From Anaerolineae bacterium (GTDB lineage Bacteria > Chloroflexota > Anaerolineae > Anaerolineales > E44-bin32): DNA of 64,000 nt. The stretch is from NCBI GenBank assembly GCA_011192015.1, contig DUET01000088.1, positions 1 to 64,000 on the forward strand, written 5' to 3'. The number at the start of each line of letters is the position of its first letter. Within the stretch, counting starts at the first letter, position 1. The notes under the pieces were generated by a model that saw nothing but the letters and a program-made list of their open reading frames with translations, did no database searches and was not told the origin of the DNA. This document shows, piece by piece, positions 1-64,000 of the stretch. The position numbers and the translations under genes are program-made.

Positions 1-163
1 CCGGTGCATTGTCGATCGAATCGAAGGGACGAAAATCCGCCATCCCCTTGAACGAACAATACTTCGTGATGGCCGCCGTCAGTGTCGTCTTCCCATGATC
101 GATGTGCCCGATCGTGCCGACGTTCATGTGCGGTTTCGTGCGGTCAAATTTCTGCTTCGCCAT
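1..163 (-). CDS. tuf: Elongation factor Tu, N-terminal part (cut by window start)
   Basis: Only the first 54 codons are inside the window. They read [20 protein letters not shown], then [12 protein letters not shown], which is the EF-Tu start with the GHIDHGKT P-loop that binds GTP. The protein delivers aminoacyl-tRNA to the ribosome. It is the last visible gene of a rpsL-rpsG-fusA-tuf order, the classical str operon arrangement, and starts 57 bp after the fusA stop. A GAGGAG motif lies about 13 nt before the ATG. The rest of the gene runs off the left edge. Identity is certain from sequence and context; only the length is unknown. Confidence 0.97.
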
Positions 164-220
164 GGCTTAATTCTAACTCCTCGGTGCGATGGTTGTTTGC
201 TCGGTGCTCTGCATCTCCGA

Positions 221-2299
221 TCAGCGAGAGCCCTTGAGCAGTTCCTTGGTTACCTGATCGGCCACCTGGGCGTAATGATCGAATTCCATCGTAAAAACGC
301 CCCGGCCTTGGGTTAACGAACGCAAGTCTGTCGCGTAGCCGAACATTTCGGCAATCGGAACTTGGGCTCGTATGGCTTGGGTCTCTCCTGATCTCGGCTC
401 AATCCCCTCGATGGTGGCTCGGCGCGCTGACAAATCACCATTGACCTCTCCGATGTAATCCTCTGGAACCACAACCTCCGCGCGCATGATCGGTTCCAAC
501 AGAACGGGTGAGCCTCGCTGTACACCTTCCTTGAAGGCCATCGAGCCGGCGACCTTGAAGGCCATCTCGCTCGAATCGACTTCATGGAAGGAACCATCAT
601 ACAGTGTTGCCTTGACATCTGTGACCGGATATCCCGCCAAGACGCCAGATTCAGCGGCTTCCCTCATGCCTTTCTCGACGGCGGGAATGAATTCTGAGGG
701 GATCACACCGCCCTTGATGCGGTTTTCAAATACGATCCCCGATCCCGGATCTCCGGGTTCCAGGCTCATGACCACGTGGGCAAAATGCCCCTTCCCGCCG
801 GTCTGCTTGACGTAGCGTTGATCGATCTCCGGGACAGCCTGGGAAATCGACTCGCGATAGGCAACTCGCGGGCGTCCGATACGGGCCTGAACCTTGAACT
901 CGCGCAGCATGCGCACGACGAGCACTTCCAGGTGTAGCTCCCCCATGCCCCAGATCATCGTCTGCCCGGTGTTTTCGTCCACGCCGACACGAAAGGTCGG
1001 ATCCTCTTCCGATAATTTATGCAGAGCCTCAGACATCTTGTCTTGATCCGCCAGTGTCTTCGGTTCAATCGAGAGAAAGATCACCGGTTCAGGGAAGGTG
1101 ATGCTCTCCAAGACAATCTGATTGGCCGCATCGCACAAAGTATCGCCTGTAAATGTTCGCTTCATTCCAAGCACGGCCGCGATGTCGCCGGCTGTAACTT
1201 CTTTGATGTCCTCGCGACGATCCGCGTACATGCGGATGAGACGACCAACGCGCTCCCGCTGTCCCTTCGTGGAGTTATAGACCGTCGCTCCCTGCTTGAC
1301 CCTGCCGGAATAAACCCGCATGTAGGCCAAGCGCCCGACATACGAATCCGTCACGATCTTGAACACCAGAGCACTGAGCGGCGCATCATCCTGCGCTGGT
1401 CGGGTTATCTCCTCATCCGAGTCGGGCTTCAATCCCCGCACGGGTGGGATATCCAAGGGGGATGGGAGATAATCCACGACCGCATCCAGTAACGGTTGGA
1501 CGCCCTTGTTTCGCAGCGACGAACCGCACAGCACGGGCGTTGCCTTGCCTGCAATGACTGCCTTGCGCAAGCCGAGGCGGATATCTTCAGGGCTGATCTC
1601 CCCACCCTCAAGATATTTCAGTGTGAGCTGGTCGTCGGTTTCGACGATCTGCTCGATCATCTTGGCACGCATCTCCGCGGCTGCGCTCTTCATATCCGTC
1701 GAGATCTCGCGCCGCTCGGGTGAAGTGCCAAGTTCGTCGGTATAAATGATGGCTTGCTCGTCGATCAAATCAATCATGCCCTTGAAATCGGCTTCAAAAC
1801 CAATGGGCATGTGTATTGCAATCGGGTTGGCGCCTAGTCGATCGCGGATGCTTTCAATCGTGCGTTCGAAGGAAGCTCCCACGCGATCCATCTTGTTGAC
1901 GAAGCACACCCTGGGCACTTTGTAGCGATCTGCTTGGCGCCAGACAGTCTCCGATTGGGGCTCCACGCCTTGCACGGCATCGAAGACCACAATCCCACCA
2001 TCCAACACCCGTAAGGAACGCTGCACCTCAGCCGTGAAATCGATGTGTCCCGGTGTGTCGATGATGTTGATAATGTGATCGCGCCACTTCGCGGTTACAG
2101 CCGCCGAAACGATCGTGATCCCACGTTCGCGTTCCTGCTCCATCCAATCCGTGACCGTCGTGCCATGATCGACGGATCCCATACGATGGGTACGGCCAGA
2201 ATAGAATAGGACGCGCTCCGTGGTGGTTGTTTTACCAGCATCGATATGCGCAATAATGCCAATATTGCGGTAACGTTCCAATGGAACTTCGCGAACCAT
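221..2299 (-). CDS. fusA: Elongation factor G
   Basis: A 692-residue translocase GTPase of normal EF-G length. The G1 motif AHIDAGKT is at residues 17-24, DTPGH follows near residue 85 and NKMD near residue 138, and the C-terminal half carries domains III-V (GKGHFAHV, then [11 protein letters not shown] near the end). It drives ribosome translocation with GTP hydrolysis in the cytoplasm. The ATG is preceded by AAGAAG. It sits 42 bp after rpsG and 57 bp before tuf on the same strand, so it belongs to the str operon read from the promoter at 3460-3488. Nothing in the sequence suggests the mitochondrial-type or tetracycline-resistance paralogues. Confidence 0.97.
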
Positions 2300-2341
2300 C
2301 TTCTTATAGACACGACCGAGTCTCCGCGGTCTCCTCCTCCA

Positions 2342-2809
2342 CTACCACCGGTAATGAGCAAAGGCACGGTTGGCCTCCGCCATGCGGTGTGTTTCTTCCC
2401 GCCTCCGGATTGCAGCACCGGTGTTGTTGGCGGCATCCAATACCTCGGCAGCCAGTTTCTCAGCCATCGATTTGCCTGAGCGATCACCCGCAGCAGCGAG
2501 CAGCCACCGCATTGCGAGCGAGAGCCGTCGATCCGGCGGAACTTCCATAGGCACCTGGTAGGTTGCGCCACCGACGCGCCGCGGCTTGACTTCCAGCAAC
2601 GGGGAGATGTTCTTGATCGACTGCTCAAACACTTCCAACGGTTCTCGCCGGGCTCGCTCCTCGATCAAGTCGAACGCGTCGTAGATGATGCTCCTCGCGA
2701 CGCTCTTCTTCCCCTTCTTCATCAAGCGATTGATCAGGCCTTCCACCAGCTGGCTGTTGTAGCGAGTATCGCCAGGGATCTTACGTTTTTCAGGCTTTGT
2801 CCTTCGCAT
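2342..2809 (-). CDS. rpsG: 30S ribosomal protein S7
   Basis: S7 nucleates assembly of the 30S head and contacts the mRNA exit channel. The 155-residue product starts [11 protein letters not shown] and ends with the S7-type tail [26 protein letters not shown] near residue 86 is diagnostic. The open frame continues 13 codons upstream to another ATG. The start at 2809 is preferred because GGAG lies 8 nt upstream and the length matches the family (about 155-156). It is 66 bp downstream of rpsL and 42 bp upstream of fusA. In other bacteria S7 is the autoregulator of the str operon; that cannot be judged here. Confidence 0.96.
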
Positions 2810-2875
2810 GTGGCTGCTCCGTTTAATCCCATACCAACGGTCGCCCATGAAGCCGGCGACCGAGATTGCCTTGGA

Positions 2876-3298
2876 TCAGTTCGATTTAGGGCGTTTGCCG
2901 CCGTACTTGGAACGACCTTGCTTGCGATCCTCTACGCCCACGCTGTCCAAAGTGCCTCGAACGATGTGGTAGCGTACGCCCGGAAGGTCCTTCACGCGCC
3001 CGCCGCGCACGAGCACAACCGAGTGTTCCTGCAAGGAATGACCTTCACCGGGGATGTAGGCCGTGACCTCGATTCCGTTCGTGAGCCGAACACGCGCCAC
3101 TTTCCGCAATGCGGAATTGGGCTTCTTGGGTGTCTGTGTGCGTACTTGTACACAAACCCCGCGCTTTTGCGGAGATCCCTTGGGCATGGCCACACGCCGC
3201 TGCTTCATCGAATTGAAGATGTACTGCAGTGCAGGCGCCTTGCTTTTGCCTGTTTTGCTTCGGCGACCTTTCCGCACAAGCTGGTTTATGGTTGGCAC
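2876..3298 (-). CDS. rpsL: 30S ribosomal protein S12, GTG start
   Basis: S12 lies at the decoding centre and affects accuracy. The mature start [12 protein letters not shown] matches the family start exactly, and a GTG codon at 3298 has GGAGG 8 nt upstream, so GTG is chosen over the upstream ATGs at 3310 and 3373. The product is 140 residues. The conserved [16 protein letters not shown] loop and the later [13 protein letters not shown] segment are intact. The lysine of the PKKPNS loop (E. coli K43 position) is wild type, so streptomycin susceptibility is expected at this site. It is the first gene of the str operon, about 155 nt from the predicted transcription start. Confidence 0.96.
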
Positions 3299-3459
3299 GC
3301 GAATATCCTCCATGTATTCTCGAGACACTCGCCTCGAGACGCCCCTGCCAGTAAGGGAGGCCATCGTTTTCATGCGATGGCCTCGCCTGCATTGGTGTAG
3401 TTATTGGACTAGGGCAGGCATTGCAAACGCACCCGCCCAATCACGGGCAACGGGGGAAA

Positions 3460-3488
3460 ATTCTACCACGCTGCCAGGGGACCGTCAA
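3460..3488 (-). promoter_or_regulatory. Sigma-70-type promoter of the str operon (rpsL-rpsG-fusA-tuf)
   Basis: Reading the minus strand there is TTGACG (3488-3483), a 17-nt spacer and TAGAAT (3465-3460), an almost ideal housekeeping promoter between the rpoB stop and rpsL. Transcription would start near 3453 and leave a leader of about 155 nt. It shows that the str genes need not be read through from rpoB. Confidence 0.8.
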
Positions 3489-3536
3489 GCTTGAGCGTTC
3501 TTCCGCCTGTGAGGGCTTTCACGGCCCTGATGCTCC

Positions 3537-7454
<3,918 letters not shown>

Positions 7455-7518
7455 ACACAGCTCCTAATAACTGATACGTATGTGGTGGTGGTTGTTATCT
7501 ATGGGCGCGAATGAAGAA

Positions 7519-7560
7519 AGCGCGATCCCCCGCTAAGCCTCGGTTTAGCCGGTTCGCGCT
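7519..7560 (-). promoter_or_regulatory. Stem-loop in the rpoB leader, possible attenuator
   Basis: In the predicted rpoB leader the minus strand forms an outer 7-bp stem, AGCGCGA (7560-7554) with TCGCGCT (7525-7519), and an inner 5-bp stem GCTAA/TTAGC (7549-7545 with 7536-7532). The T-rich stretch TTCTTCATT follows. It sits about 65 nt before the rpoB ATG. It could be an intrinsic attenuator or a binding site for autogenous control, but no known riboswitch or ribosomal-protein leader motif was recognised. Confidence 0.5.
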
Positions 7561-7633
7561 AATGCCTTTTCCCTTGTCCCACCACTACGCCTATTGTCAA
7601 ATCCGATACTCACGCCTTGCTTTGCGAACTCAT

Positions 7634-7662
7634 AGTTTACACGACACGCATGGCATTGTCAA
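7634..7662 (-). promoter_or_regulatory. Sigma-70-type promoter of rpoB
   Basis: The minus strand has TTGACA (7662-7657), exactly 17 nt, then TAAACT (7639-7634). This lies in the 318-bp gap 7455-7772 between the transglycosylase gene and rpoB. Transcription from about 7627 gives a leader of about 170 nt that contains the stem-loop at 7519-7560. The remaining 110 bp up to the transglycosylase stop show nothing recognisable. Confidence 0.8.
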
Positions 7663-7772
7663 CCAAAATGGAATATCGATGCGGTTGGAATCCAACAATT
7701 GCCATGGTTTTCCCGCATTTACGAGCATATGCAAGGCCAACAACGCGAGAAGGATCCCCCAACTGCCGAGCA

Positions 7773-10190
7773 TCAGTCCAGGACGGTGTATAGCTGGCGG
7801 TAGATCGTATAGGTTTCGTAGATGCGGCGAATGTATAGATGAGGTTGATTGAGGCGAATGACTTCGAGGAAGAGATCCGGATCGTCTGGCACCATTTCTT
7901 TCCAAATGGCCGCGTTGCCCGGACCCGCATTGTAGGCAGCCAGCGCAGCAAACAGATCGCCATCGAAGCGGTCGCGCTGTTGGGCCAGATAATATGCGCC
8001 GAAGCGAACACTGACGAAGGGTCGGTAGAGATCGTCATCGGTATAGTTATCCGGCCAACCGAGTTGGGCAGCGATCGATTGCCCGGTGCTGGGAATGACC
8101 TGCATCAGCCCCCGGGCTGCGGCGTATGACGTTACAAAGCCTTCGAAGGCGCTCTCCAAACGGACCACGGAAAACAACAACAGGCCATCCAGGTCCTGAT
8201 GGAAGGCTTCGAGAAGGATCAGCTCACCGAAATAGTGACCAAAGCGAATGTGGTTGAAATATGGCGGCGCGTTCATCGTGGCGGCGTCATCCATGCCTGC
8301 CAGATGCAGGATCTGCCGCGCACCATGGATGGCGGATCGGTACAGACCCAGATCGAGGAATTTGTGGACCAAGCGGAACGTGGCCACGGGATCGTTCTGC
8401 ACCGAACTGCGCAGATCCTCGAATTCGGCCCGCGCTTCATTGAACAACCCCAGTCGCCAGAATTCCTCGCCGCGGATCAAGCGGGGATCCGAAGCCAGCG
8501 CAGCATCGAGATCGAAGAGGGATTCGGTCGTCTCGATGCTGAATGTCTGCCGCAGCCAAGCCTCTGCTTCCTGACGTTCAGCTTCGATGTCGGTGCTGAA
8601 ATCGAAGACGCCGAAGGATTCGAAGGGTTCGTTCCCATCCAGCAAATCTTGCGCTCGAACCGAGTAATACCCGGTCGGATCTGCAGCGGCCGCCAGTCCC
8701 CAGGCGGTGTGCGCCGCTTCTTGATCTCCCTGGGCTTGATGGCACTTGCCCACCCACAATTGCGTGGCGGCGAGCTTGGCGGAGTCGCTGGCAAATGCAT
8801 TCGCCTGCTGGAAGCTGCTGAGTGCAGCGGCAAAATCCCCACGCCGGTAGCGTACAAAGCCGCTTTCCCAAGAACCCCAATAGGCGTAGCTGCTGGCTGG
8901 GTATTCATTCGCAATGCGCAACCAGATGGTGGCGGCTTGCGCCAAATCACCCATGCGCTCTGCCAGACGCCCAGCGTCGAAGAGCAATTCCGGAGCCCGG
9001 ACGTGATCCGGGAACGTGGTTAGGAAATCCAGGTGGGTTTGCAGTGAGGCGGCGAGATCATTCTGGTAGGGCCACTGGATCTGGGCAATCTGAAGCCATG
9101 CCTCAGGGACGAGGGCTTCCCCGGGGAAGTTATCGATCAGGTATTGGAAATCGAGTAGCGCGTTGCTGGGATCTCCCAAAGCGAGCAGCGTCAACCCGCG
9201 GTAGTAATAACCTGCTGCAGTTTCGGTTCCGGATAGATAGCGGTTGAAGGCGTTCAATGCCGGTTGCGTGGCGCCGGCGTAGTAATCCACCAGCCCTCGC
9301 TGGAACTCATCCACCGGCACTTCCGCATCCACGAGGGCGATCAAGCCGATGTAGGTATCGTAAGCATTGGGATAGTTGTAGACTGAATCCAGGTAGCGCT
9401 CGTAGGCACCGTCGAGATCCCCCACGGCTTCCAATGCCTGCCCGGCCAGCAGATTGACAGTGGCCTTCGTGGTGCCAGCGCTGCTGTATGCATAGACCTG
9501 ATCGAAAGCCTCGAGAGCCAGCTCGTATTGCCCGTCCTCCAACCTTGCTCGGCCGATCTTGATGAGCACACCCAGCGTGCCACCAAGGCGTGGTGCCTCC
9601 ACAGCCGCCTGGAAACGCAGAATGGCTTCGACTGGATTGCCCACACTGCGAAGAATGTCTCCTGCACGTTCTTGAACATAGGAATCGATGATGCCTGGAC
9701 GGTACTGCAGGTAGTGATCGTAATCCTGCAGCGCAGAAAGCGGATCATCCAGCGCTTCATACACCCGAGCACGCAGGAAGTAGCCTTCACTCCGGCGTGG
9801 ATGATCCGGATAAGAATCCAGGTATACGCTGAGCACCTGCAAAGCTTCCGTATAGCGCTGAGCACGAACCAATGTGGTTCCGATTCCGAGTTGGGCGAGG
9901 GCGGCTTCATCCGTCGAAGAACCCGAGTCGAGAACGGATTGGTAGGCATCCAGAGCCCGATCCCAATCGCCATTGAACAGCGCCCAATCTCCCTCATCAA
10001 GACGTACGGCGGGAATCGGCGTCGCTGTGGGTGTGGGTTGCAGCGTGGAGGTAGGTGTGGGACTGCTGATCGCTTCGGATGCTGACCCGGGCGTCTGGAA
10101 CCTATCGCCGAGCATGGGATTGTTGCACGCAACGGCAACCAACCCAAAGATGAGGAGAACGATGCCCGAGGCAAGGCGGGATAACCGCAT
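7773..10190 (-). CDS. TPR-repeat lytic murein transglycosylase lipoprotein
   Basis: An 805-residue exported lipoprotein: MRLSRL, a hydrophobic stretch and the lipobox-like VAVAC with Cys near residue 22, then a Ser/Thr/Pro-rich linker. The middle is a long array of TPR-like helices (for example ALAQLGIGTTLVRAQRY and SEGYFLRARVYEALDD). The C-terminal SLT domain begins near residue 670 with VVRLESAFEG, whose Glu is the expected catalytic acid, followed by ARGLMQVIPSTG and AAYNAGPGNAAIW. This is the Slt70-like architecture of enzymes that cleave peptidoglycan glycan strands with 1,6-anhydro products. The ATG at 10190 is chosen because the -10 element ends only 7 nt upstream; the frame is open further upstream, with alternative ATGs at 10199 and 10271. 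Confidence 0.85.
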   Translation of the reverse strand: MRLSRLASGIVLLIFGLVAVACNNPMLGDRFQTPGSASEAISSPTPTSTLQPTPTATPIPAVRLDEGDWALFNGDWDRALDAYQSVLDSGSSTDEAALAQLGIGTTLVRAQRYTEALQVLSVYLDSYPDHPRRSEGYFLRARVYEALDDPLSALQDYDHYLQYRPGIIDSYVQERAGDILRSVGNPVEAILRFQAAVEAPRLGGTLGVLIKIGRARLEDGQYELALEAFDQVYAYSSAGTTKATVNLLAGQALEAVGDLDGAYERYLDSVYNYPNAYDTYIGLIALVDAEVPVDEFQRGLVDYYAGATQPALNAFNRYLSGTETAAGYYYRGLTLLALGDPSNALLDFQYLIDNFPGEALVPEAWLQIAQIQWPYQNDLAASLQTHLDFLTTFPDHVRAPELLFDAGRLAERMGDLAQAATIWLRIANEYPASSYAYWGSWESGFVRYRRGDFAAALSSFQQANAFASDSAKLAATQLWVGKCHQAQGDQEAAHTAWGLAAAADPTGYYSVRAQDLLDGNEPFESFGVFDFSTDIEAERQEAEAWLRQTFSIETTESLFDLDAALASDPRLIRGEEFWRLGLFNEARAEFEDLRSSVQNDPVATFRLVHKFLDLGLYRSAIHGARQILHLAGMDDAATMNAPPYFNHIRFGHYFGELILLEAFHQDLDGLLLFSVVRLESAFEGFVTSYAAARGLMQVIPSTGQSIAAQLGWPDNYTDDDLYRPFVSVRFGAYYLAQQRDRFDGDLFAALAAYNAGPGNAAIWKEMVPDDPDLFLEVIRLNQPHLYIRRIYETYTIYRQLYTVLD

Positions 10191-10197
10191 AGCGAGC

Positions 10198-10226
10198 ATA
10201 TTAAAGGAAGTACTTGGGCATGTCAA
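10198..10226 (-). promoter_or_regulatory. Promoter of the transglycosylase gene, giving a leaderless mRNA
   Basis: The minus strand reads TTGACA (10226-10221), 17 nt, TAATAT (10203-10198). The expected start site, about 7 nt after the -10, coincides with the ATG at 10190, and there is no Shine-Dalgarno motif. A leaderless transcript is therefore the simplest reading. Confidence 0.75.
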
Positions 10227-10300
10227 TGGCCTCGAGCCTATCGAAGGCATGGTTGGGACGAGATGCAACATCTTGGAAGCGAGGATGAGGATGATCGACC

Positions 10301-10329
10301 TTGTGTCGAGGATGCCTCCATGCTAGACT
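10301..10329 (+). promoter_or_regulatory. Promoter of the mtnA operon
   Basis: TTGTGT (10301-10306), a 17-nt spacer and TAGACT (10324-10329), preceded by TGC so that it also fits an extended -10. It is the only good candidate ahead of mtnA and diverges from the transglycosylase promoter about 75 bp away. Confidence 0.6.
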
Positions 10330-10399
10330 GGGTTCGTGGGGCTCGCGGCGCTCTCCAAGCTGAGAGCGCGTTTTGCTGCGACCCACGGCGAGGTGTGTG

Positions 10400-11458
10400 A
10401 TGCGGACCGTCCGATGGGACCCAGACGGACCAGCGGTGCTCATGATCGATCAACGTCTCCTGCCTGCAGATTTCCAGATCCTCACTCTCACAACCGCGGC
10501 CGAGGTGGCGCAGGCCATCCAAGATATGGCTGTTCGCGGCGCACCGGCGATCGGCGTTTCGGCAGCCTTCGGACTGGCCTTGGCGGCGGTGAACAGCCGG
10601 ACCCGTGAGGTCGAAAGCTTGTGGCAAGAACTCGAGACTGCCTCGAGCATATTACGGGCTGCCCGCCCGACTGCCGTCAACCTGAGTTGGGCGCTCGATC
10701 GCCTGCTTCAGGCGGCTTTCGAGTTAAAAGGAAAAGGAACCGAAGCCATTCGTGAATGCCTGGTGGTGGAAGCGCAGCGCATGGCCGATGAAGATGTGCG
10801 CATCAATCGGCGTATGGCCGAGCACGGCGCCGCCTTGATCCAGGATGGCGCCACACTCATCCATCACTGCAACACAGGCGCACTGGCGACTGTCGACCAT
10901 GGCACAGCCCTGGGCGTGATCCGTACCGCCCACGAACAAGGAAAGCGCATCCACGTCCTGGTCGATGAGACCCGACCACGGCTGCAAGGCGCTCGGCTCA
11001 CGGCTTGGGAGCTGGCTCAATACGGCATCCCGCATGAGGTTATCTGCGACAACGCCGCCGGCCACTTCCTGAGTCGAGGCGTCGTGGATGCGGTCTTGGT
11101 GGGCGCGGATCGCGTTGCCGCAAACGGCGATGTTGCCAACAAGATCGGAACCTACATGCTGGCGCTGGCCGCGAGCGACAACCAGGTTCCCCTGTATTGC
11201 GTGCTGCCCACATCCACCATCGATTTGACGCTACCTTCCGGGGAGGAGATCCCCATCGAATTTCGCGAGGCTGCGGAGGTGCTGGAATTGCAGCGGGACG
11301 GTAAGCCGATCGCGCCAGCGGGATGCCAAGCACGCAATCCCGCTTTCGACATCACTCCTCACCGGTTGGTGACAGCCTTCGTCACCGAAGTCGGCGTGCT
11401 GCATCCCCCTTATGACGTCCATCTTCAGCGTGCCGTTCAGGAGGCCCAACCAAAATGA
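10400..11458 (+). CDS. mtnA: S-methyl-5-thioribose-1-phosphate isomerase
   Basis: The enzyme converts 5-methylthioribose 1-phosphate to methylthioribulose 1-phosphate in methionine salvage. The 352-residue product has the family segments RGAPAIGVSAAFG (46-58), HHCNTGALAT with the expected catalytic Cys157, and VGADRVAANGD with the expected catalytic Asp237, followed by NKIGTY. The ATG at 10400 is preferred over an in-frame ATG 9 codons upstream because GAGGTG lies just before it and the protein begins at the family start (MRTVRW). The stop overlaps the next gene by 4 bp (ATGA), so translation is probably coupled. The eIF2B-like paralogue ribose-1,5-bisphosphate isomerase is less likely given the motifs and the ahcY neighbour. 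Confidence 0.92.
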   Translation: MRTVRWDPDGPAVLMIDQRLLPADFQILTLTTAAEVAQAIQDMAVRGAPAIGVSAAFGLALAAVNSRTREVESLWQELETASSILRAARPTAVNLSWALDRLLQAAFELKGKGTEAIRECLVVEAQRMADEDVRINRRMAEHGAALIQDGATLIHHCNTGALATVDHGTALGVIRTAHEQGKRIHVLVDETRPRLQGARLTAWELAQYGIPHEVICDNAAGHFLSRGVVDAVLVGADRVAANGDVANKIGTYMLALAASDNQVPLYCVLPTSTIDLTLPSGEEIPIEFREAAEVLELQRDGKPIAPAGCQARNPAFDITPHRLVTAFVTEVGVLHPPYDVHLQRAVQEAQPK

Positions 11459-12404
11459 ACATCGTGCTGACAGGCTCGATCGCCATCGATTACTTGATGA
11501 CCTTTCCAGGGCATTTCTGTGATCACATCCTGCCCGACAAACTCGATTGCCTGAGCCTATCCTTTCTCGTGGATAAACTCACCCGGCGGCGTGGAGGCGT
11601 TGCTGCCAACATCGCCTACACGATGGCGCTCCTGGGGGAACGACCTGCAATCATGGCGACGGTCGGCGAGGATTTCGGAGAATACCGCGCTTGGCTGGAA
11701 AGCCTAGGCGTGAACACCAAGGCTGTGCGCACGGTTCCGGATCTGCTGACGGCTTCCTTCTTTGTGAACACCGATCGTTCCAACGCGCAGATCGCTTCGT
11801 TCTACGCCGGCGCGATGGCGGAAGCCGCACAATTGCACTTTGCCGATCTGCCGGATGCACCTGACCTGGCGGTGATCTCCCCCAACGATCCCGCTGCCAT
11901 GGTCGCCTACGTAGAGGAATGCTGCCGGCTTGGAATCCGGTTCGTCTACGATCCCAGCCAACAGATCGTGCGCCTCAACGCCGAAGCGCTGCAGCAGGGG
12001 ATCGAAGGTTGCGAAGCGCTCTTCGCCAATGACTACGAGATCGGCATGATTGAGAAGAAGACAGGTCTGGATCGAAAGGCGATTGCAGAAAAGATCAAGC
12101 TGCTCGTGATCACCTGCGGCGAACACGGCTCCGACATCTACAGCGAAGGCGAGCAAGTGCATGTGGACGCGGTGGCACCGAAGCAGATTGCCGATCCGAC
12201 CGGTGTGGGAGATGCCTACCGGGGAGGTTTCTTCAAGGGCTACATGCATGGGGTGAGCCTGGAACAATGCGGGCAGATAGGCTCTTTGGCGGCCACTTAC
12301 TGCCTGGAAACGCTGGGTCCTCAGGATCACAGCTACGATCTGAAGGAATTCACGACCCGCTTCCGAGAACATTTCGACGACGACGGTGAACTAGACCGGA
12401 TCCT

Positions 12405-12408
<4 letters not shown>
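11455..12408 (+). CDS. PfkB-family sugar/nucleoside kinase, possibly adenosine kinase
   Basis: A 317-residue ribokinase-fold kinase. The substrate-side glycine motif RRGGVAANIAYTMALLG is near residues 44-60, and the ATP/anion-hole signature DPTGVGDAYRGGF near residues 242-254 contains the catalytic Asp. The N terminus (GSIAIDYLM) is typical of the adenosine/nucleoside-kinase-like branch seen in Chloroflexota. It overlaps mtnA by 4 bp and the following GNAT gene by 4 bp. With ahcY in the same unit, a role in phosphorylating adenosine released from S-adenosylhomocysteine, or a thioribose-type sugar, is a reasonable inference; the sequence alone does not settle the substrate. Confidence 0.85.
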
Positions 12409-14451
<2,043 letters not shown>

Positions 14452-14487
14452 GCTTCGGCACCTCCCCACTCATCGAGTGAAATCCAC

Positions 14488-14511
14488 AGTCCCGGCCTCT
14501 CAGCCGGGACT
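14488..14511 (+). terminator. GC-rich hairpin after ahcY
   Basis: A perfect 9-bp stem AGTCCCGGC / GCCGGGACT with the 6-nt loop CTCTCA, 36 bp after the stop. No T-run follows (GCTCATATC), so it is either a U-less terminator or an mRNA 3'-end stabiliser. Being symmetric it could also end the convergent transcript from recA. Confidence 0.6.
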
Positions 14512-14596
14512 GCTCATATCTTGTAGCGCTCATACAGAAAATGATCTCAACCGTTCCAATAATTTCCACTCTTGAAACGCACGCAATGGAAGATGC

Positions 14597-14983
14597 CTAT
14601 CCTATCGGTAAGTACAGGTGCAACTCCGATTGGCTCCGGTAGTACTCGAGGCTCGGGCGGGAGAGATCCGCCGAAACCTTCTCAGCCATAGCTGCAAAGG
14701 CTTCACCGATCTCCGGCAGTTTCTGACGCCAATCGACCACCTTCTCCCGGAAATAGTCCCCTCCCGGGATGGTCCATGTCGATAATCCCAGGGATTCTGG
14801 ATCGTCATTGGGAAGCCGGGCGACGCAGGCGCGATACTCGCCGTTCAGATAGATCCCATAGAAACGCCTGCCCCTGAGGGATGGTAACGCCGCTTCCAAT
14901 GCATGGAATGCCTGCTCCGCATGGATCGATCCGTCCTCTGCTTTCACATACATGACGGGGATGTCGTCGAGCGCGACTTCCAT
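14597..14983 (-). CDS. GyrI/AraC-effector-domain-like small protein
   Basis: A 128-residue protein without a signal peptide. Its course (MEVALDDIPVMYVKA, then RFYGIYLNGEYRACVARLP, then WTIPGGDYFREKVVDW, and a final YRSQSELHLYLPIG) resembles the GyrI-like small-molecule-binding (SOUL/AraC C-terminal) fold. The family includes a gyrase inhibitor and stand-alone ligand-binding proteins. The start at 14983 follows GAGGGG and lies 20 bp after the recA stop; the frame is open upstream into recA, but that would be an unlikely extension. It occupies the place where many bacteria have recX and is probably co-transcribed with recA, which suggests SOS regulation. Function is not established. Confidence 0.65.
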   Translation of the reverse strand: MEVALDDIPVMYVKAEDGSIHAEQAFHALEAALPSLRGRRFYGIYLNGEYRACVARLPNDDPESLGLSTWTIPGGDYFREKVVDWRQKLPEIGEAFAAMAEKVSADLSRPSLEYYRSQSELHLYLPIG

Positions 14984-15002
14984 GCTTGAAAACCCCTCAA
15001 CC

Positions 15003-16106
<1,104 letters not shown>

Positions 16107-16148
16107 TTGCGCACTCCTTCAACTCCTCATGTCCGGTGTCATGAATCC

Positions 16149-16176
16149 AGTATAGCACAAGTGTTCTATGTGTCAA
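16149..16176 (-). promoter_or_regulatory. recA promoter
   Basis: On the minus strand TTGACA (16176-16171), a 16-nt spacer and TATACT (16154-16149), a near-consensus sigma-70 promoter about 40 nt upstream of the recA ATG. Confidence 0.85.
16153..16168. promoter_or_regulatory. LexA/SOS-box-like operator in the recA promoter spacer
   Basis: The 16-bp element TAGCACAAGTGTTCTA is an interrupted palindrome of the form TAG-N-ACA-NN-TGT-N-CTA. It matches the gram-positive-type SOS box (GAAC-N4-GTTC) except for one base in one half-site. It fills the gap between -35 and -10 of recA, where a bound repressor would block polymerase. Confidence 0.75.
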
Positions 16177-16238
16177 GCAAAACCCCCTCTCGTGCTAGAG
16201 AGGAAATGTGTATTCTGTCCATGCGCGATCGTCGATAC

Positions 16239-16273
16239 GACACTTGTCTTCCGAGTGTCAAGCAGGTTATGAT
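16239..16273 (+). promoter_or_regulatory. Promoter of the kinase/regulator pair with a second SOS-box-like palindrome
   Basis: TTGTCT (16244-16249), an 18-nt spacer and TATGAT (16268-16273) form a plausible promoter. The palindrome GACACTTGTC (16239-16248) overlaps the -35 and shares the core ACACTTGT with the minus-strand reading of the recA operator (11 of 16 positions alike). The two sites are about 75 bp apart in the divergent intergenic region. Confidence 0.45.
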
Positions 16274-16366
16274 GATTACGGCTTGAAGTAGCGCCCACCG
16301 CTTCCGATCAAGTGATACGGGGACTGGCAGCATGATGCATTGGGGGAGAGCATCGTTGGCCATCAG

Positions 16367-19072
16367 ATGATGGATCAAACAGAAAAGCGTCGCTTCTCCA
16401 TAAAGAGAGACCTCCGTCTCCAAATGCTGATGCTATACCTGCTCTTCGTCGGCGTGGTCATCATTGCCGCGCTGGTGTTCGCCGCGACCGCTGCACAGCG
16501 CTTGCAGACCGACGTCGAAGACGCTGACTTCGGATTGGCACAAGCCATTGCCCTCGAGACCGACGCCGCCCTGCATAATGCCATCCTCACTGTGGAACAA
16601 TTGGCACAACATCCCGCGGTGATCAACGTCGATCCAGAGGGTATGGAAGACCTCTTCGGCGACATTGCCATGGCACGCTCCGAAATCAACCTGATCTACC
16701 GTTTGGGAGCGGATGGGCTCATGCTCTTCCACCACCCGATCGGTCCGGGGTCCACGATCGGAGTGGATTTCTCGTTTCGAGAGTACTTCGCTGACGCGCT
16801 GCAGGTCGATCACGCCGTGATCTCCAAGGGAAGGATCTCCCCCACCACGAACCAAGCCGTGGTCACCACGGTGATGCCCATCCGCGATCAGGATTTCAAC
16901 TTTCTGGGAGTCGTGGCGACCAACATTCGCCTGACAACCCTTTCGGAAACGCTTGGCGCCATCGCAGATGAACACAGAAGCGCGGATGAATTCCGTGTGT
17001 TGATCAGCGATGCAACCGGGCAGGTCATCGCCGCGCAGGATCCGTCCTATCTGCTCACCCATCTGGATGACACACTCCCCGGATTATCCGACGATGCCTT
17101 GGCTGGAGAGCGCGGGACCCAGGTGATCGCCGATCAGGAGGGTGAGGAGTGGCTGGTATCCTTCATACCCATTCCCTCCGCCGGTTGGAGTGTTGTCGTC
17201 ACTCGGCCAACGTCATCCGCCTTTGGCACCATGCAATCCTTCTATCGGGGATTGATGCTGGCGATCGGCGTCTTCCTCCTGGGAGGCCTGGCTTACTGGT
17301 TGGGGCTTTCTCGACAGGTCATTCAACCCTTGCAGCGTCTTGCGGATTTCAGCCAAGCCATCAGTTATACGGACGAACAAGCAAAGCCCCACAGAAGGAT
17401 GGTGTCAACATTGTCCTTGCGAAGTGATCACATCGGTCACCTGGCACGCAGCCTCTCTCGCATGGAGCGCTCCATCCAACAGCGCTTCACGGAGTTGCAG
17501 ACCGTGCTCGACTCGAGCAAGGTGGTAGTCTCCAGTTTGCATACGCAGGAAGTGCTGGACCGCATCCTGGAATTGACCAGTCGATTGATCGGTGCCGATA
17601 TGTGCGCCATCGTTGCCCTGGATCGGGCCAGCAATTCATTTCGTGTCCAGGCAAGCCGGAATCTTTCGGTTGACTACATCACACGCTTGAGCATCAACCC
17701 TGCAGAACCCCGTTCACCTACCATGCGGTCCATCCGCAGCGGTCAACCCGTGCACATCTCCGACACATCGAAAGAAGAGACCTATCCGTCCCTCAAAGCC
17801 CGAGCCCAAAAGGAGGGTTATCAGGCGGTTCTTGCGGTTCCTCTTCCCGCAAAATACACACCGCCTTCTGTATTGTCGGTTTATTTTGCATATCCACGGG
17901 AATTGAGTGAGCGCGAGATCAGCTTGGTTTGGAATTTCGCCAACCACGCCGCCATGGCCATCCAGAACGCAGCCCTGTTTGCACGCAGCGACGAGCGTCT
18001 CCAAGAACAGACCCGCCGTCTGGAAGCGCTCGTGCAGAGTATGAGCGATGGCCTGATCCTGGAAGATCTCACCGGTAGAGTGCTGTACTGCAATCGCCGG
18101 CTATGCGAGCTCGCCGAACTCACGCCGGAAGAAATCCAACGCTACCCAGCATCCCAAGTGCGGGAACGATTGATCTCCTGGGTCGCAGATCATGAAGCCT
18201 GCAAGGCCATGCTCAAAGAAGCCTTGCGCCAACGCGGAACATGGAGCGTCGACCTTTCGCTCGACCGCAGATCTCCTCCATTGACGCTACGCTTCCAGAG
18301 CTTTGAGGTCACCGATCGCCAAGGAGAAGTGGTCGGTCATGGTCGCATCATCCAAGACATCACTCGTGACCGTGCGCTCGATCGCATGAAAACCAGCCTG
18401 ATCGCCACGGTTTCGCACGAATTGCGAACACCTCTGGCAGCAATCAAGGGATATGCATCCACGCTGCTGGCGGAGGATGTTCAGTGGGATCATCAAACCG
18501 AACGGGATTTCCTGACCGTAATCAGTCAAGAAAGCGACCGGCTCAGCGATTTGGTTACCGATCTACTCGATCTCTCCAAAATCGAAGCCGGCAGCTTGAT
18601 CGTGGAACGCACGACCTGCCCCCTGCATGAGTTGATTGAGAATGCGATATACAGCGCGCGTCCAGCTGTAGGTGAACAGCTCCAGATCCATGTGGAACCC
18701 AACCTGCCGGCGATCCGAGTCGATTCCAGGCGCATCGAAGTCGTTCTGCGAAACCTGCTCGAGAACGCCGCCAAGTACGCAGGTCCGGAATCTCCGATCG
18801 TGCTCAGCGCTCGCCGGGAGGATGGTCAGATCGTGGTGAAGATCGAGGACGAAGGACCGGGGATTCCTGAAGAATTGTCTCACAGCGTCTTCGAACCCTT
18901 CGTACGGCTCGATGACGGCCTATCCCGTTCGGCGCCGGGAGCCGGATTGGGGCTTTCCATATGCCGTGGGTTCGTGCATGCGCATGGTGGGGAGATCTGG
19001 TTGGAACCCCGCGAACGAGGCGTCTGCGTCTCCTTCTCGCTTCCACTGATCGACGAGATCGAACATGGCTGA
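16367..19072 (+). CDS. Membrane-bound multidomain sensor histidine kinase
   Basis: A 901-residue kinase. In order: cytoplasmic basic start, TM helix (MLYLLFVGVVIIAALVF, about 24-40), an extracytoplasmic double-Cache-like sensor domain to about residue 290, a second TM helix (GLMLAIGVFLLGGLAYWLG), a HAMP linker, a GAF domain, a PAS domain (LVQSMSDGLILEDL), the HisKA box with VSHELRTPLAAIKGY and a HATPase domain with NLLENAAKYAG, EDEGPGIPEE and GAGLGLSIC. All catalytic boxes look intact. The frame extends 9 codons upstream to a TTG; ATG 16367 or 16370 is chosen, though neither has a clear Shine-Dalgarno motif. It overlaps the response regulator gene by 8 bp. The signal is unknown; Cache domains usually bind small organic ligands. 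Confidence 0.9.
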   Translation: MMDQTEKRRFSIKRDLRLQMLMLYLLFVGVVIIAALVFAATAAQRLQTDVEDADFGLAQAIALETDAALHNAILTVEQLAQHPAVINVDPEGMEDLFGDIAMARSEINLIYRLGADGLMLFHHPIGPGSTIGVDFSFREYFADALQVDHAVISKGRISPTTNQAVVTTVMPIRDQDFNFLGVVATNIRLTTLSETLGAIADEHRSADEFRVLISDATGQVIAAQDPSYLLTHLDDTLPGLSDDALAGERGTQVIADQEGEEWLVSFIPIPSAGWSVVVTRPTSSAFGTMQSFYRGLMLAIGVFLLGGLAYWLGLSRQVIQPLQRLADFSQAISYTDEQAKPHRRMVSTLSLRSDHIGHLARSLSRMERSIQQRFTELQTVLDSSKVVVSSLHTQEVLDRILELTSRLIGADMCAIVALDRASNSFRVQASRNLSVDYITRLSINPAEPRSPTMRSIRSGQPVHISDTSKEETYPSLKARAQKEGYQAVLAVPLPAKYTPPSVLSVYFAYPRELSEREISLVWNFANHAAMAIQNAALFARSDERLQEQTRRLEALVQSMSDGLILEDLTGRVLYCNRRLCELAELTPEEIQRYPASQVRERLISWVADHEACKAMLKEALRQRGTWSVDLSLDRRSPPLTLRFQSFEVTDRQGEVVGHGRIIQDITRDRALDRMKTSLIATVSHELRTPLAAIKGYASTLLAEDVQWDHQTERDFLTVISQESDRLSDLVTDLLDLSKIEAGSLIVERTTCPLHELIENAIYSARPAVGEQLQIHVEPNLPAIRVDSRRIEVVLRNLLENAAKYAGPESPIVLSARREDGQIVVKIEDEGPGIPEELSHSVFEPFVRLDDGLSRSAPGAGLGLSICRGFVHAHGGEIWLEPRERGVCVSFSLPLIDEIEHG

Positions 19073-19763
19073 GACCCGGGTTCTGGTTGTCGACGACGAA
19101 AAGCCGCTGCGGGATTTTGTGCGCCGCAATCTCGAGGTGCGCGGCTACAAGGTGGAAATTGCGGAAAACGGGCTGCAAGCCCTGGGCTTGATCAAGAACC
19201 ACTCCTTCGATCTCGTCATCTTGGACCTGATGATGCCCCACATGGATGGCCTCGAAACGACGCGGCATATCCGGGTCAATTCCCTGGTACCGATCATCGT
19301 GCTGACCGCATTAGGGGAAGAGGCTCAGAAGGTTTTGGCCTTCGAGCTGGGCGTGGACGACTATCTCACCAAACCCTTCGGTGTGGATGAACTCCTGGCC
19401 CGCATCCGAGCTGTCCTGCGCAGAGCCTCCTGGACCGAATTACCTGCCCACAGCGGACAGAGAGTGGTCAGTTGCGGCGGCATCGTGATCGACATCGACC
19501 GGCACGAAGTCGCCGTTCGCGGGCATCCGGTCGAGTTGACGCCCATCGAATTCAACCTGCTCTACCACCTCATGCTCGACGCCGGTAAAGTCCTGACCCA
19601 CAGGGACCTGCTGCAGCGTGTTTGGGGTCCAGAGTATGGAAGTGAAGTCGAATACGTGCGTGTGTACATCGCTCGATTAAGAAATAAGATCGAAAACGAT
19701 CCCAGCGATCCAACCCTCCTCCAAACCGAACGCGGCCTGGGCTATCGTTTCGCCTCTCCTTGA
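19065..19763 (+). CDS. OmpR/PhoB-family response regulator
   Basis: A 232-residue transcription factor. The receiver domain begins RVLVVDDEKPLR with the acidic pair D10-D11, the phosphoacceptor Asp54 lies in ILDLMMPHMDG and the conserved Lys is in LTKPFG near residue 104. The C-terminal winged helix (VELTPIEFNLLYHLM through YVRVYIARLRNKIE to GLGYRF) is of the PhoB type. It is coupled to the upstream kinase by an 8-bp overlap and is surely its partner. The target genes are unknown; the branched-chain amino acid ABC operon starts about 200 bp downstream on the same strand and is a possible target. Confidence 0.94.
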   Translation: MAETRVLVVDDEKPLRDFVRRNLEVRGYKVEIAENGLQALGLIKNHSFDLVILDLMMPHMDGLETTRHIRVNSLVPIIVLTALGEEAQKVLAFELGVDDYLTKPFGVDELLARIRAVLRRASWTELPAHSGQRVVSCGGIVIDIDRHEVAVRGHPVELTPIEFNLLYHLMLDAGKVLTHRDLLQRVWGPEYGSEVEYVRVYIARLRNKIENDPSDPTLLQTERGLGYRFASP

Positions 19764-19968
19764 GAACTCCTGCGTTGTTTTCACAATCTTTATTCTTCTC
19801 TGCTTTGTATTTACGTGCTATTCACGCCACCATGCAATAATGGTACCAAAGGAGGATTAAGGCCCGAATCCTTCCTTGTATGGAGAAAAGGAGGCGAAGC
19901 CCGCGCATGATTCTGCTCGCTCCACACCATTGTTCTGAGCACCCTGTAACCTGATCAAGGAGAGAAAC

Positions 19969-21228
19969 ATGAGGAAGGAAAGTTGGAAGCTCTTATCGCT
20001 TTTCGCGCTTTTGGCGTTAGTCGCTGCCTCGTGTGCTCAAGCACCGGCTGAGAGTGCAACCTTCACGATCGGTTTCACGGCATCCATCACCGGGAAATAC
20101 GAGGTTTCCTCGGCTGCGCAGGTCAACGCCTTCACGATGTGGATGGATGAGATCAACGCCGCTGGTGGCATTGAACTTGGCGACGGCAGCATAATCACCT
20201 TCGACACCGTCTTCTACGACGATGAGAGCAACACCGAGCGTGTGCAGGAATTGTATACACGCCTGGCCACGGAAGACAACGCCGATTTCCTGATCAGCCC
20301 CTACTCCAGCGGCCTGACGGCTGCAGCCGCAGTCATCGCGGAACAATACGGGAAGGTGATGATCACCACCGGAGCGGCTTCGGATGAGACATACCAGGCG
20401 GGTTACACGCACGTCTTCCAGACCTATACGCCCTCCAGCCGGTATCTGACCGGTGCCATCGATCACCTCGGCACCATCGATCCCTCGGTGACGAAGATTG
20501 CCTTCGTCTACGAGAACGACAAGTTCTCCACCGGCGTGGTGACGGCCGCCAAGGATTACGCCGAGAGCCTGGGCTACGAAGTTGTCCTCTTCGAGGGCTA
20601 TGACTCGGAGACCGTCGACTTTGCACCCTTCATCAACAAGATCGAGGCTGCCGCCCCAGAGGCCATCATGGGTGGAGGACACCGTGTGGACGGCAAGGCC
20701 TTTGCCCTGCAGCTCTATGAGAAGGGCCTACCGATCAACTACTTCGCCGTGCTGGTCGCACCCCCAGAACCCGAGTTCGCCGAGCTTGGTGATGCAGCGC
20801 TGGGCGTCATCGGACCCAGCCAGTGGGAGCCCCTGGCAGCCTTTACGCCCGAATCCGCTGCGGATGCTGGCCTGGAGTGGTTCGGTGTACTGGGCGCGGA
20901 TTTCACTGAAAACTACATCGCAGCCTTCGACGCCGAGCCTTCCTACCACGCAGCCGGCGGCTACGCAGCCGGATTGATACTGGAGAAGGCCATCCGGGAT
21001 GCGGATTCCATCGATCCGGAAGCCTTGAAGACCGCACTGGAAGCGATGGACATCCTGACCTTCTATGGGCGCATCAAATTCGACACCACCCCAGAGTCAC
21101 ACGGTTTGCAGATCGGGCACGACATGGTCTACATCCAGTGGCAAATGGTGGACGGCACGCTCGCCAAGCAGGTCGTCTGGCCGTTGGAAGGCGCTACAGC
21201 CGAGACCATCTACCCCATCTACGAATAA
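19969..21228 (+). CDS. Branched-chain amino acid-type ABC transporter substrate-binding lipoprotein
   Basis: A 419-residue periplasmic-binding-protein fold type I (LivJ-like) receptor. The signal peptide ends in the lipobox LVAASC with Cys22. The mature protein begins with the family strand FTIGFTASITGKYEVSS and has the usual middle segment KIAFVYENDKFSTGV. It catches the ligand outside the membrane for the permease and ATPase genes that follow (21306-24610). GGAGAG precedes the ATG. The 205 bp upstream hold an imperfect hairpin near 19849-19878 but no convincing promoter. The ligand could be amino acids, amides or urea; the family name does not fix it. Confidence 0.92.
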   Translation: MRKESWKLLSLFALLALVAASCAQAPAESATFTIGFTASITGKYEVSSAAQVNAFTMWMDEINAAGGIELGDGSIITFDTVFYDDESNTERVQELYTRLATEDNADFLISPYSSGLTAAAAVIAEQYGKVMITTGAASDETYQAGYTHVFQTYTPSSRYLTGAIDHLGTIDPSVTKIAFVYENDKFSTGVVTAAKDYAESLGYEVVLFEGYDSETVDFAPFINKIEAAAPEAIMGGGHRVDGKAFALQLYEKGLPINYFAVLVAPPEPEFAELGDAALGVIGPSQWEPLAAFTPESAADAGLEWFGVLGADFTENYIAAFDAEPSYHAAGGYAAGLILEKAIRDADSIDPEALKTALEAMDILTFYGRIKFDTTPESHGLQIGHDMVYIQWQMVDGTLAKQVVWPLEGATAETIYPIYE

Positions 21229-21250
21229 CGATCTCGCCTGCTTAGGCGGA

Positions 21251-21282
21251 GCCCCCGCAGGAAAACTCAATCCTGCGGGGGC
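21251..21282 (+). terminator. Perfect hairpin between the binding-protein and permease genes
   Basis: A 12-bp perfect stem GCCCCCGCAGGA / TCCTGCGGGGGC with an 8-nt loop, 22 bp after the stop of the binding protein and 13 bp before the Shine-Dalgarno site of the permease. There is no T-run. Such hairpins in ABC operons typically protect the binding-protein mRNA or partly attenuate downstream genes, giving excess receptor over permease. Confidence 0.7.
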
Positions 21283-21305
21283 AATTCTCAAGAACGGAGA
21301 TGCCG

Positions 21306-22166
21306 ATGCTCGACATCCTCCTGCCATCCCTCGCCGACGGACTGCTGCTCGGTTTCGTCTACGGACTGGCCGCCATGGGATTGACGCTGATCTGGGGTGT
21401 GATGGACGTGATCAATCTCTCTCACGGTCCCATCATCGCGCTGGGCATGTACGGAATCTATCTCACCTTCACCAATCTCGGCCTCAATCCCTACCTGGCG
21501 ATCATCCTCGTGGCGATAGCCGGTTTACTGCTAGGAGTATTAATCTACGGCGTCGCCGTACATCGTGTGATCAATGCCCCGCACCTTTCCACGTTGTTGG
21601 CGACGTTCTCCGTCAACATGATCCTCATCGGGATCGGAACGGCTGTCTTCACCACCACGCCACGCAACATCGACTTCAGTCTGGGCAGCGTCACCATGGG
21701 ACCCATCACGCTGCCAGGCAAACGCATTGCAGCAGCCCTGGCGGCACTGCTCGTCACGGGTTTGTTGTATCTCTTTCTCTACCGTTCGCGTCCGGGCAAG
21801 CACATCCGTGCGGTGACCGATAACCGCGCCGCGGCTGAACTGATGGGCATCCGCTCCTCCATGATCCTCGCCCTCAGCTTCGGCTTGGGCACCATGCTCG
21901 CCGCCATATCCGGTGGCTTGATCGCCACCTTCTTCCCGTTCACCATTCTCTCCGGAGGAGGCTATGAATTGAAGAGCTTCGTCATCGGAGTGCTGGGTGG
22001 ATTGGGCAACCCGCTGGGTGCCTTGTTGGGTGGTTTGATCCTCGGCGCGTTAGAAGGGATCATTCCCGTGTTCATGAAGACGACCTGGGTGCCCGTTCTG
22101 GAATTCATCCTCTTTGTCCTGATCCTTCTGATACGGCCTTCCGGCCTACTGGGGAAGAAGTCATGA
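21306..22166 (+). CDS. livH: Branched-chain amino acid-type ABC permease LivH
   Basis: A 286-residue, about eight-helix membrane protein of the LivH type (GFVYGLAAMGLTLIWGVMDVINLSHG at the start is the family hallmark; GGLGNPLGALLGGLILG near the end is the conserved cytoplasmic loop region that meets the ATPase). The ATG at 21306 is chosen because GGAG sits 6 nt upstream; an ATG two codons earlier abuts that motif. It overlaps livM by 4 bp. It forms the inner-membrane channel together with LivM. Confidence 0.93.
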   Translation: MLDILLPSLADGLLLGFVYGLAAMGLTLIWGVMDVINLSHGPIIALGMYGIYLTFTNLGLNPYLAIILVAIAGLLLGVLIYGVAVHRVINAPHLSTLLATFSVNMILIGIGTAVFTTTPRNIDFSLGSVTMGPITLPGKRIAAALAALLVTGLLYLFLYRSRPGKHIRAVTDNRAAAELMGIRSSMILALSFGLGTMLAAISGGLIATFFPFTILSGGGYELKSFVIGVLGGLGNPLGALLGGLILGALEGIIPVFMKTTWVPVLEFILFVLILLIRPSGLLGKKS

Positions 22167-23131
22167 AGCCATTGCGCAATCCTGGACTGTGGCTGGCACT
22201 GGCCTTCACCGCAGCGGTCGGAGCCTGGCCCGCAATCACTCAAAGCCCATCCTCACGTGAGGTGACGTTCACCATCTTGATGGCGGTAGGCCTTGCCTCC
22301 AGCCTCAACATCCTCCTGGGCTATGCCGGATATGTGAGTTTCGGACACATCGTCTTCTTCGGCCTTGGAGGCTATGTTGGCATTTACTTGGTCGGCGTGC
22401 TCAACCTGCCGTTCTTCGTTGCCATGATCCTTGCCGGTTTGAGCTCAGGTCTGCTCGCCTTCCTGTTGGGCAAAGCCCTCCTGCGTCTGCGCGGCGCCTA
22501 CTTCGCGCTCGCCACGATCGGCATCAATGAAGTCGCTCGAGCCTTCATCAACAACTTCGAACCTTTCGGTGGCCCCATCGGCATAACGCTCAACTTCCAG
22601 ATCTATAACAACTATGGTGGGGCTGCTACAGCACTATGGATGACCTATGGCACGCTGGTGGTAGTTACGCTCATCGTGCTTTTCATCAGCTACATGGTGA
22701 AATCCTCGAAATTCGGGCTTGCACTGATGGCCATCCGCGAGAACGAAAACGCCGCAGAAGTGATGGGTGTGGTCACACCGAACGCCAAAACTTGGGCTTA
22801 CGTACTCTCAGCGGTCTTTCCCGGCATGATCGGGGCGATTTTCTTCTTCAAGAATGGTCATATCGAACCCCACGATGCCTTTCGCCTGCATATGTCGATC
22901 GAGTGGATCGTGATGGTCATGCTGGGTGGATTTGGCACCGTTCTCGGACCGCTGATCGGGGCGGCCGCCTACCAGCGCTTACGCGGCCTGCTTCTGGTGA
23001 GTTCGCTCTTCAAGAACATTCAGCTCGCCGTAGCCGGAGCGCTGCTGCTCTTGATCATCCTATTCGTGCCTGCGGGCGTTGTCGGGTGGCTTCGTCATCG
23101 ATTTACGAAGCTTCGGAGGGTGCTCATATGA
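22163..23131 (+). CDS. livM: Branched-chain amino acid-type ABC permease LivM
   Basis: A 322-residue LivM-type permease with about ten helices. LGYAGYVSFGHIVFFGLGGYVG near residue 50 is the family signature, and VMLGGFGTVLGPLIGAAAY near the C terminus is the coupling loop. The start overlaps the livH stop by 4 bp and the stop overlaps the livG start by 4 bp, so the three genes are coupled. It pairs with LivH to form the translocation pore. Confidence 0.93.
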   Translation: MKPLRNPGLWLALAFTAAVGAWPAITQSPSSREVTFTILMAVGLASSLNILLGYAGYVSFGHIVFFGLGGYVGIYLVGVLNLPFFVAMILAGLSSGLLAFLLGKALLRLRGAYFALATIGINEVARAFINNFEPFGGPIGITLNFQIYNNYGGAATALWMTYGTLVVVTLIVLFISYMVKSSKFGLALMAIRENENAAEVMGVVTPNAKTWAYVLSAVFPGMIGAIFFFKNGHIEPHDAFRLHMSIEWIVMVMLGGFGTVLGPLIGAAAYQRLRGLLLVSSLFKNIQLAVAGALLLLIILFVPAGVVGWLRHRFTKLRRVLI

Positions 23132-23877
23132 TCCTTCAAGTGAAAGGCGTGAGCAAATGGTTCGGCGGATTGGAAGCCGTGAGCAATGTGACCCTCGATC
23201 TGCCGGAAGGCGAGATCCTCGGCTTGATCGGCCCCAATGGCGCCGGAAAGACGACGCTGTTCAATGTCATCAACGGCATCTACCCTCCCGAATCAGGGAC
23301 CGTCACCTTCCGAGGCCAAGACATCACAGCCAAGAAACCCTATCGCCTGGCCAAGATGGGTATGGCGCGCACCCACCAGATCGTTCAACCGCTGAACGAA
23401 CTGAGCGTGGAAGAAAACGTGATGGTGGGCGCTTGCTACGGACGCGAGGACCACTCCCTCACGAGTGCTGCTGAAATTTCAAAGGAGGTACTCGACTTCG
23501 TCGATCTATCGGAAAAGGCGGAGCTATTAGCTGCCAGCTTGAATGTGGCGCAGAAGAAACGCCTGGAGTTGGCTCGCGCGCTGGCCTCCCGCCCCCATCT
23601 GCTGCTTCTGGATGAGGTTCTGGCGGGTTTGAATCATGCCGAGATCACTGCCATGCTCAACACCATCGGCGAGGTCAGGGATCAGGGCGTGACCATCATC
23701 ATGATCGAGCATGTGATGCATGCCGTGATGAACATTTCCGACCGCATCATCGTGATCGACTACGGGAAACAGATCGCTGAAGGTACGCCCAATGAAGTCT
23801 CAAGGGATCCCAAGGTGATCGAAGCCTACCTTGGAGACCCGAAACTGGCCGAGCAGCTCGCCCAGTCATCTGATTGA
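23128..23877 (+). CDS. livG: ABC transporter ATP-binding protein LivG
   Basis: A 249-residue ATPase: Walker A GPNGAGKTT near residues 36-44, a signature region in which the usual LSGGQ is replaced by LNVAQKKRLELARAL (residues about 136-150), Walker B LLLLDEVLAGLN and the switch His in MIEHVMH. The ATG at 23128 has GGAGG 8 nt upstream; an open frame reaching further upstream only reads livM in another frame. The loss of a normal LSGGQ serine-glycine motif (here NVAQKK) is a known feature of many LivG proteins, which read L(S/N)xxxxRxxE. It energises import together with LivF. Confidence 0.92.
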   Translation: MILQVKGVSKWFGGLEAVSNVTLDLPEGEILGLIGPNGAGKTTLFNVINGIYPPESGTVTFRGQDITAKKPYRLAKMGMARTHQIVQPLNELSVEENVMVGACYGREDHSLTSAAEISKEVLDFVDLSEKAELLAASLNVAQKKRLELARALASRPHLLLLDEVLAGLNHAEITAMLNTIGEVRDQGVTIIMIEHVMHAVMNISDRIIVIDYGKQIAEGTPNEVSRDPKVIEAYLGDPKLAEQLAQSSD

Positions 23878-23899
23878 ATGAGTCGCAGGAAGGTGATCC

Positions 23900-24610
23900 A
23901 TGGCAATGCTCGAAATCCGAGACCTTGAATCCGGATACGGAGAGGTGCAGATCCTTTGGGGTGTCGATCTCTCCTTGGAAAAGGGAAAGCTGACATCGCT
24001 TGTGGGCGCTAACGGCGTCGGAAAGACGACCTTACTGCGAAGCATCATGGGGACACTCCGACCATGGAAGGGCTCCATCGAGTTGAAAGGGCAGAAGATC
24101 GGACATCTCCCAGCCCACAGGAAAGCCGATTTGGGTCTGGTGCTCGTGCCCGAGGGTCGTCAGCTCTTCTCGAACATGAGCGTCCATGAAAATCTCGAAA
24201 TGGGCGCCACCAACAAACGCTCCCGTGATCATGTGGAGCGCAATCTGGAACGCGTATACGAGCTCTTCCCGCGTCTGCAAGAGCGGGAAAAGCAGTCCGC
24301 AGGAACGCTCAGCGGCGGCGAGCAGCAGATGCTCGCCGTGGCACGCGGCTTGATGGCCGAGCCCGAGATCCTGATGTTCGATGAACTCTCGCTCGGCTTG
24401 GCCCCAGTGCTGGTCCTCAATCTGTTCCAAACCCTGCGCCGCCTGAAGGATGAGGGATTGACCATGCTGCTCGTGGAGCAGAACGTACACATGGCACTCT
24501 CGGTGAGTGATTACGCCTATGTTCTCAGCGGCGGCAAGGTGACGCTTGAAGGACCGGCCAAGGAAGTGGCCGAAGACAAGGAAGTCCAGGCTGCCTACTT
24601 GGGAATGTAA
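23900..24610 (+). CDS. livF: ABC transporter ATP-binding protein LivF
   Basis: A 236-residue ATPase with Walker A GANGVGKTT near residues 38-46, signature LSGGEQQMLAVARGLM near residue 135, Walker B EILMFDELSLGLAP and the switch His replaced by Gln in LVEQNV, normal for LivF. It begins 22 bp after livG with AGGAAGG upstream; a second ATG two codons later is an alternative. It is the last gene of the five-gene operon and is followed by a strong hairpin at 24712-24739. Confidence 0.94.
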   Translation: MAMLEIRDLESGYGEVQILWGVDLSLEKGKLTSLVGANGVGKTTLLRSIMGTLRPWKGSIELKGQKIGHLPAHRKADLGLVLVPEGRQLFSNMSVHENLEMGATNKRSRDHVERNLERVYELFPRLQEREKQSAGTLSGGEQQMLAVARGLMAEPEILMFDELSLGLAPVLVLNLFQTLRRLKDEGLTMLLVEQNVHMALSVSDYAYVLSGGKVTLEGPAKEVAEDKEVQAAYLGM

Positions 24611-24711
24611 GCGATCCTGAGCCGGGCGCCACAATTTCATCCGCAGCCCATATCCCACGCCTGGCTCGTATGGAGTCCAAGCGAGGGACTGAGGGCCGCG
24701 ATTCCCCTCCT

Positions 24712-24739
24712 ACGCCCGGACGTTGAATCGTCCGGGCGT
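24712..24739 (+). terminator. Hairpin ending the liv-type operon
   Basis: A perfect 11-bp stem ACGCCCGGACG / CGTCCGGGCGT with the 6-nt loop TTGAAT, about 100 bp after the livF stop. Only GCTTCTA follows, so the T-run is poor. Confidence 0.65.
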
Positions 24740-24772
24740 GCTTCTAAAGCCAATGATCCTCATGGCTGGGAG

Positions 24773-24801
24773 TCGACAAACGAGAACAATAATGTCATAC
24801 T
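24773..24801 (+). promoter_or_regulatory. Candidate promoter of the first ArsR gene
   Basis: TCGACA (24773-24778), 17 nt and CATACT (24796-24801): five of six and four of six consensus matches with ideal spacing, about 80 bp upstream of the ATG at 24883. No clear inverted repeat is seen around it. Confidence 0.45.
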
Positions 24802-24882
24802 CCCAACCAGAAGAGCTGTTCGCCAAGCTGATACGAGTGCCAAGACTCCTAAGCCGGATACGGGGACGAGGATGTACAAAAC

Positions 24883-25239
24883 ATGATGAATTCCAATCTC
24901 GAAGAGGAAGTCTGCGAACTCCACTCCAGGCTCTGTGAAGGGCTGGCCGATCCAAGGCGAATTCTGATTCTGTACGCACTTGCGGATCACGCCCGCAATG
25001 TGACTGATTTGAGTGAAGAGCTCAACATCCCCCAACCGACGGTTTCCCGTCATTTGAAGAACCTTCGCGAACGGGGCATCGTCAACTCGAGGCGTGAAGC
25101 CCAATCCATCTATTACACAATTGCGGATCCACGCATCATCGAAGCCCTGGATCTCTTACGCCAGGTACTGGCAGACATGCTGGAGAGTCAGGCATCCCTG
25201 GCTCGATCCGTGACTGAGATCACCCACAGTCAAGACTGA
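24883..25239 (+). CDS. ArsR-family winged-helix regulator, copy 1 of the sulfur locus
   Basis: A 118-residue ArsR/SmtB protein. DPRRILILYALADHARNVTDLSEELNIPQPTVSRHLKNLRERGIV is the DNA-binding winged helix, and QSIYYTIADPRIIEALDLLRQVL is the dimerisation end. Cysteines are at 11 and 18 only, both before the winged helix, so the metal-binding and SqrR/BigR cysteine patterns are not present in their usual places. About half of its residues match the second ArsR at 25489. It may sense sulfide, persulfide or redox state, judged from the neighbouring sulfur genes, but this is inference. Confidence 0.88.
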   Translation: MMNSNLEEEVCELHSRLCEGLADPRRILILYALADHARNVTDLSEELNIPQPTVSRHLKNLRERGIVNSRREAQSIYYTIADPRIIEALDLLRQVLADMLESQASLARSVTEITHSQD

Positions 25240-25423
25240 CCATCTGTTCCCTCCTTCCCCTGGCCGCTTCCAGAATCTGGAAGCGGCAACCCATGCCGCA
25301 CGCCAAACCATGATCTGAGAGCAGCGCATCAAGATGGTGTTCGCGTCGCATCCGAAACATAGGCTCCCCACCTCCCAGAATCCAGTCAGGAACCCTCTCG
25401 ATCCATGCTCGGCCATTTCTATT

Positions 25424-25469
25424 ATATGTTTATGTATGTATATACTTTTATGTGTATATGTGATATAAT
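25424..25469 (+). promoter_or_regulatory. AT-rich promoter/operator region of the second ArsR and sulfur genes
   Basis: A stretch made almost only of A, T and G with repeated TATGT/TATATG units ends in TGATATAAT (25461-25469), a perfect extended -10. It stands out against the GC-richer neighbourhood and lies 20 bp before the ATG, directly ahead of AGGAAAGGAAGG. Repeated AT-rich half-sites are what ArsR-family repressors usually bind, so autoregulation is likely. Confidence 0.65.
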
Positions 25470-25488
25470 ACAGGAAAGGAAGGACAGA

Positions 25489-25863
25489 ATGGCCGACACA
25501 TTCGAGCAAGAGATATACCGACTTCACTCCAGACTGTGCGCGGGGCTCGCTGATCCCAAGCGCATTCTCATGCTGTATCAGTTGGCCCAGAAACCGCAGT
25601 GCGTGAACGAAATCTCGGAATCGCTTGGGATCTCCCAACCCAGTGCATCCCGCCATCTTCGCCATCTGCGCGAGCGCGGATTGGTGGTCGCAGAGAGGGA
25701 TGCGCAATCCGTCATCTACAGCCTTCCAGATCATCGCATCATCGAGGCTCTGGACCTTCTGCGTGAGATCCTGGAAGACATCCTTGCCAACCAAGCCTCG
25801 CTTTCCCGCACTGTCAGTGCAACCCAGCCATCCACATCGGATATTCAGGAGCAAGTATCGTGA
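25489..25863 (+). CDS. ArsR-family winged-helix regulator, copy 2, first gene of the sulfur operon
   Basis: A 124-residue ArsR/SmtB protein (DPKRILMLYQLAQ...ISQPSASRHLRHLRERGLV; IIEALDLLREILEDIL). Cysteines are at 17 and 38. Cys17 lies in the RLC motif shared with copy 1; Cys38 is at the N-terminal side of the recognition region. The ATG at 25489 is preferred over an in-frame ATG 28 codons upstream because it follows a strong purine-rich ribosome site and the promoter -10 lies between the two. The stop overlaps the GTG start of the flavoprotein gene by 4 bp, so regulator and enzyme are translationally coupled. Confidence 0.9.
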   Translation: MADTFEQEIYRLHSRLCAGLADPKRILMLYQLAQKPQCVNEISESLGISQPSASRHLRHLRERGLVVAERDAQSVIYSLPDHRIIEALDLLREILEDILANQASLSRTVSATQPSTSDIQEQVS

Positions 25864-27092
25864 AAACATTCCTAATCCTCGGCGCCGGAACCGCAGGCAC
25901 CATGGTGGCCAACAAGATGAGCCAACATCTGGACCCCATGGAATGGAAGATCGTCGTCGTCGACAAGGACGAGACCCACATCTACCAGCCCGGTCTGCTC
26001 TTCATCCCCTTCGACATCTACACACGTGAAGATGTCATCAAGCCCCGGCGCGACTACCTGCCCCGCAGTGTTGAATTCATTCGCTCGGACATCGAGTTGA
26101 TCGAACCGGGGGAGAATCGCGTGCGGTTGACGCATGAAAAACGCGTCATCAACTACGACTACCTTGTAATTGCCACCGGAAGCAGGATCGCCCCGGCGGA
26201 AACAGACGGACTGCTGGACAACGGTTGGCACGAGAACGTCTTCGACTTCTACACACTCGAGGGTGCCGTCGCCCTGTCGCGCTTCCTCAAGTTCTGGAAG
26301 GGCGGACGCATGGTGTTGAACATCGCCGAGATGCCGATCAAGTGCCCCGTCGCACCGCTGGAATTTCTCTTCCTCGCCGACTGGTTCTTCCATGAGCGCG
26401 GCATGCGCGATCAGGTGGAGATCACATTAGCTACGCCTCTACCCGGCGCATTCACGCGCCCGCGTGCAGCCGCAATCCTGGGAGACATGCTCGAGCGCAA
26501 GGGAATTGCAGTTGAGGCGGAATTCAACATCATGGAAGTCGATCACGAGAAGAACGTGATCCGATCCTACGATGAACGCGAAATACCCTTCGACCTGCTG
26601 GTCACAATCCCCACCAACATGGGCGCCGAAGTGATCGAGCGCTCAGGCATGGGGAATGAACTCGCCTTCGTTCCCACGGATAACCACACCCTGCAATCCA
26701 AGCAGTGGGAGAACGTGTGGGTCATCGGTGACGCTGCCGACGTACCAACCTCCAAGGCTGGTTCCGTGGCTCATTTCATGCTCGATGTTGTCATCGAGAA
26801 CATCCTGCGCCACATGGAAGGCTTGAAACCCCTGCCCAAGTTTGACGGCCACGCTAATTGTTTCATCGAATCCGGCTTCGATAAGGGCATCCTGATCGAC
26901 TTCAATTACGACGTCGAACCCCTTCCAGGCAAGTACCCACTGCCGGGTTTGGGACCCTTCTCTCTGCTGCAGGAATCCTCGGTCAACCACTGGGGAAAGA
27001 TGCTCTTCCGCTGGATCTACTGGAACGCCTTGCTCAAAGGAGAGGAATTGCCGTTCGAATCCCAGATGAGCATGGCCGGTAAGTGGAGTTGA
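25860..27092 (+). CDS. Sulfide:quinone oxidoreductase-like FAD protein, GTG start
   Basis: A 410-residue flavoprotein of the SQR/FCSD/NDH-2 superfamily. The FAD-binding GAGTAG (8-13) is at the N terminus, YLVIATGSR near 101-109 and VIGDAADVPTSKAG near 288-301 contact FAD. Two cysteines, C162 in MPIKCPVAP and C334 in HANCF, fit the redox pair of SQR. Their spacing of 172 equals that of Cys178 and Cys350 reported for Acidianus ambivalens SQR (recalled, not checked). The C terminus (LFRWIYWNALLKG) is amphipathic, as in membrane-attached SQR. It would oxidise sulfide to polysulfide and reduce quinone. A related non-sulfide oxidoreductase cannot be excluded, but the DsrE and TusE neighbours favour sulfur. 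Confidence 0.82.
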   Translation: MKTFLILGAGTAGTMVANKMSQHLDPMEWKIVVVDKDETHIYQPGLLFIPFDIYTREDVIKPRRDYLPRSVEFIRSDIELIEPGENRVRLTHEKRVINYDYLVIATGSRIAPAETDGLLDNGWHENVFDFYTLEGAVALSRFLKFWKGGRMVLNIAEMPIKCPVAPLEFLFLADWFFHERGMRDQVEITLATPLPGAFTRPRAAAILGDMLERKGIAVEAEFNIMEVDHEKNVIRSYDEREIPFDLLVTIPTNMGAEVIERSGMGNELAFVPTDNHTLQSKQWENVWVIGDAADVPTSKAGSVAHFMLDVVIENILRHMEGLKPLPKFDGHANCFIESGFDKGILIDFNYDVEPLPGKYPLPGLGPFSLLQESSVNHWGKMLFRWIYWNALLKGEELPFESQMSMAGKWS

Positions 27093-27102
27093 GAGACCTG
27101 CG

Positions 27103-27792
27103 ATGGACAAGAACCTAGAGCTTCTACATCAGAAGATCGATCACCTCACCGAACAACTCGAAACCCAGCACCGGCGGCAGCAGGTTTGGGATGATCTCTT
27201 CACCGACCTGGCCCCCGTCGGCAACCACCTGGTCAAACTCACCATCGACGAGCTGGCGGAGATCGGATCTGATTTCGAACTGCAGGACCTGCTCTTCCTC
27301 ATCAAGCGGCTGCTGCGGAATACACGCTCGCTGCTGCTCCTGCTCGATCGGCTGGAGGCCCTGATGGGCGTCTCCGATGAGGTGCAGCTTCTCGGCAAAC
27401 AGGCCTTTTCTGCAGCCGTCGAGAGCCTGGATCGGCTGGAACGAGAGGGCTACTTCGCCTTCGCACGTGAATCCTGGAACATCTTGGAGAAGATCGTGAA
27501 CGAATTCTCTGTGGAGGACATGCAGACCCTGGGCGAAAGCATCGGTCCGCTGCTATCCACCGTCCGCAAATTGACCCGGCCGGAGATTCTGATGCTCGCC
27601 GATCGCTCCCTTGACGCCCTGCAGGCGCCGGATGGGGATGGCAAATCAGTCTCCTTACTGGCTCTGCTGCGTCAGCTCACCGACCCGGATGTCCGCAAAG
27701 GACTATCCCGCTTGCTGAACGTGGTCAAAGTATTCTCAGAAGAATCGAATCCTACCGAACACCAATTGGTAACCATGGAGGAAACACAATGA
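27103..27792 (+). CDS. DUF1641 family protein
   Basis: A 229-residue, soluble, mostly helical protein: an N-terminal coiled-coil-like segment (LLHQKIDHLTEQLETQHRRQQ), then leucine-rich helices (LLFLIKRLLRNTRSLLLLLDRLEAL) and the C-terminal DVRKGLSRLLNVVKVF typical of DUF1641. The biochemical role of the family is unknown; members commonly accompany flavoprotein oxidoreductases and formate-dehydrogenase-type genes. Here it sits between the SQR-like gene (10 bp) and the TusE-like gene (4-bp overlap), so it is probably an accessory or assembly partner of this module. Confidence 0.8.
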   Translation: MDKNLELLHQKIDHLTEQLETQHRRQQVWDDLFTDLAPVGNHLVKLTIDELAEIGSDFELQDLLFLIKRLLRNTRSLLLLLDRLEALMGVSDEVQLLGKQAFSAAVESLDRLEREGYFAFARESWNILEKIVNEFSVEDMQTLGESIGPLLSTVRKLTRPEILMLADRSLDALQAPDGDGKSVSLLALLRQLTDPDVRKGLSRLLNVVKVFSEESNPTEHQLVTMEETQ

Positions 27793-28112
27793 GTACGCAA
27801 ACCGCAACCACCATCTTAGAAAGTTTAGCCCTGGACGAAGAGGGTTTCTTGCTCGATCCGCAAACCTGGACACGCGAAATCGCCCAGGCTCTCGCTCAGG
27901 CAGAGGGCATAAGCGAATTGACAGAAGCCCATTGGAAGATCATCGAATTCTCCCGTGAGAGCGCCACAGAAAGTGGGGCCTCACCGACCTTACGTCAGAT
28001 CACGAAGGGAACCGGCATTTCGACCAAGGAGCTCTTCGCACTCTTTCCAAAGGGACCTGCGAAGAAAGTCGCCAAGATCGCCGGTGTCGGCAAACCCGAA
28101 GGTTGTATCTAA
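27789..28112 (+). CDS. TusE/DsrC-family sulfur carrier with a single terminal cysteine
   Basis: A 107-residue DsrC/TusE fold protein (DEEGFLLDPQTWTREIAQALAQAEGI at the start; the arm ends GVGKPEGCI). The penultimate Cys106 is the CysA position that carries persulfide in all active members. The CysB position, eleven residues earlier, is Ala within KKVAKIAG, so the trisulfide chemistry of true DsrC with DsrAB is not available. This is the TusE-like cysteine pattern. No dsrAB is visible in the window. It overlaps the DUF1641 gene by 4 bp and precedes a DsrE3-like gene, a natural donor/acceptor pair. Confidence 0.88.
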   Translation: MSTQTATTILESLALDEEGFLLDPQTWTREIAQALAQAEGISELTEAHWKIIEFSRESATESGASPTLRQITKGTGISTKELFALFPKGPAKKVAKIAGVGKPEGCI

Positions 28113-28152
28113 GCGTAGGTATCCAATCACACCTTGAAAAGGAGTTCTATTC

Positions 28153-28656
28153 ATGGCCGAAGAAACACGCAAGATGGCGTTCATCTGCTCCAAGGGGAAC
28201 TTGGATATGGCCTATCCAGCGTTGATCATGAGCTGGGCAGCCCTGGGAAACGGTGTGGACGTGACCATCTTCTTCACCTTCTGGGGTCTCGATCTGATCA
28301 CCAAGAAGCGTGTCGACAAGCTTGAGCTTTCTCCCATCGGAAACACCAGTATGAAGATGAGCATGATGGGACTTCCCACGGGCAACCTGGGGATTCCCAA
28401 CTGGATGGCCATCATTCCTGGTATGACCGCCTTCACTTCCTGGTTCATGAAGCGCAAGATCGCCGAAGTTGAGGCGCCTCCCGTTCGTGAATTCATGGAG
28501 ATGCTTTCCGATGCCGGTGCCAAGCTCTATGGGTGCAAGATGACCGCAGACATGATGAACTTGAGCCCCGATGATCTGATCGAAGAAGCTCAAGAGATCG
28601 TCACCGCCAGCGAATTCATCGACATGACCGAAGGCGCGCAGGTCGTTTTCATCTGA
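28153..28656 (+). CDS. DsrE3-like sulfurtransferase
   Basis: A 167-residue DsrE/DsrF-fold protein. Two conserved-looking cysteines are C12 in AFICSKG and C128 in LYGCKMTADMM; the latter matches the active cysteine motif of DsrE3A proteins that pass thiosulfonate or persulfide sulfur. The central PNWMAIIPGMTAFTSWFMKRK is hydrophobic and may be a membrane-touching or oligomer surface. AAGGAG precedes the ATG. It closes the operon arsR-SQR-DUF1641-TusE-DsrE3 and is followed by a terminator. Its partner is most likely the TusE-like protein 40 bp upstream. Confidence 0.88.
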   Translation: MAEETRKMAFICSKGNLDMAYPALIMSWAALGNGVDVTIFFTFWGLDLITKKRVDKLELSPIGNTSMKMSMMGLPTGNLGIPNWMAIIPGMTAFTSWFMKRKIAEVEAPPVREFMEMLSDAGAKLYGCKMTADMMNLSPDDLIEEAQEIVTASEFIDMTEGAQVVFI

Positions 28657-28687
28657 TCGTTCTCGCGCCTCCATCCTTGCTTTGCCC

Positions 28688-28718
28688 GGGGGCTGCCTGT
28701 ACAAAGGCGGCCCCCTTT
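28688..28718 (+). terminator. Rho-independent terminator of the sulfur operon
   Basis: Stem GGGGGCTGCC / GGCGGCCCCC (10 bp with one wobble pair), loop TGTACAAA, followed by TTTCCTTGCTT. It begins 31 bp after the DsrE3 stop. Confidence 0.8.
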
Positions 28719-29036
28719 CCTTGCTTCGATTGAATCCGGCTTCCCTCTTGCAGCCGATTGTGCGCATGATGGTCCGCTGTCCCGTGGCATCCATGTTGGC
28801 ATGGGCCGGCTCCTCCATGCCCAAGTTCCGCTCCCTGAGCTCCCCGCCTTCGACAAGCATGTCCATCATCAAACGATATTTCGGTTCCGGGGCGTCGAGA
28901 AACGATTCGGGGATGGCGGAACCTCGATTAGCAGGACGTGGACGAAGACGAACGCACACTGCGGAAGCGAATGGGTCTGAGTGAAATTACATGAGGCAAC
29001 GGAGCTTGGGGGAAGTACTCGGGATGCAATGGGTTG
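28719..29036. other. Intergenic stretch with possible gene remnant on the minus strand
   Basis: No complete gene is supported in these 318 bp between two convergent genes. The minus strand, read from about 28920 to 28735, gives a protein-like run (PESFLDAPEPKYRLMM, then ERNLGMEEPAHANMDATG) with no ribosome site or sensible end, since it runs into the terminator and antisense of the DsrE gene. It could be a decayed gene fragment; otherwise nothing is visible. Confidence 0.3.
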
Positions 29037-29519
29037 CTAATCACCTTGCTGGGAGAGAGTTTGGAACGTGGACTTGAATCGCAGATAGGCCCCCTCCTTG
29101 CGTTCGTGCATCAGCTTCCGGATCACGTCCAAAGCCAGATCGCTTTTGGATGAATCGAAATCGACGAACGCCTGCTTGTCGGTTGTTGATCCCCCACCGA
29201 GATCGACCAAACCACGCTGGATCCATGGCTGATAATCCTCCGCCTGCGCCAGGACTTTGGCCTCCACCTCTTGAGGCAGGATCTTGGAAACCTCATGCAT
29301 GGGAACCATACGCCCAAGTGACAACCACTCCTGCACAATGCTTCTTCCCCTGGCATCAGAAAGGAAATGCAGGGTGTGCAAGCCGAGTTCTGCGCCAAAG
29401 TAATTCATCGTTAGGAGATGCCAGCGTTGATGGCGATGCAGAACCACAAAACCGCCGCCCAAGAGAACGATTTCAGAAGCCGAGAGTCGTTTCAAGGCTT
29501 GATCCAAGCGATAGGACAT
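29037..29519 (-). CDS. Hypothetical protein
   Basis: A 160-residue protein that I do not recognise. It begins MSYRLDQALKRLSASEIVLLGGGFVVLHRHQRWHLL, has no signal peptide or membrane helix, and is rich in charged residues toward the end (RKLMHERKEGAYLRFKS). The start at 29519 is chosen because GGGGGAG lies just upstream; the frame is open 23 codons further. It follows the universal stress protein gene by 97 bp on the same strand, so it may be the last gene of the transporter-USP unit. Confidence 0.6.
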   Translation of the reverse strand: MSYRLDQALKRLSASEIVLLGGGFVVLHRHQRWHLLTMNYFGAELGLHTLHFLSDARGRSIVQEWLSLGRMVPMHEVSKILPQEVEAKVLAQAEDYQPWIQRGLVDLGGGSTTDKQAFVDFDSSKSDLALDVIRKLMHERKEGAYLRFKSTFQTLSQQGD

Positions 29520-29615
29520 GTTCTCCCCCACACTGCTAGAAAAAAGCTTCACCAGGGAGGTTCCGGGAAACGAGGGCCGTACAATCATATACGCGCCTAT
29601 GGCGTTCTGCGGAGT

Positions 29616-30038
29616 TCACAGGATCTGCACCCGGATTCCGGCATTGGCCTGAATGCGTTCAGCAAGCCGTTCCAATTCCACCAGTTCGAACAGTGACTCC
29701 TCCCCCACTGGTGATCCCAGAACAATCAGAGAAACCGCCTCTTCCTGTGCCGCCTTCTCCAATTCCTCGATCACTTCCCCCTCGCGAATCAACGTTCGTG
29801 CCTCCACACCCTGTTTCGCAGCGCGCTCCTTGGCCATCAGCAATAGGAACTCTCCCATATCTGCGATGTTGTTCGTCACATCCACGACAATCGGTGCTGC
29901 TGTTCTATCCAGAAAATGGAGATCCATGACGAACAGAAAGAGCAGCTCATCCCCAGACTCTTTAGCCAGGGTGATGACCTTGTCCTGGGTACGATAGCTG
30001 GCTTCACCGCCACGCGTTGCGCACAGGATCTTACCCAT
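29616..30038 (-). CDS. Universal stress protein (UspA-like)
   Basis: A 140-residue single Usp domain. It begins MGKILCATRGGEAS in place of the usual MxxILVPxDGS, and ends LIVLGSPVGEESLFELVELERLAERI; the Gly-rich ATP loop G-2x-G-9x-G(S/T) is not intact, so it may belong to the non-nucleotide-binding branch. The ATG at 30038 has GGGAGG upstream. It lies 68 bp downstream of the anion transporter gene on the same strand; Usp domains are often encoded with transporters and may gate or sense their state. Confidence 0.8.
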   Translation of the reverse strand: MGKILCATRGGEASYRTQDKVITLAKESGDELLFLFVMDLHFLDRTAAPIVVDVTNNIADMGEFLLLMAKERAAKQGVEARTLIREGEVIEELEKAAQEEAVSLIVLGSPVGEESLFELVELERLAERIQANAGIRVQIL

Positions 30039-30105
30039 GGTTCCCTCCCGCATGATCAGATTTGTGTAACTATGATTGCATGCATCCTCAAGAACAAACC
30101 CCCAG

Positions 30106-31868
30106 CTAGAAACCGATCCAAAAGTAGCGGATGATGATCCACAGAGTCAGCACCAGGATCGTAAGGATCGTCACGGGTACGCCCACACGAGAGAAATCCT
30201 TGAAGCTGATCCGGTATCCAGCCCTATCCAGGATCCCCGCAGCTACGATGCTGGGTGCTGAACCGATGTAGGTGGCATTACCGCCCAATCCGGCTCCCAG
30301 GGCCAGCGCCCAATAAAGCACATTGCTGCTTCCTCCCGGCAGTGATTGCGAGAGAAACACAGCCACCGGCACGAAGGCAGCTGCGAAGGGAATGTTGGCC
30401 ACGATGGCTGAAGCCCCGCAGAAACCCAGATGATGGCAACAGTCGCCAGGAGTAGATTCCCAGCCGCGATCTCGCTCACACCCTCCGGAATCAACTGGAT
30501 CAGCCCTACTTCTTGGATGGCACCCACCATCATGAACAGGCTCATGAAGAACACCAGGGTGGTCCAATCCACCTCGCGCAGCATCTCTCCCATTGTTGGT
30601 CGACTCCAGAGCAGCAGAGCTGTAGAACCCAGGATGGCGACGACCGCCGGGGGCATGTGGAACAGGTCCTCCAGGAAGAAAAGGATCAGGGTAATGCCAA
30701 AGATGATCAACGACTTGCGCAGTAAATCTGGATCGGAAAAGCGCGCGCCCTCCTCCAACCGATCCAGCAGGGTTTTGGAGGAATGCTCGTGTGCGCGTAT
30801 GAATTCCGAACGATAGAGCCAGGGGATCATCAGCACGAGCACCAGCATGCCCAGCAGCGCGATGGGAAGCATGTTGACCAAGAACTGATTGAAACTGAGG
30901 CCCACATAGGAGCCGATGATGGTGTTGGGAGGCGTGCCGATCAAGGTGGCTGCGCCCCCGATGTTGGAGGCCAACACTTCGGGCACAACGATGGCGGCCG
31001 GGTGGATGTCAAGCGCCACAGCGATCTGAATGCTTACCGGCGTCATCAGCAACATGACCGTCGTATCGTTGAGCACGGACGAAACCAGCGCAGTGATGCC
31101 CACCAGAACGATCACCACGATGATCGGTTTGCCCCGACTGAGTCGAAAAGTGCGATAGGCCAACCATTGGAAGACGCCCGTCTGCGCCATGACGGCCATG
31201 AAGATCATCATCGTCAGCAGGAGAAAGATGACATCGAAATCAATGTACGCGATGGCCTGCCTGAAGCCGATGATCCAGTAATCCGCATTGAAGCTGCCGA
31301 TGAAGTAGGATACGCCGAAAATGGCGGCAACGCCCAAGAAGGTAGCGATCGTTTCATGGAGCAGGCTCAGGGAGATGATCCCAAACACCACCACAAAGAT
31401 GCCCGTGGCCAGGAAGAAAGCCGGATTGAAGATGCGGGAAAGGACCACGTTCGAGATGCTGATGACATGCGCGCCATTGATCTCGACGACACGATCGTAG
31501 ATGAAACCCTGGCGGGAGGTGAGGAAGCCTTGCTTGCTGATCTCCAAGGCCACCGCATCTTGTTCGACACCGAGCGGATCCAGTTCGAACTCGGCGACAA
31601 AGGAACCTTGATCATCCGTGAGAACATAAGCAGCGTTCTCCCCATGGTCGATGAGATCCTGCTGCACTCCTGCAATGAAGATGCGGATCTCGGCGTGATC
31701 CACAGGCACGTCCTGCGTATCCACGATGCGACCGGTCACGGTGATGGTTTCTACATCCGGTATTTTGGGGTCTGATTGGGCAAATCCAACCTTGAAGAAG
31801 AAAAAGATTGGTAGCGCGACCAGGGTGAGGAACAATGATCGGTAACTTGAGATGCGAATGCGCCTCAT
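30106..31868 (-). pseudogene. ArsB/P-protein-like ion transporter, interrupted by a frameshift
   Basis: Reading the gene with one extra base gives a 587-residue protein: a signal peptide (MRRIRISSYRSLFLTLVALPIFFFFKVGFAQ), an extracytoplasmic beta-sandwich-like domain (ITVTGRIVDTQDVPVDHAEIRIF) and about twelve helices of the ion-transporter superfamily, with SSVLNDTTVMLLMTPV, ASNIGGAATLIGTPPN and, after the break, ASAIVANIPFAAAFVP and GGNATYIGSAPS, as in ArsB/NhaD and P-protein (OCA2) relatives. The reading frame changes at a run of four G (minus strand, 30417-30414); five would restore SAGASAI. It may be a sequencing or assembly indel, or a real recent mutation, because both halves are otherwise well preserved. 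Confidence 0.8.
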
Positions 31869-31877
31869 GATTTTGAG

Positions 31878-31883
31878 ATTATA
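31878..31883 (-). promoter_or_regulatory. Perfect -10 box 9 nt before the transporter ATG
   Basis: TATAAT on the minus strand, followed by nine bases and the ATG at 31868. No Shine-Dalgarno motif and no good -35 are seen. It suggests a leaderless or nearly leaderless transcript. Confidence 0.4.
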
Positions 31884-32009
31884 GTCCAGGTGGGTGTAAT
31901 CCTCTTCATGAGTCTTAATGGGGAATAAGGAGCCTGCCTCATTTCCCACAGAATGATGGTTCAGGAGATCGGCAGCCAATCCGCAGGCATTGACCGCCGG
32001 TGATGGGGG

Positions 32010-32864
32010 TCAAAGCAAGTCCAGGGCAGCCAGGGGCTGCACACTCGGTGGGTGGTCCGGAACCGGATAAGCTTCCTGATCAGGAAGCAGCCAGCGTCCC
32101 TCAACATTCATGGCCTTCCTAGCCAACCACAGATTCGCCATGCAGATGCCGCCATCGTAAAAGCGATAATCCTGCCCCGCCCCTCGGCCGTATTTCGAGT
32201 TTCTGCGCTTCACGAAGACATGCAGTCTAGGATCATGCCAGAGGAAAAGCCAGGGCTGCGTGTTGATTGCCGAGGGCGCGAAGCGTGCTGCTGTGATGAG
32301 CGGCTTCAAATCTTCGGGGGCATCGCTTGGGCGATCAAAGGTTCCAACGAAGAAGACCTGATCCTCCGGAAGTCGAGCATCCCCCTTGGGCACCGAGCGA
32401 ATGAAGGCATTCAGGGTACGTCCTCCAAGCGAGGAGGCCGGATAACCGAAGACGAGCAGCGCTGCGCATCGAGAGTCTTCGGGCAGGTCCAAACGGCCTC
32501 GATTTGCAGCCTCGCGTCCCAAGGTGCCGATGTAACAAGTGCCGATGCCCAGCCGGGTCAAACCGATCGCGATTTGTTCGACGCGATATCCCAAATCCAC
32601 CAGAGGAAAGCGCTCCCCCACGGTGAACGGCGCCAGCGCATGCGGCGGGGAAACGATGTAACCATAGGCGCCCATGCTGCGGATGAACTCCCTGTCAATC
32701 AGCATGCCGGGCCGATGAAACACCCTGAAATCATTCTCCGGCGCGAGCGGCTCTACGCCGTCGATGATCTGCTGCACGCTCCCCATCGAAGCCGCATCCA
32801 GCGGCTGAGGATCGTAGCGGCGGATCGAACTGCGATCCAGGATCGCACGATACAAATCATCCAT
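32010..32864 (-). CDS. Nitroreductase-family protein
   Basis: A 284-residue protein of the FMN-dependent nitroreductase superfamily, TM-nitroreductase-like branch. RAILDRSSIRRYDPQPL at the start is the family's S-x-R-x-F/Y motif that binds the FMN phosphate, ARFAPSAINTQPWLF near residue 195 is the second FMN-site motif and MANLWLARKAMNVEGRW lies near the C terminus. FMN-binding residues are thus split over two halves, as in the single-chain (fused dimer) form. The physiological substrate is unknown. The ATG at 32864 is at the family start, with GAGG about 11 nt upstream; the frame is open 30 codons further. Its neighbours give no clue. Confidence 0.82.
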   Translation of the reverse strand: MDDLYRAILDRSSIRRYDPQPLDAASMGSVQQIIDGVEPLAPENDFRVFHRPGMLIDREFIRSMGAYGYIVSPPHALAPFTVGERFPLVDLGYRVEQIAIGLTRLGIGTCYIGTLGREAANRGRLDLPEDSRCAALLVFGYPASSLGGRTLNAFIRSVPKGDARLPEDQVFFVGTFDRPSDAPEDLKPLITAARFAPSAINTQPWLFLWHDPRLHVFVKRRNSKYGRGAGQDYRFYDGGICMANLWLARKAMNVEGRWLLPDQEAYPVPDHPPSVQPLAALDLL

Positions 32865-32962
32865 GGCACTATCATCCTCGTAAGTGGTTATCGCTCCTCC
32901 TCGAAAGGTTGCTGAAGTGGATGATCGAGGGCTATATTTTAGAAGCACATCCACTCAAGTCA

Positions 32963-33562
32963 TCAATCATAAAATTGCCAGGCGTAACCGAAGTCCATGC
33001 CGGTTTCATTTTCGCCGGCTGCAAGTTCGATGGTCCAGAAACGACCCGCCTCACCTCGAATGGGGTACGTCGGTCCACCGGGGATGAGAATGGCATCATT
33101 GCCATCGCTGAGGGGATCGTAGGAAACACAGTACGTACCCTCCAGCAGGCCGGTAAACGAGTACTCCCCATCGGCGCTGGTCACGGCGGTTGCGACGCCC
33201 GTGGATGGGCATGAACCTGCACCGAGATGCAGCGTCACGCCTGACCATCCCACCTCGAAATCATCATAGATCTGGTTGGGACCGAACTGCCAGGACTCGA
33301 ACCCCCATTGCACACATCCCGCTCCCAGCACGACGGGTTCACCCGCCTGCCCGCCTGAAAAGTCACACAACTCATGCCACAGAACGCCGCTGATCGAAGC
33401 CGTTCCTGGATCGGGAAGAGCTGTATCCGTGGGCGTGATAGCAGCCTCGGGAGTCTCCGTTTCCTGCTCGGGCGTGGATGGTTCGCTCAAGCCGCATGCC
33501 AGGCCTACCAGCGCCAACGCTGCTGCCGAAAATGCCATGGCCCTGTTCTGTTCCCTACGCAT
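32963..33562 (-). CDS. Secreted lipoprotein with SdrD-B-like domain
   Basis: A 199-residue lipoprotein: MRREQNRAMAFSAAALALVGLAC with lipobox GLAC (Cys23), then an acidic Thr/Pro linker and one beta-sandwich domain that starts ASISGVLWHELCDFSGG and ends AAGENETGMDFGYAW. The pattern SADGEYSFTGLLEGTYCVSY is that of SdrD-B/Cna-B-like prealbumin-fold domains. Four cysteines in the domain may form disulfides. GGAGGAGACC precedes the ATG. It is 98 bp upstream of the nitroreductase start on the same strand. A surface role is likely but nothing more can be said. Confidence 0.78.
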   Translation of the reverse strand: MRREQNRAMAFSAAALALVGLACGLSEPSTPEQETETPEAAITPTDTALPDPGTASISGVLWHELCDFSGGQAGEPVVLGAGCVQWGFESWQFGPNQIYDDFEVGWSGVTLHLGAGSCPSTGVATAVTSADGEYSFTGLLEGTYCVSYDPLSDGNDAILIPGGPTYPIRGEAGRFWTIELAAGENETGMDFGYAWQFYD

Positions 33563-33739
33563 GGTCTCCTCCTAAACATTTCCCGAAGATACTCTCTCTC
33601 TCAACTTCAAGGATCAGGAATGGTCGATAAGCCTAACGATCTATGCGATAGTGCTTCCCTGCATCACGATCTACCTATGATTGTTCTCGATTCTAACGAA
33701 GCATGACCAGGATCATCGAAAGATGGATCCCACCTACCA

Positions 33740-34054
33740 TCACACCACGCCTCGCTTCCGATCCATGCGCTCCAGCTTCTCTCGTGCAACCGCATCCAGA
33801 TCCAAGCCCAGCAGATCCAGCGCGATGCAGCCCATCATGATGGCATCGAAGACCTCGATGCCGATCTCGTCCGGCGTGGGTGTTTTCTCCGTTGTATTGC
33901 GGACATAGCGTGGAGAAGTCCGTAGGCGCTTGTCGATCGCCTCCGCGACCTCGGTGGCCATGAAATCGAGGCAATCGGTGAGATCCGGATCATCCCACTG
34001 ATCGGCTTCGATCCATTTGGCGCGGTGTTCTCTGATGAGCTTTTGAATGTTCAT
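33740..34054 (-). CDS. MazG-like nucleotide pyrophosphohydrolase
   Basis: A 104-residue all-helical protein that fits the single-domain MazG-like/dUTPase-superfamily fold. The first acidic motif is EVAEAIDKRLR and the second is EIGIEVFDAIMMGCIALD, giving the ExxE...ExxD pattern that binds Mg for hydrolysis of (d)NTPs to NMPs. Such stand-alone enzymes clean the nucleotide pool. The basic end (AREKLERMDRKR) is typical. It stands alone on the minus strand, 150 bp downstream of the saccharopine-dehydrogenase-like gene's stop and separated from it by a hairpin. Confidence 0.75.
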   Translation of the reverse strand: MNIQKLIREHRAKWIEADQWDDPDLTDCLDFMATEVAEAIDKRLRTSPRYVRNTTEKTPTPDEIGIEVFDAIMMGCIALDLLGLDLDAVAREKLERMDRKRGVV

Positions 34055-34143
34055 CCGAAGAGGTTACAGCAAGAGTGAAAAGAGTACAAACCCGCTCTTG
34101 GAGATGGATTTACAGACCAATCGTCAATGATGGATCAAAACAT

Positions 34144-34172
34144 CCGCGCACAGCTGGGTATGCCGTGCGCGG
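34144..34172. terminator. Hairpin between the dehydrogenase and MazG-like genes
   Basis: An 8-bp stem CCGCGCAC / GTGCGCGG with a 13-nt loop. TTTATTTT follows on the plus strand and ATGTTTTG on the minus strand. It lies 35 bp after the stop of the minus-strand dehydrogenase gene, which it probably terminates. Confidence 0.6.
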
Positions 34173-34206
34173 TTTATTTTCATTAATTCTTCGGCATCAG
34201 CGCTGG

Positions 34207-35436
34207 TTAGCTGATCTCCTCGAGAACGTGGATGTCCCTCTTCTCTACTTCCTCGATGAAGCGATCGTAGCGTTCGCCGTCGAAGCAGTCTTCAGGAGCC
34301 ACGATGCCCTTTTCGGTGATCAATCCCCTGCCGACGAACAACGCGCCGATGGCGGCCGAGAAACCCGTCACCCGGCCCATGGAGGAGATGTCATTCTTGG
34401 TATCGGCTTCATCCCACATGTAGTAGTCGATCTGCTGCTTGCGGCCGTCCTTTTCCCCCACGACCGTGTTCCACATCACGCACACGTCTGTGTCCCCTTC
34501 GAGGGGCCTGAGACGGGGCTCGATGGTCTGGAAGAGCAGCTCGCGAGGTACGACGGGCACCCCGTCGACCTCGACCGGTTCCAGGTCCAACAGACCGCAC
34601 TCCTTGAGCGTTGCGATGCCCTGCCAATGCCCCGGCCAACGAACAGTCTTCTCCGCAAACTCCTTCAGATCCGGACGCGTGAAGATGAAGCTTGGCATGC
34701 CCGGCGTGACAGCAGCCTCCAAGGGCTCGTCCTTGCCGAACTTCGTGAAGCGGAAGGGCTCGAGATCGCTCATGGCATCGACCTCAACGACCTTGCCGCC
34801 CTTGATCACTTCCACCTTGAGCATGTACTCACGGAGCACGTGCCGAAACGCCCAGGTGATCATGTAGCGGAGCGGATGGCGCTGGCTGGCCTCCTTGGAC
34901 GGGATCCCGCCCACGCGTGCAATGGCGATATTCGCTCGATCCAGCTTGCGGATTCCCTCTCCGACCGTGATGTTGCTAATGCCCGGAGCGAAACCGATGC
35001 CCGACATGAAGGTCACGTCGTTCTTCAGGGCCGTCTCATGCAACCAATCGCCGTACTCATCAAGGCCCATACCCTTCGGAAGCACCAATCCCTCGGTTTC
35101 GTATTCGTCAGGACGTCGGTGGAATTCCTCCAGCATGTCGACGATATCCAGGCCGGCTTCGACAGCCGCCTGGGCTGTCAGGTAGCTGGTCCTGCGGTCC
35201 GGCAGCGTGTTCACGCCCACATCGTAGCGCTGCATGACCTTCTTGGTCTCCTCGCTGTTGGCGATATCGAGAGAGACCATCGTCACCTTATCGCTTCCGA
35301 GCCAATCCTTGACGCGCTGGAGCGATTTCTTCCTCCGGCCTACGAGGGCGACCTCGGTGACGTCATCCTGCTTGACGAGGTCCCACGCTACCGCGGCTCC
35401 CATCTTTCCGGAGCCTCCAAACACAATGATCTTCAT
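34207..35436 (-). CDS. Saccharopine dehydrogenase-family NAD(P)-binding protein
   Basis: A 409-residue oxidoreductase. The Rossmann start MKIIVFGGSGKMGAAVAWDL has the GGSGKMG nucleotide loop, followed by a D-rich second strand and the family core VNTLPDRRTSYLTAQAAVEAGLDIVDM, FMSGIGFAPGISNITVGEG and the C-terminal MGRVTGFSAAIGALFVGRG. Family members include saccharopine and carboxynorspermidine dehydrogenases and many uncharacterised enzymes; the exact substrate is unknown. The ATG at 35436 is chosen because GGGGGAGG lies 6 nt upstream. It appears monocistronic. Confidence 0.88.
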   Translation of the reverse strand: MKIIVFGGSGKMGAAVAWDLVKQDDVTEVALVGRRKKSLQRVKDWLGSDKVTMVSLDIANSEETKKVMQRYDVGVNTLPDRRTSYLTAQAAVEAGLDIVDMLEEFHRRPDEYETEGLVLPKGMGLDEYGDWLHETALKNDVTFMSGIGFAPGISNITVGEGIRKLDRANIAIARVGGIPSKEASQRHPLRYMITWAFRHVLREYMLKVEVIKGGKVVEVDAMSDLEPFRFTKFGKDEPLEAAVTPGMPSFIFTRPDLKEFAEKTVRWPGHWQGIATLKECGLLDLEPVEVDGVPVVPRELLFQTIEPRLRPLEGDTDVCVMWNTVVGEKDGRKQQIDYYMWDEADTKNDISSMGRVTGFSAAIGALFVGRGLITEKGIVAPEDCFDGERYDRFIEEVEKRDIHVLEEIS

Positions 35437-35670
35437 TCTTTCCTCCCCCAAAGGATTTCGAAGACGCATCAATAGGCATCCTTCGGATCCTTTGGTCGCT
35501 AAGATCGATCATCAAACACAAACCGCATCATGATAACGCGTCCCTACGAACACAGCAAGCATTTTCACCTACCATCTTGTGCCATGGAAATGAAAGCGAT
35601 TGTCCCAGGCATCCAGAACACGGGAATCGTGAGCATTGCGTATGGTGGTTGATCGATGTATGGAAAATCG

Positions 35671-38412
35671 CTACGGGCAAATGCAGCTTGGCGCGCCAAC
35701 TCTCCCGGCAGCCCACTCGCCACCGCTGGCCTCGCAGGCTTCCTGATCCAGATCCGGGCTGCAGGCCATCTCTGCCGGCTTCGGCTCCGGGTCGACAATC
35801 GGCACCCCGCATGTCTCCACGGGATCCTCGGGACCCTCCATCACTCCGAGCGAGATCCAGCATTGCTCCATGGAAGCCAGTTCGAACTTCCCGTGCGTCA
35901 ACTCCGGATTCAGTGCGACAAGTTCGGCGCTTTCACCATGCTGGAGAACGGCGATCTGCTCCGCTTCCACATAGTCGCTGGCCCGGCAGATGGGACTCCT
36001 GATTGCCGTGTAGAGGCAGAGTTCCTGATGCCCTTCCATTTGCGGCAGGGATCCCAGCTGGAAGGAGCGCCACAGGCCGGGTGTACAGAACGGTTCAAAG
36101 GCGCCTTCTCCCCCATCTATCTCTCCGACGACCCGCCAATAATACCGCCTGCCTGGCAGAGGGCTGACATCGAAGCTCGAGAAGAGCAGCTCGGTATCGG
36201 AAGTTGTCTGACTGAGTTCGAGATTCTCGGGGCCGATGAGATCAACACGCCAGCGGATCTGGCCCTCCGGGAGAGACTCCATGATCGACCATTCGAGGAG
36301 TGGGTCATCACCGATCTCGAAAACAGCGCCGCCGGATGGCGAGAATCCTGCCGGATGGAGGTAATCCTCACAAATGGCCATGGGCGGTTCGTATACTTGT
36401 GCCCCGCCCGGCAGTTCGATTTCAACTTCGGGGAGCAGCACGGCCAACGTCAGCAGAACTGCACCAAGGACAGCCCCGATAAGGGCGCCTACGACGGCGC
36501 TGCCTCTTGGGGAGAGCGCGGTAAATCGACCTGCGTAGCGTCCGCCGATCGCCCCAAGACCGATCAGCCCAAAGGGAATGAGGATCATCCAGGGCCATGG
36601 AAAGATCAAACAAAATCCGATGATCTGGTTCTCTGAGAATTCGGAGGTGTTCCCGCTTGCATCCGTTGCTGTGGCTGTGACGCGTGTGCAGGAAGCGATG
36701 GGAAAGAATGCGGGGATGGTGAAGTTCCCGCCGGCATCGGCGGTTGCCGCGTCGATGTACGTCCGGCCCTCGCCGTGACCGGAAGGATCCTGATCCGAAA
36801 CGAAGAGCTCGACAACGCAACCTGCGCAGGCCGTACCACTCACGCCGGTTGTTCCTGCCGAGGTGATTACCGGGAAATTGAGCAGCGCGTTCGCCCCCAT
36901 GTCCGTATCACCAGGATCGTTCGGATTGACGCCAACCGTCCCCAAATCAATGCCGAGCCCGGTATTACCGTAGATGCTGTTGCGACGGATGCTGTTCCTC
37001 AGCGCGTCCGTGTGAACCCAGATTCCAATGCCGTTTGTGTGGATGGTATTTCCGTGGACGGGATTGTCGTAGGAGTCATAACCGATCTGTATGCCCTCGG
37101 CGGTGTTGAACGCGATCAGGTTGCCCTCGTCAGGATTGAGCCCGCCGACAGCGTTATCGTGGGCTCCCCAGAGGATCTTTATTCCGAAGTTATTACCAAC
37201 TGCTGAAGCCCCGTCGACCGAAGTCCCGATCTTATTACCGATGACACTGTTGTCGTTGGCTGGCTGGGGAAACCAGATGCCGACCTCGTTGCCCGAGATT
37301 ACGTTTCCCTCTCCTGGCGCACTTCCCCCGATGATGTTTTCCTCTCCGAAGACATTGATACCTACGAAATTCGGGAGGTCCGTCGTCCCACTGAAGTCGG
37401 TTCCGATCATGTTTCCGAACACGGCGTTGCTGTTTTGCCCCAGGATCAGAGCCTGGCCATGGTTTCCCGAGATCAGGTTTCCCTCACCCGGGTTGGGCCC
37501 GCCGATGAGATTGAAATTCCCATCAACGCTGATCCCGTTGAGATTGGGGAGCGCAGTGTCGCCGGAGAGGTTGGTGCCGATGAAGTTGCCCGAGATCTCG
37601 TTCCTCTCGGATTCAATATCGATCCCCATGTTATTGCCTGATATCAGGTTTCGCTTTGAGGGATCAGCACCACCAATTCGTGTGCTATCCGCGCCGGCTT
37701 GAAGCATGATACCTGTGTCATTCATGAAACCGGGGCTTGTTCCCGTTCCCGTGGGATCTGTGCCGATGAAGTTTCCCTCGATGATTTGTTTTTCAGCGGC
37801 CGATAGAATCCCGATCACATTTCCGGAGATGACGTTCCCACGGATGATGTTCCTCGCATCCCAGAGCATCACGCCGTAGACGTTTCCCCCAGGAGTCCCG
37901 GATGCATCGACGCCGATGTAGTTCTTCTCGATACGATTGTTCTCACCCCCGCCAAGCACGCCTCCCCAGATGTGGATCGCTGCGCTCAGCGCCGTGCAGT
38001 TGAAACGCACGAAGCTTAAGCCAACGATGACGTTGTCGTTCGAAGCGATCCACAAACCCCGGCAGATCGTGTTTCCCCCGTCGAGGACGATCACCGGCGA
38101 TCCGGAATAACCGGATTGGGATGAGCCATCGATGCGGGTTTGATCATCGCTGATGGTCAGCATATCCGTCATCAGGATCACGTGCGGACCCGGTCCGGGA
38201 ATGTCGAACGTTATCGAATCAGATCCAGGATTGGCGTTGGCGGCGTCGATCGCCTCGCGCAGGGAACAATGGCTGTCATCGCAAGCGCCGTCGTCGACGT
38301 CGTCGGCAGCGTTGACCACGAAGGTGCTCGCATCGACGGATGGGGGGAAGGCGAAAAGAGCGAGCAACAAACTGGCGAGCCCGAGCAAACGGAATAAATG
38401 CCCCCTCTTCAT
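35671..38412 (-). CDS. CSLREA-domain, right-handed beta-helix surface protein (copy A)
   Basis: A 913-residue exported protein. The signal peptide is followed by the CSLREA domain (FVVNAADDVDDGAC...HCSLREAIDAANANPG) and a long beta-helix region built of repeated N-x-I-x-G-N units (for example GNVISGNVIG, GNLISGNHGQ), about residues 60-500. Then come a beta-sandwich (TGVSGTACAGCVVELFVSD), two membrane helices (PWPWMILIPFGLIGLGAIGG; VVGALIGAVLGAVLLTLAVLL) and an Ig-like plus Cys-rich tail ending APSCICP. GGAGGAGG precedes the ATG. The tail is shared with copy B 51 bp upstream, so the two are a tandem duplication in one operon. Possible roles are polysaccharide binding or adhesion; no enzyme motif was seen. 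Confidence 0.85.
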   Translation of the reverse strand: MKRGHLFRLLGLASLLLALFAFPPSVDASTFVVNAADDVDDGACDDSHCSLREAIDAANANPGSDSITFDIPGPGPHVILMTDMLTISDDQTRIDGSSQSGYSGSPVIVLDGGNTICRGLWIASNDNVIVGLSFVRFNCTALSAAIHIWGGVLGGGENNRIEKNYIGVDASGTPGGNVYGVMLWDARNIIRGNVISGNVIGILSAAEKQIIEGNFIGTDPTGTGTSPGFMNDTGIMLQAGADSTRIGGADPSKRNLISGNNMGIDIESERNEISGNFIGTNLSGDTALPNLNGISVDGNFNLIGGPNPGEGNLISGNHGQALILGQNSNAVFGNMIGTDFSGTTDLPNFVGINVFGEENIIGGSAPGEGNVISGNEVGIWFPQPANDNSVIGNKIGTSVDGASAVGNNFGIKILWGAHDNAVGGLNPDEGNLIAFNTAEGIQIGYDSYDNPVHGNTIHTNGIGIWVHTDALRNSIRRNSIYGNTGLGIDLGTVGVNPNDPGDTDMGANALLNFPVITSAGTTGVSGTACAGCVVELFVSDQDPSGHGEGRTYIDAATADAGGNFTIPAFFPIASCTRVTATATDASGNTSEFSENQIIGFCLIFPWPWMILIPFGLIGLGAIGGRYAGRFTALSPRGSAVVGALIGAVLGAVLLTLAVLLPEVEIELPGGAQVYEPPMAICEDYLHPAGFSPSGGAVFEIGDDPLLEWSIMESLPEGQIRWRVDLIGPENLELSQTTSDTELLFSSFDVSPLPGRRYYWRVVGEIDGGEGAFEPFCTPGLWRSFQLGSLPQMEGHQELCLYTAIRSPICRASDYVEAEQIAVLQHGESAELVALNPELTHGKFELASMEQCWISLGVMEGPEDPVETCGVPIVDPEPKPAEMACSPDLDQEACEASGGEWAAGRVGAPSCICP

Positions 38413-38463
38413 TTCATATCCTCCTCCACGCCGACCTGCTCAATTCCCCCCCTGTAGCGGTTG

Positions 38464-41136
38464 CTACGGGCAGGTGCAGCTCGGCGCGCCAACCCTCCCA
38501 CCGGTCCATTCCCCACCGCTGGCCTCGCAGGCTTCCTGATCCATATCCGGGCTGCATGCAGGAGGTTCATCCGGCTTTGGCTCCGGGTCGACGATCGGCA
38601 CATCACACGTTTCCACTGGATCTTCTGGCCCCTCCATCACCCCCAGCGAGATCCAGCACTGCTGCGCCGAGGCCAGCTCGAACTGCCCGTGCGTGAGCTC
38701 CGGATTCACCCCGACGAGCAAGGCGATCTCCCCATGTTCGAGAAGGGCTACCTGTTCAGCTTCCACGTAGTCGCTCTCCCGGCAGATGGGGTTCCTGATA
38801 GCCGTGTAGAGGCAGGAAGGCGGTGTTTCGGGCCCTTCGAAGGTCCAAGGAGGGGAACCGGGGGGAGGCGTTTCTCCGATCAAGAACGCCCTCCAAGGCG
38901 TGGGATCGCAGAAGGCTTGTCGCTCTCCCGCTGGATCGAGGATTTCACCCGAAAGGCGCCAGAGGTAATGGCTGCCCGGTTCCGGGGAAAGTCCGAAGTC
39001 AGAAAATGGCAGGCTCACGATCTCCGTGCTCAGGCCCTGTGAGGCTCCTTCAGGACCTTGCAGCTCAAGCTGCCACAGGATTGGCTCTTGCGGTGGATCC
39101 CCCAACCACTCCCATGCGAAGCTGAACTGATCATCCGGCAACACTTCGCCGTCTGCCGGAACGAAGCCTGTGGGATCAAGAAGGCGGTCGCAGATAGGCA
39201 GGCCGGGATCAGGCTGTTCCTCCGGCAAGAGGCTCCCAACGTGGATGAAGGGCAGCAAGAAGGCCAGGGCGCTGAGTCCGATGCCCAGGACCGACCCTCC
39301 CACCACCCCGACAACTGCAGGCCTTGCACCCGGAACACCTCGCGTGCGGCCAATGATGGCGCCAAGCAGCAGTCCAAACAGCCCAAGACCTACGGGGATG
39401 AGGACCACCGACAAGGGCGGCGTGACGAAGCACAACCCGGCCTGCTCATTGGCGCCAAATTCGGAGCTGTTGCCCAGAGGATCCGTCGCTCTGGCTGTGA
39501 TCAGGTCGCAATTGGAAACCAGGTTCACATCTAAGGGAACGACGAAGTTGCCGCTCGCGTCCGCGAAAGCCTCGCCGACGAAGGTCATGCCCTCGCCGTG
39601 GCCGGAGGGATCGCCGTCCGCCAGGAAAGCCTCCACCCGGCAGTCGGCACAGGCGGTTCCCGTGGCGGATGTGGTCGTCACCTGGTTGAAAACCGGGAAG
39701 TTGAGCAGTGTGTTCGGTCCTGCGTCGGCATCCCCTGGATCGTTGGCTGTTACGCCGTCCGGGGATAAATCCACCCCCAGTTCGCCGTTGTCGTGAATGC
39801 TGTTGCGGTTGAGCGTGATCCGCTCAGGGAAAGGTGGACCGGCGCAGCAGAAGGTTCCCAGAATGACGCCATCGCCCCCGTTCTGTGTGATCGTGTTCCC
39901 GCCAATGTAGTATGCCGTGGCGTCTGAGAGGATCATGACGCCGTGATTAACATTGTGGGCGATGAGATTTCCATGCCCCGGCGGATTCTTCCCGATGATG
40001 TTGTCGGACCCGCCCAGCGCGAAGACACCGATATCATTGCCCAGCGGCGCGCTTCCGCTGAGGTCCGTGCCGATCTTGTTGCCAATGACCTCGTTGCCAC
40101 TGGAGCTACTGCCCATGACGACGCCGTAGAGATCGTTCCCGGAGATCAGGTTGCCATCTGAGGTACCCGGTCCGCCGAGCACGTTGTTGATTCCCCCCAA
40201 TCCCACACCATACATGTTGGGCAAGGCTGCATCACCAACCAGGTTGGTTCCAATCCGGTTGTTGAGGATTACATTGGCGTCGGAGCCGACGTCAATCCCA
40301 ATGGCTGTGTTGCCGGAGATGACGTTTGCATCCGCAGGATGAGGTGACCCTATCGTGTTTCCATCTGCCCCGGCTTCAATGTAGATGCCGCGGTAGTTGC
40401 CCATTCCCGGGCCGCTGGCATCTCCCTGGTAATTCGTGCCGATGCGATTGTCGTAGATCGCCTGATCTCCAGCGAGAACATGGATTCCGTTCTCGTTGCC
40501 GGAGACGGCATTGCTCTGGATGGTCTGGCCTGCCGCACCGAGGAGGACTCCATCCCGGTTTCCATCAGGAGCACCGCTCGGATCGATCCCCAGGTAGTTG
40601 CGCAGGATCAAGTTGCCGCTCCCGCTGTTGACGACGATACCCGCAGCGATGCTGGCCCAAGCATGACGGAATCCGACGACGCTCAAATCCTGCACGGTAA
40701 TCTCGCTGGTGTCGATCCACAGGCCCACGGAGGGTGGGATGCATTCCGGAACATGCGTGAGGGGAGGTGGACTTGTTGGCAGAAATGCGGGCTTGAGAAC
40801 GATAACGGGCGTGTCTACGAAGTCGGGTTCCGAGCTGCCATCGACGGTCGTGCCAGAACTGGTGAACGCTGGAAGAAAGTGGCACAACGCGATTTCATGA
40901 GGCCCCGGACCCGGGATATCGAAGGTGATGGTCGGCGTTCCGGCCATGGTGTTGGCCCAGTTGATCGCTTCGCGCAGCGAACAATGCGCCGGGCTGCAAA
41001 AACCGTCATCGGCGTCGTCGACCGTGTTCACCACGATAATACCCCCACCAGCGTTTGCGGGTGCCGGATAGAGGCAGAAGATCAACGACAGCAGACAGAT
41101 GACCAAGATTGAGTAAGCGGGTTGGTGGAATTTCAT
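38464..41136 (-). CDS. CSLREA-domain, right-handed beta-helix surface protein (copy B)
   Basis: An 890-residue paralogue of the product at 35671. The signal peptide ends near APANA, followed by the CSLREA domain (IVVNTVDDADDGFC, HCSLREAINWANTMAG), beta-helix coils (GNLISGNDLYG; GNLIAHNVNHGVMIL), the TACADCRVEAFLAD sandwich, two helices (LSVVLIPVGLGLFGLLLGAI; VVGGSVLGIGLSALAFLL) and the Cys-rich end MDQEACEASGGEW. The tail beyond CLYTAIR is almost the same as in copy A, the beta-helix much less so. The ATG at 41136 is preferred to one two codons upstream because GGAG then has a 6-nt spacing. The C-terminal 100 residues probably fold as a disulfide-rich module facing outside. Confidence 0.85.
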   Translation of the reverse strand: MKFHQPAYSILVICLLSLIFCLYPAPANAGGGIIVVNTVDDADDGFCSPAHCSLREAINWANTMAGTPTITFDIPGPGPHEIALCHFLPAFTSSGTTVDGSSEPDFVDTPVIVLKPAFLPTSPPPLTHVPECIPPSVGLWIDTSEITVQDLSVVGFRHAWASIAAGIVVNSGSGNLILRNYLGIDPSGAPDGNRDGVLLGAAGQTIQSNAVSGNENGIHVLAGDQAIYDNRIGTNYQGDASGPGMGNYRGIYIEAGADGNTIGSPHPADANVISGNTAIGIDVGSDANVILNNRIGTNLVGDAALPNMYGVGLGGINNVLGGPGTSDGNLISGNDLYGVVMGSSSSGNEVIGNKIGTDLSGSAPLGNDIGVFALGGSDNIIGKNPPGHGNLIAHNVNHGVMILSDATAYYIGGNTITQNGGDGVILGTFCCAGPPFPERITLNRNSIHDNGELGVDLSPDGVTANDPGDADAGPNTLLNFPVFNQVTTTSATGTACADCRVEAFLADGDPSGHGEGMTFVGEAFADASGNFVVPLDVNLVSNCDLITARATDPLGNSSEFGANEQAGLCFVTPPLSVVLIPVGLGLFGLLLGAIIGRTRGVPGARPAVVGVVGGSVLGIGLSALAFLLPFIHVGSLLPEEQPDPGLPICDRLLDPTGFVPADGEVLPDDQFSFAWEWLGDPPQEPILWQLELQGPEGASQGLSTEIVSLPFSDFGLSPEPGSHYLWRLSGEILDPAGERQAFCDPTPWRAFLIGETPPPGSPPWTFEGPETPPSCLYTAIRNPICRESDYVEAEQVALLEHGEIALLVGVNPELTHGQFELASAQQCWISLGVMEGPEDPVETCDVPIVDPEPKPDEPPACSPDMDQEACEASGGEWTGGRVGAPSCTCP

Positions 41137-41663
41137 CGCCATCTCCTCTCAGGGTCGGTACGATGTGGTCGATTCGGCCATCTCATCCTGGATGATTGCT
41201 GCCCTGTGGATCAACTCGCGGTGGTCCATGCCGCGGCCTGTGGCATTCCGGGTTGCGGCACGGACTATACACGAGGTTGGAGTGTTGACATCAAGGTGAC
41301 GATTGAATTGGGGGTAAAGCATCTTCTCCAATGGACACCCCCAGTCATGCCGAAACGCATACTACACGATCCAACCCCTCGCAACCATCAATCCCAGTTC
41401 GACCTTGGATATGGATGCCCTAAAATGAGGTTACATCAAACTCGGGAAGAGTCAAACGCATACCTTCCAACTGTGCTGTCCATACCCATCGGACCCGGAC
41501 GATGGGCATCGCTCCCACATGCCGGTCGCCTGTAGATTAGCCGACGAACCGATCCAGGAGTTTCATGCGGACCAAGAAGGGGTCAAACTGCGCTGGAGAA
41601 GTGTTTCGGGGGGATTTCGAATCGGCTCTCCGCTTTGTGTTGGCGCTGGCCGAAGAAACTCAA
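41137..41663. other. Intergenic stretch, no gene supported
   Basis: 527 bp upstream of the beta-helix genes and downstream of the transglutaminase-like gene. Several open frames exist but none has a ribosome site or a recognisable product. A TATAGT box on the minus strand (41269-41264), with no good -35, could start the beta-helix transcript. Confidence 0.5.
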
Positions 41664-42332
41664 TCAAATTTCCTGGTCCACATCGTGCTCGAAATCGGCG
41701 TCTTGCTGCAATTTCCCGGCGATGGGATAGGTCTCCAGAAAGGTTTTGATCATGGCTTGGATCGGAACGTCATCGAATTCGCCGCGCTGCCGCACATACT
41801 CCATATGCCGCTTACCTTCACGATCGAAGGGATGGTAGAGCGAATCGCTGCGACCATCGAATTCGAGAGGCAACAAACCGAACTTGGCACACAATTCAAC
41901 GTTGAAGGCCGGCGTAGCCTTGACCCAACGTCCATCGAGGAAGATGGATGCGTAACCATGCCAGCAGAACAGATCTGTTTGCATCAACTCACGCATGCGT
42001 GCGGTCGAAAGGTGATTGCGCACGTCCGCGAATCCAAGCCGCGCGGGAATACCGACGCCGCGTAAAGCAGCCGTGAGCAAGATGGCCTTGCTCACGCACC
42101 AGCCGTATCCATGTTCGAGGGTCGTGGAAGCCTTGAGCCCTTCCACACTGAGATCGATGCGGTAGGGATCATAGCGGATGCCATCCCGCACGGCGTAGAA
42201 CAACTGCACCGCACGCTCGATATCACTTGCGGCTTCCGCCGTGTTCTGGTGCGTGAAATCAGCAACCAGGGGATGATCGAAATCGATCGTGGGTGTCGAT
42301 CGCAGGAAGGGCTGCACATCTTCAGTTTTCAT
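41664..42332 (-). CDS. Transglutaminase-like cysteine-protease-fold protein
   Basis: A 222-residue cytoplasmic protein of the transglutaminase-like superfamily: HGYGWCVSKAILLTAALRGVGIPARLGFADV carries the catalytic Cys, HGYASIFLDGRWVKATPAFN the His and the Asp equivalent (here Thr/Ala-Pro-Ala-Phe, so the third residue is uncertain). Such proteins in bacteria are peptidases or unknown hydrolases. The ATG at 42332 is 6 nt after a perfect TATAAT, so the mRNA may be leaderless; the in-frame ATG 7 codons upstream would lie before the -10. It is transcribed divergently from tpiA. Confidence 0.82.
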   Translation of the reverse strand: MKTEDVQPFLRSTPTIDFDHPLVADFTHQNTAEAASDIERAVQLFYAVRDGIRYDPYRIDLSVEGLKASTTLEHGYGWCVSKAILLTAALRGVGIPARLGFADVRNHLSTARMRELMQTDLFCWHGYASIFLDGRWVKATPAFNVELCAKFGLLPLEFDGRSDSLYHPFDREGKRHMEYVRQRGEFDDVPIQAMIKTFLETYPIAGKLQQDADFEHDVDQEI

Positions 42333-42338
42333 GGGACC

Positions 42339-42344
42339 ATTATA
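42339..42344 (-). promoter_or_regulatory. Perfect -10 box 6 nt before the transglutaminase-like ATG
   Basis: TATAAT on the minus strand, then GGTCCC and ATG. The expected start site is at the A of the start codon. The -35 is weak. No Shine-Dalgarno motif is present. Confidence 0.45.
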
Positions 42345-42412
42345 GCGCCGCATCTCTCCATTGCGCTATGCGCCTGTTTGGGTTGCCGTGATGCTCAGTC
42401 CTCCTATAGGTT

Positions 42413-42440
42413 TTGCACAGACCCGCTCCTGATTTACAAT
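42413..42440 (+). promoter_or_regulatory. Candidate promoter of tpiA
   Basis: TTGCAC (42413-42418), 16 nt and TACAAT (42435-42440), about 40 bp before the tpiA ATG. The -35 is mediocre and the -10 good. Confidence 0.4.
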
Positions 42441-42479
42441 TCATCCAATACGACCACGCGGTGGAAAGGTGGTTCTCCC

Positions 42480-43253
42480 ATGCGGCGACCGATCATAGCT
42501 GGAAACTGGAAAATGCATCTCGGCCGTCTGGATGAGGCGTTGCCGTTCGTACGCAGCATCCGCCATGCGTTGAATGAAATCGAGGGCGTGGATCGGGTCC
42601 TATGCCCACCCTATACCGTGCTGGCCGCGGTGGCGGAGGCGCTGGCTGCCACCAAGATCGGTGTGGGAGCACAGAACCTGCATTGGGAGGATCGCGGCGC
42701 CCATACCGGAGAAATCTCTCCAGGCATGCTCGCCGAATGCTGTCAATTCGTGATCATGGGCCATTCCGAACGGCGCGCCAGCGGAGGCGAGGGCGAAACC
42801 GATAAGGCCGTCCAGCGCAAGCTTCGCGCGGCCCTGGCGCATGGATTGACTCCCATTCTCTGCATCGGGGAGAACCTCGCCCAAAACGAAGCCGGCCAGA
42901 CGCACGAATTCGTCTCCTCCCAGATTCGATCGGCCTTGAATGACCTGAGCCCAGATGACGCGCAGAAGTGTGTGATCGCCTATGAACCGATCTGGGCCAT
43001 CGGCACAGGCAAGGCCGCCACGCCAGCCGATGCCAACCGCATCATCGGATTGACCGTGCGAGGTCCCATCGCCGAGATGTTCGGTGGAACGGTAGCCGAA
43101 GCCATCCGCGTGCAGTATGGGGGAAGCGTCAACGCAGACAACATTGCCGGCTTCATGGCCATGCCTGAGATTGACGGCGCGCTTGTGGGAGGTGCGAGCC
43201 TGAAACCGGATTTCGTCGAGCTGGTCAGGCGCGCTGCACCGACAACGGCTTAG
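42480..43253 (+). CDS. tpiA: Triosephosphate isomerase
   Basis: A 257-residue TIM barrel that interconverts dihydroxyacetone phosphate and glyceraldehyde 3-phosphate in glycolysis. MRRPIIAGNWKMH has the active-site Asn-x-Lys, MGHSERRASGGE the catalytic His, AYEPIWAIGTGKAATPADAN the catalytic Glu and the phosphate-gripping loop 6, and VQYGGSVNADN the last phosphate loop. All are intact. The ATG at 42480 is the family start; the frame is open upstream but there is no reason to extend it. It stands alone here instead of in the usual gap-pgk-tpi cluster. Confidence 0.97.
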   Translation: MRRPIIAGNWKMHLGRLDEALPFVRSIRHALNEIEGVDRVLCPPYTVLAAVAEALAATKIGVGAQNLHWEDRGAHTGEISPGMLAECCQFVIMGHSERRASGGEGETDKAVQRKLRAALAHGLTPILCIGENLAQNEAGQTHEFVSSQIRSALNDLSPDDAQKCVIAYEPIWAIGTGKAATPADANRIIGLTVRGPIAEMFGGTVAEAIRVQYGGSVNADNIAGFMAMPEIDGALVGGASLKPDFVELVRRAAPTTA

Positions 43254-43361
43254 GAAGAGAGCGAGCGGCCAACAACCCCGCTCAGCGAGATCTGCCCATC
43301 GGTCTAATTCGTCAAACTGTGCAAGTGGATCGATCAGCTCAGTTCGGGCGCGCGTTCCCTC

Positions 43362-44153
43362 TCAAGATCCCCCTGTATGCTGTTTGAATGCGTAGATGTC
43401 ATGCGCGCTGACCAGATCAATCTCACTTCCATGTTCAAGAACCAATCGGCGCAAGCGGGGGAAATGCTTTCCAATCACATAGCGGACAAAGCCTTCGGGC
43501 AGGAAGTTCATCCATTGTTCGGAGGCATCGTGTTGATGCGGATCCGCATCTCGGTGGTAGGCAGAAGCGGCATCGCCGCAATGCAGAAGCCATCCACCTT
43601 CACTTTCGATTGCCACCCCACAATGGCCCCTGGTGTGTCCAGGGAGTGGCAGCAGCATTACCTTCGGCTCAAGCCCGGGCAGGATCGGGATGGCATCGAA
43701 ACCGAACCACGACTCAGTGGCAGCCTCATGCAGCTGCCATCGTGGTCCATGCGACCACTGCGCTTTATCATATGCAACTTCCATTGGTTTCTTAGGATGG
43801 TTTGCGGCTTCAAATTCCCGCCGATGGACATGTACGTTCGCATCGGGAAAGTCCCTCAAACCCCCGGCATGGTCGAGATGAAGATGGGTCAGCACAATGT
43901 GTCGTATGTCTTCGCGCGCAAATCCGAGCCGCACGATTTGATGAACTACGGTTTCCTCTAGATCACGGGGTGATCCGACGAGTGGAAGGAATAGACTCAT
44001 TCGAAATGAGGGTGATTTGTAATCGAACGTTCCGATTCCTGTATCCACCAGCAGTAATCCATCGTCAGTCTCAACCAACAGGCAGTAGGTTACCGCCAAG
44101 AAATTCGTGAACAAAGGGCGCAATGTCCCACAATTCAGATGGATGATCGCCAT
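43362..44153 (-). CDS. Metallo-beta-lactamase-fold hydrolase
   Basis: A 263-residue MBL-superfamily enzyme. Metal ligands are in HLHLDHAGG near residues 91-99, with further His and Asp ligands in PLPGHTRGHCG near residue 170 and LLHCGDAAS near residue 190. It resembles the lactonase/glyoxalase-II-like branch (GTLRPL start, LLVDTGIG). The substrate could be a lactone, thioester or other small ester; nothing near it helps. GAGGAACC precedes the ATG. Convergent with tpiA, with no terminator seen in the 108 bp between. Confidence 0.88.
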   Translation of the reverse strand: MAIIHLNCGTLRPLFTNFLAVTYCLLVETDDGLLLVDTGIGTFDYKSPSFRMSLFLPLVGSPRDLEETVVHQIVRLGFAREDIRHIVLTHLHLDHAGGLRDFPDANVHVHRREFEAANHPKKPMEVAYDKAQWSHGPRWQLHEAATESWFGFDAIPILPGLEPKVMLLPLPGHTRGHCGVAIESEGGWLLHCGDAASAYHRDADPHQHDASEQWMNFLPEGFVRYVIGKHFPRLRRLVLEHGSEIDLVSAHDIYAFKQHTGGS

Positions 44154-44274
44154 GGTTCCTCACTTCCCATCCTAGCCTACAATAAGTCTGATTCCTGTCA
44201 ACTCCAAACGGTCCTGATTGCATGGTTGTCAATCACCCCTATGATTCAGGCGTGGGACGTAGGTGTGACTAGGA

Positions 44275-44303
44275 TTCAAAACTAAGGTCGGATATGCTAT
44301 GAT
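44275..44303 (+). promoter_or_regulatory. Extended -10 promoter of the diguanylate cyclase gene
   Basis: TTCAAA (44275-44280), 17 nt, then TATGAT (44298-44303) with an upstream TGC (extended -10). Predicted start near 44310, leaving a leader of about 100 nt. Confidence 0.55.
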
Positions 44304-44347
44304 GAACTTCTACACACATCGATATTAACGCGGTAAGTACAGGAGTG

Positions 44348-44392
44348 TTCTCGATCAACGCCCCGGCAACATGGGTAGGCCTGCATCGAGAA
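44348..44392 (+). promoter_or_regulatory. Structured 5' leader of the diguanylate cyclase gene
   Basis: A perfect 8-bp stem, TTCTCGAT (44348-44355) with ATCGAGAA (44385-44392), encloses 29 nt that can form further GC pairs (GCCCC with GGG, GCC with GGC). It ends 20 nt before the start codon. None of the conserved c-di-GMP-I or -II riboswitch motifs was found, so class and function are open. Confidence 0.45.
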
Positions 44393-44412
44393 GCAGCCGT
44401 GAAGGACTAAGT

Positions 44413-46143
44413 ATGTGGGAGCGTTTCAAAGCATGGACGCGCACAAAATCGGCCATTTATGGTCTCTACGGCGCGTTGCTGGGTTTGATCATTCCCTTTG
44501 GGGGGATGGTCCTTGAGATCCTCGTTCACAAGTGGCCATTCACCCTGCTTTCCTTCATCTACACCCACTCGTATAGCCCCGTGTTTTGGTTCGTGGATTT
44601 ATCTCCGATCGTCCTGGGATATCTTGCCAGCATCGTCGGAAGACGAGAGGACCGTCTGGCCCTTCTGACCGCCCAACTCGAAGAACAAGTGGAGGAGCGC
44701 ACCAAAGAGTTCGTACGCCAGCACAACCTCTTTGAGGCACTCATTCAACACAGCCCATTGCCGATTGTGATCCTAAACAAGGAACAGCGAATCGAATCCT
44801 GCAATCCGGCTTTCGAGATGATGTTTGGTTGGTCCGAATCCGAGATCATCAATAAAGTATTGGACAAACTCATCACCACCGAGGAAACCTATACTCAGGC
44901 TCTCAACTACACAACGCGATCTCAAGCCGGAGAGACCGTGTTGGGATCAGGTGTTCGCAAACGAAAAGACGGAACATTTTTGGATGTCGAAATCTATGCC
45001 GTTCCGGTTGAAGTTAGCGGTGAACAGATCGGTGTCTTCGCTATCTATGTCGATGTCACCGAACGGAAGCTCACAGAAGATGCTCTCAAGGATAGTGAAA
45101 CTCGCTACCGCAGTCTCTTTGAGGATTCGCCTGTATCGCTATGGGAAGAGGATTTCTCAGCCGTCAAACAACTCATGGACAAATTACGAGAAGAGGGTGT
45201 CGCCAACTTCAGCAACTATTTCGATCGCAACCCAGAAGCATTGTCACAATGCGGGGCTATGATCAAGGTATTGGACGTCAACGAGGCCACTCTCAAGCTC
45301 TACAAGGCAACCAAGAAAGACGAACTGATGCAAGGATTGGGACGCGTTCTCGACAAGGATGCCTTGAGTGTCTTCAAGGACGAAATCATTGCCCTTTCCA
45401 ACGGGGCGACGTCGTTCGAAGCCGAGATCTCGCAGCGCACCATGGACGGAAACAAAATCCTGGGCTTCCTCAGGCTATCAGTCGCACCTGGCAGCGAAGA
45501 TACATGGGAGAAGATACTCGTCTCCGTGGTTGACATCACGGAGCGCAAAGCGCTGGAGGAGAAGCTACGGGAGACGCTCTCCCATACCGAATCCCTGGCC
45601 AGGACAGACGTATTGACCGGCTCCCTCAACCGTCGAGCGATCATGGAACAAGCGCGTGGAGAATGGGCACGTGCTGAAAGGGAAAGGACATCGCTTGGTC
45701 TGGCAATCGTTGACATGGATTTCCTCAAGGAGGTCAACGACCGGCATGGACATCTGGTCGGAGATGAAGCGCTGCGTCTTATGTCAGTCACCCTGGAGAA
45801 AGCCTGTCGCCTCTACGATCGCGTCGGTCGTTGGGGGGGTGACGAGTTCATGATCGTCATGCCGAACATCGAGCCAACGAGCGCACAGGCAATCGCGGAA
45901 CGTTTGCTTGCGAGAGTCAATGAAGCGGAATTGCCACTTGCTGAGGGTGGAAGCCTCCACCTCGAAGCCTGCATCGGTGTTACTGCCAGTATGCCAAGCG
46001 ATGGGCAAAGTGAAGACTTGGATGAACTCGTCAGGAAGGCGGACAAGGCCCTGATGCAAGCAAAGCAGGAGGGCCGGAATACCATCCGCACCTTCCTTGA
46101 GGAAGCTTCACTGGAAATTGAAGCCGAAGAACCTCATCCCTAA
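44413..46143 (+). CDS. Membrane-anchored PAS-GGDEF diguanylate cyclase
   Basis: A 576-residue enzyme that makes cyclic di-GMP. Two N-terminal membrane helices (SAIYGLYGALLGLIIPFGGMVL; a second over SYSPVFWFVDLSPIVLGYLA) are followed by a coiled coil, a PAS domain (FEALIQHSPLPIVILNKEQRI), a second PAS-like region (YRSLFEDSPVSLWEEDF) and a GGDEF domain. The active site GGDEF is intact in VGRWGGDEFMIVMP. The inhibitory site RLYD lies 5 residues before it, the canonical RxxD-x5-GG(D/E)EF, so product inhibition is expected. The ATG at 44413 has AAGGA upstream. No EAL domain follows. Regulation by the structured leader is possible. Confidence 0.92.
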   Translation: MWERFKAWTRTKSAIYGLYGALLGLIIPFGGMVLEILVHKWPFTLLSFIYTHSYSPVFWFVDLSPIVLGYLASIVGRREDRLALLTAQLEEQVEERTKEFVRQHNLFEALIQHSPLPIVILNKEQRIESCNPAFEMMFGWSESEIINKVLDKLITTEETYTQALNYTTRSQAGETVLGSGVRKRKDGTFLDVEIYAVPVEVSGEQIGVFAIYVDVTERKLTEDALKDSETRYRSLFEDSPVSLWEEDFSAVKQLMDKLREEGVANFSNYFDRNPEALSQCGAMIKVLDVNEATLKLYKATKKDELMQGLGRVLDKDALSVFKDEIIALSNGATSFEAEISQRTMDGNKILGFLRLSVAPGSEDTWEKILVSVVDITERKALEEKLRETLSHTESLARTDVLTGSLNRRAIMEQARGEWARAERERTSLGLAIVDMDFLKEVNDRHGHLVGDEALRLMSVTLEKACRLYDRVGRWGGDEFMIVMPNIEPTSAQAIAERLLARVNEAELPLAEGGSLHLEACIGVTASMPSDGQSEDLDELVRKADKALMQAKQEGRNTIRTFLEEASLEIEAEEPHP

Positions 46144-46423
46144 TTGCCGAAGCTATTTACGATCGCTGGCTCGCAAGTTTGAGATCGCCCAACTTCCGAA
46201 ACCGAACAAATGGATGTTCAACCTCCTCCATGATGGATTTCAAGCAGCCCAGGGGATTGCAGCAGAGAATTTTCCGAGTATTTTCCAGATTTGACGAAGA
46301 GAATCAACCCTCAGGGTTCCTGATCATCGAAGAAACGGACAGCTTTATTGATCAACCAAGCAAAGGAACTCCATAAGTGCATTGCAAGTATTCCTCATCA
46401 GCCAGATCATTCAAGGAGAATGC

Positions 46424-48508
46424 ATGAAGAACAGATTCGAACGCCTTTTGAAATGGTGGCCTCTCTTTCTGATCAGCTTCCTGGGCCTGTTCTTCGAACT
46501 TGCTGTGATCCGCTGGGTATCTGGCGAGGTGCGTCTATTCTCCTATTTTAAAAACCTTCCCCTACTGGCCGCTTTCCTCGGCCTTGCGCTTGGTTTCGGC
46601 CTTGTAGGTAAGGGAAGGGATCATCGATCTTCCTTCGCGCCACTGCTGCTCCTATTCTCTGTGGTTGTGCTTGGTGTGGGATTGTTCAGTTCAGACTACA
46701 TGGCCTATCCAGCTCGAGGAGATGAGTTCGTCTGGTATACGGTGCCGGTTTCCTACTGGGTCTCATTGGCGCTCTTCTTGGGCATGGTCCTGATCTTCTT
46801 CCTTCTAATCGTCTTGCTCTTCATACCCCTGGGTCAGGCGACGGGGGAGGAGATGGCGGAGCACGATCCCGTACCGGCATATGTGGTCAACATCTTGGCC
46901 AGTTTGATGGGTGTGTGGGTTTTCTCACTCGTTTCGTATTTAGAAACCCCTCCGATTCTCTGGTTGGCAATATCCATGATCGGAACAGGAGTCTACTTCG
47001 CCTACCGGCGGGCATTCTCCCGGACAGGGCTCCTACTCTTTGTGGTCACATTTGGAGTTGTGGCCCTCTTCAGCAAGCAGGCGACCTGGTCACCCTATCA
47101 GAGATTGGATCTTTCTCCGGCTTATCTGGAAGCGAGTGATGATCGTGAGGCCATCGAGATCGGATACTTGCTCAATGTCCAGCAGGTCTTCTACCAGCAA
47201 GCCATCGATCTATCGGAAAACTTCCTCGAATCACTGCAAGGAACCGCCCCCGATTTGAACGACATGGCTTTCTCCTACAACCTTCCCTATCTCCTGCTAC
47301 CGGAGGACAGCCGTGTTCTGATCGTCGGCGCAGGTATGGGGAACGATGTTGCAGCAGCCATCCGAGGAGGTGTCGGTCGTGTCGACGCTGTCGAGATCGA
47401 TCCGACGATCCTGGAATTCGGGAAACAGTTCCATCCCGAACAACCGTATGCCGATCCACGTGTGACCACCATCGTCGACGATGCCCGTTCGTATTTCACA
47501 GATTGCCAAGAGACCTACGATGCCATCATCTTCGGGCTGCTCGATTCCCACACCCTGCTATCCGGCATGTCCAACGTACGACTCGACTCCTTCATCTACA
47601 CACTGGAGAGCTTCGAACAAGTGCGCGAGCATATTACGGATGATGGCTTCGTGATGGTCACCTTTGTGGTCGGCGCTCCGTGGATCGAGGAACGAATCGG
47701 CCGCTTGCTCACCACCGTGTTCAGCCCCGAGCAAGTTTTCGTGCACCAGGGATTTGTCGGCACTTCGTTCGTAGCCGGGAGTATTCCCGCGGACGACCTC
47801 AACCCAGCACAACTGGTTCCATGGGAGCCGGACCCATCCCAGAGCAACGTGCCGATCACGACCGATGATTGGCCCTACTTGTATATGCGTACGAAGATCA
47901 TCCCCCCAGCCTACTGGCAAGCCCTTCTTCTCATCGCGCTGCTGTTCCTGGCGCTGGCCACGCGCAGATTCCCAGAAGCGATCCGCCCGGATTGGCATTT
48001 CTGGCTCCTGGGCGCGGCGTTTCTGCTCATCGAATTCAAAAGCATCACAGAATTGGCCTTGCTGTTCGGTACGACCTGGTTGGTGAATGCGCTTGCTATA
48101 TCCGGGGTTTTGATCATGGTTCTGGCGGCCAACCTGATCGTGTTGCGTAAAGCACGCGTGAACCTTCGATGGGCCTATGCCTTGTTGCTTACCAGTCTGC
48201 TGGGATTGTACTTCTTTCCCCTCGAGATCCTGGCAGGAATCCATCTCCCCATCAGGATCATTGCCAGTGTCCTCCTGCTCTCCCTGCCTCTGTTCTTCTC
48301 CGGTCTGATCTTCTCCGAATCGCTGCGCATCTCCGGGGAGACTTCGAAGCCCCTGGCATCCAACCTAAGCGGAACCATGGTGGGAGGCATGCTCGAGTAC
48401 GGCTCCCTGATTTGGGGTATCAAGAGCCTCTATCTCATCGCCATCGTTGTCTATCTCGCTGCGTTCATCATCTTTTCCCGTAGGAAAACACCCCTTCCAG
48501 TTTCGTAG
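46424..48508 (+). CDS. Integral membrane protein with spermidine-synthase-like methyltransferase domain
   Basis: A 694-residue fusion: an N-terminal membrane part with about six or seven helices (LFLISFLGLFFELAVIRWVSG to the YFAYRRAF region), a soluble Rossmann domain (residues about 285-430) with VLIVGAGMGNDVAAAIRGG and the second-strand Glu in VDAVEIDPTILEFGK, and a C-terminal set of helices. The fold is that of spermidine synthase/polyamine aminopropyltransferase; DDARSYF is the position of the catalytic acidic site, here Asp-Asp. Such membrane fusions are common but uncharacterised. AAGGAG lies 7 nt before the ATG at 46424. The substrate may not be a polyamine. The preceding 280 bp hold no other gene. 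Confidence 0.85.
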   Translation: MKNRFERLLKWWPLFLISFLGLFFELAVIRWVSGEVRLFSYFKNLPLLAAFLGLALGFGLVGKGRDHRSSFAPLLLLFSVVVLGVGLFSSDYMAYPARGDEFVWYTVPVSYWVSLALFLGMVLIFFLLIVLLFIPLGQATGEEMAEHDPVPAYVVNILASLMGVWVFSLVSYLETPPILWLAISMIGTGVYFAYRRAFSRTGLLLFVVTFGVVALFSKQATWSPYQRLDLSPAYLEASDDREAIEIGYLLNVQQVFYQQAIDLSENFLESLQGTAPDLNDMAFSYNLPYLLLPEDSRVLIVGAGMGNDVAAAIRGGVGRVDAVEIDPTILEFGKQFHPEQPYADPRVTTIVDDARSYFTDCQETYDAIIFGLLDSHTLLSGMSNVRLDSFIYTLESFEQVREHITDDGFVMVTFVVGAPWIEERIGRLLTTVFSPEQVFVHQGFVGTSFVAGSIPADDLNPAQLVPWEPDPSQSNVPITTDDWPYLYMRTKIIPPAYWQALLLIALLFLALATRRFPEAIRPDWHFWLLGAAFLLIEFKSITELALLFGTTWLVNALAISGVLIMVLAANLIVLRKARVNLRWAYALLLTSLLGLYFFPLEILAGIHLPIRIIASVLLLSLPLFFSGLIFSESLRISGETSKPLASNLSGTMVGGMLEYGSLIWGIKSLYLIAIVVYLAAFIIFSRRKTPLPVS

Positions 48509-48691
48509 CAAGCCCCCAACCTGATCTCGGCACCTGGCCTCCCAGGGAGAGACATCTGCAGGTTTTGCAGATGCTCTCTTCTTCCTGGGCGGTCGAGATC
48601 TTCCAGCGGATGGTGAAGGGACCTGCGAAAAGCATAGGAGACCCGGCTCCGATTCGCGTGAAGAAGATCATAGCAATGAAGTCAGTGACCA

Positions 48692-48725
48692 TGGTATGAT
48701 GGGTTGCGTACTCACTCATTGAGTA
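48692..48725 (+). promoter_or_regulatory. Extended -10 promoter and palindromic operator of the PadR gene
   Basis: TGGTATGAT (48692-48700) is an extended -10. Starting 9 bp after it, TACTCA-CTCAT-TGAGTA (48709-48725) is a perfect inverted repeat, 6-bp arms and 5-bp spacer, covering the likely start site and ending 12 bp before the PadR ATG. The position is that of an autorepression operator. Confidence 0.65.
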
Positions 48726-48737
48726 GGAAGTGCAAGC

Positions 48738-49271
48738 ATGCGTTCAAGCAAGATCTCACCCGAATATGCTCTGCTTGGTCTGCTGGCCCAGCGCTCATCC
48801 CATGGATATGATCTCCACCGGCGGTTGAAGAAGGAACTGCAGGGCATCTGGAATGTGAGTCAGAGCCACTGCTACAACATTCTGAATCGACTGGAGCGAG
48901 AGGGACACATAGAGAGCGAGATTCACACGCAAGAAACCGCCCCCACCAAGCATCTGCTGAAACTCACTCCCCAGGGGAGGGCTCATTTCGAGCAGTGGCT
49001 CCAAGAGCCTACAGCTCCCAGCGTGCGCGCCATCCGGATGGAATTCATCACCCGCCTTTACTTCGCTCAATCAGAGGGTCGCGAAAGAGCACTTCAGATC
49101 ATAGAAGAACAAAAACATGCCCTTCGCAAAGCCTCACATCAGTTTCAGCGCGCTTACGTGTCGACTCCCGAGACTCAAAGTTTCAACCGTTTAGCTTTAC
49201 AGCTCCGGTGTCGGCAGTTGGAATCCTGTTTGGTTTGGCTCGATGAATGCATTCGAAAGCTTGGTTTATGA
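48738..49271 (+). CDS. PadR-family transcriptional regulator
   Basis: A 177-residue PadR/vanillate-type regulator. The winged helix is ISPEYALLGLLAQRSSHGYDLHRRLKKELQGIWNVSQSHCYNILNRLEREGHIES, and the C-terminal half (LALQLRCRQLESCLVWLDECIRKL) is the helical dimer domain. Ligand unknown. GTAGGAAG precedes the ATG. It is 26 bp upstream of the ABC importer genes on the same strand, which suggests that it controls the importer and itself through the palindrome at 48709-48725. Confidence 0.9.
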   Translation: MRSSKISPEYALLGLLAQRSSHGYDLHRRLKKELQGIWNVSQSHCYNILNRLEREGHIESEIHTQETAPTKHLLKLTPQGRAHFEQWLQEPTAPSVRAIRMEFITRLYFAQSEGRERALQIIEEQKHALRKASHQFQRAYVSTPETQSFNRLALQLRCRQLESCLVWLDECIRKLGL

Positions 49272-49297
49272 AATCTACGGAGGTTTGGAGGTAATCT

Positions 49298-50455
49298 ATG
49301 CGCCACCGCATCCCGATTCTCGTGTTCACCATGTTTCTCAGCATCACGGCATGTGCCCCGGCTACCATGGTGGAGTCCCAAAGCCCCGAATTGGATAGCA
49401 CAACCACGATGAACGATGATCCCCAATCCACAACGGAGGGCGATCCACTGGAGAGCACAGCAATCACGCTCACCGATGCAACCGGTCAGGAATTGAGCTT
49501 TCCGGCTCCACCCGAGCGCATCGTCTTCGCCGGTCGAGGGGGCCAAATGCTGCTCCATGCCGCCTACTTCTTTCCCGAGGCTGTCGATCGCATCGTTGGC
49601 ATGGAGCAGCGCTTGCAGAAGGATCGATCCATGCTCCCCCTGATCGATCCCCTGTTTGATGACAAAGAACAGCTCGAGCGCGACGCCTCGGCAGAACAAA
49701 TCGCCCCACTTCACCCCGATGTTGTACTCATGAAAACCTACATGGATGAATTGGGGGACACGATCAAGCAGCTGAACATCCCAGTGCTCTATCTCGAACT
49801 CGAGACTCCGGAGCAGTTCTTCCGAGACATAACGTCTTTAGGGGATCTGTTTGACAATCCCCATCGAGCCCAAGAAGTGCTTGCGTTCTATCAGGACCGA
49901 ATGGATCGTGTCGCAGAAAATCTCGGCGGCTTACCCGAAGGGGATCGGCCGAGTGTCCTCCTGATCCAGTACGATACGAGAGGCGGCGAAGTGGCCTTCA
50001 AAGTTCCTTCCGAGAGTTGGCTGCAAACCACGATGGTGGAAATCGCAGGCGGTAACCCTGTCTGGGTAGAGGCGGCTCCATCCGGCGGTTGGACGGTTGT
50101 GAATTTCGAACAGATCGCCGCCTGGGATCCCGACATCGTCATTCTCGTGAACTACTTCGATGATCCCGGATTGGCGATTGCCGAGCTGGTCGCAGACGCG
50201 AAATGGCAGGCCCTACGAGCCGTTCAAGACGATGAATTGTACGGCTTCCCTGGTGATTACCTGAGTTGGGATCAACCGGACACACGTTGGATCGTTGGCC
50301 TCCAGTGGTTGGCATCCGTGATCCATCCTGATCGATTCCCGGATCTCGACATTCTGGAGGAACTCGGCACATTCTATTCAGAACTCTACGGAATCGAAAC
50401 CGCGGTTTTCGAAGATGAGATCGTACCCTTGATCACAGGAGATCTTGACGATTAA
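49298..50455 (+). CDS. BtuF/FepB-type ABC transporter substrate-binding lipoprotein
   Basis: A 385-residue cluster-A-II (helical-backbone) binding protein. The signal peptide has lipobox SITAC (Cys15), then a Ser/Thr/Asp linker. ITLTDATGQELSFPAPPERIVF is the usual start strand; LHPDVVLM, LEVLYLEL-like and WQALRAVQDDELYGFPGDYLSWDQPDTRWIVGLQW segments are those of siderophore, heme or corrinoid receptors. GGAGG twice precedes the ATG. It delivers ligand to the permease at 50458. Iron-siderophore, cobalamin or another metal chelate are all possible; no residue visible here decides. Confidence 0.9.
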   Translation: MRHRIPILVFTMFLSITACAPATMVESQSPELDSTTTMNDDPQSTTEGDPLESTAITLTDATGQELSFPAPPERIVFAGRGGQMLLHAAYFFPEAVDRIVGMEQRLQKDRSMLPLIDPLFDDKEQLERDASAEQIAPLHPDVVLMKTYMDELGDTIKQLNIPVLYLELETPEQFFRDITSLGDLFDNPHRAQEVLAFYQDRMDRVAENLGGLPEGDRPSVLLIQYDTRGGEVAFKVPSESWLQTTMVEIAGGNPVWVEAAPSGGWTVVNFEQIAAWDPDIVILVNYFDDPGLAIAELVADAKWQALRAVQDDELYGFPGDYLSWDQPDTRWIVGLQWLASVIHPDRFPDLDILEELGTFYSELYGIETAVFEDEIVPLITGDLDD

Positions 50456-50457
50456 TC

Positions 50458-51477
50458 ATGGAGTCGAGAACGGATCTCACCCGCCTATCGGCTCGACGCG
50501 CCCGCAGTTGGGGCATGCTTCTCGCGGGGCTGCTGCTAACGTTCACACTATCGATCTTCATCGGCCGCTACCCCCAGCCCTATTGGATGCCTTTGCGCTT
50601 GTTAGGAGAGGACGAGCTGGCGCGCCAGCTCGTCCTCTCCCTGCGTCTGCCGCGCATCCTCGCTGCGTTGATGATGGGCGCCAGCCTGGCCGCCGCCGGC
50701 AATGTGTTGCAAATGGTCTTCAGCAACCCGATCGTTGGCCCAGGCATCTTGGGAGTTTCCCAAGGTGCGGCCTTCGGAGCAGCGTTGGCCATTCTGACCC
50801 TGAGTGCCGCCCCTCTGGCGGTTGAGCTATCCGCTCTGCTGTTCGCATTTCTCGGACTCGGGCTCTCCTTCCTGATCGCGCGTCAGCTGAGATATGGTGG
50901 GTGGGTTCTGCGCCTGGTTCTCTCAGGCATCGCCGTCTCGGCTCTGTTCGCAGCCGGAGTCGGATTGATCAAGTACGTTGCCGATCCCCTGACCCAGCTT
51001 CCCGAGATCACCTTCTGGCTGCTCGGGGGTTTGTGGAGCGTGACCTGGCGGGAAGTGCTTCTCATGCTGCCTTTCGTGACCGTCGGTCTGGTGATTGTCA
51101 TCCTCATGCGCTGGCGCATCAATCTGCTCTCATTGAGTGAACAGACCGCCTTCTCCTTGGGCTCTCAAACGGGTCGGGAGCGAACACTCCTGCTTGTGAG
51201 CACCGTGGCCGTTGTAGCCTCCGTCACGGCCATCGGCGGCGTGATCGGCTGGGTTGGTTTGATCATCCCCCATATGGCTCGACGTTTGTTCGGGGCCAGC
51301 GCCCAGCGCACAGTGCCGGCAAGCATCCTGCTTGGTGGGCTTTTCGTCGTCTTCTGCGACACCCTTGCACGTGCCATTCTCCCTGGGGAAATTCCTCTTG
51401 GCGTGATCACATCGCTTCTCGGCGCCGCATTTTTCATCCTGCTCATGATGACCACAGGTCCGAGGTTGAAGCCATGA
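50458..51477 (+). CDS. FecCD-family ABC permease
   Basis: A 339-residue permease with about ten helices. RLPRILAALMMGASLAAAGNVLQMVFSNPIVGPGILGVSQGAAFGAALAIL is the FecCD signature, and GVIGWVGLIIPHMARRLFGASAQR is the ATPase-coupling loop. It begins 2 bp after the binding-protein stop and overlaps the ATPase gene by 4 bp. Presumably it acts as a homodimer, since only one permease gene is present. Confidence 0.94.
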   Translation: MESRTDLTRLSARRARSWGMLLAGLLLTFTLSIFIGRYPQPYWMPLRLLGEDELARQLVLSLRLPRILAALMMGASLAAAGNVLQMVFSNPIVGPGILGVSQGAAFGAALAILTLSAAPLAVELSALLFAFLGLGLSFLIARQLRYGGWVLRLVLSGIAVSALFAAGVGLIKYVADPLTQLPEITFWLLGGLWSVTWREVLLMLPFVTVGLVIVILMRWRINLLSLSEQTAFSLGSQTGRERTLLLVSTVAVVASVTAIGGVIGWVGLIIPHMARRLFGASAQRTVPASILLGGLFVVFCDTLARAILPGEIPLGVITSLLGAAFFILLMMTTGPRLKP

Positions 51478-52262
51478 CCAAAGCTTTGATCTCGATCGAG
51501 AATCTGGGCTTCGCCTATGACGGCGATCATCACCTCGTCCTGGATGGATTGACGCTGGAACTCCCTGAGGCATCCATCACAGCCGTGCTTGGGCCGAACG
51601 GAGCCGGGAAGACCACTCTCATCCACATCCTCCTGGGGCTGCTCAAACCTTACAAAGGAAGTGTTCACCTTGCGGGGAGAAATCTGGCACACTTCACACG
51701 ACGTGAACTGAGCCGCATGATTGCCTTCGTTCCCCAATCCGAGTACACGGCTTTCGAGTTCAGCGTGCTCGAATACGTGCTCATGGGCCGGGCACCCCAC
51801 ATGGGGATCCTGCAGACACCGACGAGGGAAGACCTCGACCAAACACTGGAACACCTGGAAGCACTCGGGCTCAATCATCTCGCGACTCGATCTGTTCGTG
51901 AGCTGAGCGGAGGGGAACGCCAACTCGTCCTGATTGCACGCGCTTTGGCTCAGGAACCCAAGCTCCTGCTGCTCGATGAACCCACGACCCACCTGGACTT
52001 GAGCAACAAGGGCCGCATTCTGGCCACGTTGTCCGCGTTGGCCAACCAGGGCGTGACGGTCATCTTCACCACCCACGATCCCGAAGCCGCTGCATCCACT
52101 GCAGCCTATCTTGTCCTCATGAGGCAGGGGAAAATTGTGTCGAGTGGGGCTTTGGAGCGCGTACTCACCGCCGAACGGCTCAGTGAAACATACGGCATAC
52201 CCGTGCGCGTTGTCCAGGTCGATGGGCATCCTGTTGTACTGCTGAACAATCACAACCGATGA
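51474..52262 (+). CDS. FecE/BtuD-type ABC ATPase
   Basis: A 262-residue ATPase: Walker A GPNGAGKTT near residues 40-48, Q-loop FVPQSEYTAFEFSVLEYVLMGRAPH, signature LSGGERQLVLIARAL near residue 144, Walker B LLLLDEPTTHLD and switch His in FTTHDPEA. The segment VLEYVLMGRAPHMG is typical of the FecE/BtuD class of iron-chelate and cobalamin importers. It overlaps both the permease gene (4 bp) and the NTPase gene (4 bp). Confidence 0.95.
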   Translation: MTKALISIENLGFAYDGDHHLVLDGLTLELPEASITAVLGPNGAGKTTLIHILLGLLKPYKGSVHLAGRNLAHFTRRELSRMIAFVPQSEYTAFEFSVLEYVLMGRAPHMGILQTPTREDLDQTLEHLEALGLNHLATRSVRELSGGERQLVLIARALAQEPKLLLLDEPTTHLDLSNKGRILATLSALANQGVTVIFTTHDPEAAASTAAYLVLMRQGKIVSSGALERVLTAERLSETYGIPVRVVQVDGHPVVLLNNHNR

Positions 52263-52813
52263 AGGGAAAACCGGCGTTATTCATCGTGAGCGGAGATTTC
52301 GAAACCGGCAAGACGCGCTTCAGTCAGCACTTGGCGCAAGGCTTGCAGGAGGCCGGATGGGACGTTGCCGGCATCGTCTCTCCCGCCGTCTTCGAAGACG
52401 GGGTCAAGACCGCCATCGATGCCGTGGACCTGAGAAGTGGGGAACGGCGCAGGCTGGCGGAAAGCATCCAGGCCGGCAGTTCTCTGGATGGACCAGAGAC
52501 CACGCGCTGGCAGTTCTCCCAGGAGGTGCTGGATTGGTGCAATGGCGTTCTCCGATCCGCAACGCCATGTGATTTGCTCGTGATCGACGAACTGGGGCCG
52601 CTCGAATTCGATCGGAGCATCGGTTTGATGGCAGGCATGCAAGCCATCGAAGAGGGGCGGTATCTGGCTTCATTGATCGTCATCCGCCCCATGCTTCTTG
52701 AACGAGCAAAAGCCCGTTGGCCGCAGGCTGAAGTGATCCATTCCGTTCCAGCAGAGGCGACTGTCCTCCTTATCGAACGTTGGATTCAACGCCTCAGCGA
52801 TTTGAAGACCTGA
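52259..52813 (+). CDS. NTPase_1/THEP1-like nucleoside-triphosphatase
   Basis: A 184-residue P-loop protein. VSGDFETGKTRFSQHLAQGL carries the Walker A motif (G-D-F-E-T-G-K-T) and LVIDELGPLEF the Walker B Asp-Glu. The length and course match the THEP1/NTPase_1 family or related DUF2478 proteins, which hydrolyse several NTPs but whose cell role is unknown. The 4-bp overlap with the ABC ATPase gene shows that it is part of the uptake operon; it might process a nucleotide-linked ligand such as a corrinoid or a molybdopterin, or regulate uptake. These are inferences from position only. Confidence 0.8.
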   Translation: MKGKPALFIVSGDFETGKTRFSQHLAQGLQEAGWDVAGIVSPAVFEDGVKTAIDAVDLRSGERRRLAESIQAGSSLDGPETTRWQFSQEVLDWCNGVLRSATPCDLLVIDELGPLEFDRSIGLMAGMQAIEEGRYLASLIVIRPMLLERAKARWPQAEVIHSVPAEATVLLIERWIQRLSDLKT

Positions 52814-52846
52814 TTCCTGTGCTCCACAATTATTCAAACGATCCAT

Positions 52847-53116
52847 TCACGCGCGAGCATCGGGTAAAGCAATCTTCGCCTGTTCAACAAGCCAATCAGG
52901 ATGCAAACCGATGCTCTTGCTCAGCTGCTCGCATGGGAAATCAGCGCACTCCGCGCAGAATTGCAGCTCCTTATCTCCACGGCAGCAATCGAAGATCGAG
53001 CACCCCTCCCTATCCGGCGTTCCACAACCGGTGCATTCCTGCCCGATGTAGAACCGACACGAACCGCAGTACAAACCACAGGGTGTGGCCAAATCCATTG
53101 ACGCCTGTTTGGACAT
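52847..53116 (-). CDS. DUF3795 Cys-rich protein
   Basis: An 89-residue protein with ten cysteines arranged as CGLYCGSC, CTGCG, GCSIFDCC and CAECADFPC, as in DUF3795 (probable zinc- or iron-sulfur-binding proteins of anaerobes). No catalytic role is known. The start MSKQASMDLATPC is at 53116. It is convergent with the NTPase gene, which ends 34 bp away, and does not share its operon. Confidence 0.82.
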   Translation of the reverse strand: MSKQASMDLATPCGLYCGSCRFYIGQECTGCGTPDREGCSIFDCCRGDKELQFCAECADFPCEQLSKSIGLHPDWLVEQAKIALPDARA

Positions 53117-53438
53117 CTTCTTCGCTTTCGATTGTCAATCGGGTTTGTTCCGTTTGTCCTAAATGGACCCTTCCGATGGAACCAGACTTCGAGTGGAACT
53201 GGTTAGATCCATCCGCCATCCGTTACCTTGGCGATTGTACCCTGCTGGATCGATGCTTTCCAGCGCGCAGCAGAAAACTCGAAAAAGAGGGGGGCGAATG
53301 AGTGGATTCTAAGGACCGCGTTCCATGCTCTGATCGAACCTGATCGATGTCCAGATGGTACTTGTAATGTGCGAATCCGCTCCTGGCCTTTGATATACTG
53401 GGCAGGTTCATCCAGCCGAAGGGACTCTGGAAGCAGAT
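53117..53438 (+). promoter_or_regulatory. Intergenic stretch with the extended -10 promoter of the MFS gene
   Basis: These 322 bp between divergent genes contain no supported gene. TGATATACT at 53391-53399 is an extended -10 element that would start transcription near 53406, about 33 bp before the MFS ATG. No good -35 is visible and nothing recognisable is seen in the remainder. Confidence 0.5.
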
Positions 53439-54674
53439 ATGGACAACATAAAGAAGCAACCATTGATGACTAGGCGCTTGCTTGTATTCATGGGGACGAT
53501 GATCCTTGCCAACGTCGCCGGTCACATGTATCGACCATTGCTGCCCTTGTATGTTCAGGAGATGGGGGCAGACATCGCTCAGGTTGGGCTGTTCTTCACG
53601 ATCGGCGCCATCGCGCCACTCGCCTTCCAGATCTTCGGCGGTTGGCTTTCCGATTCGATCGGGCGTTTGCAGGCTGTTGCCATCGGCAGCATTGGAGGCG
53701 TCCTGGGGTATGTAGCCTATGTCTTCTCGCCATCGTGGGAATGGTTGCTGCTCGCAACGGTCACTGGCGCCATGGCAGGATCCTTCGTAGCCCCCAGCTA
53801 TATGGCCTTCATCGCGGAAGAATCGCCCGAGGAATCCAGAGGCAGGGTCTATGGGATTTCGCAAGCCCTGTTCATGATTGTGGGCATCATCGGTCCGCCT
53901 ATTGGGGGCTACATCTCCGAATACTATGGTTTTAAATCCATGTTCATCGTTGCATGGATTCTGTATGGATCTGCCACGGTGATCCGGCTCATCATGGCAC
54001 GGGATGCAATGCGTTCTGTAACTCCGTCCGAGGAGAAACCATCCTTCGATCAATTGAAACGGAGCTTGCGCGCCATGGGGGGGCTGCTCGTCGCTGGTGG
54101 TGTTGTAACCTGGATCTTCATCTCGGACGGCATTCGAGACACGACATTCAGCATGTCCTTCCAATTGTTGCCGTTGTACATGCAGAACTTGATTGGATTG
54201 ACCAACGTTGAAATTGGGTGGTTGTCCTCGATTAGCGCTATTGCCACCATGCTCTTCCTGACTCCTGCTGGTTGGCTATCCGATCGGAAGGGAGAACGCT
54301 TGGGGATCGTGGTGGGATTTACGTTGATCGCTGGAGCGGTGGCTCTATTCATCAACACCGGTGCATTCATCGGATTTGCCATGGTCTTCGCACTCTTCGG
54401 TGTCGGGAGTGCTTTGATCGAACCCGCCTACAATTCCTTGATCTCGAAGGTAGTACCTATGAATCTTCGGGGCATAGCTTTCGGCGTTTTTTCAACGAGC
54501 ATCGGTTTGATCTCGTTGCCCGCGCCCTACATTGGCGCCATGCTCTGGGAACGCTTCTCACCTAAACTGCCCTTCTTCTTTCCTATCGTGACAACGCTGC
54601 TGCTCCTGCCGGTGATGTGGATCAAGTTCAAGATCCCGAAAGTAAGTCCATCGGAGGAAGTCGCGGAAGCGTAA
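53439..54674 (+). CDS. MFS transporter
   Basis: A 411-residue, 12-helix major facilitator. The A-motif loop between helices 2 and 3 reads GGWLSDSIGRLQAVAIG, repeated between helices 8 and 9 as GWLSDRKGERLGIVVG. SPEESRGRVYGISQALFMIVGIIGPPIGGYISE is the helix 4-6 region with the antiporter-like GPPxGG. This favours a drug or metabolite exporter, but the substrate is not predictable. It is monocistronic and ends at a hairpin with a T-run. Confidence 0.9.
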   Translation: MDNIKKQPLMTRRLLVFMGTMILANVAGHMYRPLLPLYVQEMGADIAQVGLFFTIGAIAPLAFQIFGGWLSDSIGRLQAVAIGSIGGVLGYVAYVFSPSWEWLLLATVTGAMAGSFVAPSYMAFIAEESPEESRGRVYGISQALFMIVGIIGPPIGGYISEYYGFKSMFIVAWILYGSATVIRLIMARDAMRSVTPSEEKPSFDQLKRSLRAMGGLLVAGGVVTWIFISDGIRDTTFSMSFQLLPLYMQNLIGLTNVEIGWLSSISAIATMLFLTPAGWLSDRKGERLGIVVGFTLIAGAVALFINTGAFIGFAMVFALFGVGSALIEPAYNSLISKVVPMNLRGIAFGVFSTSIGLISLPAPYIGAMLWERFSPKLPFFFPIVTTLLLLPVMWIKFKIPKVSPSEEVAEA

Positions 54675-54677
54675 ATT

Positions 54678-54704
54678 CCGGTGTTGGTGATCACCGGGGT
54701 TTTA
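54678..54704 (+). terminator. Terminator of the MFS gene
   Basis: Stem CCGGTG / CACCGG with an 8-nt loop TTGGTGAT, then GGTTTTAATT. It starts 3 bp after the stop codon and reaches the stop codon of the convergent gene. Confidence 0.7.
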
Positions 54705-55115
54705 ATTCCGATTTCTCTTCAAGCGTTCCTGCTTTCGCTTCTCCCGGATGGCCTTCTCCTCATCGATCAACGCATCCAGATCGAGCGATTGAATGGACGG
54801 GTCGAACGTGTAGGAGAGGTCATCCCGCACCAACTCATAGCTCGCACCTGCCGGATCACGAACGATGTACCCCTCATCCACGAGATTTCTTCGAAGCGAA
54901 ACATGATCCAGGTTCATGCCATCGCCGAATCGTTGCGACCATCTGCGAAGGCAATCGTTGAGCTCTTGTTCACGATATTGCTGGTGGTGTTCTAATTCCA
55001 AAGTTGCGCTGAAGAAGAGGATGTGACGATCTCTACGCTTTTTTGGGAGATCCCTCGCACCGAAGACAATGAATACAAACCGTTTCCTGAAGAGGGCTTC
55101 TGAAACATGCTCCAT
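54702..55115 (-). CDS. DUF2087 domain protein
   Basis: A 137-residue protein. The C-terminal part VSLRRNLVDEGYIVRDPAGASYEL matches DUF2087, the domain often found at the end of ArsR-like regulators and alone. Its N-terminal half (MEHVSEALFRKRFVFIVFGARDLPKKRRDRHILFF) is the typical first DUF2087 part (SKRKDRLVIL...). No helix-turn-helix precedes it. The ATG at 55115 follows GGAGGAAAC. Function is unknown; it may be a transcription-related accessory. The stop overlaps the terminator of the convergent MFS gene. Confidence 0.75.
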   Translation of the reverse strand: MEHVSEALFRKRFVFIVFGARDLPKKRRDRHILFFSATLELEHHQQYREQELNDCLRRWSQRFGDGMNLDHVSLRRNLVDEGYIVRDPAGASYELVRDDLSYTFDPSIQSLDLDALIDEEKAIREKRKQERLKRNRN

Positions 55116-55210
55116 GTTTCCTCCATCGTGCAACGGATTCCGACCACCCATCCCCTACGAACTTCAACCAGCCCACTGTACAGCGAAATGCGATCCATGC
55201 CCATCCGGTC

Positions 55211-56248
55211 TCAGCATGACGTATGCTGAGAGTTCGCAGCTGCACAAAGCAGCAGCACTCTTGCACTCCAATCGAGTTTGCGGGATATCCTCCTTCGCCA
55301 GTTCTCTGCAAGAGGAAAGAAGGTCGAAGAAGCTGATCGTGGACCGAACTCCCATAATCCCTGATCATCCCGGCGTTCCCAAATCCAGCGGATGTGCTTT
55401 TCGGCATATTGCACCGATCGTTGGAATAGGCGCAATATCATCTCCAGCGATGTAAACCAGCGATCCAGGGGGTTGGCCTTTCCCAGTGGAGGATTATAGA
55501 CCAACGGCACTTCAAGATAGCGAATGCCTCGATCATGATTCCACAGCCAATTCAACAAGCCATGTTCGATATCTGCGGGCAACAGATCCGGCTTTGACCC
55601 AAGGATGTTGAGCGCATACCGGTTGTTAATCGTCAGATAGCTGCCAGCCACAGTCGCCCCCGTCAAAGCAGCATGGGCTTGGATCTCATCCTCTTGGGAG
55701 TACATTCCGGATTGGAAGGTCCGAATGGCGATCTCCTGCCAAAGAGAACGATCTCCTTCCAGTTCCTCATGCAGAGGATCGATCATGGAAAGTGTGGAGG
55801 CCAGAATCATCCGCATGCCGGTTGGCCAGCGATCGTTCCTCTCATGGCGATCGGGAAACGGTACACGGGCGCGCATGATCGAGAGAATGTAGTTTTTCGC
55901 TTTCCTGAGAATGGGGTGTTCGCCATCCAAACCCAAGTTGATAGCTCTTTCCACTGCGATTTCCGTTGAAGCGATCTTCTGTCTGGATGTCGTGCAGCGA
56001 GAATGGAAAGCTCCCCAACCGCCATCCGTTCTCTGCTCCTCCACCAGGAGGCGCACATGCCGGCTTTGATCGAGTGCCTTGGATAGATTTCGGATTTGGC
56101 CTGGATGGAATTCTTGACCCAATACATCACGAAGCAAGCGCAGGCGGGCCGCTGGTGATGGATGCAGCTCCAACAAATGCTCGGCGCAGAATCGTGCTTC
56201 TGGGATGAGGTCCATTTGTGATATGTCCCGACTGCCCTGGCCGATCAT
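55211..56248 (-). CDS. Alpha/alpha-barrel (prenyltransferase/terpene-cyclase-like) protein
   Basis: A 345-residue soluble protein. EEQRTDGGWGAFHS near residue 70 is the QW-type repeat motif (QxxxGGW) of the squalene-cyclase/prenyltransferase alpha-barrel, and further helical repeats have similar W/G positions (LNWLWNHDRGIRYLEVP, WERRDDQGLWEFGPR). No DxDD or other catalytic acid is obvious, so an enzyme role is uncertain; many members of this fold in bacteria are unannotated. The start is unclear: ATG at 56248 is used, with TTG at 56260 and ATG at 56215 as alternatives. Confidence 0.65.
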   Translation of the reverse strand: MIGQGSRDISQMDLIPEARFCAEHLLELHPSPAARLRLLRDVLGQEFHPGQIRNLSKALDQSRHVRLLVEEQRTDGGWGAFHSRCTTSRQKIASTEIAVERAINLGLDGEHPILRKAKNYILSIMRARVPFPDRHERNDRWPTGMRMILASTLSMIDPLHEELEGDRSLWQEIAIRTFQSGMYSQEDEIQAHAALTGATVAGSYLTINNRYALNILGSKPDLLPADIEHGLLNWLWNHDRGIRYLEVPLVYNPPLGKANPLDRWFTSLEMILRLFQRSVQYAEKHIRWIWERRDDQGLWEFGPRSASSTFFPLAENWRRRISRKLDWSARVLLLCAAANSQHTSC

Positions 56249-56480
56249 CACGCTCTTCAAGAGATCCCAAGACCAAGTTGCCCTACAAGGACAGATTTAT
56301 AACTGCTTCGGGAAGTAAAGGTGTTGTCACCCCATCCAATATAATCCCTACGGCACGCTCCAACGCGCGCCAACACAGAGGCGATTTCCCGCCTCTATTC
56401 GTTTAAATAGCATTGCGTGCGGTTCGGTTTGATCAAAACCGTATGCGCGCCTTATCGGATTGGGATGATGCTTTGCCGAT

Positions 56481-57185
56481 CTAGGGTTTCCAAACCTCCC
56501 ACACCTTACCTACCAGATCCGGACCAGGTGTGAGCGTTGTATCTCCGGGTTCCCACCCCGACGGAGTCACCTCGCCTGTCTTCCGTACATGCTGGAAGGC
56601 CTTGATCTGCCGAACCAGCTCGTTCGGATTACGTCCAACTTCCGGCGTCAACACTTCCATCGCCCGAATCACGAAGTCGGGATCGATGATGAAGCGCCCA
56701 CGAATATCCACTCCGGCCGCTTCGTCGTACACACCGTAGATCTTGCCGATTTTGCCACCAGCGTCCGAGAGCATGGGGAAGGGTACGCCTCCATCGACCA
56801 TCTTGGAGAGCTCCTCATGCTGCCAGATCTTGTGTACAAAGCGGCTGTCCGTGCTGACCGACATCACCTCGACGCCCAAAGCCTGGAGGTCTTTATAGAG
56901 GGCAGCGACCGCTGCCAACTCGGTCGGTCAAACGAATGTGAAGTCACCCGGATAGAAGCAGAGCACAATCCATTTGCCCTTGTGATCAGACAATTTGATG
57001 GGTTTGAAACCCTCATCAGCGACAAATGCATTGGCTTCAAAATCGATGGCCTCTTTACCAACACGCGCCAACACCGTTTTCACCTCCTTGGCTGGTATCG
57101 TCCCCAAATCCGGGATGTTCGCCTCGGATTCGGGCACAATCGGACCTGCTGCTGGCGTTACGCATCCGTCCTTGAGTTCTGGCAT
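56481..57185 (-). CDS. Selenocysteine-containing AhpC-type peroxiredoxin (UGA read as Sec)
   Basis: Read through one in-frame TGA (56930-56928), the gene encodes 234 residues of an AhpC/TSA peroxiredoxin. The TGA falls exactly on the peroxidatic Cys of the motif PxxxTxx[10 protein letters not shown]-Sec86-PTELAAV. Both flanks are fully conserved family sequence, and a hairpin like the fdhF SECIS follows (56898-56921). The usual resolving Cys (GEVCPxxW) is Thr207 in GEVTPSGW, so the enzyme would act as a 1-Sec type; the only other Cys are 8 and 76. The start at 57185 follows GGGAGGAGTCT, ideal for translation. It reduces peroxides using an unknown reductant. The alternative, a nonsense mutation or read error at that codon, is much less likely because of the hairpin. 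Confidence 0.85.
56898..56921 (-). promoter_or_regulatory. Bacterial SECIS-like hairpin downstream of the UGA codon
   Basis: On the minus strand GAG-TT-GGCAGC-GGTC-GCTGCC-CTC forms GAG/CTC and GGCAGC/GCTGCC pairs with a bulged TT and a GGUC apical loop. The loop starts 17 nt after the TGA, within the usual 16-37 nt window, and has G in its first two positions. The E. coli fdhF element also has a bulged U and a GGUC loop about 18 nt after its UGA. Confidence 0.8.
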
Positions 57186-57285
57186 AGACTCCTCCCTGCG
57201 GCTGGAATCGACAATGCTTTCGCGGCTGGAAAACACAGTGTTCAGACCATAAGAACTTGAATCAAGGAAGCGATCTTCCATCTCC

Positions 57286-57315
57286 ATCATACACCTTGCG
57301 CATCCCTCGCGCCAA
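57286..57315 (-). promoter_or_regulatory. Possible promoter of the peroxiredoxin gene
   Basis: TTGGCG (57315-57310), 18 nt, TATGAT (57291-57286) on the minus strand, about 100 bp upstream of the ATG. The -35 is weak. No PerR- or OxyR-like box was identified. Confidence 0.3.
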
Positions 57316-57421
57316 CCTCCGAAAGTTCCCTGGATCTTCAAAGGAATGTTCATCCAACAATCCCGGTCAAGACGAGAGATCCGCCCACATAGGGTTCGGA
57401 TCCTTCCGTTGGCTAACAATC

Positions 57422-57859
57422 CTATTTGAGTTTCGGAAGCATGACCCCCTGATTCCCGGCCAATGCTGGAATGTCATCCGGATGCTTGATCCAATAGAGT
57501 TCGAACTCGATCGGCGCGGGAGATCCATCCGAAGGATCCGTTTCATAATGCAGCCATCTCTCCAAAGACTGCCCCGTGAACTTAAAATGGTAGAAGTGGC
57601 GACGAATGGTTATGAGCTCAGACTCGTCTTCCAAGAGGCAAGTGTCCTCGCCGAGCTTCCCGCAGAATTCCAGTTCACTCGTCTGCAATCCGGTCTCTTC
57701 AATGGCCTCTCGATAGGCCGCGTCCAGCAGGTCCTCACCCGCTCTCACGGTTCCCGCTGGTACTTGTATGCCGGCTTCCGGAAACCGGGTATGCCGGAAG
57801 ACAAGCAACCTATCCTTCTGGGTGATATAGGTCACGACCTTCTCGATCATCACCTGCAT
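57422..57859 (-). CDS. NUDIX hydrolase
   Basis: A 145-residue NUDIX enzyme that cleaves nucleoside-diphosphate-linked molecules. The box [23 protein letters not shown] (residues about 36-58) has the family pattern G-x5-E-x7-R-E-U-x-E-E-x-G-U, all metal-binding Glu included. It is otherwise close to ADP-ribose/dinucleotide pyrophosphatase-like members. Start at the first ATG (57859) or 3 codons later; neither has a clear ribosome site. It is 236 bp upstream of the peroxiredoxin gene on the same strand and probably independent. Confidence 0.88.
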
Positions 57860-57921
57860 AAGCCCAATACTGTCCTGGCGGATCGCTCCGACTCAAGGAT
57901 GCTTTGAATCATCCAGTGTTC

Positions 57922-58869
57922 TTAGCGATGGAAGAACGAACGTGTGCGAAGAATGGATCCGATCGTAAGCAGAAAAGGAATTCCTGCCAATACGGCGAAG
58001 AAGGAACCCTGTAAGGGTATTTGTTCAAGAAACTGCAGTTCGTATGCTGGGAAGTCTAGTACAACCAGCATCGCATCCCAACGAGAGAGCAGCAACGTGA
58101 GGGTGTAAGAAATGAACATCAGAGAGAAGAAGATCCATCCACACCACCACGCCCATGGTTTCAACCGGATCATCCCCCAGAGCACAATTGCCAACGAAAT
58201 CATCGCCAGATCTATCAAGACGATTCCGTTCAAGCCCGTAAGCCAAGAACCGAATAGGGGGAATAAGCCATTGAAGAAAATCTGTGTATACAGGACAAGG
58301 ATGAAGAAGGCAAACACATAAGCGAGCCCTACCAGGGGAATCGGAATCTCTTCAATCCACGTGCTCTCTGCTTCATCCAGCTTGAAGAACTGCTTGGTAA
58401 GTGGATGGTTGTAAATCCGGATCGCCAACCCTGGAAGGAACCAATAGCAAGCAAACGTAATCAAACCTATCAATCCTGCGTAAACCCAAGAGATTTCCTT
58501 TGAGGAAACCAGCACAAAGAAGAAGGCTGCTATCAAGGGCAGTCCCAAGATGTACCAACACCGGAACAAACCCAATGTCAAATGCCGAGCCCAGCGCTTT
58601 TGCTGTATCGTTCCGTAACCAATCGGTAAAGCGATTGCCGCGATGAAGAAGTAACCCAGAATCTGTGCGGAGATGTTGCCAAACATGAAGGATCCGAAAC
58701 CAAATCCCTCATAATGGAACACGCCTCCCTCGGAAAAAAGATAAAAACAGAACATCTCGAGGGGAACCAGGAAGGCGGCTATCAATCCCACTCCAAGCAG
58801 GATCGCCCCGATCAATCGCAGTAACCATGTTTGTCTGCTGTGCTTCGGTATAGAGTCGGAATCTTCCAT
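57922..58869 (-). CDS. Multi-pass membrane protein of unknown function
   Basis: A 315-residue integral membrane protein with about eight hydrophobic helices (LRLIGAILLGVGLIAAFLV; GLIGLITFACYWFLPGLAI; LVGLAYVFAFFILVLYTQIFF) and a cytoplasmic start MEDSDSIPKHSR. No family is recognised; the middle motif IRIYNHPLTKQFFKLDEAESTWIEEIP is soluble and may be a cytoplasmic loop. The ATG at 58869 has GAGAGGA 7 nt upstream; the frame extends 29 codons upstream into an unlikely region. It lies downstream of the VOC gene on the same strand. Confidence 0.7.
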   Translation of the reverse strand: MEDSDSIPKHSRQTWLLRLIGAILLGVGLIAAFLVPLEMFCFYLFSEGGVFHYEGFGFGSFMFGNISAQILGYFFIAAIALPIGYGTIQQKRWARHLTLGLFRCWYILGLPLIAAFFFVLVSSKEISWVYAGLIGLITFACYWFLPGLAIRIYNHPLTKQFFKLDEAESTWIEEIPIPLVGLAYVFAFFILVLYTQIFFNGLFPLFGSWLTGLNGIVLIDLAMISLAIVLWGMIRLKPWAWWCGWIFFSLMFISYTLTLLLSRWDAMLVVLDFPAYELQFLEQIPLQGSFFAVLAGIPFLLTIGSILRTRSFFHR

Positions 58870-58977
58870 CACGGTCCTCTCGAAGCCCATACGAACCCCA
58901 TGCCGTCTGGGCTTGATTGAGCCTCTGGCTATCAGGAATCTCATGAGCAGATCCAACCACGGTCATGCCCAGGAGCA

Positions 58978-59358
58978 TTATTGCGCGATTACTCTCAAGT
59001 AGCGCTCCCAATCGATCTGAGTCAACTGCAACGTGTTGCCATCGGGATCCTTGAAGGTGGCGATTCGGGAGCCCCAAGCAGCATCCTCCGGAGCTTTGAT
59101 GAATTCGACACCTCTCGACAAGATGGTTTGGTACGCTTCATCGATGTCCGCTACAGCCAGATCAATGCAGGGCTCGCCCTCACGCGGAGGCTGCAATTCG
59201 CCCCAAGTTTTAACGCCGATCTCGGAACCGCCGCATTCGAAACCAGCGTAGTCGCTGAATTGGTATTTCTTTGTGAGGCCGAGTTTGTTTTCGTAGAAAT
59301 CGATGGCCTGTTCCAGGCTGGATACCGTCAGGGTTACAGCCCAGATATGCGTGATCAT
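58978..59358 (-). CDS. VOC-superfamily (glyoxalase/bleomycin resistance-like) protein
   Basis: A 126-residue single vicinal-oxygen-chelate domain. It has the repeated beta-alpha-beta-beta-beta pattern WAVTLTVSSLEQAIDFYENKLGL and VDIDEAYQTILSRGVEF, ending in the family's DPDGNTLQLTQ. Metal ligands of the E/H/Q type are partly present. Members act as lyases, dioxygenases or antibiotic-sequestering proteins; the substrate cannot be read here. The ATG at 59358 follows AGGGGGAAGTGG. Confidence 0.85.
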   Translation of the reverse strand: MITHIWAVTLTVSSLEQAIDFYENKLGLTKKYQFSDYAGFECGGSEIGVKTWGELQPPREGEPCIDLAVADIDEAYQTILSRGVEFIKAPEDAAWGSRIATFKDPDGNTLQLTQIDWERYLRVIAQ

Positions 59359-59506
59359 CCACTTCCCCCTTTCCTGCACAGGATGTTTGCATCCAAATAT
59401 TGTCGCGCATCGATTAAAGCAGATACCCTGCAGAAATTGCAATCCGGTGGAGCGAGAGCTCCTGCGTTCCTAGCATTGGGGATGACACTGGATGCTTTGA
59501 CCTATG

Positions 59507-59992
59507 CTAGCTACGCATGTTTCGCCATAAGCCGAGGAGGAGGTTGAACCTTGGTACCTCCTGCATGTAGGCTCGATAGTCGGAGCCGAACTTCTCGAGC
59601 AATTGAGTCTCACCTTCGATGACGATGAGAACCATGCATCCCATACCTATGAATCCCAGAACCCATACCAACCAATGTAGAGAAAGGATCATGACCGCGG
59701 GATACATGAACAGCCAACCGAGATAGAGAGGGTGCCGGACGATCGAGTAGATACCAGTACGCACAACCCTGGAGGTTGCCGTGAATTCTGCACCCTGTGA
59801 AGAATCACCACGGGAACGCAAGGTGGATATGGCGAGGACGATCAGCAATACCCCGAAGGCAACACACACATTGCCCAGGATGAACAAGACTCGATGGAAA
59901 TCTACCGGAGGGAACAGAAAGAAGATAAGCCAACTGGCAATCAGGGTAATGCCAGCCAGTGGAAAGGCCACCAAATGCAAGCGCTTTCTCAT
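59507..59992 (-). CDS. Isoprenylcysteine carboxyl methyltransferase (ICMT)-family membrane protein
   Basis: A 161-residue membrane protein with four to five helices. The C-terminal signature is TGIYSIVRHPLYLGWLFMYPAV, then EGETQLLEKFGSDYRAYMQEVPRF, which contains the SAM-binding RHP...YxG and the E...F-x-x-Y pattern of ICMT/PEMT-like enzymes. Bacterial members methylate phospholipids or unknown small molecules. The start is at MRKRLHL. It is in tandem with, but 100 bp from, the MFS gene to the right and convergent with nothing. Confidence 0.85.
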   Translation of the reverse strand: MRKRLHLVAFPLAGITLIASWLIFFLFPPVDFHRVLFILGNVCVAFGVLLIVLAISTLRSRGDSSQGAEFTATSRVVRTGIYSIVRHPLYLGWLFMYPAVMILSLHWLVWVLGFIGMGCMVLIVIEGETQLLEKFGSDYRAYMQEVPRFNLLLGLWRNMRS

Positions 59993-60091
59993 AATGCCTC
60001 CTCTCTATCAGTTCGGATTCAAACGCATTGGATCAAATGAAAGAAGCTGGTCATTTCAGCTTATTAACCATCATAGCCATAGCAGAAGCCA

Positions 60092-61342
60092 TCACATACC
60101 AGCACTTTGTGTGGATTTCGGCAGGATCAAAATCAGGGGCGTACCAACCAGCATCAGGATTCCGCTGAAGACAAAGCCATGCCGCAGGCCGAAGAGGTCC
60201 CCGATCACACCTAAAAGAATGACGACGACGGCGCGAATAAGAAAGGTCATCGCCATGTAGATCCCATTCGCAAGAGCCCGATTTTCGGGATAACTCTCCT
60301 GCACCAGGGCCATGATCACAGGCGTCAGCGAGATGCCTGCAAACCCGAGCAAGGGCAGCATTGATATTTGCGCCCATCCCTTCAGGCTCATGAAGAGGAA
60401 AAGCAGCACCGGCGAGGACACCATGGATAGAAACAGAACCCGTCGCCTCCCCAGTCGATCGCTCAGCGAACCTCCCACCAAGGCTCCAAACACACCGGCC
60501 GCTTCCAAGATGGATAGGGAAGCGCCCGCCAACCAGAGGTCGGCCCCTTCTTCGGTTAGGAAGGTTGGGAGGTAGATGGTGATGGCTGCACTCATGAATG
60601 CGCGAACGGTAAGAATGCCGGCTAGCGGCGTCATGAGAGGCCGCATCTCGCGCAGCGCTTTACGCCACGGGAGACTCCGCTCCACTTCCGGTGGTTGACC
60701 CGAGACATCACGCAGGCGCAAGATCAGCATCCCGGAGGCGAGCCAGCCACCGATCATCAACCAAGGAGTGCCTCGGAAAGTCAGGAACCCGATAGCGGTC
60801 ACGATGAGGATGGGACCCAGAGTCCGCCCTAATTCGCCTCCAGCCATCCAGAAGCTCATACCCCGTCCAAGCTTGCGCTTCGATAACCGCCCGACCATCA
60901 CCGGACCAACAGCATGGTAGCCTGCTGAGCTGAGCCCGGCGGCGAGAATCACAAGCGATAGAGAAAGGTACGATGGTGCGACACCGATCAAGCTCATCAT
61001 CGTGCCCGTGATGGCTGGACCCAGGAATACGAGGTAACGCAGACTGACACGATCGGCGAGATGCCCAATCAAAGGTTGGAGAATGGATGGGCTTTGCAGG
61101 AAAACCGACAGCAACCCGGCTTCCGTCTTTGTGATAGCGAGCTTGGAGATGAGAACGGGCAGGAGAGGCGGGAGGAAACCAGTGTAGGTATCGTGAAAGG
61201 CATGACCAACCGCGAGGGTGACCTCCCGCTCTGTTCCCAAACGCTCTTCTTCGACGTCAGGTAATTGAGGGCCTGGATCGCTGCTCTTACGCGGATGAGT
61301 ACGGGGTTCAGGCAATGGGTTCCCTTCCCAACAAGCACCCAT
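60092..61342 (-). CDS. MFS transporter, fosmidomycin-resistance (Fsr)-like
   Basis: A 416-residue major facilitator. AVGHAFHDTYTGFLPPLLPVLISKLAITKTEAG at the first helix, with GHLADRVSLRYLVFLG in the helix 2-3 loop, resembles the Fsr subfamily that exports fosmidomycin and related drugs. GGSLSDRLGRRRVLFLS is the second A-motif. The N-terminal 40 residues are soluble. The ATG at 61342 follows GGGTGG. Substrate is unknown; the 100 bp to the next gene hold no terminator that I can see. Confidence 0.88.
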   Translation of the reverse strand: MGACWEGNPLPEPRTHPRKSSDPGPQLPDVEEERLGTEREVTLAVGHAFHDTYTGFLPPLLPVLISKLAITKTEAGLLSVFLQSPSILQPLIGHLADRVSLRYLVFLGPAITGTMMSLIGVAPSYLSLSLVILAAGLSSAGYHAVGPVMVGRLSKRKLGRGMSFWMAGGELGRTLGPILIVTAIGFLTFRGTPWLMIGGWLASGMLILRLRDVSGQPPEVERSLPWRKALREMRPLMTPLAGILTVRAFMSAAITIYLPTFLTEEGADLWLAGASLSILEAAGVFGALVGGSLSDRLGRRRVLFLSMVSSPVLLFLFMSLKGWAQISMLPLLGFAGISLTPVIMALVQESYPENRALANGIYMAMTFLIRAVVVILLGVIGDLFGLRHGFVFSGILMLVGTPLILILPKSTQSAGM

Positions 61343-61541
61343 TCTACCACCCAGGACTTAATTCCAGTAACGCGCCCATTGTCATCCTAGTGCAATCACA
61401 GCATGTTGGTCTGACACACGGTGATGGATGGAAAGATGGGAAAGCTTAATCCAAAGAACAGGAGCCACCCCATTCGTTGGCCACGACCTGGCGTGGAGAA
61501 ATTTCAGCAAATCGATTTGGAGAGACTGCAGCACGCCCGGG

Positions 61542-62501
61542 TTACGTCGATCGAGCCCGACCATAGATGACGACAACGCTGATGATGATGATCCCGCTGA
61601 GCATGATCTGCCACTCATCACCAAGCCCTGCCATAAGCAGGATGCTGTACAAGCATGCAAGGATAAGCACGCCCAGGAAAGTCCGCTCCACCCCTCCCCG
61701 GCCACCAGAGAACAACGTTCCCCCAATAATCACAGCTGCGATGGATTTCAACGCCACGTCCGCTCCTACTCCAGCTCCTGACTGAAAGGTCGGGTAGGGC
61801 GTTCGAGCCCAACCGAGATACAGGAGCCCTGCCGTAGCAGCCAGTAATCCACTGAGCATATACACCAGGATTTGGATGCGCTCCACCTTGATGCCCGAGA
61901 AACGACAGGCAACCGGATTGCTTCCCACAGCACGGATACGCCAACCAAATGGAGTGTATTTAAGCACAAGGAAGAAGATGATGGTGAGGGCGATCCAAAC
62001 AATGCTGATATACGGGAAACCCAGGACTCGGCCTGTGCTGAAGGCGATCAACTCCTCGGTGGCTCTTCCATGCCCACCGCCCCCTGTGGTCACATAGAGC
62101 ACTCCGGTCAGGGAGATCAACATGGCCAAGGTCATGACAACATGCGGGATCTTCGCCTTGGCGATGGCGATCCCGTTGATGAAGCCAATGCCGGCCCCGA
62201 TCAATAAACAGATCAGCGCGGGGAGCAGCGTGCCTCCATCCAACATGAGCAGCGCTCCCGTCATGGTGCTGATCCAGTATATCGAGCCGATGGATAGATC
62301 CAATCCTCCGGAGAGAATGACCAAGGTCTGTGCAAGAGACAGGAGGCCCAGCATGGTGTTGCAATACAGCACCATGGTCAGGTGCTGATAGGTCAGGAAT
62401 CCAGGCGTGGCAAGGCCGGCCACGACCATAATCACGGTCAAAGCAAGGGCTAAAGCGAGGAACTGCTTGGTGGAAGATTCCAGCTTGATTCTGGAAATCA
62501 T
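61542..62501 (-). CDS. Rbs-type sugar ABC permease, second copy
   Basis: A 319-residue ABC-2-type sugar permease of the RbsC family. LLSLAQTLVILSGGLDLSIGSIYWIST near residue 60 is the hallmark motif, AVGSNPVACRFSGIKVERIQ is the cytoplasmic coupling loop and GGTLFSGGRGGVERTFLG the conserved C-terminal loop. It overlaps the first permease gene by 4 bp. Two different permeases in one importer indicate a heterodimeric pore, as in some xylose, galactofuranose or autoinducer-2 systems. The substrate-binding protein is not in the window. Confidence 0.92.
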   Translation of the reverse strand: MISRIKLESSTKQFLALALALTVIMVVAGLATPGFLTYQHLTMVLYCNTMLGLLSLAQTLVILSGGLDLSIGSIYWISTMTGALLMLDGGTLLPALICLLIGAGIGFINGIAIAKAKIPHVVMTLAMLISLTGVLYVTTGGGGHGRATEELIAFSTGRVLGFPYISIVWIALTIIFFLVLKYTPFGWRIRAVGSNPVACRFSGIKVERIQILVYMLSGLLAATAGLLYLGWARTPYPTFQSGAGVGADVALKSIAAVIIGGTLFSGGRGGVERTFLGVLILACLYSILLMAGLGDEWQIMLSGIIIISVVVIYGRARST

Positions 62502-63490
62502 TCGACCTGCCTGCCTTTCCGGGCGAAATAGATCTGGAGGCCGGCAACGCTGGCCAGCAGCGCACCCTTGGCGATGAATTGATTCCAGATGTTGATGCCC
62601 AAGAACTGCAGGATCCGCCCCAGGGAGGAGATGATCAGTGCGGCTCCCAACGTGCCTCCATAGCCACCCACGCCGCCTGTGACGAGCGTGCCTCCCATGA
62701 ACACCGTGGTGAAGGAATCAAAGAGATAGGGAGCTCCCGCCTCGGCATTTCCGCTGCCAATGCGCGCCGCGATGAACAATCCACCCAGCGCAGAGGCGAT
62801 GGCGCTGATGATGTAAGTCTTGATCAGAGTCTGGTCGACATTGATGCCCGACATGCGCGCGCGCTCCGGTGCTCCCCCGACGGCATAGATCTCACGCCCC
62901 AATCTCCTTCGCTGAAGCAAAATGCTTCCCACGATGGCCGTGCACACCAGAATCAGGAACGCGGTCAAGGGGAAGTCACCGACCTGAAAGAGAAGGACTT
63001 CTTTGTAATTATCCGGAATGTAACCTCCCGGGCTCGGCCTGATCAGCAAGTTGAGACCCGAGAGGAAGAACATCATGCACAGCGTCATGATGAAGGGATT
63101 GATGCCAAGCTTGGTGACTCCGAGGCCATTGATGGCGCCAATGGCCACTGCGATGATCAACACCAGAATGATGCTGGGAATGATACCTTTGACCATGGCC
63201 ACGGAGGCCACGGCTGTTGCCATGCTCGCTACCGCGCCAACCGATAAGTCGAAACCTCGACTGATCACGACCACAGTCTGCGCCAGCCCGATCAGGGCAA
63301 TCGGCACAGCGCTGGTGAGGATGTTGGAATAGGTTGGCACCATGCGGAAGTACGGCGAAGCGATTGCGGAGATAATCCAGATCAACACCAGGATGACATA
63401 GACATAGTGCGTCTGAAGAGCCATCCACAGCTTTTGGAGCCATGAGATCGTCTTACGTTGAGCACGGGGGATTGGGGTCGTTTCAGCCAT
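62498..63490 (-). CDS. Rbs-type sugar ABC permease, first copy
   Basis: A 330-residue RbsC-family permease. LIGLAQTVVVISRGFDLSVGAVASMATA near residue 60 is the signature, with GLGVTKLGINPFIMTLCMMFFLSGL and GTLVTGGVGGYGGTLGAALI following. The ATG at 63490 lies within the end of the ATPase gene, an 8-bp overlap (ATPase stop at 63483), so translation is coupled and no Shine-Dalgarno site is needed. An open frame extends 23 codons upstream, but this start fits the family. Confidence 0.92.
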   Translation of the reverse strand: MAETTPIPRAQRKTISWLQKLWMALQTHYVYVILVLIWIISAIASPYFRMVPTYSNILTSAVPIALIGLAQTVVVISRGFDLSVGAVASMATAVASVAMVKGIIPSIILVLIIAVAIGAINGLGVTKLGINPFIMTLCMMFFLSGLNLLIRPSPGGYIPDNYKEVLLFQVGDFPLTAFLILVCTAIVGSILLQRRRLGREIYAVGGAPERARMSGINVDQTLIKTYIISAIASALGGLFIAARIGSGNAEAGAPYLFDSFTTVFMGGTLVTGGVGGYGGTLGAALIISSLGRILQFLGINIWNQFIAKGALLASVAGLQIYFARKGRQVE

Positions 63491-64000
63491 AGTATGAGTC
63501 GACCAGCTCCTCTTCATCGACTTCGGTGCCCTGGAACTCCCGTGTGATGCGACCTTCATGCATCACCAGAATGCGGTCGGGTAAATTAACCACTTCCTCC
63601 AGGTCGGTCAATACAGCCAGGGTGGGAATACCCTCGTTCGCCAGCGAGCGCAACAAGGCATAGATCTCTGCCTTGGCACCGACATCCAAACCAATGGTGG
63701 GCTGATCCATGAGCAGGATGCGCGGCTTTGAGAGCAGGTACTTTCCAAGCACAACCTTCTGTCGATTGCCACCACTGAGCTGCTGCACGATCTTGGAAAG
63801 TGAGGGAGTCTCGATGCGCAGGTTTTCTACCATCTCCTGTATGACCCCACGATCCTCCTTCATGCGGATGAACCCCAACCGCGCCCGGTCGGAAATGCTG
63901 CCTAAGGAGATGTTGAGCCAGACATCGTGGCTCAGCCACAATTCCTCATCATCGCGGCGATCCGATACGTAGAAGATCCCGCTTTCAACGGCGTTGAATG
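63483..64000 (-). CDS. Rbs-type sugar ABC ATPase, C-terminal part (cut by window end)
   Basis: The visible 172 codons are the second nucleotide-binding domain of a tandem sugar ATPase (RbsA/MglA-like). GIFYVSDRRDDEELW, with the family's Y-V-x-x-D-R motif, is at the cut edge, followed by the signature LSGGNRQKVVLGKYLLSKP and Walker B ILLMDQPTIGLDVGAK, and the end ITREFQGTEVDEEELVDSYYG. The Walker A glutamate residue is replaced by Gln (MDQPT), the usual degenerate or non-catalytic site of the second domain in this family. The N-terminal half lies beyond the window. Confidence 0.93.
   Translation of the reverse strand, partial: FNAVESGIFYVSDRRDDEELWLSHDVWLNISLGSISDRARLGFIRMKEDRGVIQEMVENLRIETPSLSKIVQQLSGGNRQKVVLGKYLLSKPRILLMDQPTIGLDVGAKAEIYALLRSLANEGIPTLAVLTDLEEVVNLPDRILVMHEGRITREFQGTEVDEEELVDSYYG

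Follow-up and report, generated by a model that had tools for sequence, protein, structure and literature searches.

A conserved operon in Chloroflexota joins a predicted type III sulfide:quinone oxidoreductase to a DUF1641 protein and two candidate sulfur carriers

Organization of the locus

A compact group of genes in an Anaerolineae genome places a flavoprotein resembling sulfide:quinone oxidoreductase (SQR) beside a DUF1641 protein and two putative sulfur carriers, which raises the question of what the DUF1641 protein contributes and where the sulfur goes. The window (the whole stretch of 64,000 nucleotides analyzed) lies in contig C96 of a 2.95-Mb genome that is 90% complete, and the nearest named relatives of its SQR came from Anaerolineales and other Chloroflexota bins. 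The gene order at 24,883-28,715, on the + strand, was ArsR1, ArsR2, SQR, DUF1641, TusE/DsrC-like and DsrE-like, followed by a terminator-like hairpin.

24883..25239, + strand: ArsR-family regulator, copy 1 (HTH_5, 9.5e-18; NF033788, 82 bits, cut-off 55)
25423..25470, no strand assigned: AT-rich repeat region with a TATAAT-like box, 5′ of ArsR2, a candidate operator/promoter (18-nt direct repeat, 78%)
25489..25863, + strand: ArsR-family regulator, copy 2 (HTH_5, 1.2e-16; 57% identical to copy 1)
25860..27092, + strand: type III SQR, FAD protein, 410 aa, with C162 and C334 (NF049943, 648 bits, cut-off 525)
27103..27792, + strand: DUF1641 protein, 229 aa, cysteine-free, predicted all-helical (PF07849, 29.8 bits, gathering cut-off 21; 5e-7)
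27789..28112, + strand: TusE/DsrC-like carrier, 107 aa, with a single, penultimate Cys106 (DsrC, 3.2e-32; TIGR03342, 90 bits, cut-off 53.5)
28153..28656, + strand: DsrE-family protein, 167 aa, with Cys128 (DrsE_2, 5.8e-34)
28688..28715, + strand: terminator-like hairpin, 11-bp stem and 6-nt loop, with a T-rich tail (stem GGGGGCTGCCT/AGGCGGCCCCC, then TTTCC)

The SQR gene starts with GTG and overlaps ArsR2 by 4 bp (GTGA), a 10-bp gap separates it from the DUF1641 gene, and the DUF1641 and TusE-like genes share a 4-bp overlap (ATGA). The gap between the TusE-like and DsrE-like genes is 40 bp, with AAAAGGAG 5′ of the DsrE-like start. The hairpin had the strongest stem and stood at the expected place; bare terminator patterns were not rarer in shuffles. 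A preliminary description of this locus had reported a tightly packed cassette closed by a terminator, and its coordinates and gene order were correct; it had counted a single ArsR gene where there are two paralogues.

Neither ArsR reached the cut-off of 155 of the curated BigR model (55 and 41 bits), and copy 1 was under the cut-off of the TsoR model. One cysteine (LHSRLC) was common to the cassette ArsRs. Upstream of the cassette ArsR genes of relatives we observed TGTGAC-N5-TCACT near -95 (total 95 vs. 68 in shuffles, sd 2.4) and ATATG-N2-CATAT near -27 to -49 (total 84 vs. 69 in shuffles, sd 2.3); both patterns were picked after inspection of the sequences, and the comparison with shuffles is descriptive. 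Upstream of ArsR2 in the window, the AT-rich repeat was present and the TGTGAC-N5-TCACT site was absent. The regulator 5′ of the cassette varied among loci, being an ArsR, an HTH_17-PocR protein (12 loci) or an XRE-cupin protein. The operon is probably controlled by sulfide.

Conservation of the cassette

The Chloroflexota-type sample comprised 48 loci (L032-L079), six of which were left out: L037, L066 and L067 (contig ends), L050 and L051 (distant and cassette-free) and L077 (SQR-DUF1641 only). The 42 informative loci were three Actinomycetota records, one WOR-3 bin and otherwise Chloroflexota. SQR-DUF1641-TusE-DsrE was found in 35 of them, and the remaining 7 lacked only DUF1641; L034 was scored DUF1641-positive, its overlapping DUF1641 gene having been missed in one count because of a distance limit. 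A separate Actinomycetota sample of 25 loci (including L160, a duplicate of L075) had TusE and DsrE throughout (25/25), with DUF1641 in 8 loci and not in 17. Conservation in relatives, which the preliminary description had named as a check, was found. No gene flanking the cassette was common among loci. Because the arrangement is kept across at least two phyla while its flanks vary, it is far beyond chance, and the cassette is a real, widespread operon.

The cassette nevertheless divides into parts. SQR-DUF1641 occurred alone, with no TusE-DsrE, in 24 of 25 loci of a third phylum (that of genome G404), and DUF1641 was missing from 24 Chloroflexota and Actinomycetota cassettes that keep TusE/DsrE. 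Since the SQR occurs naturally without the one or without the other, DUF1641 and TusE-DsrE are separable modules. On the SQR tree, DUF1641 has to change between present and absent about five times, with well-supported branches calling for four or more of these. Where a Chloroflexota locus was without DUF1641, no such gene turned up in the rest of its genome either. Gly363 of the SQR was kept in 68 of 71 sequences with DUF1641 and in 7 of 25 without it, in rows that share ancestry; the C-terminal region as a whole did not differ significantly between the two sets (p = 0.10). A change of the SQR at Gly363 together with DUF1641 loss is only suggestive.

Identity of the flavoprotein

SQR and NDH-2 both belong to the two-Rossmann superfamily of flavoproteins, and the preliminary description had set an NDH-2-like function against its proposal of sulfide oxidation. 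The window flavoprotein matched the SQR_III_seleno model at 5e-195 (NF049943, over the curated cut-off), and its best solved relatives were SQRs (4e-42 for SQR structures vs. 3e-6 for NDH-2). C162 and C334 were kept in 98 of 98 aligned SQRs, selenocysteine being counted as cysteine. Five relatives from the phylum of G404 have selenocysteine at position 334, with an in-frame TGA exactly there, which agrees with the selenoprotein subtype named by the model. Selenocysteine at exactly this position identifies C334 as redox-active. The catalytic pair of the type III SQRs of cable bacteria is Cys159/Cys339 (PMC13047784). An NDH-2 identity was ruled out by the SQR cysteines, the better matches to SQR structures and the SQR_III score; judged by its sequence, the protein is a type III SQR, and the proposal of a sulfide oxidoreductase held.

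The DUF1641 protein

The preliminary description suggested that DUF1641 would be the undescribed part of the sulfur-transfer cassette. No cysteine was conserved, 34 of 37 sequences being cysteine-free, and DUF1641 as a sulfur carrier was rejected on this ground. The DUF1641 profile matched the solved ForE1 of Bacillus subtilis at 2e-7 and, more modestly, YjlC (0.0045) and an NDH-2 membrane coupling protein (0.0085); its match to the membrane-associated subunit of Huc was not significant (E 0.39). The lack of a conserved cysteine together with the matches to ForE1 and NDH-2 coupling proteins makes sulfur carriage unlikely. DUF1641 also pairs with SQR in 24 of 25 loci that encode no carriers, and a role as a sulfur component did not hold. 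A search with the DUF1641 model (elongated helices, pTM 0.32) by Foldseek and VIA-align gave no relative.

ForE1 is needed for menaquinone reduction by a formate dehydrogenase; formate:menadione activity depends on it, and it most likely binds MK-7 (PMC8808070). In Chloroflexota, DUF1641 genes adjoin the cassette SQR, SQR-like proteins of a second group that has a PDO-rhodanese fusion, a further SQR-like flavoprotein, and a [NiFe]-hydrogenase operon that includes hypA and hypB; all these neighbors are expected quinone reducers. A DUF1641 gene is also listed with a hydrogenase operon in Parageobacillus (PMC12976888). From this relatedness and these neighbors, we propose that DUF1641 is a quinone- or membrane-coupling subunit that couples the SQR to menaquinone, so that SQR-DUF1641 is probably a quinone-coupled, two-subunit SQR.

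SQR is usually regarded as a single-subunit, membrane-bound flavoprotein, and the type III SQR of Caldivirga is active on its own. The 24 cassettes without DUF1641 imply that some SQRs of this kind can do without it.

Sulfur carriers and acceptors

The TusE-like protein has the penultimate Cys106 in 43 of 43 sequences, and in the window protein it is the only cysteine. The canonical two-cysteine form of DsrC was not found, the residues around the CysB position being V/A/M/I, K/R and A in 43 of 43; the protein was of the TusE type of the DsrC family (penultimate cysteine only, TIGR03342 over cut-off). The single-cysteine state has been described for organisms without DsrAB and is that of the E. 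coli protein acting in tRNA thiolation (PMC3397948), and it fits here because the genome is without dsrAB. The DsrE-like protein has Cys128 in 45 of 45 sequences; the window protein has only Cys12 and Cys128, and its score with the DsrE2 model NF047629 (108 bits) was under the cut-off of 210. In a published scheme (PMC4175335), a gene counts as DsrE3 when it is linked to dihydrolipoamide dehydrogenase or lipoate-binding protein genes, DsrE3A has Cys-X7-Cys, and genes that follow SQR downstream are assigned to DsrE4. The DsrE3 label of the preliminary description did not hold: the neighbors are SQR and TusE, there is no Cys-X7-Cys, and the gene lies downstream of SQR, a context that makes the protein DsrE4-like. 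In Allochromatium vinosum, sulfur passes from DsrE-Cys78 to the penultimate DsrC-Cys111 and not in reverse (PMC3397948); because of this direction, the most likely path leads from SQR via DsrE to TusE. With this precedent the relay that had been suggested is plausible, with a donor other than DsrE3.

Possible acceptors were surveyed in 19 cassette genomes, including that of the window. NIR_SIR was absent from 14 of the 19, and Dsr was ruled out as the acceptor in the window genome and in 13 of the 18 others; the absence of dsrAB reported for the window was genome-wide (no NIR_SIR domain). TusA was absent from 12 of 19 genomes, CCG (Hdr) domains from two (G104 and G216), and a full-length PDO-rhodanese match from five. 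PDO-rhodanese was rejected as the common acceptor: most cassette genomes gave long matches, but the window genome, G005, G104, G184 and G216 gave only partial ones (generic MBL or rhodanese) or none. Two cassette genomes that are 99% complete, G104 and G216, were without NIR_SIR, CCG, TusA and full-length PDO-rhodanese alike. There is no known sulfur sink common to all 19. The reported lack of sHdr genes was true of the window, but Hdr-like genes occur elsewhere in the same genome: contig C93 has a TusA-Hdr/Qmo-like-DsrE-TusA-YedE-DsrE cluster, a possible local acceptor. In G120, TusA is accompanied by Hdr-like, EtfAB-like and GcvH/LbpA-like genes. In most of the 19 genomes, no DsrC-family protein was found besides the TusE-like protein of the cassette.

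Proposed mechanism and alternatives

We favor, with a probability of about two in three, the reading that the operon serves to oxidize sulfide in the cytoplasm and to feed the respiratory chain, with DUF1641 docking the SQR to the membrane and menaquinone and a DsrE-TusE sulfur relay. The ArsR regulators would sense reactive sulfur. As in its family, the type III SQR would oxidize sulfide, reduce menaquinone by way of FAD and leave sulfane sulfur on C162/C334. DUF1641 would be a second, cofactor-less subunit that docks the SQR to the membrane and aids its access to menaquinone, as suggested by its relatedness and gene context and modeled on ForE for ForC and, by name, on YjlC-type proteins for NDH-2. 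Sulfane sulfur would then move to Cys128 of DsrE and next to Cys106, the terminal cysteine of the TusE-like protein, after the DsrE/DsrC pair of A. vinosum; from the TusE-like protein it would go to an acceptor whose gene lies outside the operon. Coupling to quinone and disposal of sulfur look like two accessory functions, each of which can be present or absent around one SQR.

DUF1641 separates the SQR and TusE genes in 35 of the 42 informative loci of the Chloroflexota-type sample, a position that would suit a sulfur-handling or chaperone part in the relay between SQR and carriers. This is very improbable given a family that has no conserved cysteine, that accompanies SQR in 24 of 25 third-phylum loci where TusE/DsrE are absent and is itself missing from 24 loci with TusE/DsrE, and that also adjoins hydrogenase genes. 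Other alternatives concern the fate of the sulfur. The cassette might feed Hdr-type sulfur oxidation encoded elsewhere, from TusE to TusA/DsrE and an Hdr/Qmo-like complex, as the cluster on C93 and the genes of G120 would allow; the two nearly complete genomes with the cassette but without CCG and TusA, and the overall scarcity of TusA, make this rather unlikely. Pure detoxification, in which polysulfide or thiosulfate leaves the SQR and the carriers do no more than buffer sulfane sulfur, seems about equally doubtful: it accords with ArsR control and with the lack of a downstream enzyme common to cassette genomes, but a strictly conserved carrier pair exceeds the needs of a simple buffer. A relay serving biosynthesis (tRNA 2-thiolation via MnmA, or Fe-S assembly) instead of energy metabolism is less probable still. 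The single-cysteine type of TusE and its standing as the only DsrC-family protein in most of the genomes speak for it, whereas the link with a quinone-reducing SQR and with an ArsR regulator speaks for a role in sulfide stress or energy metabolism, and MnmA works without TusE in many bacteria.

A broader generalization is tentative, and we regard it as possible but somewhat doubtful: that DUF1641 is one shared quinone-coupling module of SQR, NDH-2, formate dehydrogenase and [NiFe]-hydrogenase, accompanied in Chloroflexota and Actinomycetota by a DsrE/single-cysteine TusE channel to a non-Dsr, non-sHdr acceptor. If true, many bacterial SQRs would be two-subunit enzymes, and there would be a further cytoplasmic route for sulfide sulfur in these two phyla. 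A conserved SQR partner from a menaquinone-linked family would alter the view of quinone access in sulfide oxidation, and the coupling reading gives DUF1641 one general, directly testable role. The cassette marks the capacity for sulfide oxidation in Anaerolineae and Acidimicrobiia, often without the usual marker dsrAB, and raises a clear question of the destination of the TusE sulfur. What is new here is that SQR pairs with DUF1641, that this pair can be separated from the TusE-DsrE relay, and that the cassette genomes have no known acceptor in common. No joint report of DUF1641 and sulfide:quinone oxidoreductase was found in a search whose scope excluded subscription papers and preprints, where the pairing may be described.

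Comparison with known systems

The closest DUF1641 system is ForCE, the formate:menaquinone oxidoreductase of B. subtilis (ForE = YjgD, DUF1641; PMC8808070). Both encode a small, cofactor-less DUF1641 subunit beside a quinone-reducing enzyme without transmembrane helices (profile match 2e-7), but the partner of ForE is a molybdenum formate dehydrogenase and that in the window a flavoprotein SQR, and the window DUF1641 protein has a longer N-terminal helical part than ForE. YjlC and the NDH-2 membrane coupling protein (PDB 9snk, 9pxk) are likewise relatives by DUF1641 profile; the match is weaker (0.005-0.009), the partner oxidizes NADH, and there are no sulfur carriers. Loci in the phylum of G404 have the same SQR family and DUF1641 partner as the window and differ in having no TusE or DsrE and, in some, selenocysteine for C334. 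The SQR-TusA-DsrE4 island of Metallosphaera cuprina (Mcup_1722-1724; PMC4175335) also has SQR beside a DsrE-family gene and a small carrier, but it is archaeal, has TusA in place of TusE/DsrC, and is described with no mention of DUF1641. DsrEFH-DsrC of A. vinosum (PMC3397948) offers the transfer from an active cysteine of the DsrE family to the penultimate cysteine of DsrC; that DsrC has two cysteines and feeds DsrAB, whereas the TusE-like protein of the window has one cysteine and occurs with no DsrAB.

Probable selenocysteine and gene contexts

In five SQR relatives from another phylum (L186, L188, L194, L199, and L201), each followed downstream by DUF1641, an in-frame TGA falls exactly at the position of catalytic Cys334; these proteins are therefore probably selenoproteins. 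DUF1641 also occurred in other gene contexts. At L151, L152, and L157, the operon order was DUF1641, an SQR-like gene, and a persulfide dioxygenase-like metallo-beta-lactamase/rhodanese fusion, adjoined by a divergent LysR-like gene. Operons encoding hypA, hypB, and [NiFe] hydrogenase were headed by a DUF1641 gene in other Chloroflexota, at L154 and at similar loci among L082-L104.

Upstream of the cassette in relatives, ArsR was preceded by a conserved CRP/FNR-like site (TGTGAC-N5-TCACT) and by an ATATG-N2-CATAT-like palindrome (L032, L033, L045, L052, L055, L065, L069, and L072); the former site was absent from the window. ArsR was replaced by an HTH_17-PocR regulator directly upstream of the operon in L034, L035, L039, L042, L044, L061, L063, L070, and L075, and by an XRE-cupin protein upstream of SQR in L079.

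One reading frame in the window appears to be split by a frameshift or an assembly error:

30106-31979, - strand, large transporter-like frame, apparently broken in two (578 aa and 153 aa)

Hdr/TusA-type clusters

The genome of the window carries a separate sulfur cluster:

G000:C93:50000-68000, about 4586-12817, L140 cluster

Its gene order is ArsR, TusA, two HdrA/Qmo-like flavoproteins, an FeS protein, DsrE, TusA, YedE, and DsrE. In a cassette-bearing relative, Hdr-like, EtfAB-like, two GcvH/LbpA-like, and TusA genes were grouped (L142, G120:C3:650000-669000), which is an sHdr/LbpA-like cluster. The L140 cluster has yedE, tusA, and dsrE in common with the YTD cluster, which is associated with sulfur disproportionation (PMC12998232).
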